From positions 124,001 to 188,000 of the forward strand of contig NZ_KZ826483.1 in assembly GCF_003205515.1 (NCBI RefSeq): a stretch of DNA of 64,000 nt, written 5' to 3'. The DNA comes from Litorivita pollutaquae (GTDB lineage: Bacteria > Pseudomonadota > Alphaproteobacteria > Rhodobacterales > Rhodobacteraceae). Positions 1 to 64,000 of this stretch are shown piece by piece. Each line of letters starts with the position of its first letter. The first letter of the stretch is position 1. The position numbers and the translations under genes were made by a program. Under the pieces are notes generated by a model. That model did no database searches, was not told where the DNA came from, and saw nothing but the letters and a program-made list of their open reading frames with translations.

Positions 1-1776
1 GCGTTTTTGCGCCATATCGGACATCAGCAAGTGATAGCGGACCAACCATTCGACCGTCTCGCTGTCTTGTTTGCCAAGACCAAGCCGCGGCGCAACCTTG
101 CGGGCGATTTTCGCGCCCAGAACCGAATGATCTTGTTCGCGCCCCTTGCCGATGTCGTGCAGCAGCATCGCCACATAAAGCACCCTGCGGTTCACGCCCT
201 GTTTCAGGATCGAAGAGGCGACAGGCAGTTCTTCGATCAGCTCGCCGCGCTCGATCTGTGCCAGATTGCGGATCACTTGAATGGTGTGCTCGTCCACGGT
301 GTAGCTGTGATACATGTTAAATTGCATCATGGCGACGATGGGTTCGAATTCGGGTATGAATGCCGCGAGCACGCCCAATTCGTTCATCCGGCGCAAGGAG
401 CGCTCAGGATTGCCGTGTTTGATCATCAGATCGAGGAAAATCCGTTGCGCTTCTTTGTCGTTGCGCATGGCATCGTCGATTAACCCAAGGTTCGCGGTGA
501 TCAGACGCATCGCGTCGGGGTGGATCAACATGCCGGTGCGCAGCGCCTCTTCGAAGAGGCGCAGGATGTTGAGTTTATCGGCCAAAAACACATCTGCATC
601 GGCAATGGCAAGCCGGTTATGGATCACCTGATATAGTGCTTTGACCTTGGGGCCACGGCGGAAAATCCGTTCCAGAAGCGGGCCGGATTTGACATGCGCC
701 GCTTCGAGTTTGGTCAGGAAAATGCGGGTCAAATCGCCCACGGCGGTGGCGTGGCGGAAATAATCCTGCATGAAATGTTCCACGGCGCGGCGACCGGTTT
801 TATCGGTATAACCAAGGCGTGCGGCGACTTCGACCTGCGCATCAAAGGTCAATTGGTCGGCGGGGCGATCCGCGATCAAATGCAGATGGCAGCGCACCGC
901 CCAAAGAAATTCCTGCGCGGCGGCAAACTTGGCATATTCGTCTTTACGAAACATGCCCAGATCGATCAATTCTTGTGTGGTTTGAACCTTGTAGAGGTAT
1001 TTTGCGATCCAGTAGAGAGATTGCAAATCGCGCAGCCCGCCTTTGCCTTCCTTGACGTTCGGTTCCACCACATAGCGTTGCCCGCCCTGTTTTTCGTGGC
1101 GGCTGTCGCGTTCTTCTAATTTCGCCTCAATGAACTCGCGTTCGGTGCCGTTGAACAGATCACTCCAGAGCCGTTTGTCCAAGGCCTCGGACAAGGCACG
1201 GTCGCCGCCGAGAAACCGGTGTTCGAGCAATGCCGTGCGGATGGTGAAATCCTCGCCGCCCAGTTTGATACAGTCGCGGATCGTGCGACTGGCATGGCCG
1301 ACCTTAAGGCGCAGATCCCACAGGATATAAAGCATCGACTCGATCACCTGCTCGGCCCATGGGGTGATCTTGGACGGTGTCAAAAACAACAAATCGACAT
1401 CGGAATGCGGGGCCATTTCGCCGCGTCCGTACCCGCCGACCGCAAGCACAGCGAGGCGGTCGTCGCTTCCGTCGGGTGTCGGATGGAGGCGTGTGATCAC
1501 CACATCCTGCGCGGTGAGCACCAGACAATCAGTCAGATAGGCATAGGCGCGGGTCACCGGATTGGCATCAAAGGGGCGCTTGGAAAAGGCCAACTCGATC
1601 GCCGCATTGCCGCGCTCGCGGGCGGCGACCAGAACGTCTACTGCAATTTTGCGCACCGACTCGGGATTTGCATCGGCGGCAAAGGCGGTCTTTAGCTCTG
1701 CCTGCACGGCCGGCCCGTCGAATATCTCGTCTGCGGGGCAGATCAGTGTGTTCGTCGGGGTCGGGATATTTGTCAT
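1..1776 (-). CDS. glnD: [Protein-PII] uridylyltransferase / uridylyl-removing enzyme, C-terminus off window
   Basis: GlnD senses glutamine and uridylylates or de-uridylylates PII proteins to control nitrogen assimilation in the cytoplasm. Translation from the ATG at 1776 gives 592 residues in frame to the window edge. The nucleotidyltransferase signature GGYGRGE lies at about residues 114-120, followed by the DxD pair (D126, D128). An HD-domain motif HDIGKG follows at residues 540-545; this is the uridylyl-removing site. The family is usually about 900-940 residues, so roughly the last third, including the two ACT domains, lies outside the window. The truncation is the window edge, not a lesion. 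No other gene overlaps the start. Identification is secure from the motifs and their order. Confidence 0.93.
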   Translation of the reverse strand, partial: MTNIPTPTNTLICPADEIFDGPAVQAELKTAFAADANPESVRKIAVDVLVAARERGNAAIELAFSKRPFDANPVTRAYAYLTDCLVLTAQDVVITRLHPTPDGSDDRLAVLAVGGYGRGEMAPHSDVDLLFLTPSKITPWAEQVIESMLYILWDLRLKVGHASRTIRDCIKLGGEDFTIRTALLEHRFLGGDRALSEALDKRLWSDLFNGTEREFIEAKLEERDSRHEKQGGQRYVVEPNVKEGKGGLRDLQSLYWIAKYLYKVQTTQELIDLGMFRKDEYAKFAAAQEFLWAVRCHLHLIADRPADQLTFDAQVEVAARLGYTDKTGRRAVEHFMQDYFRHATAVGDLTRIFLTKLEAAHVKSGPLLERIFRRGPKVKALYQVIHNRLAIADADVFLADKLNILRLFEEALRTGMLIHPDAMRLITANLGLIDDAMRNDKEAQRIFLDLMIKHGNPERSLRRMNELGVLAAFIPEFEPIVAMMQFNMYHSYTVDEHTIQVIRNLAQIERGELIEELPVASSILKQGVNRRVLYVAMLLHDIGKGREQDHSVLGAKIARKVAPRLGLGKQDSETVEWLVRYHLLMSDMAQKR

Positions 1777-2103
1777 CGGTCACATTCTTTTTGTTTTGCG
1801 CGCCGACTGGGGCATCATAGGACGGCGGCGCGGTGCCTGTGCTGTTGCGCAATCGGTCTTTGTGATGTGTTACCATGCGCGTGCAGGAGGGAAAAGCGCG
1901 GCTTTGCCAAAGAGGATGTCGCGGCGGCGTTGTTGCGCCGCATGTGCACAAACGGCGGGCACAGACGAGGAGGCCAGTTCACCGTGGGCGGCGGTGTCTG
2001 GTCACCATAGAGAGCCGCGATAGAGGGCGGTGCGCCGAAATGAAAACGCGCGCCCCAAGATATCGGGACGCGCGTCAATCGGTTCGAGATGGCGATGGTC
2101 TCC
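1777..2103. other. Intergenic region between glnD and the LpoA-like gene
   Basis: This 327-base gap lies upstream of glnD and downstream of the lipoprotein gene on the same strand. Short open frames occur on both strands, but none has a ribosome binding site or recognisable protein character, and they overlap each other. Apart from the hairpin near 2047-2074 nothing definite is visible. A glnD promoter presumably lies here, but no clear -35/-10 pair was identified. Confidence 0.5.
2047..2074 (-). terminator. Hairpin with short T-tract after the LpoA-like gene
   Basis: An inverted repeat CGCGCG(C/T)CCC surrounds a loop near 2057-2064. Read on the minus strand the stem is followed by TTTTC. 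It lies about 30 bases past the TAA of the lipoprotein gene, which suits an intrinsic terminator. The stem has one mismatch and the T-run is short. Confidence 0.5.
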
Positions 2104-3312
2104 TTAGAAACCGCCGCCTGAAAAGCCGCGCGGGGCCGGGTCAAGGATCACCACTTTTTTGTCGCGGATCGTTGCCACGGCCAAACCGCGTTCGTTGGTG
2201 CCATTGGGACGCAGGCGGAACACGCCGCTGACTCCCTGGAAGCCCGCGCTTTGGGTCAATGCGGCGCCGGTTAAGGCGTTGCTTTGACCGGCTTCCACCA
2301 AGGCGCCAATGGCGGCAATGCCATCATAGGCCAGCCCGCCGATCGGATGCGGTGCAGACCCGAAGGCCGCAGTGTAGCGCGATTGGAATTGCCGCGCGAG
2401 CGCCGGATCGGGCAGGGCAAACCATCCGCCCTGTACGCCGGGAAGATCGGTGGTTTGTGCTGGCACGTCCCAACGGGTCAATCCGATGTATTGAAGCGCA
2501 GTGGGCGAGAGCCCCGCTTCGGGCAACATCTGTGACAACAACGGCAGGTCGGCGTTTGAGTTGGCGGTCATGAAAATTGCATCTGCCGCGCCATTGGTGG
2601 CGGCGGCTTTGATTTGCGGAATCGCCGCAATCAGACCTTGTTGCGAAAACTCATAATCCACCGAACCGGCGATGGAGCCGCCTGCACGGCTGACCGCTGA
2701 CGAAATCGCCCGCGCGCCCAATTGCCCGCCGATGTTGTCGGCATGGGTGATAAGGATGCGGCGTTTGCCTTGGCGCACCGCATAATTCGCCAAGCGATCC
2801 GCCGTGTTGCTAAAGGTCGGGCCGAGAACAAAGACGTTGCCGCCCGCGATGGTCACATTGTTCGAAAACGACAGGACGTTCACGCCTGCGGGGGCTACGG
2901 CAACCCCTGCGGCATTGGCGGCTTCGGCAAACACCGGGCCGAGAATGATTTTTGCGCCATCTGCCACGGCTTGTTTCGCGGCGCTTTGGGCTTGGCCCGC
3001 ATTTCCAGCCGTGCCATAGACCCGCAGATCAATTTTTACGCCGTTCAGATCGCTGATCGCCAAACGGGCGGCATTCTCAAGGCTTTGCGCCAAAAGATCG
3101 TCACTGGTGTTGCCGGATCCGCGCGGCACCAATAGCGCAACAGGCACCGGCGCATCACTGGAAATTGTCGGCCCGCCGGATTGCATCGGAGTCAGCGCGA
3201 GCGGCTCGCAGGCCGCAAGGCCAAATGCGGCCACGGCGGAGGCGAGCCACGGAACGACGGGGCGCATCACGCGGCGCAGGCCCTTGCGGGCAGGGGTCAA
3301 AACGGCAAACAT
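2104..3312 (-). CDS. Penicillin-binding protein activator, LpoA-like lipoprotein
   Basis: The protein is 402 residues. It starts with a lipoprotein signal whose lipobox LAAC places the lipidated cysteine at residue 35. The rest reads as a periplasmic type I ligand-binding fold (VALLVPRGSGN near the start, then repeated Rossmann-like segments), the domain shared by LppC/LpoA proteins that activate peptidoglycan synthases from the outer membrane. An upstream in-frame extension is open to 3471, but it would overlap rsmI. The ATG at 3312 has GGGAG upstream and begins directly before the signal peptide. Divergent pairing with rsmI and yraN is the classic neighbourhood of this family. The alphaproteobacterial protein lacks the N-terminal TPR domain of E. 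coli LpoA, so its enzyme partner is inferred. Confidence 0.85.
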   Translation of the reverse strand: MFAVLTPARKGLRRVMRPVVPWLASAVAAFGLAACEPLALTPMQSGGPTISSDAPVPVALLVPRGSGNTSDDLLAQSLENAARLAISDLNGVKIDLRVYGTAGNAGQAQSAAKQAVADGAKIILGPVFAEAANAAGVAVAPAGVNVLSFSNNVTIAGGNVFVLGPTFSNTADRLANYAVRQGKRRILITHADNIGGQLGARAISSAVSRAGGSIAGSVDYEFSQQGLIAAIPQIKAAATNGAADAIFMTANSNADLPLLSQMLPEAGLSPTALQYIGLTRWDVPAQTTDLPGVQGGWFALPDPALARQFQSRYTAAFGSAPHPIGGLAYDGIAAIGALVEAGQSNALTGAALTQSAGFQGVSGVFRLRPNGTNERGLAVATIRDKKVVILDPAPRGFSGGGF

Positions 3313-3401
3313 AGGTAATCTCACTCCCTCGAGATCGGCGGCTCTCCATGAGCCATTATTTCGAGATGATATAATAGAGACACAGAGGGGCGGGTCCAGA
3401 G

Positions 3402-4286
3402 ATGAATCAAAATAGCGCAGTTTACGGTGCGAAAAACGGGCCGCTCGCAGGGGGGCTATACCTTGTGGCAACCCCGATCGGGACGGCCCGCGATATTACC
3501 TTGCGGGCGCTCGATATCCTTGCCAGCGCGGATGTTCTGGCGGCAGAAGATACACGCAGTATGCGCAAGCTCATGGATATCCATGGGATTGCCGTCGGAG
3601 ATCGCCCGATGGTGTCCTATCATGACCACAACGGCGGCAAGATCCGCCCGCGATTGCTGCAGTATCTGGCGGAAGGTAAGTCGGTGGCCTATGGCTCCGA
3701 GGCGGGCACGCCCTTGGTCGCGGACCCCGGATTTGATCTTGCCCGTGCGGCGCGTGAGGCGGGTCATCTGGTGACCTCTGCGCCGGGCCCCTCGGCGGTG
3801 ATCACCGCGCTGACGGTCGCGGGATTGCCCACCGACCGGTTTATGTTTGCCGGTTTTTTACCCAATGCCAAAGGGCAGCGAAAATCCGCCCTCGCAGCGC
3901 TCAAAGACGTGCCCGCGACATTGGCATTCTACGAATCGCCCAAGCGGATCGCGGCGATGTTGCGCGATGCTGCCGAGGTCATGGGTGCGGATCGCCAAGC
4001 GGCCGTGTGCCGCGAGTTGACCAAAAAATTCGAAGAGGTGCTGCGGGGTACGCTGCTCGAATTGGCACAGATCTGCGCCGACAGATCACTCAAAGGCGAG
4101 ATCGTGGTGTTGATTGATCGTGGCCATTTACCTTCTGTTAACCAGCTTCAAATAGAACAAGAGGTGAACAAAGCGCTCGCGGATATGTCGGTGCGCGATG
4201 CCGCCGATATGGTCTCGACCCGCTTTGACCTGCCAAGGCGGCAAGTTTATCAAATCGCGCTGGAGTTGGACAAAAACAAAACGTGA
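3402..4286 (+). CDS. rsmI: 16S rRNA (cytidine(1402)-2'-O)-methyltransferase RsmI
   Basis: RsmI uses S-adenosylmethionine to 2'-O-methylate C1402 in the decoding centre of 16S rRNA. The 294-residue product has the tetrapyrrole-methylase fold. The N-terminal motif LYLVATPIGTARDIT spans residues 19-33, followed by AAEDTRSMRKLM and the substrate loop GSEAGTPLVADPG. The length is normal for the family. The gene starts 89 bases from the divergent lipoprotein gene and is followed 9 bases later by yraN, suggesting a short operon. Nothing unusual is seen. Confidence 0.95.
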   Translation: MNQNSAVYGAKNGPLAGGLYLVATPIGTARDITLRALDILASADVLAAEDTRSMRKLMDIHGIAVGDRPMVSYHDHNGGKIRPRLLQYLAEGKSVAYGSEAGTPLVADPGFDLARAAREAGHLVTSAPGPSAVITALTVAGLPTDRFMFAGFLPNAKGQRKSALAALKDVPATLAFYESPKRIAAMLRDAAEVMGADRQAAVCRELTKKFEEVLRGTLLELAQICADRSLKGEIVVLIDRGHLPSVNQLQIEQEVNKALADMSVRDAADMVSTRFDLPRRQVYQIALELDKNKT

Positions 4287-4295
4287 GGAAACTGC

Positions 4296-4727
4296 ATGCG
4301 CCGACAGGTCGAGTTTGATTTTTCTGCTGCCGTGCCGGCGTCCTGTGATCCTCTTGCGCAACAGCGCAGCGGCAAGGGAAAAATCGCCTATCTCACCGGG
4401 CAGGCGGCAGAAGCGGCGGTTGCACGCCATTACGTCAGGCGGGGATACCGTGTGCTGGAACAACGCTGGCGCTGCGGCAGCGGTGAAGTGGATTTGATTG
4501 TCGCGCTGGGCGAGGTTGTTGTTTTCGCCGAAGTCAAAGCTAGCAACACCCATGACCGCGCCGCCGCGCATTTGTCGCGGCGACAATTGCGGCGAATCTT
4601 TTGTGCGGCAAGCGAATATGCCGGTCAGTGCCCCAAAGGACAGTTGACCGAGATGCGGATCGACCTTGCCACGGTGAATGGTTTTGGTGAGATCGACACC
4701 CGCGAGGGGCTGTTCGCGGATTTCTGA
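4296..4727 (+). CDS. yraN: YraN family protein (UPF0102)
   Basis: This 143-residue protein belongs to the YraN family, which has a predicted restriction-endonuclease-like fold. The segment GEVDLIVALGEVVVFAEVKA carries the family's D...(E)VK pattern, typical of PD-(D/E)XK nucleases, at about residues 63-82. The biochemical role is not established; a part in nucleic acid processing is only inferred from the fold. It lies 9 bases downstream of rsmI, the usual arrangement. The N-terminal 30 residues are variable. Confidence 0.88.
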   Translation: MRRQVEFDFSAAVPASCDPLAQQRSGKGKIAYLTGQAAEAAVARHYVRRGYRVLEQRWRCGSGEVDLIVALGEVVVFAEVKASNTHDRAAAHLSRRQLRRIFCAASEYAGQCPKGQLTEMRIDLATVNGFGEIDTREGLFADF

Positions 4728-4785
4728 TTTGCCCTCCGGATGCAGTTGCGCCATGTAAGTGGCAACACAGCTTGAGAGGCGCGCG

Positions 4786-5721
4786 ATGAAAATAGCATTT
4801 CAAATGGACCCGATCGGCCCAATCAACATCAATGCCGATAGCACCTTTCGGATTGCCGAAGAGGCGCAGGCGCGCGGGCATGAATTATTTTATTACACGC
4901 CTGATTGCCTCGCCTACGAGGAGGGCCGGATAACCGCGCGCGGTTGGCCGTTGACGGTCCAGCGGGTCGAGGGCGACCATTTTTCCCTCGGCGCCGAGCA
5001 GGTTGTTGATCTGGCGGATTTCGATGTGGTCTGGCTGCGTCAGGATCCACCATTCGATATGTTTTATATCACCACAACCCATCTTCTGGACCGGCTGAAG
5101 GCCACGACTTTGGTGGTCAATGATCCGTTTTGGGTGCGCAACTATCCCGAAAAATTGTTGGTTCTGGATTTTCCGCAGCTGACGCCGCCGACGACAATTG
5201 CGCGCGATCTACAGACCATCCGTGCCTTTAAGGAAAAACACGGGGATATCATTCTCAAGCCTCTGTATGGCAATGGGGGCGCGGGGGTGTTCCGGCTCAC
5301 TGAAAGCGATCGCAATCTGGCCTCCCTGCATGAGTTGTTCACCGGATTTTCGCGCGAACCGCTGATTGTGCAGAAATTTTTGCCGGCGGTGTCGAAAGGC
5401 GACAAGCGGGTGATTTTGGTTGATGGAGAACCGGTTGGCGCGATCAACCGTGTGCCCGCACAAGGCGAGACCCGATCGAATATGCATGTGGGCGGGCGTC
5501 CTGAAAAGGTCGGGTTGACCGAACGTGACCTTGAGATTTGCGCGTCGATTGGACCGCTGTTGCGCGAAAAGGGGCAGATCTTTGTCGGTATCGATGTGAT
5601 CGGCGACTACCTGACCGAGATCAACGTCACCTCGCCTACCGGTATTCAGGAGCTTGAACGGTTTGATGGCACCAATATTGCCGAAAAAATCTGGGTGGCA
5701 ATCGAGGCCAGACGCGGGTGA
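4786..5721 (+). CDS. gshB: Glutathione synthetase
   Basis: GshB joins gamma-glutamylcysteine and glycine with ATP, the second step of glutathione synthesis, in the cytoplasm. The 311-residue product begins [15 protein letters not shown], followed by the ATP-grasp core with [14 protein letters not shown]. The C-terminal metal and substrate loop is [18 protein letters not shown] start 27 bases earlier is open, but GAGAGG stands seven bases before the ATG at 4786 and the family starts there. It lies 58 bases after yraN and may be cotranscribed. A small GC hairpin (CGGG/CCCG) follows the gene, but no good T-run is seen. Confidence 0.96.
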
Positions 5722-5748
5722 TCTTTTTCGGGTTTTTGCCCGCGCCGG

Positions 5749-7266
5749 TCAGAGTTCTTTCATAGAGGCCAGGCGGAAGCTGATCGCTTCGGCGATATGA
5801 GGTTTTTGAACCGTCTCGCACTCGGCCAGATCGGCAATGGTGCGCGCCACGCGCAAGATACGGTGGTATCTGCGGGCGCTCATGCCAAACCGATCGGCGG
5901 CGCGATTCAGGATATCACGTCCTTCGGCATCCGGTGCTGCGATCTGTTCTAACATTTGCCCTTCCGCATCCGCGTTGAGCCGTGCGGTGGTGTCAGCCTC
6001 AAATCGCGTTTCCTGGATCGCGCGGGCTGCGGCAACGCGGGCGGCGATCGCGGCGCTGGTGTCGCCGCTTGCAGGCAGGTCGAGATCCTGAAAGGCGACG
6101 GGCGGCACCTCGATGCGCAAATCAAACCGGTCCATCAGCGGCCCTGAAATCCGTCCCATGTAATCATCACCACAGGCCGGAACACGCGAACAGGCGCGGG
6201 CAGGGTCAGAAAAATATCCACATTTGCAGGGGTTTGCAGCAGCGGCAAGCAGAAAGCGCGCGGGATAGCGCATATGGGCATTGGCGCGGCTGACGGTGAT
6301 ATGGCCGGTTTCAAGCGGTTGGCGTAGGGTTTCGAGCGCGCTGCGGGGAAACTCGGGAAATTCGTCCATGAACAAAATGCCGTTATGGGCGAGGCTAATT
6401 TCCCCCGGCCCGGCCCTCCGTCCACCACCGACCAACGCCGCAGTGGAGGCCGTGTGATGTGGCTGCTGGAATGGGCGCGTGGTGCGAATGCCCCCGTCCG
6501 GCAAAACGCCAGCGACCGAATGGATGATCGAGGTTTCCAAGGCCTCAATCGCATTCATGGGCGGCAAAAGTGACGGAAGGCGCGCGGCGAGCATGGATTT
6601 TCCCGACCCGGGCGTGCCAACCAAGAGGACGTGGTGGCGCCCTGCTGCGGCAATTTCAAGCGCCCGCTTGGCGCGTTCTTGTCCTTTCACATCTCGTATG
6701 TCCGGCGCGGCGTGGGTGGGGGTGGTGATTGCGCGCGGCTCGGCCGGATGGAGTGCGGCACGGCCGTTAAAATGCCGGATGATTGCATTTAGCGTTTCCG
6801 GAGCAAGCACCTGCGCATCTCCGACCCATGCAGCTTCGGCGCCGCAGGTGGCAGGGCAGATCAACAGGCGGCTTTGCTCGGCGGCCAAAAGCGCGGCGGG
6901 CAACGCACCGCGCACCGCGACGATTCCGCCATCAAGAGAAAGCTCTCCCAAGGCCACGGCCCCCTCGAGGGCATCTTTCGGGATCACCTCAAGGGCGGCA
7001 AGAATGGCCAAGGCGATGGGCAGGTCAAAATGGCTCCCTTCTTTGGGCAGGTCGGCGGGCGATAGGTTGATGGTGATCCGTTTGGAGGGCAAGGCGATCC
7101 CCAATGCGGCCAATGCGGCGCGGACTCTTTCGCGGGCTTCGGACACGGCTTTGTCGGGCAATCCAACCACGGCAAGGGCGGGTATGCCGGCGCTGAGCGC
7201 GCATTGCACTTCGACGCTGCGCGCGTCTACGCCGTCAAAAGCGACCGTATAGGCACGCGAGGACAT
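5749..7266 (-). CDS. comM: YifB/ComM family Mg-chelatase-like AAA ATPase
   Basis: ComM-type proteins are hexameric helicases that promote branch migration during natural transformation and recombination. The 505-residue product has an N-terminal Lon-S5-like domain (to about residue 175). The AAA core carries Walker A GTPGSGKS at residues 217-224 and Walker B ILFMDEF ending in D301-E302, followed by a Mg-chelatase C-terminal helical domain. The ATG at 7266 has AAGGAG upstream; ten further codons are open but lack family support. The zinc-like Cys cluster (CKCGYF...CSRVPAC) typical of YifB is present. Whether the organism is transformable cannot be seen here. Confidence 0.92.
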   Translation of the reverse strand: MSSRAYTVAFDGVDARSVEVQCALSAGIPALAVVGLPDKAVSEARERVRAALAALGIALPSKRITINLSPADLPKEGSHFDLPIALAILAALEVIPKDALEGAVALGELSLDGGIVAVRGALPAALLAAEQSRLLICPATCGAEAAWVGDAQVLAPETLNAIIRHFNGRAALHPAEPRAITTPTHAAPDIRDVKGQERAKRALEIAAAGRHHVLLVGTPGSGKSMLAARLPSLLPPMNAIEALETSIIHSVAGVLPDGGIRTTRPFQQPHHTASTAALVGGGRRAGPGEISLAHNGILFMDEFPEFPRSALETLRQPLETGHITVSRANAHMRYPARFLLAAAANPCKCGYFSDPARACSRVPACGDDYMGRISGPLMDRFDLRIEVPPVAFQDLDLPASGDTSAAIAARVAAARAIQETRFEADTTARLNADAEGQMLEQIAAPDAEGRDILNRAADRFGMSARRYHRILRVARTIADLAECETVQKPHIAEAISFRLASMKEL

Positions 7267-7350
7267 GGGCACTCCTTGGTAAACCTGCGGCCGCATCGGG
7301 GCCGTTTATTATGGTTAACGCGGAAGGCATTACCGAAAGGTTAATCGTAT

Positions 7351-8034
7351 CTACAGGGGTTCTGGCCAGGGCGCGGCGCTTAACCCCTCGCCGTAGGGGA
7401 AGGGATCGTAGATGGTTTTCAACCCTGTGGCGCGCCACGTTTTAAACGCCGGATCCGCAAGGTGGCGGGCGACATAGGCCTGCGCAGTCTCCCCCACCGG
7501 CAGGCTATAACCGGCGATCCGTGCGGCGACGGGGGCATAGAATACATCGGCGAGGCTGTAGCTGCCAAAAAGCCACGGACCATCGGGGGCGTGGGTGCGG
7601 GCCATGTCCCAAAGTTCCTGGATCCGAGCGAGATCTTTGAGGACGGCGGCACCGGGTTCGAAATTTGAATAGCGATGTTCAAGCTGCATCGGGCAGGCAT
7701 TGCGCAGGGCGGTGAAACCCGCGTGCATTTCGGCGCAAAGCCAACGGGCATGGGCGCGCGCCACCGGATCGGTGGGCCAAAGCCCCGCATCGGGGTGGCG
7801 TTCGGCCAGTGTTTCGGCAATGGCGAGGCTGTCGCTGATCACTGTGCCTTCGGGGGTTTTCAACGTGGGCACAAGCCGCGCCGGCGCCAGTGGGGCCATG
7901 TCGTCGGCCATCGTGCCATCGTAAAGCCCCACCAGTTGAGCATGATAGGGCAGGCCGAATTTTTCCAACATCAGCCAGCCCCGCAGGGACCAACTAGAGA
8001 AGGTTCGATCACCGATGTAGAGGGAATAGGTCAT
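7351..8034 (-). CDS. Glutathione S-transferase family protein
   Basis: The 227-residue protein shows the two-domain GST layout. An N-terminal thioredoxin-like half begins YSLYIGDRTFSSWSLRGW, where the serines sit at the usual catalytic position, and contains the cis-proline region ARLVPTLKTP and the SDSLAIAETL glutathione contact. An all-helical C-terminal domain follows. AAAAGG precedes the ATG. The substrate is unknown; detoxification of electrophiles with glutathione is the generic role. It stands alone on the minus strand between comM and the cobalamin pair, with gaps of about 85 bases on each side. Confidence 0.88.
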   Translation of the reverse strand: MTYSLYIGDRTFSSWSLRGWLMLEKFGLPYHAQLVGLYDGTMADDMAPLAPARLVPTLKTPEGTVISDSLAIAETLAERHPDAGLWPTDPVARAHARWLCAEMHAGFTALRNACPMQLEHRYSNFEPGAAVLKDLARIQELWDMARTHAPDGPWLFGSYSLADVFYAPVAARIAGYSLPVGETAQAYVARHLADPAFKTWRATGLKTIYDPFPYGEGLSAAPWPEPL

Positions 8035-8119
8035 AGGCCGCCTTTTGATCTCGTCATGGATGTTAAAAAGGCTATGCGAGCGATTTTAATCGCGCAAATG
8101 ATTTTGCGCGGTGAAACGA

Positions 8120-8701
8120 TCACAAATTTTGATTGACCCGCGCCGGATGCCACGGGTGGTCGGCTTCGGCGGTCCAATGCAATTCCGTGACCGAAAGATT
8201 GTCTATTTTCTGTGCAAAAGCGTCGCTTGGGGCTTGATTGCGGGCGGTTTGGACCTGGCTCAGGATGGCGCCGAAATGGGCGACAACGATGATATTTTGG
8301 GCCGGATGTGCAGCGATGAGGCGTTGGGCGGCCCGGCTGACGCGAGCGTGCATCTGGTTCCAGCTTTCACCATTGGGCGCTTGGATTTCTCCGGGTTGTT
8401 CCCAAAACTTGCGGATATGGGCGGGGTCAGAGACCTCGTCAAACCGCTGCAACTCCCAATCCCCGAAGTGAATTTCGCGCAGGTCGGGATCATGCGGCAG
8501 GCGGATGCGATTGCCGCCAATGGCGTCGGCGGTGGCCACGGCGCGGTGCAGATCGGAGGAGATCACCAAGGCATCCTCGGGCAAATGTGCATCGACCCGT
8601 TTGATCAAATCAATATCCGAAAGATCGGCGGGAATATCGGACCAACCGACCATGGATTTCGCATGTGTCGGTCCGTGGCGGACCCAGAAAAACCGGCTCA
8701 T
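8120..8701 (-). CDS. Histidine phosphatase family protein, probable alpha-ribazole phosphatase
   Basis: The 193-residue protein carries the RHG catalytic motif at residues 8-10 (FFWVRHGPTHAKS) and the second catalytic histidine in VVAHFGAILS, which define the phosphoglycerate-mutase-like phosphatases. Its start codon overlaps the stop of the upstream cobU/cobP gene in an ATGA, so the two are translationally coupled. That coupling suggests a CobC-like step, removing phosphate from alpha-ribazole phosphate in cobalamin nucleotide-loop assembly. The sequence alone does not separate CobC from other family members. Confidence 0.75.
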   Translation of the reverse strand: MSRFFWVRHGPTHAKSMVGWSDIPADLSDIDLIKRVDAHLPEDALVISSDLHRAVATADAIGGNRIRLPHDPDLREIHFGDWELQRFDEVSDPAHIRKFWEQPGEIQAPNGESWNQMHARVSRAAQRLIAAHPAQNIIVVAHFGAILSQVQTARNQAPSDAFAQKIDNLSVTELHWTAEADHPWHPARVNQNL

Positions 8702-9216
8702 GGCGCGCCTTTCAAATAAAGTGGTAAGCCGGCGGCGACCAAAATGACGTGATCACTGATCGCGGCCAAATCGCGGTTGAGCCGCCCTTGGGCCGCAGCG
8801 AATTTGCGCGCTGTGGGATCGCCCGCAATACCGCCCAACCCGACCTCATTCGAGACCACCACCACGGGGGATTTTGCGGCGCCAAGCGCGGCCAGAAGGC
8901 GCGCGGTTTCTACTTCTATGTCGCGATCCGCCATCATTTGATTGGACAGCCACATGGTCGCGCAATCGAGCAAAACCGCCACACCCGCCGGAAGCGTGTC
9001 AAGCGCCGCAGGCGCCTCAAGGGGGGTTTCAATTGTGTGCCATTTTGCGCCCCTCTCTGTGCGGTGGCGCGCGATCTTAGCCTGCATTTCGGTGTCGAGG
9101 GCTTCTGCAGTGGCGATGTAACATGGTGTTAAGTTGCTGGATAATATAAGATTTTCGGAAAAGTCGGATTTTCCCGATGATACGCCCCCTAGGACCAAAG
9201 TGAGTTTTGGCAACAT
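8698..9216 (-). CDS. cobU: Bifunctional adenosylcobinamide kinase / adenosylcobinamide-phosphate guanylyltransferase
   Basis: CobU (CobP in aerobic-pathway naming) phosphorylates adenosylcobinamide and then forms GDP-cobinamide, part of cobalamin assembly and salvage. The 172-residue product has the P-loop GGVSSGKS at residues 10-17. The segment ARHRTERGAKWHTIE contains the histidine region that carries the GMP intermediate, and VVVVSNEVGLGG is typical of the family. It leads a two-gene unit with the phosphatase. No cobalamin riboswitch was recognised in the 138 bases between it and the divergent rpoH. Confidence 0.93.
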   Translation of the reverse strand: MLPKLTLVLGGVSSGKSDFSENLILSSNLTPCYIATAEALDTEMQAKIARHRTERGAKWHTIETPLEAPAALDTLPAGVAVLLDCATMWLSNQMMADRDIEVETARLLAALGAAKSPVVVVSNEVGLGGIAGDPTARKFAAAQGRLNRDLAAISDHVILVAAGLPLYLKGAP

Positions 9217-9354
9217 CTGCTGGCCACCTTTTTATGAACCAAATCGCGCCTCGCGCGTATTGGTTATGACCTCGCAAGCCAGAGCGCGCAACCAATCGCG
9301 CCGGTGGGCGCAGGCCGCGACAGGATTGGAAGCTGCAGCGAACGGGGGCCGGAT

Positions 9355-10233
9355 ATGGCATTGGACGCACCACAAGATTTTACTTTTACCCGCCGAGCGA
9401 TGAAGGCGGAGATGTTAGACGCCGAAACGGAATTGGCCCTTGCTTACGCATGGCGCGATGAACGCGACGAGGCGGCCTTACACCGTTTGATCAACGCCTA
9501 TATGCGCTTGGCGATTTCGATGGCGGGAAAATTCCGGCGCTATGGTGCGCCAATGAATGACCTCATCCAAGAGGCCGGATTGGGGTTGATGAAGGCGGCC
9601 GACAAATTTGATCCCGACCGCGGGGTGCGGTTTTCGACCTATGCCGTGTGGTGGATCAAAGCGTCGATTCAGGAATATGTCATGCGCAATTGGTCGATGG
9701 TGCGCACCGGTAGCACCTCGTCGCAGAAATCGTTGTTCTTTAACATGCGCCGGGTGCGGGCGCAGATCGAGCGTGAAGCGATGGCGCAGGGCGAGAGTTT
9801 GGATGGCTATCAATTGCGCGAAATGATTGCGCATGAAATCGGTGTGCCGCTGCGCGATGTGGAAATGATGGAGGGGCGGTTGTCCGGTTCGGATTTTTCG
9901 CTCAACGCGACACAGAGCGCCGATGACGATGGCCGGGAATGGATCGATGCGCTGGAAGATGAGGGCGCGCAGGCCGAGGAAATCGTCAGCCATGACTATG
10001 ACACGATGGCCTTGCGGGCGTGGTTGACCGAGGCGATGGGCATTCTCAATACCCGTGAGCGGCTGATCGTGCGCGAACGTAAATTGCGTGACGTGCCGCG
10101 CACATTGGAAAGCCTCGGGCAGGAACTTGGCCTTTCAAAAGAGCGGGTGCGGCAATTGGAAGTCGCTGCCTTTGCCAAGATGCGCAAAAGTCTCGAGGAG
10201 CATGGCAGCGAGGTGATGGCGCTGCTCGACTGA
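9355..10233 (+). CDS. rpoH: RNA polymerase sigma factor RpoH (sigma-32 family)
   Basis: The 292-residue protein has sigma region 2 (NDLIQEAGLGLMKAADKFDP then STYAVWWIKASIQEYVMRNW) and the RpoH-specific segment SSQKSLFFNMRRVRAQ between regions 2 and 3. The C-terminal helix-turn-helix is LGQELGLSKERVRQLEVAAF. It directs transcription of heat or oxidative stress genes. Rhodobacterales usually carry two RpoH proteins. The SSQKS form, in place of the TAAQKKLF-type of the main heat-shock factor, hints at the second (RpoHII) type, but this is an impression, not a phylogeny. The ATG at 9355 begins the family-like N-terminus; 17 further upstream codons are open. A weak stem (10237-10268) follows the gene. 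Confidence 0.92.
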   Translation: MALDAPQDFTFTRRAMKAEMLDAETELALAYAWRDERDEAALHRLINAYMRLAISMAGKFRRYGAPMNDLIQEAGLGLMKAADKFDPDRGVRFSTYAVWWIKASIQEYVMRNWSMVRTGSTSSQKSLFFNMRRVRAQIEREAMAQGESLDGYQLREMIAHEIGVPLRDVEMMEGRLSGSDFSLNATQSADDDGREWIDALEDEGAQAEEIVSHDYDTMALRAWLTEAMGILNTRERLIVRERKLRDVPRTLESLGQELGLSKERVRQLEVAAFAKMRKSLEEHGSEVMALLD

Positions 10234-10361
10234 CATCGACACCCCGTGCGGCGCAATGTGCGGTGTCGCCCGGGCCTGACGCTCTTGCTCCTTGGCGCGC
10301 AACTGCCTAGTGTCGCCGGGGTTGGCGCGCGCGGCGCGCGTATTTGGGGGAGACAGGCCAA

Positions 10362-11558
10362 ATGCTGGCATCCAAACGCATTTTGCTCATTATCGGTGGC
10401 GGCATTGCGGCCTATAAGTCGTTGGATCTAATCCGGAGGCTCAAAGGGTTGGGCGCCGAAGTAACGCCGGTCTTGACCCGCGCCGCCGAAGAATTTGTCA
10501 CCCCGCTTTCGGTGGCGGCCTTGGCAGGTGCGCCGGTGCACCGGGATTTGTTTGATCTGACCACAGAAGCCGAAATGGGCCACATCCAATTGTCGCGCAG
10601 CGCCGATTTGATCATCGTTGCGCCAGCAACTGCGGATCTGATGGCGAAGATGGCGCTGGGATCGGCCAATGATCTGGCTTCGACGCTTTTGTTGGCGACG
10701 GACACGCCAGTGCTCGTGGCGCCGGCGATGAATGTGCGGATGTGGGAACACGTTGCGACACAGCGCAACATTGCTCAGCTTAAATCCGACGGTATCGGTT
10801 TCATCGGACCGGATTCGGGCGAAATGGCGTGCGGTGAATTCGGGCCCGGGCGGATGGCAGAGGTGCCGCAGATCCTGACCGCTGCCGAGGCGCACTTCGA
10901 GGCTGGCGTGTTGCGCGGTAAGCGTATTCTCGTGACCTCTGGCCCGACACATGAGCCGATTGATCCGGTGCGCTATATCGCAAATCGTTCATCTGGCGCG
11001 CAGGGAACAGCCATTGCCCGCGCCCTGAGATCCCTTGGCGCAGATGTGGTTTTTGTCACCGGCCCTGCTGATGTGCCGCCGCCCGACGGGGTTGAGGTGG
11101 TGCGGGTCGAAACCGCCGCGCAGATGCAAGCCGCCGTCGATGCGGCTTTGCCTGCCGATGCTGCGGTGTTTGCGGCGGCTGTGGCGGATTGGCGGGTGGC
11201 CTCGGCGTCGGGTTCGAAAATCAAAAAGAAAGACGGTGCTTTGCCGGTGCTCGAGTTTGCGGAAAACGCCGATATCCTCGCCGGCGTGAGCCAGCGAATA
11301 TCGGGGCGGCCGGGGCTGGTTGTCGGGTTTGCTGCCGAAACCGATGATGTGATCGCCCATGCCACGGCAAAACGCGCGCGCAAGGGCTGTGACTGGATCG
11401 TGGCCAATGACGTCAGCCCCGAAACCGGTATCATGGGGGGCTCCGAAAATGCGGTATTCTTGATCTCGGATGCAGGGGTGGAGAGCTGGCCGCGCATGGC
11501 GAAAGAGGCGGTGGCCGAGCGACTTGCCGCGCGGATCGCTGCGGCTTTGGTGTCATAG
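10362..11558 (+). CDS. coaBC: Bifunctional phosphopantothenoylcysteine decarboxylase / phosphopantothenate-cysteine ligase
   Basis: CoaBC performs two consecutive steps of coenzyme A synthesis. The 398-residue protein has the flavin-dependent CoaC half, with catalytic H74, the PAMN motif at 121-124 and the active-site cysteine C157 in [13 protein letters not shown]. The CoaB half starts near residue 188 with [20 protein letters not shown] and carries ADWRV...KIKKK, the ligase lysine region. The ATG at 10362 follows GGGGGAGAC and gives the usual N-terminus; a TTG six codons earlier is possible. Linkage to dut 65 bases downstream is the common bacterial order. Confidence 0.96.
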
Positions 11559-11623
11559 ATTTCAGGCTTCCGGCGGAGAGACTTTCAATAAATATAAATG
11601 GCGGTGCGTTCGAAGGGGCAGCG

Positions 11624-12079
11624 ATGATCACGATCAAGTTCAAATGGACCGAGGATGCGGACCGGTCATTGGCCTTGCCATGCTATGAAACTGCGCAGGC
11701 GGCAGGGGCGGATTTGCGCGCAAATTTTGCCGATAAAACAGGGATATCTATTGCCGCAGGGGCGCGTGCGTTGATCCCGACCGGGCTACATTTGGAAATT
11801 CCGGTCGGGTATGAGGTGCAATTGCGGCCGCGATCGGGATTGGCATTGAAACACGGGATCACCCTGCCCAATAGCCCCGGCACCATTGACAGCGATTATC
11901 GCGGTACCCTTGGCGTGATTTTACTCAATGCCGGGCAAGAGGCCTTCCATGTCGCGCATGGCGAGCGGATTGCACAAATGGTGGTCGCGCCGGTGTTGCA
12001 GGCGCGGTTCGAAACGGTTGAGACATTGAGCGAGACCGCGCGCGGAGCGGGTGGTTTTGGCTCGACGGGGCGCGGTTAG
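11624..12079 (+). CDS. dut: dUTP diphosphatase
   Basis: Dut hydrolyses dUTP to dUMP, keeping uracil out of DNA and feeding dTMP synthesis. The 151-residue homotrimer-type protein shows the family motifs in order: [32 protein letters not shown] (catalytic aspartate in DSDYRG), [10 protein letters not shown], and the glycine-rich C-terminal arm [12 protein letters not shown]. Length is typical. The stop codon is followed three bases later by the MoeB-like gene, so both are probably cotranscribed. Confidence 0.97.
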
Positions 12080-12082
12080 GGC

Positions 12083-13135
12083 ATGGTCACGGTTTTCGCC
12101 ATGGCGGCAGCGCTTTGGGGCCTCGGAACCTTGATCGGCGCGCCAAAACGGTTGCGTTGGGGGATGATCTTGGTGCTTTGGGCGGCGGTCGTTGTCTTGC
12201 ATTTGGTGTTGCCCGATGCGGCGCCCTTGCGCGTGGCGACCGGCGGATCGGTTGCGCCATGGCTATTGCTTGGCGGCGCGGCGGGGATAGCGGCGGCCTA
12301 TGGCCGTTTGGTGCTCTGGCTGCGGACCCGTGCGGCGCATGTCGGTGCGGTGAATGCGGATGATAAACCGTTGTTCGAAGAGAGAGAACTGGAGCGCTAC
12401 GCGCGCCATATCGTGTTGCGTGAGTTAGGCGGACCGGGGCAGAGGTCATTGAAACACGCGCGGGTGTTGGTGATCGGAGCGGGGGGGCTTGGATCGCCGG
12501 CCTTGATGTATTTGGCGGCATCGGGCGTGGGCACCATCGGGGTGATCGACGCGGATGTGGTGGAGAACTCGAACCTGCAACGTCAGGTGATCCATCCCGA
12601 CGCGCATATCGGCATGCCCAAAGTGTTTTCGGCGCAAAAGGCGATGGAAGCGCAGAACCCTTATGTGACGGCGCGGCCCTATCATCGCCGGTTTGACGAG
12701 GGTTTTACCGAGAGTTTGGCCGACTATGATCTGATCCTCGACGGGACCGATAATTTTGAAACCCGTTATACGGCGAACCGGATGGCGGTGTCGGCGGGTA
12801 TCCCGTTGATTTCAGGCGCATTATCGCAATGGGAAGGGCAATTGTCGGTATTTGATCCGGCGCAAGGCGCGCCCTGCTATCAATGTATTTTTCCGCAAGC
12901 CCCTGCCGCAGATCTGGCCCCCAGCTGTGCCGAGGCGGGCGTTGCTGCGCCGCTTCCGGGGGTAATCGGCACGATGATGGCGATGGAAGCCGTCAAGGTG
13001 ATCACCGGCGCGGGCACGGCGTTGCGCGGCGAGATGTTAATCTACGACGGGCTTTATGGCGAAAGCCGCAAAATTGCCCTCAAGCCGCGTGGTAATTGTC
13101 CGGTTTGTAGCGGCATCGCCTCTGGAAACTCGTGA
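12083..13135 (+). CDS. HesA/MoeB/ThiF family adenylyltransferase with N-terminal membrane segments
   Basis: The C-terminal 250 residues form an E1-like adenylating domain. The nucleotide loop is GAGGLGSPA (132-140), then DADVVENSNLQRQ, DGTDNFETRY, a CYQC and CPVC pair of the structural zinc site, and CAEAGVAAPLPGVIG. Such enzymes activate the C-terminal glycine of MoaD, ThiS or similar sulfur carriers for molybdopterin or thiamine synthesis. The first 90 residues hold about three hydrophobic stretches (roughly 3-19, 26-45, 57-80), so the protein is predicted to be membrane anchored, unlike E. coli MoeB. It starts three bases after dut. Which carrier it serves is not shown by the neighbours. 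Confidence 0.88.
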   Translation: MVTVFAMAAALWGLGTLIGAPKRLRWGMILVLWAAVVVLHLVLPDAAPLRVATGGSVAPWLLLGGAAGIAAAYGRLVLWLRTRAAHVGAVNADDKPLFEERELERYARHIVLRELGGPGQRSLKHARVLVIGAGGLGSPALMYLAASGVGTIGVIDADVVENSNLQRQVIHPDAHIGMPKVFSAQKAMEAQNPYVTARPYHRRFDEGFTESLADYDLILDGTDNFETRYTANRMAVSAGIPLISGALSQWEGQLSVFDPAQGAPCYQCIFPQAPAADLAPSCAEAGVAAPLPGVIGTMMAMEAVKVITGAGTALRGEMLIYDGLYGESRKIALKPRGNCPVCSGIASGNS

Positions 13136-13170
13136 GGCGCGGGCATAGCTTGGGGGCAAAGGAGACCCCC

Positions 13171-15168
13171 ATGACCAACCCGCTGCTCGCCCAATGGACC
13201 ACCCGTTTCGAGATCGCACCGTTTGATGCGATCAAGGACGATGATTTCGAACCAGCCTTTGCCAAGGCGATTGCCGCGCATGAGGCCGAGATTGCCGCGA
13301 TTGCTGACAATCCGGACGCGCCGACATTTGCCAATACAATCGGGGCGCTGGAAGCCGCAGGCACGGATTTGGATAAGGTTTTATCGGTGTTTTTCACCGT
13401 GGCCGGGGCCGATAGCAATGCCGCCCGCGAGGATTTGCAGCGCAAGTTCTCTCCGGCTCTGGCGGATCATGCGTCGAAGATTTCGTCGAATAAGGCCTTG
13501 TTTGCGCGGGTTGAAACGCTTTGGAACGGGCGGAAGGCGCTTGAATTGGGCGCTGAAGAAGAGCGGGTTTTGATGCTTACGCGGCGCAGTTTTGTGCGCT
13601 CGGGCGCCGCGCTGGAAGGGGCCGAGGACGCGCGGATGCAGGCGATCAAATCGCGATTGGCCGTTTTGGGCACCGAGTTCACGCAAAACCTTTTGGCGGA
13701 TGAGCGGGAATGGAAAATGGAGTTGGCCCCGGAAGATATGGAGGGCCTGCCGCAGTTTTTAATTGATGCGGCCACGGCAGGGGGGCGCGAGGCCGGCACA
13801 GGGCCGGTGATTACATTGTCGCGCTCTTTGGCCACGCCGTTTTTGGCCAGCTCTCCGCGCCGTGATCTGCGCGAAAAAGTCTGGCGGGCGTTTACGGCGC
13901 GCGGCGCGGCAAAAAATCCGCAAATTGCCAAGGAAATCCTCGCGTTGCGCCATGAGCGCGCGCAGCTGCTGGGATATGAGAATTTTGCGCAATATAAGCT
14001 TGAGACCGAAATGGCGAAGACGCCGGATGCGGTGCGCGGGTTGCTTTCGGCGGTCTGGGCTCCGGCCAAGGCGCGGGCCGAAGCGGATGCCGAGATGCTG
14101 GAGGCGATGCTCCACGCGGACGGGATGAACGGCGATTTGGAACCGTGGGATTGGCATTACTATGCCGAGAAACGGCGCGCGGCAGAGTTCGATTTTGATG
14201 AGGCGGCGCTCAAACCCTATTTGCAACTCGACCGGATGATCGAGGCGGCGTTTTCCTGTGCCACGCGGCTGTTCGGGCTCGAATTTGCGCCTTTGGACGT
14301 GCCTTTATACCACCCTGATTGCCGCGCGTGGGAGGTGACCCGGAATGGCACGCATGTGGCGGTTTTCATTGGGGACTATTCCGCACGCGGATCGAAACGG
14401 TCGGGGGCATGGTGTTCGGCCATGCGCAGTCAGGCCAAGCACCCGAAGGCGCAAAGTCCGGTGGTGATCAACGTGTGCAATTTTGCCAAGGGCGATCCGG
14501 CGTTGTTGTCTTATGATGATGCGCGAACCCTGTTTCACGAGTTCGGCCATGCGCTGCACCAGATGCTATCGGATGTGACCTACGAGAGCATTTCAGGCAC
14601 CTCGGTGGCGCGTGATTTTGTGGAATTGCCGAGCCAGCTTTATGAGCATTGGCTCGAGGTGCCTCAGGTTCTGGCGGAATTTGCGACCCATGCAGAAACC
14701 GGCGAGGCGATGCCGCAGCAGATGCTTGATAAACTCTTGGGCGCGGCGAATTTCGGGCAAGGCTTTGCCACGGTGGAATATGTCGCCTCGGCTTTGGTCG
14801 ACTTGGAATTCCATGACGGGGCGGCCCCCGCCGATCCAATGGCGCGGCAGGCGGAGATTTTGGAAGGTATCGGCATGCCCCGCGCCATCGCCATGCGCCA
14901 CGCCACGCCGCAGTTCGCGCATGTGTTTTCCGGCGACGGATATTCCAGCGGCTACTACAGCTATATGTGGTCCGAGGTGATGGATGCCGACGCGTTTGCT
15001 GCCTTTGAAGAAAAGGGCGATGCCTTCGATCCGGATCTCGCCAAGGCGCTTGAGGAACATATCCTGTCAAAAGGCGGGTCGGCCGATGCAGGCGCGCTTT
15101 ACGAGGCGTTCCGCGGGCGGCTTCCGGGGGGCGAGGCATTGCTCAAAGGGCGCGGTTTGGCGGCCTAG
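13171..15168 (+). CDS. M3 family oligopeptidase (oligopeptidase A / peptidyl-dipeptidase type)
   Basis: The 665-residue protein is a thermolysin-like zinc metallopeptidase of family M3, which trims short cytoplasmic peptides and cleaved signal peptides. The zinc motif HEFGH spans residues 456-460, with the downstream glutamate in ARDFVELPSQ. The C-terminal YSSGYYSYMWSEV motif is diagnostic of the family. The ATG at 13171 has AAAGGAG at the expected distance and fits the family N-terminus. No signal peptide is seen. PrlC and Dcp subtypes are hard to separate by eye. A strong hairpin follows the gene. Confidence 0.92.
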   Translation: MTNPLLAQWTTRFEIAPFDAIKDDDFEPAFAKAIAAHEAEIAAIADNPDAPTFANTIGALEAAGTDLDKVLSVFFTVAGADSNAAREDLQRKFSPALADHASKISSNKALFARVETLWNGRKALELGAEEERVLMLTRRSFVRSGAALEGAEDARMQAIKSRLAVLGTEFTQNLLADEREWKMELAPEDMEGLPQFLIDAATAGGREAGTGPVITLSRSLATPFLASSPRRDLREKVWRAFTARGAAKNPQIAKEILALRHERAQLLGYENFAQYKLETEMAKTPDAVRGLLSAVWAPAKARAEADAEMLEAMLHADGMNGDLEPWDWHYYAEKRRAAEFDFDEAALKPYLQLDRMIEAAFSCATRLFGLEFAPLDVPLYHPDCRAWEVTRNGTHVAVFIGDYSARGSKRSGAWCSAMRSQAKHPKAQSPVVINVCNFAKGDPALLSYDDARTLFHEFGHALHQMLSDVTYESISGTSVARDFVELPSQLYEHWLEVPQVLAEFATHAETGEAMPQQMLDKLLGAANFGQGFATVEYVASALVDLEFHDGAAPADPMARQAEILEGIGMPRAIAMRHATPQFAHVFSGDGYSSGYYSYMWSEVMDADAFAAFEEKGDAFDPDLAKALEEHILSKGGSADAGALYEAFRGRLPGGEALLKGRGLAA

Positions 15169-15189
15169 CGGCACCGCAAGGGAAGGCGC

Positions 15190-15210
15190 GCCCGTGCCAA
15201 TGGCACGGGC
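15190..15210. terminator. Hairpin between convergent genes
   Basis: A perfect nine-base-pair stem, GCCCGTGCC and GGCACGGGC, encloses a three-base loop. It lies 21 bases after the oligopeptidase stop and 7 bases before the stop of the convergent phosphomannomutase gene. T-rich sequence follows on the plus side (CTGTTTTA). It can serve both genes. Confidence 0.8.
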
Positions 15211-15217
15211 AACTGTT

Positions 15218-16714
15218 TTAAAACGTCTGGTCGTAATCGCCGACCGAGGGTTCGGTGCGGATCACGTCGTCGACCTCTTTGAAGATCGCGCGCAATTCCG
15301 CGTCGCTGACCGAGCTTTCGCAAACCACGACCAGATTCGGCGTGTTCGACGAGGCGCGCACCAATCCCCATGATCCATTGTCGAGGATCACGCGGGCGCC
15401 GTTGACGGTCACCACCTCTTTGATAGGACGGCCAGCGAATGTATCGCCGGCGTCGGCCTTGGCGACCAATTTGGCGACCAAACGGTCCAGCACATCGTAT
15501 TTCTCAAGATCCGAGCAATAGGGCGACATCGTAGGCGTTGAATAGGTCACCGGCAATGCTTTGCGCAGGTCGGACATTTTCATATCGGGATTGCGGTCCA
15601 TCAATTTGCAGATCTCGACCGCAACACGCATGCCATCGTCATATCCGCGGCCAACGGGTTCGGCCATAAAGTAGTGACCGGATTTCTCGAACCCCGCCAA
15701 AGCGCCCAATTCATGCACGCGGCGTTTCATGTGGCTGTGGCCGGTTTTCCAATAATCTGCCGTCACACCATTGGCGATGAGTTCCGGATCGGAAGCAAAA
15801 AGGCCGGTGGATTTCACATCTGCGACAAAGGTCGAGTTGGGATAGATTTTCGACAGATCGCGGGCCATGATGACCCCGACTTTATCGGCGAAAATCTCTT
15901 CGCCCTCATCATCCACCACGCCGCAGCGGTCGCCATCGCCATCAAAGCCAAGCGCGAAATCCGCGCCGGACGCTTTGACCGAGGCGCTCATGTCATGGAG
16001 CATTTCCATCGCTTCGGGGTTCGGATTGTAATGCGGGAAGGTGTAATCAAGGGTGTTGTGGCTCTCGACGACTTCGACGCCGATGCGTTCAAAAAGTTTC
16101 GGGCCATAGGCCGCGGCGGTGCCATTGCCGGTGGCGCAAACGACCTTGAGCTTGCGGCTCATTTTGAAATCACCAACAAGGTCATCCATATAGGCGTCAA
16201 AGACCCCGTCGACAAATTCGACCGACCCGCCGGCGCGTTTCACGCCCTTGTCGTTCAACACGATGTCTTTCAATTCATTCATCTCGTCGGGGCCGTGGGT
16301 GAGGGGCATGTCAAAGCCCATCTTCACGCCGGTCCAACCGTTGGGATTATGCGAGGCGGTGACCATTGCCACGCCGGGCACACCCAAATGGAACGAGCTG
16401 AAATAGGCCATCGGCGTGATGCAGGGGCCGATGTCTTTGACGGTTACGCCTGCCTGAACAAGGCCGAGGATCAGCGCGTTTTTGATGGTCAGAGAATAGT
16501 CGCGGTAATCGTTGCCCACGGCCATGACGGGATCGATCCCGCGCAGATGCATTTGCGTGCCGATCCCAAGGCCAAGCGCCGTCATGCCGGGCAGGTTGAT
16601 TTCTTCGGGGTATTTCCAGCGGGCGTCATATTCACGAAACCCGGTGGGGGTGATCATCGGGTCGCGCAGGAATTCCCAAGTGTTGGGGGTGACGGTAGGC
16701 AATGGTTTGGTCAC
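15218..16714 (-). CDS. Phosphomannomutase/phosphoglucomutase
   Basis: The 498-residue enzyme belongs to the alpha-D-phosphohexomutase family. The phosphoserine loop is TASHNPNGWTGVK with the catalytic S121, and the metal loop DGDGDR lies at 258-263. It interconverts hexose 6-phosphate and 1-phosphate, supplying GDP-mannose or UDP-glucose precursors for surface polysaccharides. The sugar-binding loop is of the AlgC/ManB type; substrate preference cannot be read by eye. It lies downstream of kdsA and the capsule export genes on the same strand, which supports a role in capsule or LPS precursor supply. Confidence 0.9.
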   Translation of the reverse strand: MTKPLPTVTPNTWEFLRDPMITPTGFREYDARWKYPEEINLPGMTALGLGIGTQMHLRGIDPVMAVGNDYRDYSLTIKNALILGLVQAGVTVKDIGPCITPMAYFSSFHLGVPGVAMVTASHNPNGWTGVKMGFDMPLTHGPDEMNELKDIVLNDKGVKRAGGSVEFVDGVFDAYMDDLVGDFKMSRKLKVVCATGNGTAAAYGPKLFERIGVEVVESHNTLDYTFPHYNPNPEAMEMLHDMSASVKASGADFALGFDGDGDRCGVVDDEGEEIFADKVGVIMARDLSKIYPNSTFVADVKSTGLFASDPELIANGVTADYWKTGHSHMKRRVHELGALAGFEKSGHYFMAEPVGRGYDDGMRVAVEICKLMDRNPDMKMSDLRKALPVTYSTPTMSPYCSDLEKYDVLDRLVAKLVAKADAGDTFAGRPIKEVVTVNGARVILDNGSWGLVRASSNTPNLVVVCESSVSDAELRAIFKEVDDVIRTEPSVGDYDQTF

Positions 16715-16772
16715 GGGATCAATCTCTCTTTGGTCAGTTCTTGACGAAAATCATAACGTGGAATGGTCGGGA

Positions 16773-17606
16773 TTAAAGCTTGAGCGGGTGCGCTTTGGCC
16801 AAACGGTCGAATTCCATCAGCGTTTGCACCAGATCGGGCATTTGATCGAGCGGGATCATGTTCGGACCGTCCGACGGGGCCGTGTCGGGCGCCTCATGGG
16901 TTTCGATGAATACGGCGGCGACGCCGATTGCGACGGCGGCGCGGGCCATAACGGGGGCAAATTCGCGTTGCCCGCCCGAAGATCCGCCCATGCCGCCCGG
17001 TTGCTGCACCGAATGGGTGGCGTCCATCACCACGGGGTATCCTGTCGCGGCCATTTGCGGCAAGGACCGCATGTCAGCGACAAGCGTATTATAGCCAAAC
17101 GATGTCCCACGCTCGGTCAACAGGATGCGGGTGTTGCCGGTGCTCTCGACCTTGGCGACGACATTGGCCATGTCCCACGGCGCGAGGAACTGCCCCTTTT
17201 TGATGTTGATCACCGCGCCGGTTTTACCAGCGGCGACCAAAAGATCGGTTTGACGGCACAAGAAGGCGGGGATTTGCAAGACATCGCAAACCTCGGCCAC
17301 AGGGGCGCATTGCGCTTCGTTGTGGATGTCGGTCAGAACCGGCACGTCCAGCTCGGCTTTGACCGCCTCCATCACGCGCAGGCCCTCATCGATGCCAAGG
17401 CCGCGTTTGCCGGACACGGATGTGCGGTTGGCTTTGTCAAAGCTGCCTTTGAAAATGAACTGCGCCCCATATCTGGCACAGGCCTCTTTCATTGCGCGCG
17501 CGATCATCAAGGCATGATCGAGATTTTCCAATTGGCATGGGCCAGCGATTACAGTCAGCGGGCGGGTTTGGCCTACTGTCAAAGCACCGATTTTTACGTC
17601 CGTCAT
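16773..17606 (-). CDS. kdsA: 3-deoxy-8-phosphooctulonate (Kdo-8-P) synthase
   Basis: KdsA condenses phosphoenolpyruvate with arabinose 5-phosphate to make Kdo-8-phosphate, precursor of the Kdo of LPS and of group-2-type capsule linkers. The 277-residue protein contains the family segments [44 protein letters not shown] and [11 protein letters not shown]. The cysteine of GPCQ and the absence of Asn at the metal position argue for the metal-dependent subclass, but this is tentative. Its ATG sits one base after the stop of the KpsE-like gene, so it is translated from the capsule transcript. Confidence 0.96.
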
Positions 17607-17607
17607 G

Positions 17608-19542
17608 TTACGAGGATACCTGTTCTCTGAGGATCGAAGAAGTCAGCGAGACCATCAGATAGATGCCCGAAAAGATCAAGAAGGCGAGGACGGTATTCTC
17701 AAATCCCTTGGGGTAGCTGGGATCTTCGGGCGGCACCGGGCGCACGGATGTGGTCAGGTAACGCACCTGCCGGTTGGCCTCCAACGCGGTTTGTTTTTCG
17801 TTCTGTAGCGCCGATTGCAAGAACAAATCGGCGGTCGCCAGATCGGCCTGTGCCATCTGGATTTGCGCGGCTTTTTCGGCCAGCGAACTTTCGCCGGTGG
17901 TGGCGTCGGTCATCTTGCGGCGCAGTTCGTCGAGCAGGGCTTGCAAGCGGCGCACATCGCCGCGCGCGCCCTCGACCTTGGCCGAATTGGGACGGGCATT
18001 GTCCAACATCGCAGCCAGTTGCAGCTCTTTTTCCTGCAGCTGGATTTCGACGTTGTTGATCTGTCCGCGCAGGGCGGTGATGATCCCTTCGGGGTCGATG
18101 AAGGTGCCTTCTTGCAATTGGACTAGGGCGGCTTGGGCGGCGCGGCGCTCTTCCTTGGCGCGGGTCAGGCTTTCGGCGGCGGTGGCCATACCGTCTTCGC
18201 GTTTGCGGCGCGACAGGTCATCGACACGCTCTTCGGCATATCGGATCAGATGTTCGGAAAACGTCGCGGCCACATCCGGTTCGGAGGCGGTGACTTCCAT
18301 GCGCAGCACACCTTCGGTCGGATCATATCCGATCTTGATGTTCTTTTTGAATATCTTATAGGCATCCTCGATCGACGCATCAGGATCAAGCCGTTGAATC
18401 GGATCAATAAATCCCTGTTGGAAATGTCCGCGAAACTGCACATCGCCATCAAGGCGCAACATGGCGTCCTTTGATTGCAAATAAGATTGCACCGCGATGC
18501 TGTCTTGCGATGTGGCGAATTGCGTGCCGGACAACAGTCCGCCCAAACCGCCGCCGCCTTGGTTGTCGGCTTGCAAGATCAGAAATTCGGATTTTGCCGA
18601 ATACATCGGCGTTGCGACGGCAAAGAAATAGTATCCGGCGAGCAGGGTCGGCAGGAACACGAAAGCCGAAAGGCGCGCCAGCAGCAGGGCGGATTTCCGG
18701 CGCCGACGTTTGGCGAGATCGCGTTGGATTTGCGCAATTTCCAGAGCACGGCGGTCGGCGGGGCTCATGTCGGCGGTGGGCAGGTTCTGACCGGGGCTCA
18801 TTGCTTGGGGTAAGTGATTGCGCGCGGGTTGGGTTGCCGGCAAACCGGCCGCGCCTGCAGGGGGCACACCGCCACCATCGTCGCCCATTCCGGGCAGTGG
18901 ACCCTGCGCGTCGGGATGGCTTCCGTCTTGGGGCACGACCAGTTCAAGCATATTGGCGCGTTGGAAGGGATCTATGCCCTTGGCCCGCAAAAGGCGCACG
19001 GCATCAAAATCGGATGTTGGCGCAAGGCCGTTTTTCTGGGCGACACGGCGGGCCATGCGCAATTGCCGTCCGGTCAGACCTTCCTTGCGGATCTCGTCAA
19101 TGTCCAGGCTGACGTTTTGTTCACGTGCAGAGGCGAGATCGCCCTCACGCGCGGCGCTTGCCTTACCGTCTTGCTCCGCCGCAGGGGCGTTTTGCGCCGC
19201 AGCCGCTTGCGCCGCTGTGCCGGATTTTGCGGACGGCTGCGGGGCGGCGGTATTTGCATCATTGGCAATGGGTGCGGTGTTGGAGGCCGCCGGGTTTTGC
19301 ATGGAGGCTTGGGACGTGGTTTGGGCCGTGTCTTCGGCCGCAGTTTGCGCGCGCGGGTGTCCCATGCCTTGCGGTCGTGGGGGCGCGCTCAAGGGCGTTG
19401 CCGGCTCTGCGGAGTGTGCGCCTTCTTGACCGGTTTGCGGTGGCGCGGCGGCGTAGTCCACGGGGTGCGGGGCGCTGTGACCTGTGGTCAGAGGCGCGGC
19501 GCGGCGGATGCGGAATTTTCTAGCTTTGGGTTTCGTAGTCAT
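17608..19542 (-). CDS. KpsE-type capsule polysaccharide export protein with long N-terminal extension
   Basis: KpsE-like polysaccharide co-polymerases span the periplasm and couple the inner-membrane ABC transporter to the outer-membrane exporter. The 644-residue product has a first membrane helix at about 285-308, a periplasmic region with a coiled coil around 440-590, and a second helix at about 618-640 ([18 protein letters not shown]). Before the first helix lie about 280 cytoplasmic residues. Residues 20-140 and 208-260 are Ala/Pro/Gln-rich, while 145-205 look folded ([19 protein letters not shown]). The start overlaps the kpsT end by 23 bases. An upstream in-frame start would lie deeper inside kpsT. 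E. coli KpsE (about 380 residues) lacks the extension. Confidence 0.85.
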
Positions 19543-20179
19543 AGAGCTGTTTCGCTTCTTCCAAGCTATCGAACATATAAATTTGACCACCCATCAGAAC
19601 GGCCGCCGAGCTGGCAAAGCGTTCAAGTGTTTTGGGCTGGTGCGAGACAATCACCACGGTGGTGGTGCGTAGACGTTCCTTGAGAATTTCGCCGGCTTTG
19701 CGGTTGAACTCTACATCCGTCGAGGAGGGCATGCCCTCGTCAATCAAGTAGATATCGAAATCCAGAGCGAGCATTAGCGCGAAAGAGAACCGCGCGCGCA
19801 TGCCTTGGCTGTAGGTGCCGAGCGGTTGGTCGAAATATTCGCCCAAATCGCACATCCAGCGGCAGAAGGCTTCGACATAATCGGGATCCAGCCCGTAGAG
19901 GCGGGCAATGTAGCGGCTGTTTTCAAAGGCAGAGTGTTTCGACACAACGCCGCCCATGAACCCCAACGGGAAGGAAATCCGGCAATTGCGGTGCACCTCG
20001 CCCTCATCAGGTTTTTCCAAACCGGCCATCATATTGATCAAAGTGGTTTTGCCGGTGCCATTGGGTGCCAGTATCCCGAGCGATTTGCCAAGCTCAACCC
20101 TGAAGGACACGCGGTCAAGGATCACCTTGCGCTGCGTGCCCGTCCAAAAGGACTTGCTGACATTTTCGAACTCGAGCAT
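19520..20179 (-). CDS. kpsT: Capsule polysaccharide ABC transporter ATP-binding protein, KpsT-like
   Basis: This is the 219-residue ATPase that powers capsule polysaccharide export across the inner membrane. Walker A is APNGTGKT at residues 38-45. The signature is the degenerate YSQGMRARF in place of LSGGQ, usual for polysaccharide-exporting KpsT/Wzt subfamilies. Walker B is FDIYLIDEGM, with the H-loop in VIVSHQPKTL. It overlaps the KpsE-like gene by 23 bases and heads the cluster. The cognate permease KpsM is not found on either side and must be encoded elsewhere. Confidence 0.9.
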   Translation of the reverse strand: MLEFENVSKSFWTGTQRKVILDRVSFRVELGKSLGILAPNGTGKTTLINMMAGLEKPDEGEVHRNCRISFPLGFMGGVVSKHSAFENSRYIARLYGLDPDYVEAFCRWMCDLGEYFDQPLGTYSQGMRARFSFALMLALDFDIYLIDEGMPSSTDVEFNRKAGEILKERLRTTTVVIVSHQPKTLERFASSAAVLMGGQIYMFDSLEEAKQLYDYETQS

Positions 20180-20375
20180 TCACGCGCTCCGGTTTGCTGC
20201 TCACCCCCTGAGTTTTAGAAGGGGATTGTTAACTTTGTGTTCGTGAGCTTACGGAACAACATCGCCGCGTTGTCGCGGTCTGTTTGCTGTGCTTTTGCCC
20301 CTGTTGCCGACATATTATGCCGGAACAGGAAACAATAAAACATCTCACTGGGGCCAAAATATGGCGATGGGCATG

Positions 20376-20405
20376 AAAAAACCGGCCCGCGTCGGGGCCG
20401 GTTTT
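20376..20405 (-). terminator. Intrinsic terminator of nhaA
   Basis: Eleven-base arms AAAACCGGCCC and GGGCCGGTTTT (20378-20388 and 20395-20405) form a stem. Read on the minus strand it ends in TTTTTTC. It lies about 33 bases past the nhaA stop. On the plus strand T-rich sequence also follows, but no plus-strand gene ends here. Confidence 0.85.
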
Positions 20406-20438
20406 GTTGGTTTTTTTCGGTATATAGGGCGACGTGCC

Positions 20439-21686
20439 TTATATCTGCCGTTTCTCGACGCGGCAGACTAGGCCGGCCACAATCGAAATGCCTGCGGCGG
20501 CAAAGCTGAACAGCGCCCCCATTTTCGCGGCATCTTGTACCGGTCCGCCGTCAAAGGCGACCGAAGCAATGAACAGCGAAACGGTGAACCCGATGGCCGC
20601 GACACAGCCGATGACAAACAAATCAATGGTCCGCATGCCTTCGGGTAGACCCAGCCGCAGGATGCGCGCGCCGATATAGCCAAAGATCAAGATGCCCAAA
20701 GGTTTACCGATGATCAAACCGGCCAGAACCAACCAGGTCGGCTCGCTGATCGCGGAAAATTCGACGCCCGCGTTGACGAGGCCGAAGAAGAACAAAATCA
20801 CTTCGACGGGGTGTTTGAGCAGATGCTCGACATGGTTCAAAAGGTCGGTGAGATATTGCTCGGCCTCGGAAAAGATCCCGAAGGCGCGATCGGCATGGGG
20901 CAAGGTGACGACAATCGGCAACAGCCCGAGCGCCGGGTGAATGCCCGAACGCATGAAGCTATACCAGCTGACACAGGCGGCCAGAGCATAGGGCCAGAAC
21001 CCCAATTTCTGGCGCACCCATGTGGAATTGGGCCGTGCTTGATTGCCGCGATCCAGATAGCGCGGCAGATAGTTGGCCAAGCCGTAGACCAAAGCCGCAG
21101 CCGCAAAGGACAGGCCAAGCCATTCCGGCGCCAATTCGCCCGAGGGATAGAAAATCGCCAGAATGATCAGACCCGCCGCATCATCGGCAATCGCCAAGAG
21201 CAGCAAGAAACGCACGGCCGGGTGACCCGCGCCAAAGACGATCCGGCCAACCAGATAGGAAAATGCGATATCTGTCGCTGTCGGGATCGCCCAACCATTC
21301 GACACATTGCTATAGGTGTCAGGCCAGATAAACAGCGCCATACCAAGGTAGATGGCAATCGGTCCTATCATGCCGCCGAGCGTTGCGATCAAAGGCGTTG
21401 CGGCCTTTTTGCCGCGCAGGGAGCCATTTTTCAGGATGATCGCTTCCCAAACTTCTTTGGCGGCGATGGCAAAGAACAGCGACATCAACAGATCGTTGAT
21501 GAAATAATGCAAGGTAAGCGTGCGGTGTCCGTCGTGCATATGCCCGATGGGGGCATCATCCCAAATCACGGTTTCGACGAAGTGGTGATAGCTCTCGGCA
21601 TCGATATTTGCCCAGATCAGCGCCGTGAGGGCGCCGAAGATCAGCAAAAGCGAATAGTTGGTGAGGAAGTTCCAGACGCGATACAT
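20439..21686 (-). CDS. nhaA: Na+/H+ antiporter NhaA
   Basis: NhaA exchanges internal Na+ or Li+ for external protons in the inner membrane and controls pH and salt tolerance, fitting a marine lifestyle. The 415-residue protein has about 12 membrane segments and the transport-site pair IADDAAGLII. The TATDIAFS motif of helix IV is present, and the long HHFVETVIWDDAPIGHMHDGH loop is typical of the longer alphaproteobacterial form. The ATG at 21686 begins MYRVWNFLTNYS, the family-like N-terminus; 21 upstream codons are open but unsupported. A clear terminator follows. Confidence 0.94.
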   Translation of the reverse strand: MYRVWNFLTNYSLLLIFGALTALIWANIDAESYHHFVETVIWDDAPIGHMHDGHRTLTLHYFINDLLMSLFFAIAAKEVWEAIILKNGSLRGKKAATPLIATLGGMIGPIAIYLGMALFIWPDTYSNVSNGWAIPTATDIAFSYLVGRIVFGAGHPAVRFLLLLAIADDAAGLIILAIFYPSGELAPEWLGLSFAAAALVYGLANYLPRYLDRGNQARPNSTWVRQKLGFWPYALAACVSWYSFMRSGIHPALGLLPIVVTLPHADRAFGIFSEAEQYLTDLLNHVEHLLKHPVEVILFFFGLVNAGVEFSAISEPTWLVLAGLIIGKPLGILIFGYIGARILRLGLPEGMRTIDLFVIGCVAAIGFTVSLFIASVAFDGGPVQDAAKMGALFSFAAAGISIVAGLVCRVEKRQI

Positions 21687-21808
21687 TTCAATAGGCCTGT
21701 TGTTGTTGTGCGTATAGGGGGAGGTAGGGCATTTGCGCGCGAGGGGCAAGGAAGCGGCGGGAAAAACCGGGGGCTAGAAAGGACATGCATGGGCCGTGCA
21801 GGGCGGGC

Positions 21809-21823
21809 GTTCGGGGGCCGTTC
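21809..21823. promoter_or_regulatory. LexA-type box GTTC-N7-GTTC, tentative
   Basis: GTTC repeated with a seven-base spacer matches the alphaproteobacterial LexA operator core. It lies between nhaA and the uracil-DNA glycosylase family gene, 118 bases before the latter's ATG. The spacer is GC-rich, unlike typical operators, and a match of eight fixed bases is expected by chance about twice per window of this size when both strands are counted. Confidence 0.2.
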
Positions 21824-21940
21824 CGGGACCGCGCCGGACCTGCCTTGCATCCACCGGTTTCGGCTCGCGGCGTGATAACATGCGGGCATGGGGGCGGCGC
21901 GCCCATTGGACCCACGCGCGGATTACGCTAGATTGGTCAC

Positions 21941-22582
21941 ATGACCGACCGTCCCAATGTTTCCGATCCCATCGACAGATCCGCCGGTAAATCCGCCAGC
22001 GATCTGCGGGCCCGTGTCGGCGCCTGCCGGATTTGCGCGGCGCGGTTTGCTGCGACCAAAACCGCCCATGTACCGCGTCCGGTGCCGTGGTTCGCGTCTT
22101 CCGCACGGCTTTTGATTGCGGGGCAAGCGCCCGGCATGCGGGTGCATCAATCGGGCGTTCCCTTTGATGATCGGTCGGGCGACAGGCTGCGCGATTGGCT
22201 CGGGATCGACCGCGCGCGGTTCTACGATCAAAGCCGCATCGCCATCGTGCCGCAAGCCTTTTGCTTCCCCGGTTATTCTGCCAAAGGCGCCGATTTGCCG
22301 CCGCCGCCGATCTGCGCGCACACTTGGGCGGCCGAAGTTCGCGCGGCCCTGCCCAATATTGAAATGACGCTTTTGGTGGGCGGTGCGGCGATGCGCAATT
22401 ATCTGGGCGGTAAACGTCCCGTTACCGAAACTGTTGCCAATTGGCGCGCCTTCGCACCACGCATCTTTCCCTTGCCTCATCCGTCGTGGCGCAATACCGC
22501 TTGGCTTAAACGCCACCCGTGGTTCGAGGCCGATCTTTTGCCCGAATTGCGCCAGCAGGCCGAAAAGGTTCTTCATGACTGA
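21941..22582 (+). CDS. Uracil-DNA glycosylase family protein
   Basis: The 213-residue protein belongs to the uracil-DNA glycosylase superfamily, which removes uracil or related bases from DNA. Motif 1 appears as IAGQAPG at residues 59-65 and the C-terminal motif as PLPHPSWRNTAW. A CRIC pair near residue 29 recalls the Fe-S-containing subfamilies, but the remaining cysteines of a 4Fe-4S site are not evident. The exact family is therefore open, and activity on uracil is inferred. The stop overlaps the start of sseB by eight bases, so the two are coupled. Confidence 0.82.
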   Translation: MTDRPNVSDPIDRSAGKSASDLRARVGACRICAARFAATKTAHVPRPVPWFASSARLLIAGQAPGMRVHQSGVPFDDRSGDRLRDWLGIDRARFYDQSRIAIVPQAFCFPGYSAKGADLPPPPICAHTWAAEVRAALPNIEMTLLVGGAAMRNYLGGKRPVTETVANWRAFAPRIFPLPHPSWRNTAWLKRHPWFEADLLPELRQQAEKVLHD

Positions 22583-23378
22583 TCTCACCGCTCCGCTTAC
22601 CCCGCTTGATATCGCCCATGCCGCAATGGAGGCCGCGCCGGAGGATGACGCCGCGCGGCTCAGGTTCTTTGAGCGGCTGGCCGATAGCGAGATGTTCCTC
22701 TTGCTGACCGAGGAGCCGGACGGAGACAATATCACGCCGGACGTCTTTGAACTTTCGGATCATTCCTTTGTGTTGATCTTTGATCGCGAAGAGCGTTTGT
22801 CGCAATTCACCACCCGCCCTGCGCCCTATGCGGCATTGTCGGGGCGGATGATCGCGGGGCTTTTGGCCGGGCAAGGTATCGGGCTTGGCGTCAATCTGGA
22901 GGTTGCGCCTTCGTCGATTTTGATCCCGCCGGATGCGGTCGATTGGCTGATGCAAACCCTTGATAACGGCCCGCAAGAGGCGGAAGAAAAGATCGCGGAA
23001 TTCACGGCGCCCAAAGGATTGCCCGAGGCGCTTTTGGGCGCGATCGACGCGAAATTGGCCAGTGCCGTGGGCATGGCGCGCATGGCTTATCTGGTCGGGG
23101 TGCGGTTCGAAAGCGGCGCGCAGGGGCATATGCTTGGCTTTGTCGATGCGCTGCCCCATGCCGAGGGCGCATTGGCCAAAGCCGCCGCCGAGGCGTTGAC
23201 CTTTTCGGGGATCGAAGCGGGGGCGATGGATGTGGCGTTCTTCCGCGCGGTGGATGCGGCGGCGGGCAAATTGGCCAAGGTCGGATTGCGGTTCGATCTG
23301 CCGCAGCCCGACGAGAGCCTTGCCACTGCACGCCCCGCGCCCGGCTCGGATCCGAATAAACCGCCGATCTTGCGTTAA
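22575..23378 (+). CDS. SseB family protein
   Basis: The 267-residue protein has the SseB N-terminal domain (residues about 10-130, ending in PSSILIPPDAVDWL) and an SseB C-terminal domain. E. coli SseB was named for enhanced serine sensitivity and has no settled biochemical role. The ATG at 22575 overlaps the preceding gene by eight bases; longer in-frame starts would lie deep within it. The TAA overlaps the stop of convergent ghrA by four bases. No signal peptide or membrane segment is seen. Confidence 0.85.
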   Translation: MTDLTAPLTPLDIAHAAMEAAPEDDAARLRFFERLADSEMFLLLTEEPDGDNITPDVFELSDHSFVLIFDREERLSQFTTRPAPYAALSGRMIAGLLAGQGIGLGVNLEVAPSSILIPPDAVDWLMQTLDNGPQEAEEKIAEFTAPKGLPEALLGAIDAKLASAVGMARMAYLVGVRFESGAQGHMLGFVDALPHAEGALAKAAAEALTFSGIEAGAMDVAFFRAVDAAAGKLAKVGLRFDLPQPDESLATARPAPGSDPNKPPILR

Positions 23379-24307
23379 TAGCCGCGCGCGCGGTCCACAA
23401 GATACAGCATCGGCAACCCCGCTTCGCATCGGCGGATGTTTTCGGCCACCACGCTTGCCGCCGTTTCGGGGCGCGTTTCCGACGCGATATGCGGTGTGAC
23501 GGTGACATTGGGGTGCGCCCAATACGGATGATCTTCGGGCAGGGGTTCGATGCGGAAGACATCCAACGTAGCCTGTCCGATCTGACCGGTTTCCAGCGCG
23601 GCGAGAAGCGCGTCATCGTCGATGAGGGGGCCGCGCCCGGGATTGATCACCACCGACCCGCGCGCCATAGAAGCGAGGGTTTCAGCATTGATGATGTTTT
23701 CGGTCTCGTCGGTTTTCGGCAGCAACAGCACGGTGATTTCCGCGCCTTCAAGGGCCTGCGTCAACCCGTCTGCACCGTGGTGGCAGGCAACTCCCTCAAT
23801 GCTCTTGGGCGACCGGCTCCATCCATGGAGGTCAAAGCCAAGTGCGACAAGCGCCGAGGCCACGGCTTGCCCCAATGCGCCAAGGCCTAGAACCGTGACC
23901 TTGCGGTGCCATGCAAGCGGCGGCACCTGCGGAGCCCAATTGGCACCGGTGTTCTTGATTTGCGCATCCATGCCAAGATGATGGCGCAGCACATGGCCAA
24001 CGCACCATTCCACCATGCCTTGCGTCAAACCGGGATCGACCAAGCGCGCCGCTGGCACGGTCAAGGTCGGGTTGCCCGCCAGATGCTCGACTCCGGCCGA
24101 GAGGGTCTGCACCGCTTTGAGGCGGGAAAACGGCCTGTAATCGGTTGGCGCGCCCTTTGCTCCGACAAGCAGATAGTCGGCCTGCGCGGGATCAATGTCG
24201 GGGCTGACCAGCGCATCCAACCCCGCTGCGGTCATCGCGGTTTGCAATGGCGCGGCGTAGCTGTCCCAAAGGGCGGGGCGACCGGCGAAAAGAACCTGAA
24301 CTGTCAT
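23375..24307 (-). CDS. ghrA: Glyoxylate/hydroxypyruvate reductase A
   Basis: This 310-residue D-2-hydroxyacid dehydrogenase reduces glyoxylate and hydroxypyruvate with NAD(P)H. The Rossmann loop is GLGALGQAVA at about residues 142-151, and the catalytic residues sit in INPGRGPLID (Arg), the following acidic segment, and TPHIAS (His). It starts 21 bases after the rodA stop on the same strand and may be a trailing gene of the rod-shape operon, though its role is metabolic. AAAAGG precedes the ATG. A link to serine and glycine metabolism (gcv genes elsewhere in the window) is plausible. Confidence 0.9.
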   Translation of the reverse strand: MTVQVLFAGRPALWDSYAAPLQTAMTAAGLDALVSPDIDPAQADYLLVGAKGAPTDYRPFSRLKAVQTLSAGVEHLAGNPTLTVPAARLVDPGLTQGMVEWCVGHVLRHHLGMDAQIKNTGANWAPQVPPLAWHRKVTVLGLGALGQAVASALVALGFDLHGWSRSPKSIEGVACHHGADGLTQALEGAEITVLLLPKTDETENIINAETLASMARGSVVINPGRGPLIDDDALLAALETGQIGQATLDVFRIEPLPEDHPYWAHPNVTVTPHIASETRPETAASVVAENIRRCEAGLPMLYLVDRARGY

Positions 24308-24328
24308 CTGTAACCTTTTGCGCTGGGC

Positions 24329-25468
24329 TTAACGGGGGCGATGGACATGGGCGCTTTGGATTAAGCCAAAGCCGACCATCAGCACCAGCATCGCCGAACC
24401 GCCATAGCTGACCAAGGGCAGCGGAACGCCCACGACGGGGGCAAGCCCCATGACCATCGACATATTCACCGCGAAGAAAAAGAAAAACGTCGAGGCGAGG
24501 CCAAAGGTCATCAAGGATGAAAACCGGTCCTTGTTTGACATCGCCGAGACAAAGCAAAACACGAGGATCAACGCATAAAGCCCCAGTAAGGTCACCCCAC
24601 CGATAAATCCGAATTCCTCTGCCAGCGTGGTGAAAATAAAATCGGTATGTTTCTCGGGCAGGAAGTTGAGCCGGCTTTGCGTGCCTTGCATGAATCCGCG
24701 TCCCGTCCATCCACCGGAGCCCAATGCAATTTTGGATTGGGTGATGTGATACCCCGCACCCAGAGGATCCGAGGATGGATCAAGAAACGTGTCTATTCGC
24801 TTGTATTGATAGTCTTTTAACAGTTGCCAGCCGGTGCCGCGCGACTTGAACACGGCGGTGACGAGGCCCACTCCGGTGGCGATCACGGCCGCGAAATAGG
24901 ACCAATGCACGCCGGCAATAAACATCACCACACCGCCGGAAGCGATCAGCAAAAGCGCAGTGCCGAGATCGGGTTGTTTGAGCACCAAAACCGTCGGCAC
25001 AAGGATGATCAGAACCGGCACAAAGACCCAAACCGGATGCGAAACACGTTTTGCGGGCAGCCAGTCATAATAGGAGGCGAGCAGCATCACGAGGGTGATT
25101 TTCATCAATTCGGAGGGCTGCAATCGCATGAAACCCAGATCGATCCACCGTTGGGCCCCCATGCCGACAGTGCCGAAAAGCTCCACCGCGACGAGCAGAA
25201 CCAGCGCGATCAAATAGGCCACCCCTGCAGTGTTGCGCCAGAACCACGCAGGCACCATGCCGATGATGAACATCAATACCAACCCAAGGCCAAAGCGCTT
25301 CATTTGCGCCGCCGACCATGGATCGAACCCGCCACCTGCGACGGAATAGAGCATTAGAAAACCGGTGCTTGCCACCGCGATGAGCAAGAGGGTCAAAGGC
25401 CAATTGAAGTATAGGAACTTACGCAATCCCGTCGGCGCGGATTTGACCGAATACTCAAGATAACTCAT
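24329..25468 (-). CDS. rodA: Rod shape-determining protein RodA (SEDS glycosyltransferase)
   Basis: RodA polymerises lipid II into glycan strands during elongation, paired with PBP2. The 379-residue protein has about ten membrane helices and the SEDS motifs RLQPSELMKI, LKQPDLGTALLL, and PEKHTDFIFTTLAEEFGFIG. The large periplasmic loop contains the acidic residue of the active site. Its ATG overlaps the stop of mrdA (ATGA), as expected for translational coupling of the SEDS-bPBP pair. It is the last cell-shape gene of the operon. Confidence 0.97.
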   Translation of the reverse strand: MSYLEYSVKSAPTGLRKFLYFNWPLTLLLIAVASTGFLMLYSVAGGGFDPWSAAQMKRFGLGLVLMFIIGMVPAWFWRNTAGVAYLIALVLLVAVELFGTVGMGAQRWIDLGFMRLQPSELMKITLVMLLASYYDWLPAKRVSHPVWVFVPVLIILVPTVLVLKQPDLGTALLLIASGGVVMFIAGVHWSYFAAVIATGVGLVTAVFKSRGTGWQLLKDYQYKRIDTFLDPSSDPLGAGYHITQSKIALGSGGWTGRGFMQGTQSRLNFLPEKHTDFIFTTLAEEFGFIGGVTLLGLYALILVFCFVSAMSNKDRFSSLMTFGLASTFFFFFAVNMSMVMGLAPVVGVPLPLVSYGGSAMLVLMVGFGLIQSAHVHRPR

Positions 25469-27408
25469 GCGCGGCCATTCCCGTCACGGTCCGATGCGGG
25501 GCGGGCTTGGCGCAGACGCTTTTGCTGTGCTGCGATGCGGGCGCGATCCTTGGCCGGATAGGCCGAAAGGGGCGGATCTTCGCCATAGAGCGCTTGCAGC
25601 GTGATGTCGCGGGCGATGGGTGCGGCTGTCGTTGATCCGCCGCCGCCATGTTCGACCACGACCGCCACGGCGACCTTGGGATTGTCGTAGGGCGCGAAAT
25701 CCACGAACAGGGCGTGGTCGCGCCGCTCCCAGGGTAAATCACGGTTGGAGCGCACGCCGGCGCGGCGTTCGGCGGCGGTAATATTGCGCACTTGGCTGGT
25801 GCCTGTTTTGCCGGCCATTTGCATGCCTGCGGCGGTGATACGGCTGCCATAGGCAGTGCCGCGACGGTTGTTGGAAACGTCGAACATTGCCTTGCGCACA
25901 TGGCGCAGGTGGTTCTCGTTCAATCCCAGACTCTCACCCGCCCCCGACGGTTGCTCCACCCCGTCGATGGATTTCACCAAACGCGGAACCAACGCCCGCC
26001 CCGTGGCGATGCGCGCGCTCATCACCGCCAATTGCAAGGGCGAGGCAAGCACGAAGCCCTGCCCGATCGAGGCATTGACGCTATCGCCGATCACCCAGTC
26101 CTTGCCAAAGCTTTTTTGTTTCCACGCCTTTGTAGGGGCGCGTCCGGTGGCGACGGCGCTCATGGGGATATCGAATTTTTGCCCAATCCCAAGCCGCATC
26201 GCCATGGCCGAGATTTTTTCGATTCCGACCTCCAGCGCGAGGTTGTAATAATAGACATCACAGCTTTCGCGCAGGGAAGAAGCAAGGTTTACATGACCAT
26301 GCCCGGCACGTTTCCAGCAATGGAACCTGTGCCCTGCGACCTCCGTATACCCGCCGCAATAATGGGTATCGAGCGGGGTAATGATACCGGCCTCAAGCCC
26401 GGCCAGAGCCGCCACCATTTTGAAGGTCGAGCCGGGGGGGTAAAGCCCCTGCACCGATTTGGTCGCGAGCGGGCGGAATTGGTTTTCGGTCAAGGCGCGA
26501 TAATCGGTCGTCGAAATGCCGCGGACAAACAGGTTCGGATCAAAGCTGGGCGCGGAGGCGATGGCCAAAAGATCACCGCTTTCGCAATCGATCACGACGG
26601 CGGCTGCGCTTTCCTGGCCAAGCCGCGCCTGAACGTAGTTTTGCAACATGTGATCGACAGTGATCTGGAAATCCTGACCGGCGCGGCCCTCTTCGCGGTC
26701 CAGTTCGCGCATCTCGCGGCCGGCGGCATTGACCTCGACCTGTTTGATGCCAGCCTTGCCGCGCAGGTCTTCTTCGTGTTTTGCCTCGAGACCGATTTTG
26801 CCGATCTGGAACCGCGGGGTGAGCAGCAATTGATCGGGGTTGTCGATCTTGGAGAGGTCATAATCGCTGACCGGGCCGACATAGCCGACCACATGGGCCA
26901 AATCGCTGCCCAAGGGATAATGCCGTGACAGGCCCACTTCGGGGGTCACACCGGGCAGGGCGGGGGCATTGACCGCAACGCGCGACATGGCTTCGCGCGA
27001 TACCCGATCCGCCACGGTGACTTGGGTGTCGCCGCGCAGAGTGTTCAACTCATCCAAGGCGCGGGCCATCTCGTCAGGGTCCAGTTCGATCAACTTCATC
27101 AACCGCCCGATCACGGCTTCGACGTCTCCTGCGTCTTCGCGGACCATAGTGATGCGGTAAGACGGGGCGTTTTCGGCCACGATCCGGCCATTGCGGTCGA
27201 AAATCTGCCCGCGCGATGGGGGGATCAGGCTGACCTTGATGCGGTTTTCTTCGGCCAGCAGGCGGAATTTATCAGCCTCTTCTACCTGAAGGTGCCGCAT
27301 CCGCAGCGCCAGAAGGCCCATGAAACCAGCCTGAGCCCCGCCCAGAATCAACCCGCGCCGCGTCATCTTGCGCGTGGTTTCAAGACTATCTCGGGGGCTG
27401 CGCTTCAT
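25465..27408 (-). CDS. mrdA: Peptidoglycan transpeptidase PBP2
   Basis: PBP2 cross-links new peptidoglycan along the lateral wall. The 647-residue class B PBP has a single N-terminal membrane helix (about 18-38), a dimerisation domain beginning IPPSRGQIFDRNGRI, and a transpeptidase domain. The active site is S327-TFK, with the AGKTGTSQ box downstream. A further 142 open codons upstream run through mreD and are rejected. The ATG at 27408 overlaps the mreD stop (ATGA). Coupling at both ends fits co-production of the elongasome. Confidence 0.97.
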   Translation of the reverse strand: MKRSPRDSLETTRKMTRRGLILGGAQAGFMGLLALRMRHLQVEEADKFRLLAEENRIKVSLIPPSRGQIFDRNGRIVAENAPSYRITMVREDAGDVEAVIGRLMKLIELDPDEMARALDELNTLRGDTQVTVADRVSREAMSRVAVNAPALPGVTPEVGLSRHYPLGSDLAHVVGYVGPVSDYDLSKIDNPDQLLLTPRFQIGKIGLEAKHEEDLRGKAGIKQVEVNAAGREMRELDREEGRAGQDFQITVDHMLQNYVQARLGQESAAAVVIDCESGDLLAIASAPSFDPNLFVRGISTTDYRALTENQFRPLATKSVQGLYPPGSTFKMVAALAGLEAGIITPLDTHYCGGYTEVAGHRFHCWKRAGHGHVNLASSLRESCDVYYYNLALEVGIEKISAMAMRLGIGQKFDIPMSAVATGRAPTKAWKQKSFGKDWVIGDSVNASIGQGFVLASPLQLAVMSARIATGRALVPRLVKSIDGVEQPSGAGESLGLNENHLRHVRKAMFDVSNNRRGTAYGSRITAAGMQMAGKTGTSQVRNITAAERRAGVRSNRDLPWERRDHALFVDFAPYDNPKVAVAVVVEHGGGGSTTAAPIARDITLQALYGEDPPLSAYPAKDRARIAAQQKRLRQARPASDRDGNGRA

Positions 27409-27944
27409 AGGCGTTGTCCTAACGCGTTTACCTCGGCGAGCGAAGGCCGCCGCACGCGGAATAGCGTGATCGTGATTAAAACCGCGATCGGGTAGCAGGC
27501 CAGCGTCATGATCAATTGGATCAAACTCAGGCCGAGCGGCGCTTGGTCCACCAAGAGCATGGCCAAAATGATGCGGTAAGACAGAGCGAGTATGATCAAA
27601 CCCGATGTCACGGTGATCCATTCCACAATAAAGCTTTGATCGCGCAAGGATATGGCCCGTGCCCGTAGTCCTTCGGTGATCAGAACCATCAGCGCCGCCC
27701 ATAATCCGGGCGGGCGTTGGTACAGAAAATCCGCCAGCAATGCGATGCTTGCGACCGCCAGAACCGGCACATATTCCGGCCTGCGCAGCACCCAGGCACA
27801 GGTGAATGCGGCCAGTAAATCCGGACCTGCCCATGCGCGCGGTAGGGTTTCAAGCGGCATAAGATTGAAAAATATCAAAAAGATACACAGCGCCAGATAC
27901 ATGGCGCGCATCGACCATAGCCGCCATAGAGGATGCTCACCCAT
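27405..27944 (-). CDS. mreD: Rod shape-determining protein MreD
   Basis: MreD is a small inner-membrane protein of the elongasome. The 179-residue product has five to six hydrophobic helices, starting with MRAMYLALCIFLIFFNLMPL, and the family-like arrangement RPEYVPVLAVASIALLADFLYQ. Sequence conservation in MreD is low, so the call relies on membrane topology and on its place between mreC and mrdA. The ATG at 27944 overlaps the end of mreC by eight bases; the longer open extension would overlap mreC further and is not favoured. Confidence 0.9.
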   Translation of the reverse strand: MGEHPLWRLWSMRAMYLALCIFLIFFNLMPLETLPRAWAGPDLLAAFTCAWVLRRPEYVPVLAVASIALLADFLYQRPPGLWAALMVLITEGLRARAISLRDQSFIVEWITVTSGLIILALSYRIILAMLLVDQAPLGLSLIQLIMTLACYPIAVLITITLFRVRRPSLAEVNALGQRL

Positions 27945-28836
27945 CGGCGGGGCCCTCTGGTGTGGCGGGCACCGGGGGGCCGCTGGTGACGGCGCCGCCG
28001 GGGTCGGTGATCCTTTCGGCACCATGGTTGCGCAGCACACGCAGGAATTCGAGCCGGCCATAATCGGCAGCCAGCCGCACGCGCAGCCGCCCGCCCGGAT
28101 CTTTGGCGACCTGCCCGATCAACAAACCGGCCGGAAACACCCCGCCATCGCCGGATGTCACCACGCGGTCGCCGGGGCGCACAAGGTCCGCGTCTTCTAA
28201 AAATGTCAAAGGCGGGGCCGCCGTGTTGTCGCCGCCGATTAACCCGTGTTGTCCCGAGGGTTGGATTGTCACCGGTACGCGGCTGGAGGTGTCGGTCAAG
28301 AGGATCACCCGCGCGGTGCTTTCCCCGACGCCAGAAATCCGCCCGACAAGGCCCAATCCATCCATCGCCGCCCATCCGTCGATGATCCCGTCGCGCGCGC
28401 CCACGTTGAGCAGCACCGATTGCCGGAACGGCGAGCCGCTGTCGGCCATAACAACGCCGGTGACATAGGTCAATTGTGGATCAAGCCGCACGTTGTTCAA
28501 ATCAAGCAGCCGCGCGTTTTCCTGTTCCAATTGCAAAGCGGCATCTTTCCACGCCTTCATCTGTTGTAACTCGCGGCGCAATTCGCCGTTTTGTTCGACG
28601 ATACGTTGATAGCTTTGAAAATTACGCAACAGATTCACGGTGCCGTTGACCGGTGCCATCGCCCATTCAAAGCTTGGCATTACCCGATCGACGACCTGTG
28701 CACGAAATCGTTCCACGCGCGGACTGTCGATCCGCCAGACGAGAAAAATCGCCATGAGGAATAACAAGAGCAGCCCGACAAGCATGCGCTTGAGCGGGCC
28801 GGTATATTCTTCGCCTTGGCTGCGATCCCGTGCCAT
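27937..28836 (-). CDS. mreC: Rod shape-determining protein MreC
   Basis: MreC is a bitopic protein that links MreB to the periplasmic elongation machinery and activates PBP2. The 299-residue product has an N-terminal membrane helix (about residues 15-36, RMLVGLLLLFLMAIFLV) and a coiled coil around 75-110 (ELRRELQQMKAWKDAALQLE). The two beta-barrel lobes include the conserved GLVGRISGVG and GDRVVTSGDGGVFPAGL. The C-terminal 20 residues are proline-rich. It follows mreB by 57 bases. Confidence 0.95.
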   Translation of the reverse strand: MARDRSQGEEYTGPLKRMLVGLLLLFLMAIFLVWRIDSPRVERFRAQVVDRVMPSFEWAMAPVNGTVNLLRNFQSYQRIVEQNGELRRELQQMKAWKDAALQLEQENARLLDLNNVRLDPQLTYVTGVVMADSGSPFRQSVLLNVGARDGIIDGWAAMDGLGLVGRISGVGESTARVILLTDTSSRVPVTIQPSGQHGLIGGDNTAAPPLTFLEDADLVRPGDRVVTSGDGGVFPAGLLIGQVAKDPGGRLRVRLAADYGRLEFLRVLRNHGAERITDPGGAVTSGPPVPATPEGPADG

Positions 28837-28893
28837 GGGGCATGGACCTCTTGTGGTTACATGTTTGCGTGGCTGCCCCTCAGGGTGGGCGGC

Positions 28894-30039
<1,146 letters not shown>

Positions 30040-30099
30040 TTAATGGGCGCGGCGGCGGGGTTTCGCCGGTATCCGGGGCGTCTTCCTGCGCAGCGATGA

Positions 30100-30128
30100 T
30101 TGCCAAAAACGCCGCGAACCGCCATATA
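30100..30128 (+). promoter_or_regulatory. Predicted promoter of rlmJ
   Basis: TTGCCA and CATATA stand 17 bases apart, with the -10 about 29 bases before the rlmJ ATG. A second overlapping TATATA is possible. Motif reading only. Confidence 0.35.
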
Positions 30129-30156
30129 TATTGATAAATGAGGAGCGAGGCGCAAG

Positions 30157-30945
30157 ATGCTGTCATACCAACATATTTATCATGCTGGCAATCTGGCCGA
30201 TGTGCAAAAACATGCGCTGTTGTGCTCTGCGCTTGGCTATATGACGCGGAAAGACAAGCCGCTGAGCTATATCGAAACCCACGCGGGGCGCGGGCTTTAT
30301 GATTTATCCTCTGACGAGGCCTTGAAAACCGGCGAGGCGGCAGCGGGAATCGCGATGGTGCGTGACAAGGGCTGGTTCACGGCAGAGCACCCTTATACGC
30401 GGGCGTTGGCGCGGGTGGCGCAGGTGCATGGCGAGGATGCCTATGCCGGATCGCCGGTTTTGGCTGCCGAGACGTTGCGCGATCAAGACAGCTTACATTT
30501 CGCGGAGCTGCACCCGCAGGAGTATGCGGCGCTGGAATATGTCATGTCGCCCTATGGGGCGAAATGCAGCAAGGCCGATGGATTGGCGCATGCGATGGCA
30601 ATCTGCCCGCCGATGCCGCGACGCGGGATGATTTTGATTGATCCGAGTTATGAAATTAAATCGGAATATCAAACGCTTCCGTCATTCATTGGCAAGCTGC
30701 ACCGCAAATGGAATGTCGGTGTGATTGCGCTTTGGTATCCAATCCTGACCAGCGGTGCGCATCAAGAGATGCTGGCGGTGCTCGAGGGCATGGATTTGCC
30801 AAATGTGCTGCGCCACGAAGTGCGCTTCCCTCCGGCGCGGCAGGGGCATGGGATGATCGGATCGGGCATGTTCATTGTCAACGCGCCTTACGGGCTCGAT
30901 GTCGAAGCGGCTCGGTTGAGTGAGATGTTCTCGACGCTCTCCTGA
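30157..30945 (+). CDS. rlmJ: 23S rRNA (adenine(2030)-N6)-methyltransferase RlmJ
   Basis: RlmJ methylates A2030 of 23S rRNA using S-adenosylmethionine. The 262-residue protein begins with the conserved LSYQHIYHAGNLADVQKH and has the SAM segment SYIETHAGRGLYDL. The catalytic motif appears as DPSYEIK, and GSGMFIVNAPYGL lies near the C-terminus. It diverges from mreB across about 215 bases. The family is sometimes annotated as ComJ or DUF519, and loss in E. coli has only mild effects. A strong hairpin separates it from leuA. Confidence 0.95.
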   Translation: MLSYQHIYHAGNLADVQKHALLCSALGYMTRKDKPLSYIETHAGRGLYDLSSDEALKTGEAAAGIAMVRDKGWFTAEHPYTRALARVAQVHGEDAYAGSPVLAAETLRDQDSLHFAELHPQEYAALEYVMSPYGAKCSKADGLAHAMAICPPMPRRGMILIDPSYEIKSEYQTLPSFIGKLHRKWNVGVIALWYPILTSGAHQEMLAVLEGMDLPNVLRHEVRFPPARQGHGMIGSGMFIVNAPYGLDVEAARLSEMFSTLS

Positions 30946-31051
30946 GTAAATGTTCGAAATTGTAAATTCAATTTGGAAATTCTGTGGGTAATATCAATTT
31001 TGAAGTTGAGAAGACGGGGTTGGCGATGCGACATGTCCGCCGCCCAAAGCA

Positions 31052-31080
31052 ATAAAGTCCGGCGCGGGGCCGGACTTTAT
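31052..31080. terminator. Bidirectional terminator between rlmJ and leuA
   Basis: Twelve-base arms ATAAAGTCCGGC and GCCGGACTTTAT form a perfect stem with a five-base loop. The A-rich and T-rich flanks make it work in both directions. It lies 106 bases after rlmJ and 21 bases from the leuA stop. Confidence 0.88.
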
Positions 31081-31100
31081 CTTAGTCATCGTGCCGGGTT

Positions 31101-32675
31101 TCAGGACGGATCGGTGTAGGACACTTCGCGGCGATCCTCGCCCGGCGCGGATTTTTCACGCCGCACCAACAAGCGGTTGAGCGCATGCACATAGGCGCGC
31201 ACCGATGCGACAACCGTATCGGTATCGGCGGATTGCCCCGTCACGATGCGCCCGTCCTCTTCCATCCGCACAGAAACCGTTGCCTGCGCATCGGTGCCTT
31301 CGGTGACGGCGTGCACTTGGTAAAGTTGCAGGCGCGCGCCGTGCGGGAAAAGCGCCTTGACCGCGTTGAAGGCCGCGTCCACGGGGCCGTCGCCGGTGGC
31401 TTCGGTCGAGGCTTCGGCACCGTCAATCATCAAGGTGAGTTCGGCGGTTTGTGGCCCCTCGGTGCCGCATACGACGCGCAGGCGTTTGACCTGAATACGG
31501 TCGTTTTCGGGGTCGTCACCGGCCCGCATGAGCGCAACGAGGTCGTCATCATAGACCTCTTTCTTGCGGTCGGCGAGTTCCTTGAACCGCACAAACACGT
31601 CTTTGAGTTGGTTGTCGGCGAGATCAAAACCGAGGTCGCCCATTTTGGCCCGCAAAGCCGCGCGTCCCGAGTGTTTGCCAAGCGGCAAGGAGGTACCGGC
31701 AAGGCCAACATCCTGCGGGCGCATGATCTCGAAGGTTTCGGCGTTTTTCAACATGCCGTCCTGATGGATACCGCTTTCATGGGCAAAGGCGTTCTTGCCG
31801 ACGACGGCTTTATTGAACTGCACAGCAAAGCCCGAAACGGTGGCGACACGGCGTGAGATATTCATGATCTTTGTCGTGTCGATGTCGGTTCGGTAGGGCA
31901 TGATATCGTTGCGCACCTTGAGCGCCATGACCACCTCTTCGAGGGCGGTGTTGCCCGCGCGTTCGCCAAGGCCATTGATGGTGCATTCGACCTGCCGCGC
32001 CCCTGCGTCGACAGCGGCAAGAGAGTTGGCCGTCGCCATGCCCAAATCATTGTGGCAATGGGTGGAAAAAATGACCTCATCGGCGCCGGGCACGCGGTTC
32101 AAAAGCATACGGATCAACGCGGCGCTTTCGCGCGGGGCGGTGTAGCCAACGGTGTCGGGAATGTTGATCGTCGTGGCACCGGCCTTGATGGCGATTTCCA
32201 CCACGCGGCAGAGGTAATCTTCCTCGGTGCGTGTGGCATCCATCGGCGACCATTGCACATTGTCACACAGGTTGCGCGCGTGGGTCACGGTTTCATGGAT
32301 CCGTTCGGCCATCTCGTCCATATTGAGGTTCGGAATAGCGCGGTGCAAAGGCGAGGTGCCGATGAACGTATGGATGCGTGGTTGCGCGGCGTGTTTCACG
32401 GCCTCCATGCAACGATCAATATCGGCAAAACTGGCGCGGGCAAGGCCGCAAATCACCGAGTTTTTCGAATTCATCGCAATCTCGGAGACAGCTTTGAAAT
32501 CACCCTCGGAGGCAATGGGGAACCCGGCCTCGATGATGTCGACGCCCATTTCGTCGAGCAATCCTGCGATCTCGAGCTTTTCGGCGTGGGTCATGGTTGC
32601 GCCGGGGCTTTGCTCGCCGTCGCGAAGTGTCGTGTCAAAAATTAAGACGCGGTCTTGTTTGGTTGTATCGGTCAT
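31101..32675 (-). CDS. leuA: 2-isopropylmalate synthase
   Basis: LeuA condenses acetyl-CoA with 2-oxoisovalerate in the first committed step of leucine synthesis. The 524-residue enzyme has the TIM-barrel start FDTTLRDGEQSPG and the metal-binding STHCHNDLGMA. GLGERAGNTALEEV and the HESGIHQDGML loop follow. A C-terminal regulatory domain (about 390-510) normally binds leucine for feedback inhibition. The start has only a weak AAGAGA site. The leader upstream encodes a leucine-rich peptide and can fold into competing stems, so expression is probably controlled by leucine supply. Confidence 0.96.
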   Translation of the reverse strand: MTDTTKQDRVLIFDTTLRDGEQSPGATMTHAEKLEIAGLLDEMGVDIIEAGFPIASEGDFKAVSEIAMNSKNSVICGLARASFADIDRCMEAVKHAAQPRIHTFIGTSPLHRAIPNLNMDEMAERIHETVTHARNLCDNVQWSPMDATRTEEDYLCRVVEIAIKAGATTINIPDTVGYTAPRESAALIRMLLNRVPGADEVIFSTHCHNDLGMATANSLAAVDAGARQVECTINGLGERAGNTALEEVVMALKVRNDIMPYRTDIDTTKIMNISRRVATVSGFAVQFNKAVVGKNAFAHESGIHQDGMLKNAETFEIMRPQDVGLAGTSLPLGKHSGRAALRAKMGDLGFDLADNQLKDVFVRFKELADRKKEVYDDDLVALMRAGDDPENDRIQVKRLRVVCGTEGPQTAELTLMIDGAEASTEATGDGPVDAAFNAVKALFPHGARLQLYQVHAVTEGTDAQATVSVRMEEDGRIVTGQSADTDTVVASVRAYVHALNRLLVRREKSAPGEDRREVSYTDPS

Positions 32676-32696
32676 TTTGGGATCTCTTTTCTATGT

Positions 32697-32773
32697 CTGC
32701 TAAGCTTTTGGCGCGAAAGGCACATCCTCTGAGCGGTCGCGCCGAAAGGGCACGCTCAGAGGCGGCTTAGCAG
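32697..32773 (-). promoter_or_regulatory. leuA leader with mutually exclusive stems
   Basis: Three complementary pairs occur in the leader. CCTCTGAGCG (32753-32762) pairs with CGCTCAGAGG (32726-32735). GGCGCGA (32737-32743 region) pairs with TCGCGCC (32710-32716). CTGCTAAGC (32765-32773) pairs with GCTTAGCAG (32697-32705). The first two interleave and cannot form together. The first arm and the outermost arm contain leucine codons of the leader peptide, so a stalled ribosome would change the fold. No U-run follows, so control may act by Rho or on leuA translation. Confidence 0.7.
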
Positions 32774-32842
32774 CAGACGCAGGGCAATCGCCGCGCGCGG
32801 GTGGCGTGCGGTGGCATCGGCGCATGTGCGCGGTGCGGTCAT
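32756..32842 (-). CDS. leuA leader peptide
   Basis: A 28-residue open frame upstream of leuA ends in IALRLLLSRL. Five of its last eight residues are leucine, and one codon is CTA, uncommon in this GC-rich genome. It stops inside the first stem of the leader. The ATG at 32842 is preferred because the predicted promoter leaves about 20 bases of leader before it. An in-frame ATG at 32863 would be nearly leaderless. The peptide itself is probably not functional; translation through its leucine codons reads out charged leucyl-tRNA. Confidence 0.7.
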   Translation of the reverse strand: MTAPRTCADATARHPRAAIALRLLLSRL

Positions 32843-32870
32843 GATATGGCCTGAAATCTTCATACCGCGA

Positions 32871-32898
32871 TTTATACATCGCAGCGGGTAAATGAAAA
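32871..32898 (-). promoter_or_regulatory. Predicted promoter of the leuA leader
   Basis: TTTTCA and TATAAA are separated by 16 bases on the minus strand, placing transcription initiation just upstream of the leader peptide. Motif reading only, supported by its position relative to the leader. Confidence 0.45.
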
Positions 32899-33056
32899 GC
32901 GCGAATTTTGCTGTGGTGGATATTGATGGGAAATTGGCGGCGGTTTTGAGGGTCATACCGGGCTGCGCCCCAGTGCCAGTGCCGCGCGCGACAAGGCGGT
33001 CACATATGCGCCGCCCCGATCCGCCGCCGCAGAGATTATGCCGTTGTTAGCCGTCG

Positions 33057-34568
33057 CTATTCGGCGGGCGGGGCATCATCCGTGGCGGTATCTGTCGGCG
33101 TGGTTTCTGTAGGGGCGGTGTCTACAGGGGCAGCGGGGGCAGGGGCCGCCGCCGCATCTGTATCGCTTTCCAATGCGCCGTTGTTCCAATCGCCGCTGGC
33201 TTCCTGACCGCTGGCATAGCGCATGGTGCCGCTGCCTTGGCGTTTTCCGGCGCGGAAATGGCCCTCGTAGATGTCGCCATTGGCATATGTGGCAACGCCG
33301 GTGCCGCTGATCTCTCCGGCGTCCCATTCACCTTTATAGCTAAAGCCATCTGCCATTTTGATCGTGCCGATACCGTGGCGTTGGCCCCCTGCAAATTCAC
33401 CCTCGTAAACGGTGCCGTCGGGGTAGGTGGCGCGGCCGCTGCCGTGGCGTTGGCCATTTTCCCATTCGCCTTCATAGCGATAGCCATCGGCATAGGTCAT
33501 CACGCCTTGGCCGTGGTTTTGCGCGTTGTGGAATTCACCTTCATAGACAAGGCCATTGGGGTATTCGGCGCGGCCGGTGCCCTCAATGATCCCCTCTTTC
33601 CAATCGCCCTCATAGGTCGAGCCGTCTGCATAGGTGATTTTGCCGGTCCCATCGGCCAGATCATCGCGGAATTGCCCGACATAAACAGAACCGTCGGGGT
33701 AGGTGACTTGGCCTTGGCCTTCGATTCGGCCCGCAACCCAATCGCCAATGTATTGATATCCGTCCGCGCCGGTAAAGGTGCCCTTCCCCTGACGTTTGTC
33801 GTCGGCGAACTCACCCTCATATGTGTCGCCATTGGCGTAGATGACGGTGCCGTTGCCTTGGCGGCGGCCTTGGACCAGCGTGCCTTTGTAGACATCGCCA
33901 TTGGCTTGGGTCAGTGTGCCGCTGCCGTTGATTTGGCCACCCTTCCATTCGCCTTCATAGACAAGCCCGTCAGGGATGGTCAATTTGCCGAGACCTTCGC
34001 GCGCGCCATTCGCGATGTCCCCCTCGTAGAGGGTGCCGTCTGGGTAGGTGATCGCGCCGGTGCCCTGTTTGACACCCTCAATCCAATCGCCATCATAGAT
34101 ATAGCCGCCGGGGCTTTGCATTTTGCCTTTGCCATGGTGCATGGCGTTGAGAAAGCCGCCTTCGTAACGCACGCCATTGGCATAGACCGCGATGCCGGTG
34201 CCCATGATCTTGCCGTCTTCCCATGTTCCCTCATAGGTGCCACCATCGGAAAAGACGATTTTGCCGGTGCCTTCGGGTTTGCCCTTGGCAAATTCACCGA
34301 CGTAAACCGACCCGTTGGGAAACCGCGCCGTGCCTTGGCCGCGAATTTCGCCCATCTCCCAATCACCGGCGTATTCATAGCCATTGGGCAGGCGGTAGGT
34401 GCCGGTGCCATGTTGCAGCCCGTTCTTGAACGTGCCCTCATAGACCCCGCCATCATCATATTGTTTGGTTTGCACCTCACCGTCTTGGGCCATGACCGGC
34501 GCGGTGACAAGGCTGGCTCCTGCGGCAGTCAGAATGCAAAAGGACAATGTTTTCAGAGCGGTGTTCAT
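33057..34568 (-). CDS. Exported MORN-repeat protein
   Basis: The 503-residue protein has a Sec signal peptide (hydrophobic residues about 5-25, cleavage near VMA27-Q28). It then consists almost entirely of MORN repeats of about 23 residues. I count 18 clear copies of the Y-x-G-x-[FW]...G-x-G pattern from Y43, and one degenerate copy ending near residue 464. The last 39 residues are Ala/Pro/Thr/Asp-rich. MORN arrays form elongated beta-sheets and mediate protein or membrane contacts, but a specific function for this exported form is unknown. GGAG precedes the ATG. It stands alone between the leuA leader and nadE. Confidence 0.9.
   Translation of the reverse strand: MNTALKTLSFCILTAAGASLVTAPVMAQDGEVQTKQYDDGGVYEGTFKNGLQHGTGTYRLPNGYEYAGDWEMGEIRGQGTARFPNGSVYVGEFAKGKPEGTGKIVFSDGGTYEGTWEDGKIMGTGIAVYANGVRYEGGFLNAMHHGKGKMQSPGGYIYDGDWIEGVKQGTGAITYPDGTLYEGDIANGAREGLGKLTIPDGLVYEGEWKGGQINGSGTLTQANGDVYKGTLVQGRRQGNGTVIYANGDTYEGEFADDKRQGKGTFTGADGYQYIGDWVAGRIEGQGQVTYPDGSVYVGQFRDDLADGTGKITYADGSTYEGDWKEGIIEGTGRAEYPNGLVYEGEFHNAQNHGQGVMTYADGYRYEGEWENGQRHGSGRATYPDGTVYEGEFAGGQRHGIGTIKMADGFSYKGEWDAGEISGTGVATYANGDIYEGHFRAGKRQGSGTMRYASGQEASGDWNNGALESDTDAAAAPAPAAPVDTAPTETTPTDTATDDAPPAE
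33177..34442 (-). repeat. MORN coding repeat array, 18 plus 1 units of about 69 bases
   Basis: The DNA of the MORN gene is a tandem array of diverged 69-base units. Copies share the protein pattern but not long identical DNA stretches, so recent expansion is not indicated. Confidence 0.85.
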
Positions 34569-34793
34569 GGAATCTCCAGACGAGAATGGCGGCTGTTAAA
34601 CCTGTTTGAAATCTAACGCCCTCGCGGTGGCGGGGCAACTGGTTAACGCGCGGCGCGGGGGCGATGGGCGGTGGATCACTGATCGGGCCTCCGGTTTGCG
34701 GCGATGCCAGCGCGGGGCGCGGGGGCAATTGCGCTTTTCCTCGCGCGTCGATCTGATACATCAGGGACAAGACACCTTGATAGGATTGACCCC

Positions 34794-36455
34794 ATGGCCG
34801 ACCGCTTTCGCCTGACCCTTGCACAGCTGAACCCCACGGTGGGCGATCTTTCCGGCAATGCCGCAAAAGCGCGCGCCGCATGGGAAGAGGCCAAAACCGC
34901 AGGGGCGGATTTGGTGGCGCTGCCAGAGATGTTCATCACCGGATACCAAACTCAGGATTTGGTCATGAAACCGGTTTTTCATCAGGCGGCGATTGCCGAA
35001 ATCGAAGCCTTGGCAGTGGCCTGCGCGGATGGTCCGGCAATGGGCATTGGCGGTCCGTGGGTCGAGGGGCGCGGGCTTTATAATGCGTATTACATCCTGC
35101 ACGGCGGCACGGTCACGGCGCGGGTTCTCAAACATCACCTGCCCAATGAGACGGTGTTCGATGAGGAACGTTTGTTCGAACATGGGGATGTGACGGGGCC
35201 GTTTGTCGTCAACGGCGTGCGGATCGGCGCACCGATTTGCGAGGATGCGTGGCACGAGGATGTTTGCGAGACCTTGGCCGAGACCGGGGCCGAGATCCTG
35301 CTCGTGCCCAATGGTTCGCCTTATTACCGCAACAAATTCGAAACCCGCCTTAATCATATGGTGGCGCGGGTGGTCGAAACCGGTTTGCCGCTTGTCTATC
35401 TCAACATGGTTGGCGGCCAAGATGACCAAGTGTTCGACGGCGGCACCTTTGTATTGAACCCGCATGGCAAACCCGTGGTGCAATTGCCGGTGTTTGATGC
35501 GGTGATCAGCCATGTGGATTTCGCCCGCACCGAGGATGGTTGGCGCGCCGAAGACGGCGATTTTACCGCCCATCCCGACGCGATGGAGCAAGATTATCGC
35601 TGTGTTGTCGAGGCCTTGCGCGATTATATGGGCAAGACCGGGTTCAAAAAGGTGCTGCTTGGCCTGTCCGGCGGCATCGACAGCGCGATCGTTGCGACGA
35701 TCGCTGCCGATGCGATTGGGCCGGACAATGTGCGTTGCGTGATGTTGCCGTCTGAATATACTTCGCAGGCCTCGCTTGATGATGCCGAAGCCGTGGCCAA
35801 GGCTTTGGGCTGCCGCTATGATTATGTGCCGATCAAAGAGGGGCGCGCGGCGATCACCGAGACGTTGGCCCCCTTGTTCGAAGGCACCACACCCGACACC
35901 ACCGAAGAGAACATTCAATCGCGCCTGCGTGGTCTGCTGCTTATGGCATTGAGCAACAAGTTTGGCGAAATGTTGTTGACCACGGGCAATAAATCCGAAG
36001 TCGCGGTCGGGTATGCGACGATTTACGGAGATATGTCAGGCGGTTACAACCCGATCAAAGATCTTTATAAAACCCGCGTTTTTGATATTTGCCGTTGGCG
36101 CAACGCGCATCATCGTCCCGAATGGATGATGGCCCCGGCGGGCGAAATGATCCCTGCCAATGTGATCACCAAACCGCCCTCTGCGGAACTGCGGGACGAT
36201 CAAAAGGACAGCGACAGCTTGCCCGATTATCCGGTTTTGGACGGGATTTTGGATATGCTGGTGGATCGCGAAGCTTCGGTCCAAGACTGCATTGCCGCCG
36301 GATACACCCGCGAGGATGTCAAACGGGTCGAGCATTTGCTCTATATTTCGGAATATAAACGTTTCCAATCGGCTCCGGGGCCGCGTTTGTCAAAGCGCAG
36401 CTTCTGGCTCGACCGTCGGTATCCAATCGCCAATCGCTGGCGCGACAACGGTTAG
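34794..36455 (+). CDS. nadE: Glutamine-dependent NAD+ synthetase
   Basis: NadE amidates nicotinate adenine dinucleotide to NAD+, using ammonia released from glutamine. The 553-residue protein has an N-terminal nitrilase-type glutaminase domain with the triad glutamate E45 in LPEMFITGYQ, a lysine in VLKHHLPNETVF and a cysteine in GAPICEDAW. The C-terminal synthetase domain has the P-loop SGGIDS at 292-297 and TGNKSEVAVGYATIYGDMSGG. The ATG at 34794 has AGGA upstream; the 30-codon extension is unsupported. It complements nadD further downstream in the same window. Confidence 0.96.
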   Translation: MADRFRLTLAQLNPTVGDLSGNAAKARAAWEEAKTAGADLVALPEMFITGYQTQDLVMKPVFHQAAIAEIEALAVACADGPAMGIGGPWVEGRGLYNAYYILHGGTVTARVLKHHLPNETVFDEERLFEHGDVTGPFVVNGVRIGAPICEDAWHEDVCETLAETGAEILLVPNGSPYYRNKFETRLNHMVARVVETGLPLVYLNMVGGQDDQVFDGGTFVLNPHGKPVVQLPVFDAVISHVDFARTEDGWRAEDGDFTAHPDAMEQDYRCVVEALRDYMGKTGFKKVLLGLSGGIDSAIVATIAADAIGPDNVRCVMLPSEYTSQASLDDAEAVAKALGCRYDYVPIKEGRAAITETLAPLFEGTTPDTTEENIQSRLRGLLLMALSNKFGEMLLTTGNKSEVAVGYATIYGDMSGGYNPIKDLYKTRVFDICRWRNAHHRPEWMMAPAGEMIPANVITKPPSAELRDDQKDSDSLPDYPVLDGILDMLVDREASVQDCIAAGYTREDVKRVEHLLYISEYKRFQSAPGPRLSKRSFWLDRRYPIANRWRDNG

Positions 36456-36506
36456 GGCGCCTATACACGCCCGCCAGTGCGGTGCAATATTGGTCACATG
36501 TGATGC

Positions 36507-36536
36507 GAGGCCGCCGGTAAAACCACCGGCGGCCTC
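36507..36536. terminator. Terminator hairpin between nadE and the MBL-fold gene
   Basis: Twelve-base arms GAGGCCGCCGGT and ACCGGCGGCCTC flank a six-base loop. It lies between two convergent stop codons and is very stable, although no long T-run follows on either side. Confidence 0.75.
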
Positions 36537-36543
36537 GTCACGT

Positions 36544-37512
36544 TTAGCGGTCCATCAACAGTTGGTAGGATGATGGCACGTAATGGAACCCGTCGTTGCG
36601 CGTTTCGACATAACCGGTCGCAGGGAAGGGCATGTGATAGCCGACAAAGGGCGTGCCGGTGGTTGCCAGCATGTCCAGAACCCGGCGGCGGGTTGCCGCA
36701 GCGGCGGATTTATCCATGTCAAAATGCACTTCCCAATCGGGGTAGGCGAGAGACCATACATAGTGGTTGGCAAAATCCGCCCCGAGCAACATTTGCTGCC
36801 CGCCGCTGTCGAGCATGAAGGCCATATGGCCGGGGGTGTGGCCGAATGCCTCCATGCCGGTGATGCCCGAGGCCGGCGCGCCGCCTTCCCCGATGAAGGT
36901 CATCTTCTCGGCGAGGGGGCGGACTTTGGCTTCGAACATGTCGTCGCCGGCTTTGGCCCAATGATCGAATTCGACTTGCCCGGCCACATAGGAGGCATTG
37001 GCAAAGGTTTCGCCGCCTTCGCCCATCAGCCCGCCAATGTGATCACCGTGCATGTGGGTGATCACGACTTTATCGACCTGCTCTGTGCCGTAGCCGGCGG
37101 CCTCCAGGGCATTCACGATGCCGGCGGGGTGGGTGCCGGTGTCGAAGAGGACCAATTCCGATCCGGTGTTGACCAAAGTCGGTGTGAAGAAAAATTGCGC
37201 CACATCGGTGGGGATCATCGCGGCTTTTGACGCGGCGGCGAACTCTTCATCCGATGCGTTCAAGCCAAAGATTTTGTGCGGATCCGGCACGGTGTTGGTT
37301 CCGGCAAGCAAGGTGGTGACTTCGAAATCTCCGAGCTTGAAGCGGGTATATGGCGCGATGCTGGTTCCCATCATTTCGGCGGCCGCGCTGGCGACGGACG
37401 GTTTGAATGCCGCTGCCAAAGGCAGGCTCGCAGCGCCCAAAAGGGCGGCGCGGCGGCTCATGGTCATGGGGTGGGTTGCAGTTGCGGTCTTGGGTTCCGA
37501 TGTCTCGGTCAT
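36544..37512 (-). CDS. Exported MBL-fold metallohydrolase with Tat-type signal
   Basis: The 322-residue protein has the metallo-beta-lactamase motif THMHGDHIGG and downstream metal ligands in FGHTPGHMAFML and LLGADFANH. An N-terminal MSRRAALLGAASLPLAAAF resembles a twin-arginine signal, so export of a folded, metal-loaded enzyme is likely. Close relatives are annotated as lactonase-like or quorum-quenching hydrolases, but the substrate cannot be read from sequence. The ATG at 37512 has AGGGAGA upstream; a second in-frame ATG lies directly before the twin arginines. It is divergent from gltX. Confidence 0.85.
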   Translation of the reverse strand: MTETSEPKTATATHPMTMSRRAALLGAASLPLAAAFKPSVASAAAEMMGTSIAPYTRFKLGDFEVTTLLAGTNTVPDPHKIFGLNASDEEFAAASKAAMIPTDVAQFFFTPTLVNTGSELVLFDTGTHPAGIVNALEAAGYGTEQVDKVVITHMHGDHIGGLMGEGGETFANASYVAGQVEFDHWAKAGDDMFEAKVRPLAEKMTFIGEGGAPASGITGMEAFGHTPGHMAFMLDSGGQQMLLGADFANHYVWSLAYPDWEVHFDMDKSAAAATRRRVLDMLATTGTPFVGYHMPFPATGYVETRNDGFHYVPSSYQLLMDR

Positions 37513-37723
37513 GGCAGTCTCCCTGATATCGGGCATTTGATCCGGCATTATGCCGCAGCCCGTTACTTACCTCCCGACAAAATAGGGTGGCAGCATGTGC
37601 AATCAAACTGTCTCTTCGGGACTTCACGTAAAGGTGAGCGGGCGCGGCGCTGTTTAAGGCACCCCGCCCCTATCTGGACAAATTCGCCCGCCTGTGACAT
37701 GGGGCAGACAACAGGAGTTTGTC

Positions 37724-39049
37724 ATGACCACCACCCGTTTCGCCCCGTCGCCCACCGGTTACATCCACGTTGGGAACCTGCGCACTGCGCTCTTTAACTA
37801 TCTGATTGCACGCAAATCCGGCGGGCAGTTTATTTTGCGCCTTGATGATACCGATCCGGAGCGGTCCAAACAGGAATATGCCGATGGCATCCAAGAGGAT
37901 TTGGAATGGCTGGGGCTGACATGGGACCGGATTGAAAAGCAATCCGATCGGTTGGAGCGGTATGAACAGGCCGCGCAGGAATTGCGCGACAAGGGCCGGT
38001 TTTACGAGTGTTTCGAGACGCCGGTGGAATTGGATCTTAAGCGCAAAAAGCAACTCAACATGGGCAAACCGCCGGTCTATGACCGTGCGGCTCTGACGTT
38101 GAGCGATGCGGAAAAGGATGCGCTGCGTGCCGAACGCGGCAACGGCCATTGGCGGTTCAAACTGGATCTGGAACGCATTGAATGGACCGATGGTATCTTG
38201 GGCGATCTGTCGATTGATGCGGCGTCTGTCTCCGATCCGGTGCTGATCCGCGGCGACGGGCAATTTCTTTATACGCTTGCAAGTGTTTGTGATGACGTGG
38301 ATTTCGGCATTACCCATGTTGTGCGCGGATCGGATCATGTCACTAACACCGCCACGCAAATCCAGATCATCAAAGCCTTGGGGGGCACGGTGCCGTCCTT
38401 TGCGCATCATTCGCTTTTGACAGGGCCGCAGGGCGAGGCACTGTCCAAACGTCTTGGCACATTGGCCCTACGTGATTTGCGCGCGGCCGGCGTGCATCCG
38501 ATGGCTTTGCTGTCTCTGATGGCGCGTTTGGGGTCCTCCGATCCGGTTGAGTTGCGCCGCGATATGGCCGAATTGATCGACGGTTTCGAGTTGTCGCATT
38601 TCGGATCGGCACCGACCAAGTTTGACGAACAGGACCTCTTTCCGTTGACCGCGAAATACCTCAGCCAACAACCGCTTGAAGCCGTTGCGGGCGAGATCGC
38701 CGCACTGGGCGTGCCCGATGATCTGGCACCGCAGTTTTGGGAGGTCACCCGCGCCAATATCACCACGCTGGGGGATCTGGCCGGTTGGTGGAGCCTGTTT
38801 CGCGACGGTGCCGATCCGGTGATCGACGACGAAGACAAAGAGTTTGTCGCGCAGGCGATGACGCTCTTGCCCGACGGGCCATATGATGGCGACAGTTGGG
38901 GCGCATGGACCAAAGCCGTGAAAGAGGCCACAGGCCGCAAGGGCCGCGGGTTGTTTATGCCGCTGCGCAAAGCATTGACCGGACAGGCGCACGGGCCGGA
39001 TATGTCGGCGGTTTTGCCATTGTTGCAAGTGATCCGCGCCAAGGAGTAA
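37724..39049 (+). CDS. gltX: Glutamate--tRNA ligase
   Basis: GltX charges tRNA-Glu, and in many alphaproteobacteria a second copy also misacylates tRNA-Gln. The 441-residue class I enzyme has the HIGH-type motif in APSPTGYIHVGNLRTAL and the KMSKS-type motif in EALSKRLGTLAL. RLDDTDPERSK is also typical. Its short length and LSKR motif resemble the second, GltX2-like copy found in this class of bacteria, so another gltX may exist elsewhere. ACAGGAG precedes the ATG at 37724. Confidence 0.95.
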   Translation: MTTTRFAPSPTGYIHVGNLRTALFNYLIARKSGGQFILRLDDTDPERSKQEYADGIQEDLEWLGLTWDRIEKQSDRLERYEQAAQELRDKGRFYECFETPVELDLKRKKQLNMGKPPVYDRAALTLSDAEKDALRAERGNGHWRFKLDLERIEWTDGILGDLSIDAASVSDPVLIRGDGQFLYTLASVCDDVDFGITHVVRGSDHVTNTATQIQIIKALGGTVPSFAHHSLLTGPQGEALSKRLGTLALRDLRAAGVHPMALLSLMARLGSSDPVELRRDMAELIDGFELSHFGSAPTKFDEQDLFPLTAKYLSQQPLEAVAGEIAALGVPDDLAPQFWEVTRANITTLGDLAGWWSLFRDGADPVIDDEDKEFVAQAMTLLPDGPYDGDSWGAWTKAVKEATGRKGRGLFMPLRKALTGQAHGPDMSAVLPLLQVIRAKE

Positions 39050-39094
39050 TCCCGGCCCAACCTTTTATGTGGCCATCGCTATGGGGTCGCCGTC

Positions 39095-40414
39095 CTAACC
39101 CCCGTCCGCGTCGTGGGGCTTTTGGTTATGAGACAATGCGCAGACCTCGATAGCGCGGCGGAGCGTGTCGCGATCCGCATCGATCGGCAGGGCGGCATCG
39201 GCATAAGCTTGCGCTTTGCGACTTTGGGTTTTGGCGGCATCGGTCAAGGCGTCCAAAGGCGATTTGGACAAGTTTGACAGCGCCTCTTGTAGCCGCAATG
39301 CCACTTCGATTTGGCCCGCGCCGTCGCGGGAAACTGCGGCAAATGCACAGTGAAGCAATTCACTGGCCTGCAGTTCGGGCACGAAAATCGTCGGATAGAT
39401 GATGTCCTGCGGGACGTCCTCTTCGGTGCATTTATGCGCCCAATTCCACAGCAGCCGTTCAGCCCGTCCGATCACATCGATGGCTGTACCCGGGTCATTG
39501 ATCCCCGGCGAAAGCGCCCGCGAAGCAACCTCGCCGATGACCTTGAGGCCAAAGCTGGCATCCTGTTCAAAGGTGCGCGTGTCACCGATGACAAAACAGG
39601 CCCCGACCGCTTCGATTTGCGCGGGTGTCAATCCGGCGACATCGGCAATCGGCATCCCGTCTAGCACAAAGGCGCCGGGGCGCTGACGCAGGTAAACCTG
39701 CCCCGCGCGGCCGCTTTCATCCGTAATGCAGGCGTTGAGCCGGGGCAGATCGATGAATTGCAAATGGCCACAGGAACTGGCCAAAAGCGGCACGGCCCCG
39801 TCGGGCAAAATCGTGTCGTCAGACAAGGCAGAGGCGCGAAAATTAGGGGTTTTGGCGAATTGAAACAGGCTGGTTTTGGCCGCGTCCTCGACGCTGCGCA
39901 GGGTGGCGTCAATGCTGCCGAGCCCGCTGAGGTGTTCGATCCACCGCAGTATCGCAAGGATGACCAAAACCACGACAAACACCGTGACGCCCAAAACGAT
40001 CACCGTCGCGCCGTCGGCATAGGCGTGGGATTTGAACAGGATGATGGCCGAAAGTGCGTAGACGAATGCACCGATGAAGGTGGCCAAAACCGTTTGCGTG
40101 GTGGTATCTTCGAGCAAGAGCCGTTGCGCGCGCGGCGTGGCCTGCGCCGAGGCTGCGCGGTGGGCCGAGACCATCACATTGAGCGAAAATGTCGATACCG
40201 CAAGCATCCCCGACGCAAGAATGGTGAGCACCGGCATGACGGTCTCGGGTTTGAACCGCTCGGATACCTTCACGGGAATATAGCCTTCGAGCAACAGCGT
40301 CGCGAGCGCGGTCACCAGGGCCAGAACCGCCATGCCCGACACGCGCACCCAAAGGCGGCGCAGCAAGCGGCGTGCGATCAAAAGAGGTTTTGAGAGGAGG
40401 TGGCTGTCGAGCAA
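39095..40414 (-). CDS. DUF2254 family membrane protein
   Basis: The 439-residue protein has about four membrane helices in its first 170 residues (SGMAVLALVTALATLLLEGY, MPVLTILASGMLAVSTFS, TVLATFIGAFVYALSAIILF, TVIVLGVTVFVVVLVILA) and a soluble C-terminal half. The segment ASRALSPGINDPGTAIDVI is the signature of DUF2254. No function is established for the family; topology suggests an inner-membrane sensor or channel-like protein. It lies convergent to gltX and divergent from the nsrR-like gene. Confidence 0.85.
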   Translation of the reverse strand: MLDSHLLSKPLLIARRLLRRLWVRVSGMAVLALVTALATLLLEGYIPVKVSERFKPETVMPVLTILASGMLAVSTFSLNVMVSAHRAASAQATPRAQRLLLEDTTTQTVLATFIGAFVYALSAIILFKSHAYADGATVIVLGVTVFVVVLVILAILRWIEHLSGLGSIDATLRSVEDAAKTSLFQFAKTPNFRASALSDDTILPDGAVPLLASSCGHLQFIDLPRLNACITDESGRAGQVYLRQRPGAFVLDGMPIADVAGLTPAQIEAVGACFVIGDTRTFEQDASFGLKVIGEVASRALSPGINDPGTAIDVIGRAERLLWNWAHKCTEEDVPQDIIYPTIFVPELQASELLHCAFAAVSRDGAGQIEVALRLQEALSNLSKSPLDALTDAAKTQSRKAQAYADAALPIDADRDTLRRAIEVCALSHNQKPHDADGG

Positions 40415-40621
40415 GGAAAGACCTTTGGTTGGGGGTGTGCGGGCTCACCGGCCTGCGGGTTAACTCCACAGTAGCTCTGTCGCGGCGATTGGCCAGCCTC
40501 TTCGGTGCGTTTGAGTGCTTGCTATGCGCGAAGGGGGGCAATGCGATGACATGATTTGCGCCGAGCAGGCAGGCGCCAAACCGTAAAACATGCATCTGGT
40601 AGTTATTTTCTTGGGGCAAGC

Positions 40622-40635
40622 TTGATCCATATCAA
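40622..40635. promoter_or_regulatory. FNR/Dnr-type box TTGAT-N4-ATCAA
   Basis: TTGATCCATATCAA is a perfect match to the FNR consensus and sits 57 bases before the ATG of the NsrR-like gene. About 0.06 such perfect sites are expected by chance in 64 kb. The box is palindromic, so it could act on either divergent gene, but it lies over 200 bases from the DUF2254 gene. The same consensus serves FnrL, Dnr and NnrR proteins. Confidence 0.75.
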
Positions 40636-40691
40636 GTCTTTTGCGGCGCTTCTTGCCCAAGTTACAGTATGGTAGTGGGGGTGAGGATTTC

Positions 40692-41153
40692 ATGCGTATC
40701 ACAAAACGAAGCAATATCGCGATCCGGGTTTTGATGTATTGCGGGGCGAATGCCGGGCGTCTGGTGACGAAATCCGAAGTGGCACAGGTCTGCAACACCT
40801 CGGAAAATCACCTTGCGCAGGTGATCAATCGGCTGGGACAGCTTCAATATCTTAAAACCCAGCGGGGCCGGTGCGGCGGCATCACCTTGGCCCACCCGAT
40901 GGACGAGATCAGTATTGGCGCGATCTTCCGTGATCTGGAGCATCACGTGCCGATCGCGGAGTGTTTTGCTGATATTGATAATTCGTGCCCGCTGACCGAT
41001 GCCTGCCGTTTGAAAGACGCGGTCGCAGCGGCGGCAGAGGCATTTTATGCACATCTTGACGGGGTGACGCTTGACGATCTGGTGTGCGGTAACACGGCAC
41101 TGATGAAGATTATGGTGCCACTGGAGTGCGGCGGCGCATCGCCGGCCCCTTAA
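40692..41153 (+). CDS. Rrf2 family transcriptional regulator, NsrR-like
   Basis: The 153-residue protein has the Rrf2 winged helix-turn-helix (SEVAQVCNTSENHLAQVINRLG) and the wing RGRCGGITLAHP. Three cysteines, C91, C99 and C105, are spaced to hold an Fe-S cluster. The SENHL recognition helix resembles NsrR, the nitric-oxide-sensing repressor. RirA, an iron regulator, has the same cysteine spacing and is the main alternative. An FNR-type box upstream supports a role under low oxygen or nitrosative stress. No obvious target gene lies beside it. GTGAGGA precedes the ATG. Confidence 0.82.
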   Translation: MRITKRSNIAIRVLMYCGANAGRLVTKSEVAQVCNTSENHLAQVINRLGQLQYLKTQRGRCGGITLAHPMDEISIGAIFRDLEHHVPIAECFADIDNSCPLTDACRLKDAVAAAAEAFYAHLDGVTLDDLVCGNTALMKIMVPLECGGASPAP

Positions 41154-41338
41154 GTTGAGGCGCTGCACTGCGGTTGATTTTGCGGCGGTATTGCAACCGG
41201 CCTGAGGGCGCACAAGCTGCGCCGATTGCCCATTCAACCAGCAGATATAGCGGCACGCGGCGGTTTTGCGTCAATATGCGGCGGTTTCAGGCATCGTTTT
41301 TCTTGCGTGAGGGCGGTTTCACCTCTAGCACAGATGCA

Positions 41339-41483
41339 GATCGGGAGAATCGCATCTGCGATGCCGAAGGAGCAACCGCCCCGGAAACTCTCAGGCCCAA
41401 GGACCGATCACGACGCAAAACTCTGGAGAGAGGCGCCGCATGCGCCCGCCGAAGGGATAACGATCTCAGGCGCAAGGACAGAG
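41339..41483 (+). promoter_or_regulatory. Tandem glycine riboswitch
   Basis: Two glycine aptamers lie in series before gcvT. The first is closed by GATCGG (41339-41344) and CCGATC (41404-41409), with the conserved GCCGAAGGAGCAA and CTCTCAGGC...AAGGACCG. The second is closed by CTCTG (41421-41425) and CAGAG (41479-41483), with GCCGAAGGGATAACG, ATCTCAGGCGCAAGGACAG. An 11-base linker separates them. Glycine binding normally switches on the glycine cleavage genes. Family recognition is by the conserved loops and is secure. Confidence 0.92.
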
Positions 41484-41519
41484 GGGGCATCAGGGCGCGG
41501 CGGCCGGATTGATCCGGCC

Positions 41520-41553
41520 AAAAGCGCGAAATTGATGCCTGCGCGTGCTTTTT
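41520..41553 (+). terminator. Candidate expression-platform terminator of the glycine riboswitch
   Basis: AAAAGCGCG (41520-41528) can pair with CGCGTGCTTTT, with a two-base bulge, and ends in a run of five Ts. A competing long-range pair, GGCATCA (41486-41492) with TGATGCC (41533-41539), uses its loop. A stable GGCCGGAT/ATCCGGCC hairpin (41502-41519) lies between. These could form alternative on/off folds, ending 33 bases before the gcvT start. Confidence 0.5.
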
Positions 41554-41586
41554 CAAAAGGCCGCGGCGGTGAGAAAAGGATGGCCA

Positions 41587-42714
41587 GTGACCGACCTACT
41601 GCACACCCCGCTTGTTGACTTGCACCTGTCGCTTGGTGCCAAAATGGTGCCTTTTGCCGGCTATGAAATGCCGGTGCAATATCCTCTTGGCGTGATGAAG
41701 GAACATCTGCATTGCCGCGCGGCGGCGGGGCTTTTTGACGTCAGTCATATGGGGCAGGTGATCCTGCGCGGGACGGATTACGCCCACGTTGCGGGCGCGT
41801 TGGAAACGCTCATTCCGGTCGATATTCTGGGCCTTGCGGACGGGCGGCAACGCTATGGATTTTTCTTGAATGATCGTGGCGGGATCGAAGATGATTTGAT
41901 GTTGGCGCGGCGCGGCGAAGAGGTGTTCATGGTGGTGAATGCGGCTTGCAAGGGCGCGGATATCGCATTGATGCGCAGCGCGCTCGAGCCGCAAGGGGTC
42001 ACCGTCGAAGAGGTGCAATCGCGGGCCTTGATCGCGTTGCAGGGTCCGCAGGCCGAAGCCGTATTTGCGCAAATCGTGCCCGAAGCCGCCGCGATGACAT
42101 TCATGGATGTGGCTATCTTCCCCTCGGCTTACGGGCCCCTTTGGGTGTCGCGGTCGGGTTACACCGGCGAGGACGGCTATGAGATTTCCGTCGGCGCGGA
42201 AGAAAGCGAAGCCTTCGCGCAGCGATTGTTAGAGGACGCGCGGGTCGAGGCAATCGGCCTTGGCGCGCGCGACAGTTTGCGGCTTGAAGCGGGGCTGTGC
42301 CTTTACGGGCATGACATGGACGGCGACGTAACACCGGCATCGGCGGGACTGACTTGGGCGATCCAAAAGGTCCGGCGTGCGGGCGGGGATCGCGCGGGCG
42401 GCTTTGCGGGCGCAGATGTTGTTTTGCCGGAGCTGCAAAGCGGCGCTCCGATGCGCCGTGTCGGCCTCTTGCCCGAAGGCCGCGCCCCGATGCGCGAGGG
42501 GGTGTTGTTGTTCCTGACCGAGACGGACGCCGATCCGGTTGGCCGCGTGACCTCTGGCGGGTTCGGCCCCTCGGTCGGTGGCCCCGTGGCAATGGGATAT
42601 CTGCCCGAAAATGCCGCGAAGATTGGCACCGTTGTTTACGGCGAACTGCGCGGCAAACGCATGCCTGTAGCGGTGGCGAAATTGCCCTTCGTTCCTGCGA
42701 ACTTCAAACGATAA
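41587..42714 (+). CDS. gcvT: Glycine cleavage system T protein (aminomethyltransferase)
   Basis: GcvT takes the aminomethyl group from lipoylated H protein, releases ammonia and makes 5,10-methylene-tetrahydrofolate. The 375-residue protein has the family segments LSLGAKMVPFAGYEMPVQY, GLFDVSHMGQ, SRSGYTGEDGYEI and LGARDSLRLEAGLCLYG. The start is taken as GTG at 41587 because it gives the native TDLLHTPLVDLHLSLG lead and has AAGGA eight bases before. An ATG seven bases upstream is in another frame. It leads gcvT-gcvH-gcvP under the glycine riboswitch. Confidence 0.95.
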   Translation: MTDLLHTPLVDLHLSLGAKMVPFAGYEMPVQYPLGVMKEHLHCRAAAGLFDVSHMGQVILRGTDYAHVAGALETLIPVDILGLADGRQRYGFFLNDRGGIEDDLMLARRGEEVFMVVNAACKGADIALMRSALEPQGVTVEEVQSRALIALQGPQAEAVFAQIVPEAAAMTFMDVAIFPSAYGPLWVSRSGYTGEDGYEISVGAEESEAFAQRLLEDARVEAIGLGARDSLRLEAGLCLYGHDMDGDVTPASAGLTWAIQKVRRAGGDRAGGFAGADVVLPELQSGAPMRRVGLLPEGRAPMREGVLLFLTETDADPVGRVTSGGFGPSVGGPVAMGYLPENAAKIGTVVYGELRGKRMPVAVAKLPFVPANFKR

Positions 42715-42766
42715 CCCGATTTAGATACCTGACACCGCGGCGCGTCCGCATCTTGAGGAGAGAGAT

Positions 42767-43126
42767 ATGAAATTCACCGAAGAGCATGAATGGTTGCGCG
42801 AGGAAGACGATGTGATCGTGGTTGGAATCACAGAACACGCCAGCACCCAATTGGGCGATGTGGTCTTTGTCGAATTGCCTGATGTCGGGACCACCGTGAC
42901 AAAAGACGACGAGATCGTAGTGATCGAAAGCGTCAAGGCGGCCTCTGATATCCTTGCGCCGATTGATGGTGAAATTGTCGAGGTCAACGAGGCTTTGGTC
43001 GAGGACCCGGGCAAGGTGAACGACGATCCGATGGGGGATGCGTGGTTTGTGAAAATCAAGGCCTCCGACGCATCGCAGATGGACGATTACATGGACGAAG
43101 CCGCCTATAATAAAATGGTCGGCTGA
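42767..43126 (+). CDS. gcvH: Glycine cleavage system H protein
   Basis: GcvH carries the aminomethyl group on a lipoyl arm between P, T and L proteins. The 119-residue protein has the lipoylation site ESVKAASD with K57, and the C-terminal AWFVKIKASD stretch typical of the family. A strong GAGGAGAGA site precedes the ATG. It lies 52 bases after gcvT. Confidence 0.97.
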   Translation: MKFTEEHEWLREEDDVIVVGITEHASTQLGDVVFVELPDVGTTVTKDDEIVVIESVKAASDILAPIDGEIVEVNEALVEDPGKVNDDPMGDAWFVKIKASDASQMDDYMDEAAYNKMVG

Positions 43127-43137
43127 TCTTTTTGGCG

Positions 43138-43239
43138 ATGCGGCGTATTGCGGCCACTCTTGCGGTCACTTTTGCAACCATGGGGTTCCCCCCGAATGCG
43201 GCCTCCGCCCCGAATACGGCCCCGTCACGGAGCCTTTGA
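43138..43239 (+). CDS. Possible small exported peptide between gcvH and gcvP
   Basis: A 33-codon frame encodes a product that begins MRRIAATLAVTFATMGF and continues to NAASA, resembling a signal peptide with a cleavage site near residue 24. Only about nine residues would remain. It starts 11 bases after gcvH, without a good ribosome binding site, and contains the near-repeat CCCCGAATGCGGCC / CCCCGAATACGGCC. A stem (GTCCGGC/GCCGGAC, 43242-43275) follows. It may be a degraded or chance frame; only its signal-like composition supports it. Confidence 0.25.
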   Translation: MRRIAATLAVTFATMGFPPNAASAPNTAPSRSL

Positions 43240-43323
43240 ACGTCCGGCGGGGGATGCTGCGCCCGCCTGCCGGACGGCTTATCAACATCGTTTGCCACTG
43301 CGTTTGAACGCGAGGACACTGCC

Positions 43324-46176
43324 ATGACCTTCACGCCCACCGACTACCTGCCTTATGATTTCGCCAACCGCCGCCATATCGGCCCCAGCCCTGCGGAAAT
43401 GGCGCAGATGTTGGCGCTGCTTGAGGTGCCGGATCTGGACGCATTGATCGAACAAACCGTACCCGAAGGTATTCGCGCGGCACAGGCATTGGATTTCGGC
43501 AAACCGAAGTCGGAAAGTGAATTGCTGTTCCATATGCGCCGCGTGTCGAAGAAGAACAAGGTTCTGACTTCGCTGATCGGGCAGGGGTATTATGGCGCGA
43601 TCACGCCGCCGGCGATCCAACGCAACATCTTGGAAAATCCGGCATGGTATACGGCCTATACGCCCTATCAGCCGGAGATTTCCCAAGGCCGTTTGGAGGC
43701 GCTTTTGAACTTCCAGACGATGATTTCCGATCTCACCGGATTGGAGGTCGCCAATGCCTCGCTGCTGGACGAGGCAACCGCCGCCGCCGAAGCGATGACC
43801 ATGGCGCAGCGGGTGTCGAAATCCAAAGCTATTGCGTTTTTCATCGATGAAAATTGTCATCCGCAAAACATTGCGGTGATGCAGACACGGGCCAAACCGC
43901 TCGGCATCGAGGTCATCATCGGCGCGCCCGAAGATTTGGACGCTGCGGCCGTGTTCGGCGCGATCTTCCAATACCCCGGCACCTTTGGCGAGCTGACTGA
44001 TTTTACCCCGCAGATGGAGGCCCTGCATGCCGCCAAGGCGCTTGGCATTGTGATCTGTGATCCGCTGGCGCTGACCCTTTTGAAAGAACCTGCGGCGATG
44101 GGGGCGGATATTGCCGTTGGATCGGCGCAACGCTTTGGTGTGCCGATGGGATATGGCGGTCCGCATGCGGCGTTTATGGCGACGCGCGATGCCTATAAAC
44201 GCAACATGCCGGGCCGTATTGTCGGCGTGTCGATCGATGCGCGCGGCAACCGTGCCTACCGGCTGTCGCTGCAAACCCGAGAACAACATATCCGCCGCGA
44301 AAAGGCGACCTCGAATGTCTGCACGGCGCAGGCTTTGTTGGCGGTGATGGCGTCGATGTATGCGGTATTTCATGGGCCTGAGGGCCTTAAGGCGATCGCG
44401 CAAAGGGTGCATCGTAAGACCGAGCGTCTGGCGCGCGGCCTGACCGAGGCGGGGTTCCAAGTCGTCCCCGAAACCTTCTTTGATACGATCACGGTCGAGG
44501 TCGGGCCATTGCAATCGGCGGTGATGAAATCGGCGGTGGACGAGGGGATCAATCTGCGCGCCGTTGGCGAGACGCGTGTCGGCATATCGCTGGATGAACG
44601 TGCCCGCCCCGAAACCATCGAGGCCGTCTGGCGCGCCTTTGGCATCACGCGCAAGGATGATGATTTTACCGCGCGCTATCGGTTGCCTGAAAACCTGATC
44701 CGCACCTCGGCGTATCTCACCCATCCAATCTTCCATATGAACCGCGCCGAAACCGAGATGATGCGCTATATGCGCCGTTTGGCGGACCGCGATTTGGCAT
44801 TGGACCGCGCGATGATCCCGCTTGGCTCTTGCACCATGAAGCTCAATTCCGCCGCCGAAATGATGCCGGTGACATGGGATGAATTTGCGCTTTTGCATCC
44901 GTTTGTCCCCGATGATCAGGCGGCAGGGTATCTCGAGATGATCCATGATCTTTCGGCGAAACTGTGCGAGATCACCGGATATGATGCATTGTCGATGCAA
45001 CCAAACTCCGGCGCACAGGGCGAATATGCGGGGCTTTTGACCATTTCTGCCTATCTGGAGGCCAAGGGCGAGGGGCACCGCAATACCTGCCTCATTCCAA
45101 TGTCGGCGCATGGCACGAACCCCGCATCGGCGCAGATGGTGGGATGGAAAGTCGTGCCGGTGAAAACCGCAGAAAACGGCGATATTGATGTGGTCGATTT
45201 CCGCGCCAAGGCCGAGGCGCATAAAGACACGCTCGCCGCCTGCATGATCACCTATCCCTCGACCCATGGGGTGTTCGAGGAAACGGTTCAGCAGGTTTGT
45301 GCGATCACCCATGAAAACGGCGGGCAGGTTTACATTGATGGGGCCAATATGAACGCCATGGTTGGTATTTCGCGGCCCGGTGATTTGGGCGGCGATGTCA
45401 GCCATTTGAACCTGCACAAGACCTTCTGCATTCCTCACGGCGGCGGCGGTCCCGGCATGGGACCGATTGGCGTGAAATCGCATCTGGAGGCCTATTTGCC
45501 GTCGCATCCGGCGCGTGGAAATGGCGCAGCGGGGCCGGTATCGGCGGCGCCTTTTGGCTCTCCTTCGATCCTGCCAATTTCTTGGGCTTATTGTTTGATG
45601 ATGGGTGGCGAAGGGTTGGCGCAAGCGACCCGCGTGGCGATCCTGAATGCGAATTATATCGCGGCCCGTTTGCAGGGGGCATATGAGGTGCTGTATCGCG
45701 GCGGCAAAGGCCGCGTCGCGCATGAATGCATCATCGACACGCGCCCGTTTGAAGACAGCGCAGGCGTGACCGTTGAGGACATCGCCAAGCGTTTGATCGA
45801 TTGCGGATTTCACGCCCCGACCATGAGTTGGCCGGTGGCTGGCACGTTGATGATCGAGCCGACCGAAAGCGAGACCAAGGCCGAGCTGGACCGGTTTTGC
45901 GATGCGATGCTGGCGATCCGCGCCGAGATTGCCGATATCGAAGAGGGGCGCTGCGACCGCGCCTCCAACCCGCTCAAACACGCGCCGCATACGGTCGAGG
46001 ATCTCGTCGGGGCATGGGACCGGCCCTATGGCCGCGAGCAAGGATGCTTCCCCCCCGGGGCCTTCCGCGTCGATAAATATTGGGCGCCGGTCAACCGCGT
46101 GGACAATGTTTTTGGCGATCGGAATCTGATTTGCACCTGCCCGCCAATGGAGGATTACGCCGAAGCGGCAGAGTAA
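43324..46176 (+). CDS. gcvP: Glycine dehydrogenase (decarboxylating), P protein
   Basis: GcvP is the PLP enzyme that decarboxylates glycine and loads the aminomethyl group on H protein. The 950-residue protein is the full-length fused form. The N-terminal half starts [14 protein letters not shown]. The C-terminal half carries the PLP lysine K699 in [17 protein letters not shown], preceded by [11 protein letters not shown] and [10 protein letters not shown]. The distance from gcvH (197 bases) suggests a processed or internal leader rather than tight coupling. No separate gcvPA/gcvPB split is seen. Confidence 0.97.
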
Positions 46177-46196
46177 CACAGCAGCGCGCGCGGGGA

Positions 46197-48749
46197 TTAC
46201 GCGCGCGCGCGCAACACCCCCGCAGGGCGGGCTTGTAGGGGCGCCCAGGCAAATCCGAGTGCGGCCAGAAGCGTGGCGACAATGCCGCCCGCGATGATGG
46301 CAATGGCCGAGGGCCAGATTACCTCGAAGTCGCTTTCCATGATGAAATGCATCACCGCCCATCCGCCGGTCAACCCTGCGGCCAATGCGACGACACCCGC
46401 GGCCGCGCCCAACAGACCAGCGCGCAGAGCAAAGCTCCATAGAATACGGGCGCGCGTGGCACCGAGAGTCTTGAGGATCGCCGCCTCGGTCCGCCGGGCG
46501 CCGGACCCAGAGGCCGCCGCCCCGATCAGCACCAAAAATCCGGTGACCAAAGTGGCCAAAGCGCCGTAGGAAATCGCCCCTGCAAGACCATTCAAAAGGG
46601 TCGAGACCCGTTCAATGGCATCGCGCACGCGGATCGCGGTGATATTGGGATAGGCCTTTGCCAGATCGCGCAAAAGCGGCGCTTCGGCGGTCTCGTCAGC
46701 GTAGACGGTTGCGATGAAACTATGCGGTGCGCCCGTAAGCGCCGCCTCGTTCATCGCCATGACAAACCCCATGCCCGCGGTGGAAAAATCCACCTCACGA
46801 AAAGAGGTGATCGTCGCTTCGACCTCGCGGCCAAGAATATTCACCGCCATCGTGTCGCCAAGGTGCAGGCCCATTTCTTCGGCCTCCTGCGCAGCAAAGC
46901 TGATCTGCGGCGGACCGCTATAATCGTCGGCCCACCATGTGCCTGCGGTGATCTTGGTGCCGTCGGGCATGGACCCCGCATAGGTGATGCCGCGGTCGCC
47001 GCGAACGACCCAATGCTCGCCTGCGACCTCTGCGGCGGGGCGGTCATTGATGCGGGTGATGACCCCGCGCAGCATCGGCGCGCTTTGCATCCGGCGCACG
47101 CCTTTGTCGCCGTCGACGCGGGCGGTGAACCCGTCCATTTGGTCCTTCTGGATATCGACAAAGAAATAGCTGGGCGCTTCGTCGGGTAAATCGCGGGCAA
47201 TCGCGCCGCGCAGGTTGCCGTCAATCTGTCCGACGGCGGCCAAAACCGACAGGCCAAGGCCCAAGGAGAGCACGACGGGCACCGCATCCGAGCCGCGTCC
47301 GCCAATCGCGGCCAAGGCCCATCGCAGGGCGGGTGCGCGGCGCACCCGTGCGCGCGCATGCCGCGCGGCCCAAGCCATACATGTGGCGCAAAGCGCCAAG
47401 AGACAGAGCGCGAAGAGCAATCCACCTGCGGTGATCAGGGTTAATTTCCATGCGCCGCTGAAGAGGGCAGCAAGGCCGATAAGCGCGGCCAGAAGTGCGG
47501 CAATCACCGCGATCATCGCGGGGCGGGGCCATTTGTGGGCCGCGCCGAACGCATCGCGAAACAGAGCCGCAGCGCGGATGTCGTCGAGCCGCGACAGCGG
47601 CGCGAGGGTGAAGATTAGCGCAGTCAACGCGCCGTAAAGCGCAGCTTCGAACAAGGGCATCGGGTAGAGAGCAAAGGCGGCGGGGATCGGAAGCTGTGCC
47701 GTGATGATCGGCGCGAGCAGAAGCGGCACGCCGGCGCCGATCACAAGACCGATAGCAATGCCCAACACAGACAGCGCCGCGATTTGCAGGAAATAGATCA
47801 TGAAAATCAGCCGTCGCTCCGCGCCCAGCGTGCGCAGCGTGGCAATAACGCCGGTCTTGCCAGAGAGGTAGCTGCTGACGGCGGAGGAGACGCCAATGCC
47901 GCCAACCGCAAGTCCCGAGAGGCCGACAAGTACGAGAAAACTGCTGAGGCGTTCAACAAACTGGGCAATCCCCGGCGCGCCGTTGCGCGCATCACGCCAG
48001 CGCATTCCGGCACCTGAAAACCGCGCCGTGGCTTCGGTTTTGAGGGTCTCAAGGTCGGTGCCGTCGGGCAGGCGCAGCCGATACTTGGTTGAAAACAACG
48101 TCCCCGCTGCCAAAAGGCCGGACCCCTGAAGATCAGGGCGCAAGACCAAGGTGCGCGGGCCAAGGCTGAAACCTGCAGAGGCGCTGTCCGGCTCGCCGGT
48201 GAGCGCGGCCATCAGAATAAAGGTGCCTGTGCCCAAGCGAAACGGATCGCCGGGCGCGAGGCCGAGACGGTCCATCAACACCCGTTCCATCACGGCGCCA
48301 GGGTGGTCGGCGGTGCCGGCCAAGGCGGTTGCCAAATCCATTGCCGGATCGAGAGACACCTTGCCGGTCAGCGGGTAGGCGTCATCGACGCCTTTGACCT
48401 GTGTGAGGGCGCGTTCGACGCTGTCGCCATCCCCGCGCACCGCCATGGACCTGAAATCCACGATTTCAGATGTGGCGGTGGCTGCATCGCGCATCCATCG
48501 TTTCTCGATCTCGGTGGCAAAGCGATAGGTGAACTCCATCTGCGCATCACCGCCCAAGAGCACCGCACCGCTTTCGGCCAGACCGGTTTCGATGCTGGCG
48601 CGGACGGTGCCAATGGCGGCAATGGCGGCAACGCCAAGTGCGAGGCAGGCAAGAAAGATCCGGAACCCTTTGAGCCCGCCGCGCAATTCCCGCCCTGCCA
48701 GACGGGTTGCGAGACGTAAGCGGCCCTTTGGCGCGCGGCGCGCGTTCAT
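46197..48749 (-). CDS. FtsX-like ABC transporter permease (YbbP type)
   Basis: The 850-residue protein has two FtsX-like membrane domains of about three to four helices each (around 255-430 and 725-840), additional helices near 425-470, and large periplasmic regions. An N-terminal helix lies at about 28-50 (GFRIFLACLALGVAAIAAIG). With the ATPase downstream of its promoter it forms a YbbA/YbbP exporter; such systems extract or transport lipophilic substrates from the inner membrane, and the substrate is unknown. Its start overlaps the ATPase stop (ATGA). Its end forms a GC hairpin with the convergent gcvP tail. Confidence 0.9.
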   Translation of the reverse strand: MNARRAPKGRLRLATRLAGRELRGGLKGFRIFLACLALGVAAIAAIGTVRASIETGLAESGAVLLGGDAQMEFTYRFATEIEKRWMRDAATATSEIVDFRSMAVRGDGDSVERALTQVKGVDDAYPLTGKVSLDPAMDLATALAGTADHPGAVMERVLMDRLGLAPGDPFRLGTGTFILMAALTGEPDSASAGFSLGPRTLVLRPDLQGSGLLAAGTLFSTKYRLRLPDGTDLETLKTEATARFSGAGMRWRDARNGAPGIAQFVERLSSFLVLVGLSGLAVGGIGVSSAVSSYLSGKTGVIATLRTLGAERRLIFMIYFLQIAALSVLGIAIGLVIGAGVPLLLAPIITAQLPIPAAFALYPMPLFEAALYGALTALIFTLAPLSRLDDIRAAALFRDAFGAAHKWPRPAMIAVIAALLAALIGLAALFSGAWKLTLITAGGLLFALCLLALCATCMAWAARHARARVRRAPALRWALAAIGGRGSDAVPVVLSLGLGLSVLAAVGQIDGNLRGAIARDLPDEAPSYFFVDIQKDQMDGFTARVDGDKGVRRMQSAPMLRGVITRINDRPAAEVAGEHWVVRGDRGITYAGSMPDGTKITAGTWWADDYSGPPQISFAAQEAEEMGLHLGDTMAVNILGREVEATITSFREVDFSTAGMGFVMAMNEAALTGAPHSFIATVYADETAEAPLLRDLAKAYPNITAIRVRDAIERVSTLLNGLAGAISYGALATLVTGFLVLIGAAASGSGARRTEAAILKTLGATRARILWSFALRAGLLGAAAGVVALAAGLTGGWAVMHFIMESDFEVIWPSAIAIIAGGIVATLLAALGFAWAPLQARPAGVLRARA

Positions 48750-49486
48750 GTGTGGGCCTCGCGGGGGGCGGCGGTGTCCGCATCGGTGTCGCGCCCGCGC
48801 GCCGCAGCGGTTTCATCAGCTTCAATTTGCCCGCCGCGCAGCCGCAAAATGCGGTCACAGCGTGCTGCCAATTCCGGTGCATGGGTAACCAGAATTAAAG
48901 TCGCACCATGGCGGTCGCGTAGGTCAAACAATAGGTCCATGATCGCCGCGCCCGAGGCCTCATCGAGGTTTCCGGTCGGCTCGTCGGCCAAGAGAATCGC
49001 GGGGCGCGGGGCCGAGGCGCGGGCCAGCGCCACGCGTTGTTGTTCGCCGCCGGACATTTGCGCGGGGTAGTGGCCAAGGCGGTGGCCAAGGCCAACGGCC
49101 TGTAATTCGGCCTCGGCGCGGGCAAATGCATCGGGGGCACCTGCCAACTCCAGTGGGGTTGCGACATTTTCCAGAGCGGTCATCGTCGGGATCAGGTGGA
49201 AAGATTGAAACACCACCCCCATATGTTCACGGCGAAGACGGGCAAGGGCGTCCTCGTTCATGGCGGTGAGATCATGGCCAAGGGCGGTTATGCGACCACC
49301 GGTGGCGCGCTCCAGCCCCCCCATGAGCATCAGAAGCGAGGATTTGCCCGATCCGGAAGGGCCAACCAGCCCCAAGGTTTCGCCGCGGTGGACATCCAAA
49401 GTGATGCCGTGAAGGATATCAACAACACCGGCGTTGCCAGTCAGCGACAGCGCAACGTCATTTAGGGAGAGCACGGGAATGGTCAT
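48746..49486 (-). CDS. ybbA: ABC transporter ATP-binding protein, YbbA-like
   Basis: The 246-residue ATPase belongs to the LolD/MacB group. Walker A is GPSGSGKS at 42-49, the Q-loop is VFQSFHLIPTMTALEN, the signature MSGGEQQRVALARA, and Walker B AILLADEPTGNLD. The C-terminal 25 residues are charged and unstructured. It is translationally coupled to the FtsX-like permease and is divergent from tesA, the same arrangement as in E. coli, which suggests a shared envelope lipid function. Confidence 0.93.
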   Translation of the reverse strand: MTIPVLSLNDVALSLTGNAGVVDILHGITLDVHRGETLGLVGPSGSGKSSLLMLMGGLERATGGRITALGHDLTAMNEDALARLRREHMGVVFQSFHLIPTMTALENVATPLELAGAPDAFARAEAELQAVGLGHRLGHYPAQMSGGEQQRVALARASAPRPAILLADEPTGNLDEASGAAIMDLLFDLRDRHGATLILVTHAPELAARCDRILRLRGGQIEADETAAARGRDTDADTAAPREAHT

Positions 49487-49526
49487 CGGCAGGGACTTTC
49501 ACAATGGGCGGCGCGCGGGGCGCAAG

Positions 49527-50207
49527 ATGTCTTCACGATATGGGGGCTTGGGCGCGCGGAGCAAGGCGCGCGGATGGATTGGAGCCACGTTTTGCGTGTT
49601 TATGGTGGCCGCCGGGTTAATAGGCACGCGGGCACAGGCCTTGGATGTGTTGGCTTTTGGTGACAGCCTGACCCAAGGCTATGGTTTGGCAGAGCGCGAT
49701 GGGTTGGTGCCACAGTTGAGCGCATGGCTCGACGCGCATGACGCAGGCGATGTGCGGGTGATCAATGCGGGGGTGTCCGGCGACACCACAGCGGGCGGTA
49801 AGGCGCGGATAGATTGGGCCCTGACGCCGGACGTTGATGCGGTGATCGTGGAACTGGGCGCTAATGATTTCCTGCGCGGCATTGATCCGGCGCAATCGCG
49901 GGCCAACCTTGATGCGGTGCTGGCGTCGGCGCGTCGGGCAGAGGTTGAAATTTTGCTTGTCGGGATGCGGGTGCCGGCCAATTACGGTGCGGCGTATCAG
50001 GCCGAGTTCAACGCGATTTACCCGGAGTTGGCCGAGGCTTATGACACGCTTTATATGCCGGACTTCTTTGAAGGTCTCGCGCAGGACGTGCCGTTGACCT
50101 CATATCTACAAGCCGATGGATTACACCCCACGGCGCAGGGTGTGGCCCGCATTGTCGAGGTGTTGGGACCACAGGTGTTGGAGCTTGTGGCGCGGGCGCG
50201 CGAGTAG
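49527..50207 (+). CDS. tesA: Arylesterase / thioesterase I, SGNH hydrolase
   Basis: TesA is a periplasmic SGNH esterase acting on acyl-CoA thioesters, lysophospholipids and aryl esters. The 226-residue precursor has a hydrophobic signal (about 17-38, ending TRAQA) and block I FGDSLTQGYGL with catalytic S47. INAGVSGDTTAGG (Gly), VELGANDFLRG (Asn) and DGLHPTAQG (Asp-His) complete the set. The ATG at 49527 is chosen because the two earlier in-frame starts overlap the divergent ybbA. The start region has only a weak GGGGC site. Confidence 0.92.
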   Translation: MSSRYGGLGARSKARGWIGATFCVFMVAAGLIGTRAQALDVLAFGDSLTQGYGLAERDGLVPQLSAWLDAHDAGDVRVINAGVSGDTTAGGKARIDWALTPDVDAVIVELGANDFLRGIDPAQSRANLDAVLASARRAEVEILLVGMRVPANYGAAYQAEFNAIYPELAEAYDTLYMPDFFEGLAQDVPLTSYLQADGLHPTAQGVARIVEVLGPQVLELVARARE

Positions 50208-50217
50208 CACAAATGCA

Positions 50218-50242
50218 AAACGGGCCCGCAAAGAGCCCGTTT
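50218..50242. terminator. Terminator between tesA and cspA
   Basis: AAACGGGC and GCCCGTTT form an eight-pair stem 10 bases after the tesA stop and 20 bases from the end of convergent cspA. A/T flanks allow use in both directions. Confidence 0.8.
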
Positions 50243-50262
50243 CAAAATCGTGTCGTTCAGGT

Positions 50263-50469
50263 TTAAGCCAAAGCGAGATTGACCGCAGCTTCGCGGCCAT
50301 CACGGCCGGGCTCGATGTCGAAAGTCACTTTCTGGTTGTCAGAAAGACCGGTCAGACCCGAGCGTTCCACAGCGGAAATGTGCACAAACACATCTTTGCT
50401 GCCGCCATCGGGGGCGATAAAGCCGAAGCCTTTGGTGGTGTTAAACCATTTGACGGTGCCAGTAGCCAT
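50263..50469 (-). CDS. cspA: Cold-shock protein, CspA family
   Basis: The 68-residue protein is a single OB-fold nucleic-acid chaperone. RNP1 is KGFGFIAPD and RNP2 is VFVHISAV, following the invariant GTVKWFN start. It binds single-stranded RNA and DNA and helps translation in the cold or in stationary phase. The gene is preceded by an AT-rich stretch of about 200 bases shared with divergent trxC, long enough for the structured 5' leader seen in many csp genes, but no cold-box motif was recognised. Confidence 0.96.
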
Positions 50470-50696
50470 CGTCGTTTCTCCTTGTCGTCGCTGCCCGCGG
50501 AAGTGCGGCAGGTTGGCTCGTCAGTGCAAGATCGAGAACTGACCATAGAGGAGCAGGGTCGATAGTGGTAACGTCGCGGATTCCATATTGGCGGGAAGAT
50601 TTTATAACGCAAGTGAAATTTCCATGAAGTAATATTGCCGGGGAAATGCGCGGAATTTTGCCGATATTTGCGCCGATACCCCTTTAAATGTTGGGC

Positions 50697-50713
50697 ATAT
50701 GTAAACATATAAT
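50697..50713 (+). promoter_or_regulatory. TATAAT element and small dyad upstream of trxC
   Basis: A perfect TATAAT (50708-50713) lies 28 bases before the trxC ATG and overlaps an ATATG-TAAA-CATAT dyad. No well-spaced -35 was found (TTTAAA is 19 bases away), so promoter status is tentative. Confidence 0.35.
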
Positions 50714-50741
50714 AATAGGAATGTGACTAAGGGGAATGTCG

Positions 50742-51173
50742 ATGTCGGGAACAAAAATCACCTGTTTGAACTGTGGGCAGGTCAACAGGGTGCCCTCAGG
50801 GAAGCCCGCCGCCGCAGCCAAGTGTGGCACCTGTGGGGGCCTCCTCGTAGACGGCAAAGTGCATGAGGTGGATTTCACCACCTTGCAAAAAGCGGCACGC
50901 AATGACGACCTACCTTTGGTTGTGGATTTTTGGGCCCCTTGGTGCGGTCCGTGCAGGATGATGGCGCCGGAGTTCTCCAAAGCGGCGGCTGTGCATGCAG
51001 GAGATGTGCGCTTTGTGAAGTTGAATACACAGGACGAACCCGCCGCAGGACAGCGCTATAATATCCGTGGTATTCCGACGATGGCCGCCTTCGCAGGAGG
51101 GAAGGAGAAAGCCCGACAGTCAGGCGCGATGCCGGCGGCAGAGATTTCGCAGTGGGTGAAGGCCAATCTTTAA
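50742..51173 (+). CDS. trxC: Thioredoxin TrxC (thioredoxin 2)
   Basis: TrxC is a cytoplasmic disulfide reductase, often induced by oxidative stress. The 143-residue protein has an N-terminal zinc ribbon (C8-C11 and C28-C31), followed by a thioredoxin fold with the active site WCGPC (C68, C71) and the cis-proline segment RGIPTMAAF. Two ATGs two codons apart are possible; the second, at 50742, has AAGGGG at better spacing. Its TAA and the TAA of the convergent small gene lie in a TAAGC/GCTTA stem. Confidence 0.95.
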   Translation: MSGTKITCLNCGQVNRVPSGKPAAAAKCGTCGGLLVDGKVHEVDFTTLQKAARNDDLPLVVDFWAPWCGPCRMMAPEFSKAAAVHAGDVRFVKLNTQDEPAAGQRYNIRGIPTMAAFAGGKEKARQSGAMPAAEISQWVKANL

Positions 51174-51183
51174 GCTGGCGGGC

Positions 51184-51405
51184 TTAATGCCCGGTCGCCG
51201 CCTGCGACAACGGCAGGTCGTCTTTGTCCAGAATGTTCCGTGGTGCGCGCAGGGCATATCCGGTGATCATCAGCATCGGAAGCAGCACTGCCGTGCAAAG
51301 CCATATCAGCGCCAAACTGTTCCAACTGGCCCCAAAACCAAAGCCCGCAATGGATACGCTTACTGTGCTCAGCACCGCACCGAACAAGATAGAGATAATC
51401 GCCAT
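51184..51405 (-). CDS. Small membrane protein, 73 residues
   Basis: I do not recognise a family. The protein has two predicted membrane helices (about 3-25, IISILFGAVLSTVSVSIAGF, and 31-54, LALIWLCTAVLLPMLMITGY) and a polar tail of about 20 residues ending in ATGH. GGAG precedes the ATG at a normal distance, and codon use matches the neighbours, so it is likely real. The region upstream carries five TTAA motifs within 85 bases. It converges with trxC with only a ten-base gap. Confidence 0.65.
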   Translation of the reverse strand: MAIISILFGAVLSTVSVSIAGFGFGASWNSLALIWLCTAVLLPMLMITGYALRAPRNILDKDDLPLSQAATGH

Positions 51406-51501
51406 TTCACCGCTCCAATTAACACCCGTTAATGAGCCTATGGGGTAGGAGTTAACGGATCGTAAATCGATGTGGTAAGAAAGGTTAAGATTCTAAATGT
51501 T

Positions 51502-51527
51502 AAAAAACCGACGATTTTCATCGCCGG
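51502..51527 (-). terminator. Intrinsic terminator of the small exported protein gene
   Basis: On the minus strand CCGGCGAT and ATCGTCGG (one G-U pair) enclose a GAAA tetraloop and are followed by TTTTTT. It lies 55 bases past the stop at 51582. This is a textbook intrinsic terminator, and it shows that the small gene is a separate transcription unit. Confidence 0.88.
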
Positions 51528-51581
51528 CTTTCAGGCCGTAGCCAAATTCCATCCTACGTCCGCCAGAGCGGATCCGTTGGA

Positions 51582-51779
51582 TTACTGTGTTGTCGTCGAG
51601 GAGTCGGAGTCGGCAATAGCTTGCCCAACGATGACTGTGACCATGGCGCCAGTGATGACGGCACCGATTGATGCGCCGGCACCCAGACCGCCAAAGCCGG
51701 TCAGGCCAAGGGATTGGGCATTTGCAGGAGCAGCGGCAGCAAGGCCGGCGGCGAAGGCAAGTGCGATAACTTTTTTCAT
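51582..51779 (-). CDS. Small exported Gly/Ala-rich protein, 65 residues
   Basis: The product begins with a clear Sec signal, MKKVIALAFAAGLAAAAPANA, leaving about 44 residues. The mature part is a Gly/Ala-rich hydrophobic stretch (SLGLTGFGGLGAGASIGAVI...VIVGQAIA) with glycine-zipper-like spacing, and ends DSDSSTTTQ. Similar short proteins occur in Rhodobacterales, but I know of no assigned function. AAAGGAT lies before the ATG, and an intrinsic terminator follows. TTGACC with a poor -10 lies about 100 bases upstream, and three GGCAAAA repeats lie beyond that. Confidence 0.75.
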   Translation of the reverse strand: MKKVIALAFAAGLAAAAPANAQSLGLTGFGGLGAGASIGAVITGAMVTVIVGQAIADSDSSTTTQ

Positions 51780-51900
51780 AGTTGTATCCTTTACTAAAGT
51801 GTCGGGGTGACGAAACTCATGCCTGAACCCACAACACATGATGTCCTAAAGGGATGAGATACTAACCTCAGGCATCAGGTCAAACGTTTTATGGGTAGAA

Positions 51901-51936
51901 TTTTGCCTTTTGCGGCTTTTGCCGTATGATTTTGCC
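51901..51936 (-). repeat. Three GGCAAAA direct repeats
   Basis: On the minus strand GGCAAAA occurs at 51930-51936, 51917-51923 and 51901-51907, with a related CGCAAAA between the last two. Starts are 13 and 16 bases apart. They lie 120-155 bases before the small exported protein gene, upstream of its possible promoter, where an activator might bind. Confidence 0.45.
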
Positions 51937-52021
51937 GAATTGATGTAAGCTTGCACAGGGCAATGGGGTCTATGCCTCTATTCTGACCGACCTGAAAGAC
52001 AATAAGAATCGGTTGGGGATG

Positions 52022-52053
52022 CTGTGACCGACCCAAACGGGGGGCGGTCACAG
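52022..52053 (-). terminator. Hairpin downstream of ettA
   Basis: CTGTGACCG and CGGTCACAG form a perfect nine-pair stem 31 bases after the ettA stop. No T-run follows on the minus strand, so it may be a processing or stability hairpin instead of a full terminator. Confidence 0.55.
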
Positions 52054-52083
52054 TCGGGCAATGCAGCTGTCAGGCGCGGGGCG

Positions 52084-53739
<1,656 letters not shown>

Positions 53740-54023
53740 GAGATCGCTCCTTAGAGAAAAGGGATTTGCAGCGGTCTATCGTGATGTGCGCGTGAGGGCA
53801 ATTGGTGTTAGGCAGGGAGCGAGAAGTTGTCGAACGGGTCGGGCGCAATTGCGCCTTCCTCCGCGCGATCAAGGGCGCATTTGCTTTCAAAGCCTTACTC
53901 TCAAACTCGGTGAAGTTCGGGGCGGGGTTTTGGGCGGTCAATTACAGGTCTGGCCCTCTTTCGTGGAGGCCGAAACCCGTGCGATTTTGTGTTGGAGATA
54001 CAGAGCAGAGATGCCTGCCGGGC

Positions 54024-55877
54024 CTAGCGTTTGAGGCGCAGCAGTTGGCTTTCGCGGCGTTCGGGCATTTGCAACCGGTTTCCGGAGGCAATGAAATCGC
54101 GCAGCCAGCCTTCGACATCGGCCAAGGGCATGGGCCGTGCGAGGCCGTAGCCTTGGATCACAGGGCAGTTGATCTGATACAGCAGGTCGAGTTGTTCTTG
54201 GGTTTCGACGCCCTCAGCAACAACATTGACCCCAAGATCTGCGCAAAGTTCGGTGATCGCGCGGATGATGGTTTTGTTTCGTGGATCCCGGTCGAGGCGC
54301 ATGATCATCGAACGGTCGAGCTTGATCGTATCGACCTTGAGCTTGGCCATATGGGCCAAGCCTGCGTAACCGGTGCCAAAATCATCCAGAGCCACTTCGA
54401 TCCCCATATTGGAGAGCTTTTCAACGGCGTTGGAAATATCCATATCCCCGTTTTCCAAAATCGTGGTTTCCAGAATTTCGACGCAGATGCTTTCCACCGG
54501 AATATCACGCGACTGGATCGCCCAATCGAGCAGGTTCGGGTAGTTGATATCCCCGAGAATCGAACCGGAGACATTGATCGACATTTTCAGATCGGCGAAC
54601 CCTGCTCGGCGCAGACTTGCGAGGGCATCGAGCGAATGGTTCATCGAGATGTAGTCGATGTCGGCAAGGATGTTGGCTTGCTCCGCCGCAGATAAAAAGG
54701 CGCCGGGCACCAGAATGCCGCGGGTCGGGTGCTTCCAGCGGATGAGCGCCTCAAACCCGATCACTTCGCCGCTGCGCAAATTCAATTGCGGTTGCAGGTA
54801 AACCACGAATTGATCTTCGAGCAGCGCGACCCGCAGGTCTGCGATTTGCTGTTGATGTAATACTAGGGTGCGGCCCAGTTCCTCAGTGTAAAGCAAAACC
54901 GGTTCGGTGCCGATCGCCTTGGCGCGGTAAAGCGCTTGCTCGGCTTGTTGTATCAACATATCGCCATCGACATCGGGGCTGGACATGCTGGCACCGATTT
55001 TAACCGAAACATGGACCGGATGATCCTCCCATACCAAAGGCTCATTGAATTTCCCCGCAAGCGTTTTCGCGGCGATCATCAAAGCTTCGGGCGCGGGCAC
55101 ATTCAGCAGCACCAGGACAAATTCATCGCCGCCGATGCGGCATGCAAGGTTGCCGCCTTTTGCGATGCCGCGCAATTGGGTTGCGATTTGCCGGAGCACC
55201 GCATCGCCGGCCTCATGACCAAGCGTGTCGTTGATCTGTTTAAAGTTATGCAGGTCGATTTGCAGTAATCCAACCGAGCCACGTTGCATCAAGGCGCTGA
55301 TGATGTCGGAATTTAGAAATTCAAGCAGCCGCTTGCGGTTGGACAGGCCGGTGAGATCGTCATGATTGGCACTGTATTCGATTTGTGTTTTGGCATCTCG
55401 CAGGGCGAGTTCGGTGCTGACCTGCGTACTGACATCACGGCAGGACACAACGACCATTGGCTCGCTGCCGGTTTCCTCGGCGCCGATCATGCCAAAGCTG
55501 AGTTGGTTCCAAAACCGCGTCCCGTCCGCACGCAGGTTTTCGATCATTTCATAGCTATCGAATATGGGGCTATCAGGGGTGTATCGAAAAGCGGCGATGG
55601 TTTCTGCATCGGGACGTTGATCTTCGGGCACCGCGAATTCCAACGGATTGCGTCCGATCAATTCATCGGCGCGATAACCGAACATCGCTTCATACGCGGG
55701 GTTCACCGCGAGGATTTTACCTTCGAGGTTTTGCAAGACCATGCCGTCACGCGCGTGGGCAATCATCATTGAATAGGGGCCGGTGACATTGCTATTGGCG
55801 CCCACAGATGTTTCTACGGTAGGTATTTGGGCGTCGTTATTTGACAAGGTATTACCCGTTGTTCCTGTTGCATTCAC
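54024..55877 (-). CDS. PAS-GGDEF-EAL cyclic-di-GMP protein
   Basis: The 617-residue protein has a PAS domain (about 33-150), a GGDEF domain (about 165-330) and an EAL domain (about 345-595). The cyclase motif GGDEF at 249-253 is intact, but the product-inhibition site five residues upstream reads KGGN (240-243) in place of RxxD. The EAL motif at 376-378 and downstream catalytic residues (INVSG, LEILETT, DDFGTGY, KLDRSM, EGVET) are present, so phosphodiesterase activity is likely. No membrane segment is seen; the PAS domain probably senses a cytoplasmic signal. It may act in either direction on c-di-GMP. Confidence 0.93.
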   Translation of the reverse strand: MNATGTTGNTLSNNDAQIPTVETSVGANSNVTGPYSMMIAHARDGMVLQNLEGKILAVNPAYEAMFGYRADELIGRNPLEFAVPEDQRPDAETIAAFRYTPDSPIFDSYEMIENLRADGTRFWNQLSFGMIGAEETGSEPMVVVSCRDVSTQVSTELALRDAKTQIEYSANHDDLTGLSNRKRLLEFLNSDIISALMQRGSVGLLQIDLHNFKQINDTLGHEAGDAVLRQIATQLRGIAKGGNLACRIGGDEFVLVLLNVPAPEALMIAAKTLAGKFNEPLVWEDHPVHVSVKIGASMSSPDVDGDMLIQQAEQALYRAKAIGTEPVLLYTEELGRTLVLHQQQIADLRVALLEDQFVVYLQPQLNLRSGEVIGFEALIRWKHPTRGILVPGAFLSAAEQANILADIDYISMNHSLDALASLRRAGFADLKMSINVSGSILGDINYPNLLDWAIQSRDIPVESICVEILETTILENGDMDISNAVEKLSNMGIEVALDDFGTGYAGLAHMAKLKVDTIKLDRSMIMRLDRDPRNKTIIRAITELCADLGVNVVAEGVETQEQLDLLYQINCPVIQGYGLARPMPLADVEGWLRDFIASGNRLQMPERRESQLLRLKR

Positions 55878-56015
55878 CCGCCCTTGATGCCGAAAGATCC
55901 TTAATAACTTATGGCAATCTGATGTCGCGCCTGTTTAAAATTCGATATATTGAGTTGCTGGAACAGCTTATGGGCTTTGCCGCTCTTGGCGTGGCGCAAA
56001 TACATGAGGGCCCAT

Positions 56016-56690
56016 ATGGCGCAGGACAAGACGAGAACGGAAGATGAGACCGGTTTGCGGGTGCGCAGTTTGCGCGCGCTTTTGCCGCGCGCCGCACCGG
56101 GGCAGGTGATCGGGCTTTTGGGTGGTTCCTTTGATCCGGCGCATGAGGGGCATGCCCATATCACCCGTGAGGCGCTGCGCCGGTTCGACCTGGATCAAGT
56201 TTGGTGGTTGGTCAGCCCGGGCAATCCGTTAAAGCAAACAGGTCCCGCACCATTGTCCAAAAGGATGCAACGGGCGCGTCAAGTGATGCAGCATCCGCGT
56301 GTTGCGGTTACGGATATCGAATGTGCCATTGGCACGCGCTATACCGCGCAAACCTTGCAGACCTTGCAAGCGGTGCGGCCTGATTTGCGGTTTGTCTGGT
56401 TGATGGGGGCGGATAATCTGGCGCAGGTTGATCAATGGCAGGATTGGCGCTGGATTTTCGATCATGTTCCCATCGGGGTGCTGGCACGGCCCGGGGATCG
56501 GGCCGCCGCGCGTGGCTCTGTCGCGGCCAAAACCTACCAGTTTGCCCGTTTAAGGGGACGAGAAAGCCGGTTGCTGGCGCAATCTGTCGCTCCGGCGTGG
56601 TGTTTCGTCAATGTCGCGATGAAGGACGTCTCGTCGACCGAAATCCGCGCAGCGGGCGGTTGGGCCAATGGGGCCTCTGCCACGGATTAG
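56016..56690 (+). CDS. nadD: Nicotinate-nucleotide adenylyltransferase
   Basis: NadD makes nicotinate adenine dinucleotide from NaMN and ATP, the step before NadE. The 224-residue protein has the nucleotidyltransferase motif GGSFDPAHEGH at 36-46 and the C-terminal SSTEIRA. The ATG at 56016 has GAGGG five bases upstream; an earlier ATG at 56004 is possible. The usual rsfS and proA neighbours are absent. The stop codon overlaps that of the convergent transporter gene by four bases. Confidence 0.93.
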   Translation: MAQDKTRTEDETGLRVRSLRALLPRAAPGQVIGLLGGSFDPAHEGHAHITREALRRFDLDQVWWLVSPGNPLKQTGPAPLSKRMQRARQVMQHPRVAVTDIECAIGTRYTAQTLQTLQAVRPDLRFVWLMGADNLAQVDQWQDWRWIFDHVPIGVLARPGDRAAARGSVAAKTYQFARLRGRESRLLAQSVAPAWCFVNVAMKDVSSTEIRAAGGWANGASATD

Positions 56691-57529
56691 CCGCGTGCCC
56701 TACGGTTCCCCAAAGAGGCGGACCACAGTCCGGCAACAAGCACCAATCCCAATCCGGCAAAGCTCCACCCGTCAGGAATATCGCCAAAAACCGCATAGCC
56801 AAGGACTGTGGCGCTGACCAATTGAAAATAGATCAAGGGGGCAAGACGGGTGGCGGGGGCCATGCTGTAGGCGGTAAGCAACAGCAGATTGCCGATCATC
56901 GAGCCAAGGGCGCTGATCAGAATTGGCGGGATAATTTGCAGTTCGGGCGCGGGCAGGTGGAGCCATGCGACGGGGGCGGTCAACATGGCCCCGATCACCA
57001 ATTGCGAGGTTAAAAGGTCGCGCGCGGGCGCCAGCGTCGACAGCCATCGTGCTGTGGTCAGATAGAGCCCATAGCTTATACCGGCAAGCGCCGCCCATCC
57101 CATGCCCACGTTCATGTCAGGACCGGGACGCACCACGATCAACACGCCGATAAAGCCTGCGGCAATCAACAGGCTTTGCATCCGCGAGACGGGTTCGCGC
57201 AAAAGCCACGCCGAGAAGACGTAGCTAAGCAGCGGGCCGATGAAGAACGCTGCAAAGACATTCGCAAAGGGCGCGGTGCTGAGCGCAATCAAAATAGCGT
57301 TGATTCCGACCACCAATGGCAAGGCGCGTAGCCAAACCCGCCAGTTGCTCAAGAGCCGCAAGCCTTGCGTGCCAAATATCACAATCGCCACGATGGCCCC
57401 GATCGCAAACCGCGAGCCGGCAACAAAATAGGAGGAGACCCCCATGTGCGCGCTTAATACTTTACCGGCGCTGTCCCCGAGCGGAATCAACGTCATGGCT
57501 GTGAGGATGAGGAAAACTGCGGCGCGCAT
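56687..57529 (-). CDS. EamA/DMT family transporter
   Basis: The 280-residue protein has about ten membrane helices in two repeated EamA halves, typical of the drug/metabolite transporter superfamily. Substrates range from amino acids to nucleotide sugars and cannot be predicted. Recognisable segments are LIALSTAPFANVFAAFFIGP and RLAPLIYFQLVSATVLGYAVFGD. It converges with nadD and diverges from dacB. Confidence 0.87.
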   Translation of the reverse strand: MRAAVFLILTAMTLIPLGDSAGKVLSAHMGVSSYFVAGSRFAIGAIVAIVIFGTQGLRLLSNWRVWLRALPLVVGINAILIALSTAPFANVFAAFFIGPLLSYVFSAWLLREPVSRMQSLLIAAGFIGVLIVVRPGPDMNVGMGWAALAGISYGLYLTTARWLSTLAPARDLLTSQLVIGAMLTAPVAWLHLPAPELQIIPPILISALGSMIGNLLLLTAYSMAPATRLAPLIYFQLVSATVLGYAVFGDIPDGWSFAGLGLVLVAGLWSASLGNRRARG

Positions 57530-57713
57530 GGGGTCTTGTTAGCAATATTTTCATGGCGCACAAGTTGATTGGGGATTGGTTGTCGGGACAGCCCTATGTG
57601 CGGATAAGTTGAGCGTGCAGTAACCGAGGGCTGGGCTATGATTTTTCAGGCCTGCGACAGCAGGCCGGGCAGCACGCTTGTCACGATGATGGGTTTATCG
57701 GTAGGAATGAGGC

Positions 57714-59246
57714 ATGAACGACGGGACACAGAGACGAGCATCACGGCGTGCATTTTTGCGCGGCGGCTCGGCGTTGTTTGCCAGTGCGGCCACATTTACG
57801 GCGATGGGCAGCGGCGCGCTCTGGGCCGGCGCGCCGGCCGTGTCCCTGCACCCCAAAGCCCGTCCGCATGATTTCCACAAACGCCTTGTTGGCGGCGCTG
57901 AGGAACTGATCAATGCATCCGGCTTGCGGGGGCGGGTGGCCTATGCGGTGGCGCATGTAGACAGCGGATTATTATTGGAAAGCCGCGATTCCGCCGTGGG
58001 TCTGCCGCCTGCGAGCGTGATGAAAACGATTACCGCGCTCTATGCGCTCGAGGCTTTGGGAGAGGCCTATCGGTTCAAAACCCGGCTTGCGGCAACGGGA
58101 CCGATTTCGGGCGGCGTGCTGCAAGGTGATCTGGTGTTGCTTGGCGGCGGCGATCCAACGCTCGACACTGATGCACTGGCCGATCTGGTGACGCAATTAA
58201 AGGCCGCTGGTGTGACGCGGATCACGGGGCGACTTCACGTTTTTGGTGGTGCATTGCCCTATCAACGTGAAATCGACAAAGGCCAACCGGATCATGTCGG
58301 GTATAATCCCGCGATCAGCGGTCTGGCATTAAATTATAATCGCGTGCATTTCGAATGGCGACGCGATGGCAATTCTTATGGCGTGGCGATGGATGCGCGC
58401 TCGAAAACACAGCGTCCTGCGGTGACCATGGCGCGGGTGCGTGTGGTCAATCGCGCCGCGCCTCTCTTTACCTATAAGGATGGCGGCGGGCGGGATGACT
58501 GGACCGTGGCCAGCGCGGCGCTGGGCACGAGGGGATCGCGTTGGCTTCCGGTGCGCAAACCCGAAATTTACGCAGGCGAGGTGTTGCGGGCGCTGGCGCA
58601 TGCAAAAGGTGTCACATTGCCTGCGCCGGCGGTGACGAAATCTCTTCCCAAAGGCACGGTGATCGCTCAGGTACAAAGCGCCGAGCTGCGGGTGATATTG
58701 CGAGATATGTTGAAATATTCCAATAACCTGACCGCAGAGATGTGCGGGTTGGCCGCGACGGTCGCACGCGATGGGCGCGCGGTATCGATTTCCGCCTCTG
58801 CCAATGCGATGGCGCGCTGGGCCGAGGGGGCGTTGGGGATGCCGCGGGCAAAATTGGTCGATCATTCGGGATTGGGTGCGGCATCGCGGGTGCAGGCGGG
58901 AGATCTGGTGCGGGCGTTGAACGCAGCGCGCAAAACCACGGTCCTGTCAACGATATTGAAACCCGTCGCGATGCGTCACAACAACGGCAAGGTGAACAGC
59001 GCCCATCCGGTCAAAGTGCGTGCCAAAACCGGAACTCTCAATTTTGTTTCGGCTTTGGCCGGCTATATGACCGGACCGGATGGCACCGAATTGGCCTTTG
59101 TTATTTTCACGGCTGATGAGGATGCGCGGGCACGCATTGCGCGCAAAGACCGCGAACGCCCGCAAGGTGGCGGCGCATGGAACAAGCGATCAAAGCGGTT
59201 GCAGCAAAAATTGATCGAACGCTGGGGCACGCTTTACGGCAGTTAG
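57714..59246 (+). CDS. dacB: D-alanyl-D-alanine carboxypeptidase/endopeptidase, PBP4 family
   Basis: DacB-type enzymes trim and cleave peptide cross-links in periplasmic peptidoglycan. The 510-residue protein of peptidase family S13 has the active-site motifs S101-VMK104, SNN in KYSNNLTAEM and KTG in VRAKTGTLNFVS, with the extra domain between the first two. The N-terminus has a twin-arginine-like SRRAFLRGGSAL at 10-21, unusual beside the Sec signal of E. coli PBP4. It complements the mre/mrd cell-wall operon but is not linked to it. Confidence 0.93.
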   Translation: MNDGTQRRASRRAFLRGGSALFASAATFTAMGSGALWAGAPAVSLHPKARPHDFHKRLVGGAEELINASGLRGRVAYAVAHVDSGLLLESRDSAVGLPPASVMKTITALYALEALGEAYRFKTRLAATGPISGGVLQGDLVLLGGGDPTLDTDALADLVTQLKAAGVTRITGRLHVFGGALPYQREIDKGQPDHVGYNPAISGLALNYNRVHFEWRRDGNSYGVAMDARSKTQRPAVTMARVRVVNRAAPLFTYKDGGGRDDWTVASAALGTRGSRWLPVRKPEIYAGEVLRALAHAKGVTLPAPAVTKSLPKGTVIAQVQSAELRVILRDMLKYSNNLTAEMCGLAATVARDGRAVSISASANAMARWAEGALGMPRAKLVDHSGLGAASRVQAGDLVRALNAARKTTVLSTILKPVAMRHNNGKVNSAHPVKVRAKTGTLNFVSALAGYMTGPDGTELAFVIFTADEDARARIARKDRERPQGGGAWNKRSKRLQQKLIERWGTLYGS

Positions 59247-59265
59247 CTGCGGGGCAAACACGTGC

Positions 59266-59292
59266 GAAAGGGCGCAGGTGATGCGCCCTTTC
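59266..59292. terminator. Terminator after dacB
   Basis: Ten-base arms GAAAGGGCGC and GCGCCCTTTC enclose a seven-base loop, 19 bases after the dacB stop. T-rich sequence follows, and the convergent PLDc_N gene ends about 50 bases away. Confidence 0.82.
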
Positions 59293-59340
59293 TCGATTGT
59301 TTTGTTATGCTGCGGGGGCCGTCGCCGCGTGCGGGATGGG

Positions 59341-59526
59341 TTAAACCGCTGCACGGCCGCCACGTGGACCGGCCACCAGCCAAGCGATGAAGCCCAGAAC
59401 TGGCAGAAGCAGGATTGCGAGAGTCCAGACGATTTTGGCTGCGCCAGAGGCGCCAGAGGTCAAAACAGCATAGATCGCATAGAGGTCGGCGATCAAAACG
59501 AGAAGTCCAATAAGACCATATTCCAT
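59341..59526 (-). CDS. PLDc_N (phospholipase D nuclease N-terminal) domain protein
   Basis: The 61-residue protein has two membrane helices (LIGLLVLIADLYAIYAVLTS and IVWTLAILLLPVLGFIAWLV) with the short WT...LP.LG segment that defines the PLDc_N domain. It lacks any catalytic domain; such stand-alone proteins are common and of unknown function. AAAGGG precedes the ATG at 59526. A longer frame to 59607 lacks support. Confidence 0.75.
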   Translation of the reverse strand: MEYGLIGLLVLIADLYAIYAVLTSGASGAAKIVWTLAILLLPVLGFIAWLVAGPRGGRAAV

Positions 59527-59650
59527 GGTGAATGCCCTTTGTATTGTTTTGCTCTTTGTCGAGAGCGTTCTGACCAAACAACGTGCCGGGCGCACAGAAA
59601 GTTCCACTATTTTTTAGGTGGCGTCCCACGTGGGACGGGATCAGCCCGCG

Positions 59651-60076
59651 CTATCCGGCCAAATGTCGCGCTCGTGCGCCGCGTTCAATCGCTGCGGCAT
59701 GGAGCCGGTCGAGATCAAGTTCGTAGCGAATTTCTTCGAGCAGGCGCAGTTCGGTTTCTTGCAACGTGCCATCGGCGGCGGCCACATCACAGGCCAAAGC
59801 ATAAGCCGTTTCAAACAGATGTGTCGGCAGGTTGTCACGGATCAGGCCAAACAGCGCATCAAGCCCTTCTTCCTCGCCAAACAGATCGAAGACGGTTTGC
59901 GCCATGACATTCATCCGGTCGAGATCGTAATTGGCGAAAATCGGCAGGTTATTCACCGCACCTTCTATTTTGACCAATTCCGCCGTGCGGATATTCTCGT
60001 CAGAGGCGGAAACCGCGATCATGATAGCGACGAGGCAATCTTGTGGGGTGAGGGAATGGGGGATCTGTTCGGTCAC
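59651..60076 (-). CDS. TerB-like tellurite resistance family protein
   Basis: The 141-residue helical protein carries the TerB-like layout, with the acidic metal-binding pattern near ASDENIRTAELVKIE and a second AADGTLQETELRLLEEI. The role is not settled; TerB-like domains occur in stress-response proteins and often act without tellurite genes. The start is taken as GTG at 60076, which has AAGGAT six bases upstream and gives VTEQIPHSLTPQDC. The longer reading frame upstream of it overlaps lysK and is rejected. Confidence 0.8.
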   Translation of the reverse strand: MTEQIPHSLTPQDCLVAIMIAVSASDENIRTAELVKIEGAVNNLPIFANYDLDRMNVMAQTVFDLFGEEEGLDALFGLIRDNLPTHLFETAYALACDVAAADGTLQETELRLLEEIRYELDLDRLHAAAIERGARARHLAG

Positions 60077-60197
60077 GGGGATATCCTTATGAAACAGCTC
60101 TGTTGCAGTGCAGAATATTGACTGCGCCGCCGCGCCGCAATAGGGAGTGGCGGTCTGCCGCGCATTGGGTGCGGCGCGATCCCATCCGGAGTTTGAT

Positions 60198-61841
60198 ATG
60201 TCTGATCTGCGCGACGCCGCCCTTACCTCGAAAGCTTGGCCCTTCGAAGAGGCGCGCCGCCTGCTCAAACGGTATGAAAAACAGCCGCCCGAGAAGGGAT
60301 ATGTTTTATTTGAAACTGGATATGGCCCCTCGGGGTTGCCGCATATCGGCACCTTTGGCGAAGTGGCGCGGACGACGATGATCCGCCGTGCCTTTGAGGA
60401 AATTTCCGACATCCCGACGCGGCTTATCTGTTTTTCCGACGATCTGGACGGAATGCGAAAAGTGCCCGAAAATGTGCCCAACCCCGAGGCGTTGGCCGAG
60501 CATTTGCAAAAACCGCTGACCTCGGTGCCCGATCCTTTTGGTGAATTTGACAGTTTTGGCGGGCATAATAACGCCATGCTGCGCCGGTTCCTCGATACCT
60601 TTGGGTTCGACTATGAGTTTTATTCGGCCACGGAATTTTATGGTTCGGGGCAGTTTGACGAGGTGCTGCGCCGCGCCGTAGATAAATATGATGAGATCAT
60701 GGCGGTGATGCTTAAATCCCTGCGTGAAGAGCGCCGCCAGACCTATTCGATCTTCCTGCCGATCCATCCCGAAACCGGCCGCGTGATGTATGTGCCGATG
60801 AAATCGGTGAACCGCGATGATTACACCATCAGTTTTGATGATGAGGATGGCCGCGAATGGACGCTGCCGGTCACCGGCGGCAATGTGAAATTGCAATGGA
60901 AGCCGGATTTTGGCGCGCGCTGGGCGGCATTGGGCGTCGATTTCGAAATGTATGGCAAGGATCACAGCACCAATACGCCGATTTATGACAACATTTGCCG
61001 CATTCTTGGCCAACGCCCGCCAGAGCATTTCACCTATGAACTGTTCCTTGACGAGAATGGCGAGAAAATCTCGAAATCCAAAGGGAACGGGTTGTCGATT
61101 GATGAATGGTTGACCTATGCCAGCGCCGAAAGCCTGTCTTATTTCATGTATCAAAAGCCCAAAACCGCCAAGCGGATGTATTTTGACGTGATCCCCAAGG
61201 CGATGGACGAGTATCATCAACAATTGCGGGCCTATGCGGGCCAAGATGCCAAAGCGCGGGTAAATAACCCGGTTTGGCATATTCACGGCGGCGATGTGCC
61301 GCAAAGCCAAATGGTTGTGCCATACTCGATGCTCTTGAACCTCGCCTCGGTGGCCGGTGCCGAGCAGAAAGACCAGCTTTGGGGTTATATCCAACGCTAC
61401 GCTCCCGAAGCCAGCGCCGAAACCCATGCGGATCTGGATGCAGCGGCGGGTTATGCGGTGCGCTACTACAATGATTTTGTGAAACCTTCCAAGGTTTTCC
61501 GCGCCCCAACGGATCAAGAGCGGGCTGCGCTGGCGGACCTTGCTACCGCGTTTCAGGATGCAGATGCGGCTTTGGATCAGATCGCACGCAAGAACGCCGC
61601 AATGGGCAATGACGATCCACTCCCGGAAGCGGATTTTACCGATGGCGACTTCTTGCAGTCGGTGGTGTTTGCGGTGGGCAAGAACCACGGGTTCGAGAAC
61701 TTGCGTGATTGGTTCAAGGCACTCTACGAGGTGCTGCTTGGCGCCTCCCAAGGCCCGCGTTTTGGCAGCTTTGCCGCGCTCTATGGCGCGCCCGAGACCG
61801 TGCAGTTGATCAAAGACGGACTGGATGGAAAGCTCGGCTGA
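60198..61841 (+). CDS. lysK: Lysine--tRNA ligase, class I
   Basis: This 547-residue class I lysyl-tRNA synthetase charges tRNA-Lys. It has the HIGH-type motif in [11 protein letters not shown] (residues 45-55, HIGT 49-52) and KISKSKG further on. The archaeal-type class I enzyme replaces the class II LysS in many alphaproteobacteria, consistent with the host. A GTTTG start region without a strong Shine-Dalgarno precedes the ATG at 60198. The segment [15 protein letters not shown] is typical. The gene is followed by an unusually long gap. Confidence 0.95.
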
Positions 61842-62518
61842 GCCAAAGGTTTTTGATTTTGGGGCTTAGGGGCCGTAGTTCGGCCATCCAAGGATAGCAC
61901 ATCCCTTAGGGTGCACTGTCCCGCGCCGCGCACGGCGGGTTGTATGGTCTGTTGGATTTGCCCGACTGCGCTGTGGCAACTTGGCGCCGTGCTCAGAAGC
62001 GCAGCGGCACGTCGCGATGTCGCCCCGTGCAAGATCAAGGCCGTGTGAGCGGGCTGTATGAGGGCGGCGTCCACCTGTGCCAGCCCCGATTGCAGCCCTC
62101 TTCTGTTGTGCCGGAGTATTGCGGGCACATGGGGTGGGACGGTGATCCATGCCACTGATCCGCAGAAAAAGCGGGGCCTGATGCAGGGCGAGCACGGCGC
62201 CCTGATCGTGTAAGCGGAAGTTTGTATCGGTGCGTGTATCATCTGATCGCGCCCAACTCTGCGCGACCCGTTACTCATGCAGATATCCATCCTATGCTTG
62301 ATATGGCCTCATAAATACATTGTTTTCAAGGCATTGCTTTAAGTGCCCGAGGGTGCGCGAAGGCACCGTCACGGTGGTCTGAGGCTTCGTTAACTTGGCG
62401 TTGATACCTCTTTGCACATCGGGTCAGCCCCGGTTTGGCGAGACATGTGACAATCGAGCATTGGCCGCAGGGCCCCGCGTTTGGCGCGGGGGCTGCGCCC
62501 ATGTGGAAAGGGACTTGG
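61842..62518. other. 677-base gap between lysK and the beta-helix gene
   Basis: No convincing gene is seen. Overlapping short frames on both strands lack family character and good start sites. One plus-strand frame (about 62049-62213) ends in a protein-like RGLMQGEHGALIV, preceded by an in-frame stop, and might be a decayed remnant. From about 62270 the sequence is more AT-rich. A stable CCCCGCG/CGCGGGG hairpin (62473-62491) lies 28 bases before the next ATG. The gap may hold a promoter, a leader, or an unrecognised small RNA. Confidence 0.45.
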
Positions 62519-64000
62519 ATGAACAAGGCGATTACGGATGGGGTGGTGTTTATGCCGCCCGAATTTTCGGTGGGACTCGACGTTTGGTCGAGCGGCAATG
62601 GCACCCCCGGTTCGGATACTTATGACAACGCGGCCAATGCGGCTTTTGTGCCAGCAGATCAGGATTTCGGCGGCTGTCTTGAGGTTCAAACCATCTCCAG
62701 CACAACCAAGCTGCGTTATATGGGCGAAACGCCGATGTTGCCGGGATGTTATCTGCGGGTGACGGCGCGGGTCAAAGTGGTCAGCGGCGCGTTGCCCGAT
62801 GTGCGCATCGCCGGTTGGGCCGGTGGGGCGGGTGGTAGCCATGTCGGCGGCCTGCTTGAGACCGGTCCGGCAACGACGCTGGATAGCTACGGCAAGGTTT
62901 TTGAAGTCTCTGCAATTATCGGATCGGGGCAGCGCACCGGTGTTGATATGGTTTGGGGCAGCGTGCCGCTTTACGGGCATTTCGGTTTGGACCTTGTCGG
63001 GAACGTCGGATCAATCGTGCGGATCGACGATATCGTTATCGAAGATGTCACCTCGGTGTTCCTGCGTGATATGATGAATTGGGTCGATGTGCGCGATTTC
63101 GGCGCGGTTGGTGATGGAACGACCGATGACCAGCCCGCGTTCGAGGCCGCCGATGATGCTGCGAACGGGCGGCGTGTGCTGGTGCCGGCGGGCACTTACT
63201 ACCTTGCCGATAGCATGACCTTCGAGAACCATGTTGAGTTCGAAGGCACGATCACTATGCCGGACGACAAGATTTTCTCGACCACCAAAGATTACAGCAT
63301 CTCGACATATATCGATGCGTTTGGCAGCGAGGAATTGGCGTTTAAAAAGGCGTTCCAGGCTTTGATAAACAACTCGGGACATGAATCGCTTGATCTGGAC
63401 GGGCGGCGCCTATCGTTTTCCGCGCCGATCGATATGCAAGCGGCGGTCGCCAACAAAAACTCCTATGCGCAGCGCCGTCATATTCACAACGGCCAGTTGA
63501 TTGCCGAAGGGACGACGAATTGGGAGACGGATGTTTACACCTCTCAGGCCAGCTATAATCGTTCCGATCCGAAACGGCTGACGAATGTGGTGAATGTGGC
63601 CAATATTCCGGTCGGATCATTGATCGAGGGCAATGGCGTCGGGCGCGAAGTCTATGTGCGCTCTAAAAATGTGGCGGCGCAAGAGATCGAGCTTTCGGCT
63701 CCCTTCTTTGATGCGGATGGCACCCAGACGTTTACCTTCAAGCGGTTCAAATACATCCTTGATTTCAGCGGTTTCGACTATCTCGATAAGTTGACGATCT
63801 CGAATGTCGAGTTTCAATGCTCGGGTGTTGCGAGCGCGGTGCTCTTGTCGCCTGCAGGTTTGATTTATCACTTCCGGGACTGCTTCTTCACGAAGCCATT
63901 GGATCGTGGCATCACCAGTCACGGCGAGGGGTGTCAGGGGATGCTCATCGACCGCTGTCAATGGCTGTCAAATGAAAGCGGCAAGCTTAGCCAAGAACGC
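62519..64000 (+). CDS. Parallel beta-helix (GH28-related, pectate-lyase-3-like) protein, C-terminus off window
   Basis: Translation from ATG 62519 (AAAGGG seven bases upstream) gives 494 residues to the window edge. Residues 1-180 are beta-rich with a Gly-rich patch (AGWAGGAGGSHVGG) and resemble a carbohydrate-binding jelly roll. Residues 189-230 (VDVRDFGAVGDGTTDDQ ... RVLVPAGTYYL) are the entry motif of pectate-lyase-3 and phage tail-spike-type beta-helices, followed by repeated strand turns (DYLDKLTISNVEFQCSG). No signal peptide is seen, so export, if any, would be by another route. It may cut or bind a polysaccharide; this is an inference from fold only. Confidence 0.75.
   Translation, partial: MNKAITDGVVFMPPEFSVGLDVWSSGNGTPGSDTYDNAANAAFVPADQDFGGCLEVQTISSTTKLRYMGETPMLPGCYLRVTARVKVVSGALPDVRIAGWAGGAGGSHVGGLLETGPATTLDSYGKVFEVSAIIGSGQRTGVDMVWGSVPLYGHFGLDLVGNVGSIVRIDDIVIEDVTSVFLRDMMNWVDVRDFGAVGDGTTDDQPAFEAADDAANGRRVLVPAGTYYLADSMTFENHVEFEGTITMPDDKIFSTTKDYSISTYIDAFGSEELAFKKAFQALINNSGHESLDLDGRRLSFSAPIDMQAAVANKNSYAQRRHIHNGQLIAEGTTNWETDVYTSQASYNRSDPKRLTNVVNVANIPVGSLIEGNGVGREVYVRSKNVAAQEIELSAPFFDADGTQTFTFKRFKYILDFSGFDYLDKLTISNVEFQCSGVASAVLLSPAGLIYHFRDCFFTKPLDRGITSHGEGCQGMLIDRCQWLSNESGKLSQER

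Follow-up and report, generated by a model that had tools for sequence, protein, structure and literature searches.

We analysed a 64,000-nucleotide stretch of the Litorivita pollutaquae genome (contig NZ_KZ826483.1, positions 124,001 to 188,000; hereafter the window), in which the 2-isopropylmalate synthase gene leuA lies on the minus strand. Read along that strand towards leuA, the sequence holds a CTTTTC hexamer, a TATAAA hexamer, a leucine-rich leader ORF, RNA arms in the order A-B-E-C-E'-D, a purine-rich Shine-Dalgarno (SD) stretch and the leuA ATG. Upstream of the leader, also on the minus strand (33057-34568), a 503-residue protein with 11 MORN-repeat stretches is encoded. The pair counts in the following list refer to alignment A1 (47 of 66 candidates), which was picked for strong A:D pairing, and the counts therefore lean towards A:D.

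32894-32899, minus strand: -35-like CTTTTC; the TATA box follows after 17 nt
32871-32876, minus strand: -10-like TATAAA, 7 nt before the leader ATG
32756-32863, minus strand: leader ORF of 35 codons, MKISGHIMTAPRTCADATARHPRAAIALRLLLSRL followed by the stop, probably leaderless; 110 of 115 family regions have leucine-rich codons ahead of TGAGCG
32765-32773, minus strand: arm A, leucine codons CTG CTA plus AGC (CTGCTAAGC); pairs with arm D
32753-32762, minus strand: arm B (CCTCTGAGCG), contains the leader stop; pairs with arm C (99.8% of A1 cells paired)
32749-32752, minus strand: arm b (TGCC), may lengthen the B:C hairpin via the start of arm E (99.5% of A1 cells paired)
32737-32743, minus strand: arm E (GGCGCGA); pairs with arm E' or arm b
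32726-32735, minus strand: arm C (CGCTCAGAGG), partner of arm B
32710-32716, minus strand: arm E' (TCGCGCC), partner of arm E
32697-32705, minus strand: arm D (GCTTAGCAG), partner of the leucine codons (arm A)
32683-32692, minus strand: likely leuA SD region, the best anti-SD duplex at most 18 nt from the ATG; abuts the extended A:D helix
31101-32675, minus strand: leuA, 2-isopropylmalate synthase, 524 aa, with HMGL-like, HCS_D2 and LeuA_dimer domains

The three complementary pairs that the first-pass annotation had placed upstream of leuA are all present, with every arm at its coordinates on the minus strand. In B:C, CCTCTGAGCG (32762-32753) faces CGCTCAGAGG (32735-32726); in E:E', GGCGCGA (32743-32737) faces TCGCGCC (32716-32710); and in A:D the leucine codons of CTGCTAAGC (32773-32765) face sequence just before leuA, GCTTAGCAG (32705-32697). 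The leader ends in LLLSRL, and its TGA (32758-32756) lies within arm B, so that translation stops inside the first pair, as had been read. The ORF itself stands, too, although not with the 28 codons originally assigned from the ATG at 32842: its start is probably the ATG at 32863, 21 nt (7 codons) upstream, giving 35 codons, since the spacing of a conserved TATA-like box fits that ATG.

In 96 of 109 relatives an in-frame leader ATG follows this box at a distance of 6-8 nt. In control searches shifted by 24-48 nt, with the ATG picked alike, seven shifts gave counts of 0-4 per 109 leaders, and the shift of +30 gave 21, where the search probably picks up CATAT inside the leader. With the best-TATA choice of ATG applied to the leaders and not to the control, the counts were 97 of 109 vs 4 of 435. 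The profile of 103 promoters aligned on the TATA box has a C/T-rich, CTTT(T/C)C-like box 17 nt above it. The position of the promoter suggests that transcription starts at or beside the leader ATG and that the leader is translated leaderless. Two side observations concern the same stretch: the -35 box of the leader promoters, in the window (32894-32899) and in relatives, is CTTTTC-like and not TTGACA; and 55 of 109 leaders have His-Ile somewhere in residues 5-9 (codons 6-7 in the window, 32848-32843), the remaining N-terminal part being variable. By eye, the window also seemed to offer a second leader ORF, read from arm C onwards and overlapping leuA at an ATGA; it was rejected, as the frame stops early in L005 and L009.

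The predicted fold of 32676-32842 is better than that of dinucleotide shuffles (z -2.84; of 200 shuffles, 2 did as well). The minimum-energy fold of the window combines A:D with an extended B:C, in which the b and E stretches pair in a slightly shifted register: a conserved TGCC after the leader stop pairs with E and lengthens the hairpin. Topologically, B:C and E:E' cross, and A:D encloses both. It had been held that the first two pairs cannot coexist, which is correct for a nested fold only, as the pseudoknot loops of 9, 1 and 9 nt given by the window coordinates would allow an H-type pseudoknot. Over 110 leaders, with the best E:E' helix picked in each, the loops have medians of 8 (L1), 2 (L2) and 8 nt (L3). 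Loops of such size could be spanned by an H-type pseudoknot with a 10-bp first stem. B:C and E:E' may thus alternate or form a pseudoknot. An E:E' helix of at least 5 bp can be found in 110 of 110 leaders when the best helix is picked and no control is set beside it. The distance from E' to D is short (median 3 nt in the 63 leaders with strong A:D) and would let E:E' stack on A:D.

Conservation and covariation of the leader

To describe the leader in relatives, we used a family sample that we take, by inference, to be Rhodobacteraceae. The LeuA start was matched in 195 of its 198 genomes, and the 115 distinct upstream regions that we read came from the better LeuA matches, a non-random draw from the 195. 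A leader was counted when at least three leucines fell within the last ten codons before TGAGCG. By this count 110 of the 115 regions have the leader immediately ahead of leuA; counts that depend on the leuA frame use 101 of these 110, the other nine being without a recognised frame. The exceptions are L021, L024, L028, L102 and L118. In four of the five the leader stands before a cupin gene that precedes leuA, as it does in L127, outside the 115; L028 is the sole region among the 115 without a recognisable leader.

Where a cupin gene has been inserted, the leader precedes it in five of five loci. A script placed arm D 3-9 nt before the cupin ATG in four of the five, where the duplexes range from -10.2 to -14.4 kcal/mol. 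In L298, the remaining locus, it picked a too-early ATG, and by eye ACTAAGGAG lies 6 nt before the likely one. Such insertions amount to a natural experiment, the putative switch standing before the first gene once a cupin gene enters the operon. As to gene content, the small cupin gene sits between leader and leuA in L021, L024, L127, L298 and L299, the leader heading the cupin-leuA pair, and the L127 copy is a Pfam Cupin_2 protein. A different arrangement was seen by eye in L017, where an extra short ORF starts just after arm D and its stop overlaps the leuA ATG, which suggests translational coupling to leuA.

We then have a cognate test, in which the duplex energy of each arm with its own partner region is compared with that obtained with other species' partner regions (n=110 leaders), reversed or complemented sequences serving as controls. 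Two helices, A:D and E:E', covary beyond controls. For A:D the mean is -12.6 vs -9.7 kcal/mol (z -13.1; controls -2.3, 0.5 and -2.8). For E:E' the z is -10.4 (controls -5.6, -2.2 and 0.8), part of which reflects relatedness or composition, because reversed-sequence controls reach -5.6. B:C contributes little covariation (z -5.4), since arm B is nearly invariant. Arm A also shows cognate pairing with the 32 nt that follow C (z -9.9), within which D often starts. The leuA leader peptide with interleaved stems that the first-pass annotation had read is thereby supported: the peptide is kept in 110 of 115 regions, and the second and third of the pairs covary.

The same relation can be read from individual codons and arms. 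When the codon four before the stop is CTA, D is of the TTAG type in 24 leaders and of the CTAAG type in 1; when it is CTT, D is of the CTAAG type in 40 and of the TTAG type in 1. Among the 110 leaders, 43 score as neither, their D being unrecognised by this simple motif, and 1 scores as both. The choice between synonymous leucine codons therefore follows RNA pairing. For E and E', the 110 leaders divide into GGCGC/GCGCC (86), GGTGC/GCACC (8), GGTGC/GCGCC with a G-U pair (6), GGCGC/GCACC (1) and others (9), and GGTGC tracks GCACC (Fisher p 1.3e-7, 101 of the 110). The cognate tests and these counts use all 110 leaders and are independent of the selection that shaped A1.

Beyond the family, model R1, run with stricter filters that lose weak matches, hit 19 of 385 genomes of the class with an E-value of at most 0.05. 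Of these, 5 belong to the family and 14 do not, and in 12 of the 14 a leuA-like start lies just downstream. We also read 68 leuA regions of the class, from a sample in which 93 of 190 genomes had no LeuA-start match at 1e-12 and so fell outside the regions read. Of the 68, 67 come from other families (some sharing one), and L230 is a cupin-type locus of the window's family. A stop-in-stem leader, that is, a leucine-rich ORF whose stop lies in a hairpin 5' arm of the form CC(C/T)C-stop, is present in 32 of these 67 regions, against 0 or 1 in ten dinucleotide-shuffled sets. In a looser list of 38, TGA faces TCA in 18 of 25, TAG faces TTA or CTA in 7 of 9, and TAA faces TTA in 2 of 4; having been selected for pairing, this list illustrates the point and does not prove it. 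Class-wide A:D pairing is moderately supported by the sequences (z -6.0 vs -3.2 in the control, 32 leaders). Pairing of the loop with downstream sequence, as in E:E', gives z -1.7 vs -2.2 for the reversed control in the same 32 leaders; since this is no better than the control, we rejected E:E' as a class-wide feature and restrict it to the window's family.

Ribosome positions and the readout

Neither an intrinsic terminator nor a catalogued RNA accounts for the element. There is no terminator-like site in 32301-33200 of the window, and a stretch before leuA is U-rich in only 5 of 101 relatives; the missing U-run reported earlier is thus real, and the intrinsic terminator was dropped as an explanation. 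An Rfam family was dropped likewise: in Rfam 15 the covariance models gave, for 31500-34000 of the window, only isrG at 33284-33465 on the plus strand (12.7 bits vs a cut-off of 100), and for 13 loci of the class only HgcC, away from the leader (23.2 bits vs 50). The element is a genuine leucine leader, conserved ahead of leuA and unmatched in Rfam, and by its anatomy it would work like a ribosome-gated attenuator.

To model this, the stretch covered by a ribosome was blocked and the leader refolded (n=101 leaders; for A:D, figures are given for the window only). The mean for B:C is 0.81 in the free RNA, 0.78 with the ribosome stalled on the leucine codons and 0.00 with the ribosome at the stop, and for E:E' 0.07, 0.09 and 0.64. 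In the window, A:D goes from 0.74 (free) to 0.00 (stalled) and 0.01 (at stop), B:C from 0.96 to 0.80 and 0.00, and E:E' from 0.00 to 0.06 and 0.96. The leuA stretch from -28 to -16 is predicted to open from 0.36 in the free state to 0.55 when stalled and 0.56 at the stop, again over the 101 leaders. The SD stretch barely changes over the same leaders (0.58, 0.64 and 0.63), and in the window it is ~85% unpaired in all three modelled states. As modelled, then, the switching logic is that of a classical attenuator with a third helix added that leads to the gene's start.

The mechanism that we propose would run as follows. Transcription would start at or next to the leader ATG, and the leader would be translated leaderless. 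With no ribosome present, or after its release, A would pair with D just before the leuA SD region, closing a domain that holds the stop-containing B:C and/or the crossing E:E', and initiation on leuA would be hindered. When charged Leu-tRNA is scarce, the ribosome would wait on A, so that A:D could not form; B:C would form and keep E off E', and the leuA start would be open. When leucine is plentiful, the ribosome would reach the stop in B and cover B, allowing E:E' to form, and after release at the stop A:D would close next to E'. A:D is displaced as well when the ribosome sits at the stop, so timing or E:E' would have to account for any difference between leucine-rich and leucine-poor conditions.

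Where such a switch is read out depends on arm D. A:D is strong in 63 of 101 leaders, in which D ends a median of 16 nt before the leuA ATG (10-90%: 8-19); in the other 38 it does not reach -11 kcal/mol. Among the 63 strong-A:D leaders, 19 have a D that overlaps the SD; in the window A:D abuts the SD and does not cover it. The first-pass annotation had left the readout as Rho-dependent or translational. We lean towards the latter, because U-rich stretches are rare, D lies a median of 16 nt before the ATG, and at loci with an inserted cupin gene D goes with the start of whichever gene comes first. The odds seem to us slightly in favour of reading the element as a ribosome-gated leucine attenuator of leuA, with the readout probably at translation initiation; the translational step, the order of folding and the response to leucine are what we infer from sequence and modelling.

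The most serious rival is ribosome-mediated attenuation of transcription, in which E:E' would be the off hairpin, working by way of Rho or of RNA polymerase pausing and needing no U-tract, and a stalled ribosome would favour B:C and let the polymerase pass. The modelled ribosome positions do give the alternative helices of a classical attenuator: E:E' at the stop exceeds the free state in 85 of 101 leaders, and the difference between the at-stop and stalled states sits in E:E' and not in A:D. It remains a serious rival because the SD barely changes and both ribosome positions free D. However, the rarity of U-rich stretches (5 of 101) and the lack of a terminator-like site in 32301-33200 speak against it, and it has no role for the covariation of A:D or for the placement of D beside the first gene's start; we regard it as possible, though on the unlikely side. 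A regulatory protein or other factor might instead bind the element, the leader peptide being of minor importance, an interpretation that Seliverstov et al. put forward for the LEU element of Actinobacteria. In the available portion of their paper, the same topology is so read and mutations of the leucine codons are described as unlike classical attenuation (PMC1262725). Here, however, 110 of 115 family regions retain the leucine codons, and the promoter is well placed for the leader to be translated; we think this reading improbable. That the arms are chance, or a by-product of GC-rich sequence and conserved leucine codons, is hardly credible: the single-sequence fold reaches a z of only -2.84, and B:C, with B nearly invariant, covaries little, but A:D and E:E' covary beyond permuted partners and reversed controls, and stop-in-stem leaders number 32 among the 68 class regions vs 0-1 in ten shuffled sets.

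Comparison with known leader systems

Read as a ribosome-gated attenuator, the element invites comparison with several known leaders. In the leucine and tryptophan attenuators of Enterobacteria, regulatory codons lie in a short leader peptide and the position of the ribosome chooses between mutually exclusive helices. Regulatory codons and competing helices are found here as well. Unlike those attenuators, the leader described here shows no intrinsic terminator, has an extra long-range helix from the codons to the gene start and has no Rfam match. With a putative switch across the family and related leaders in 32 of the 67 other-family regions, roughly half, it would be a tractable system for attenuation without a terminator.

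Among amino-acid leaders on leaderless mRNA, trpL of Sinorhizobium meliloti (available text of PMC10117765 and PMC7298713) is also alphaproteobacterial and leaderless, as our leader appears to be, but it serves tryptophan, encodes a 14-residue peptide and yields an attenuator RNA via transcription attenuation. LeuL1 of Streptomyces lividans (MRFGLLLLSCRGEGL) is a leaderless leucine-run leader before leuA, described in the accessible part of its report as being without a typical Rho-independent terminator (PMC8079986); it is actinobacterial and of other sequence. An ilvB leader peptide is known in Alphaproteobacteria (PMC1273637, accessible in part), a branched-chain leader of the same class before a different gene, and the accessible text of a review mentions putative leader peptides upstream of branched-chain genes in various Gram-negative species (PMC6123439). 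In the open literature searched, with subscription papers mostly outside it and some sources available in part, we found no leuA leader for Rhodobacter-like or other Alphaproteobacteria.

The closest likeness is to the LEU element of actinobacterial leuA, for which the available portion of the 2005 paper describes a leucine-run ORF, a base stem between the leucine run and the SD box, a pseudoknot, an alternative hairpin and a missing terminator, and leaves the mode of regulation unknown (Seliverstov et al. 2005, PMC1262725). The window's family has a leucine-rich upstream ORF as well (110 of 115 regions), and the crossing helices B:C and E:E', which would lie inside the base stem, are both supported by our cognate tests. 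The sequences are other. The LEU base stem sits on the SD box; A:D here covaries, overlaps the SD in 19 of 63 leaders and abuts it in the window. The stop differs: here it is inside B, and in the 9 actinobacterial examples listed it comes 2 nt downstream of B.

We looked at 80 named actinobacterial leuA loci, of which 78 have leucine-run ORFs. The arm order A-B-E-C-E'-D can be placed in 73 of the 78, in a search that itself imposes this order and filters for a B-like motif and a B:C of -12 kcal/mol or better and nothing else. In 7 of the 9 examples listed, D coincides with a GGAG-type box. The cognate test is weak there (E:E' z -1.7, A:D z -2.4), the sampled sequences being close to each other. 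Model R1 matches the leader in 3 of the 80 loci, all Nocardia and all weakly (E 0.037, 0.046 and 1.1); two further matches fall outside the leader. The same topology can thus be drawn on the LEU leaders; with R1 matching only 3 of 80, and those weakly, the two may or may not share a common descent. With SD overlap in only 19 of 63 leaders and R1 matches weak and confined to 3 of 80, the element looks like the LEU element and we do not file it as a member.

A bolder reading, which we put forward tentatively and at somewhat below even odds, is that we are looking at the alphaproteobacterial form of one pseudoknotted leucine switch common to two phyla, in which the leucine codons would be the very strand that masks the leuA start, so that decoding and the opening of the ribosome-binding site would be one event, with no terminator needed. 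If true, this would account for the LEU element of Actinobacteria. The 2005 study left open how that element is regulated; since the topologies match, one set of compensatory mutations in a laboratory phototroph could help settle the mechanism.
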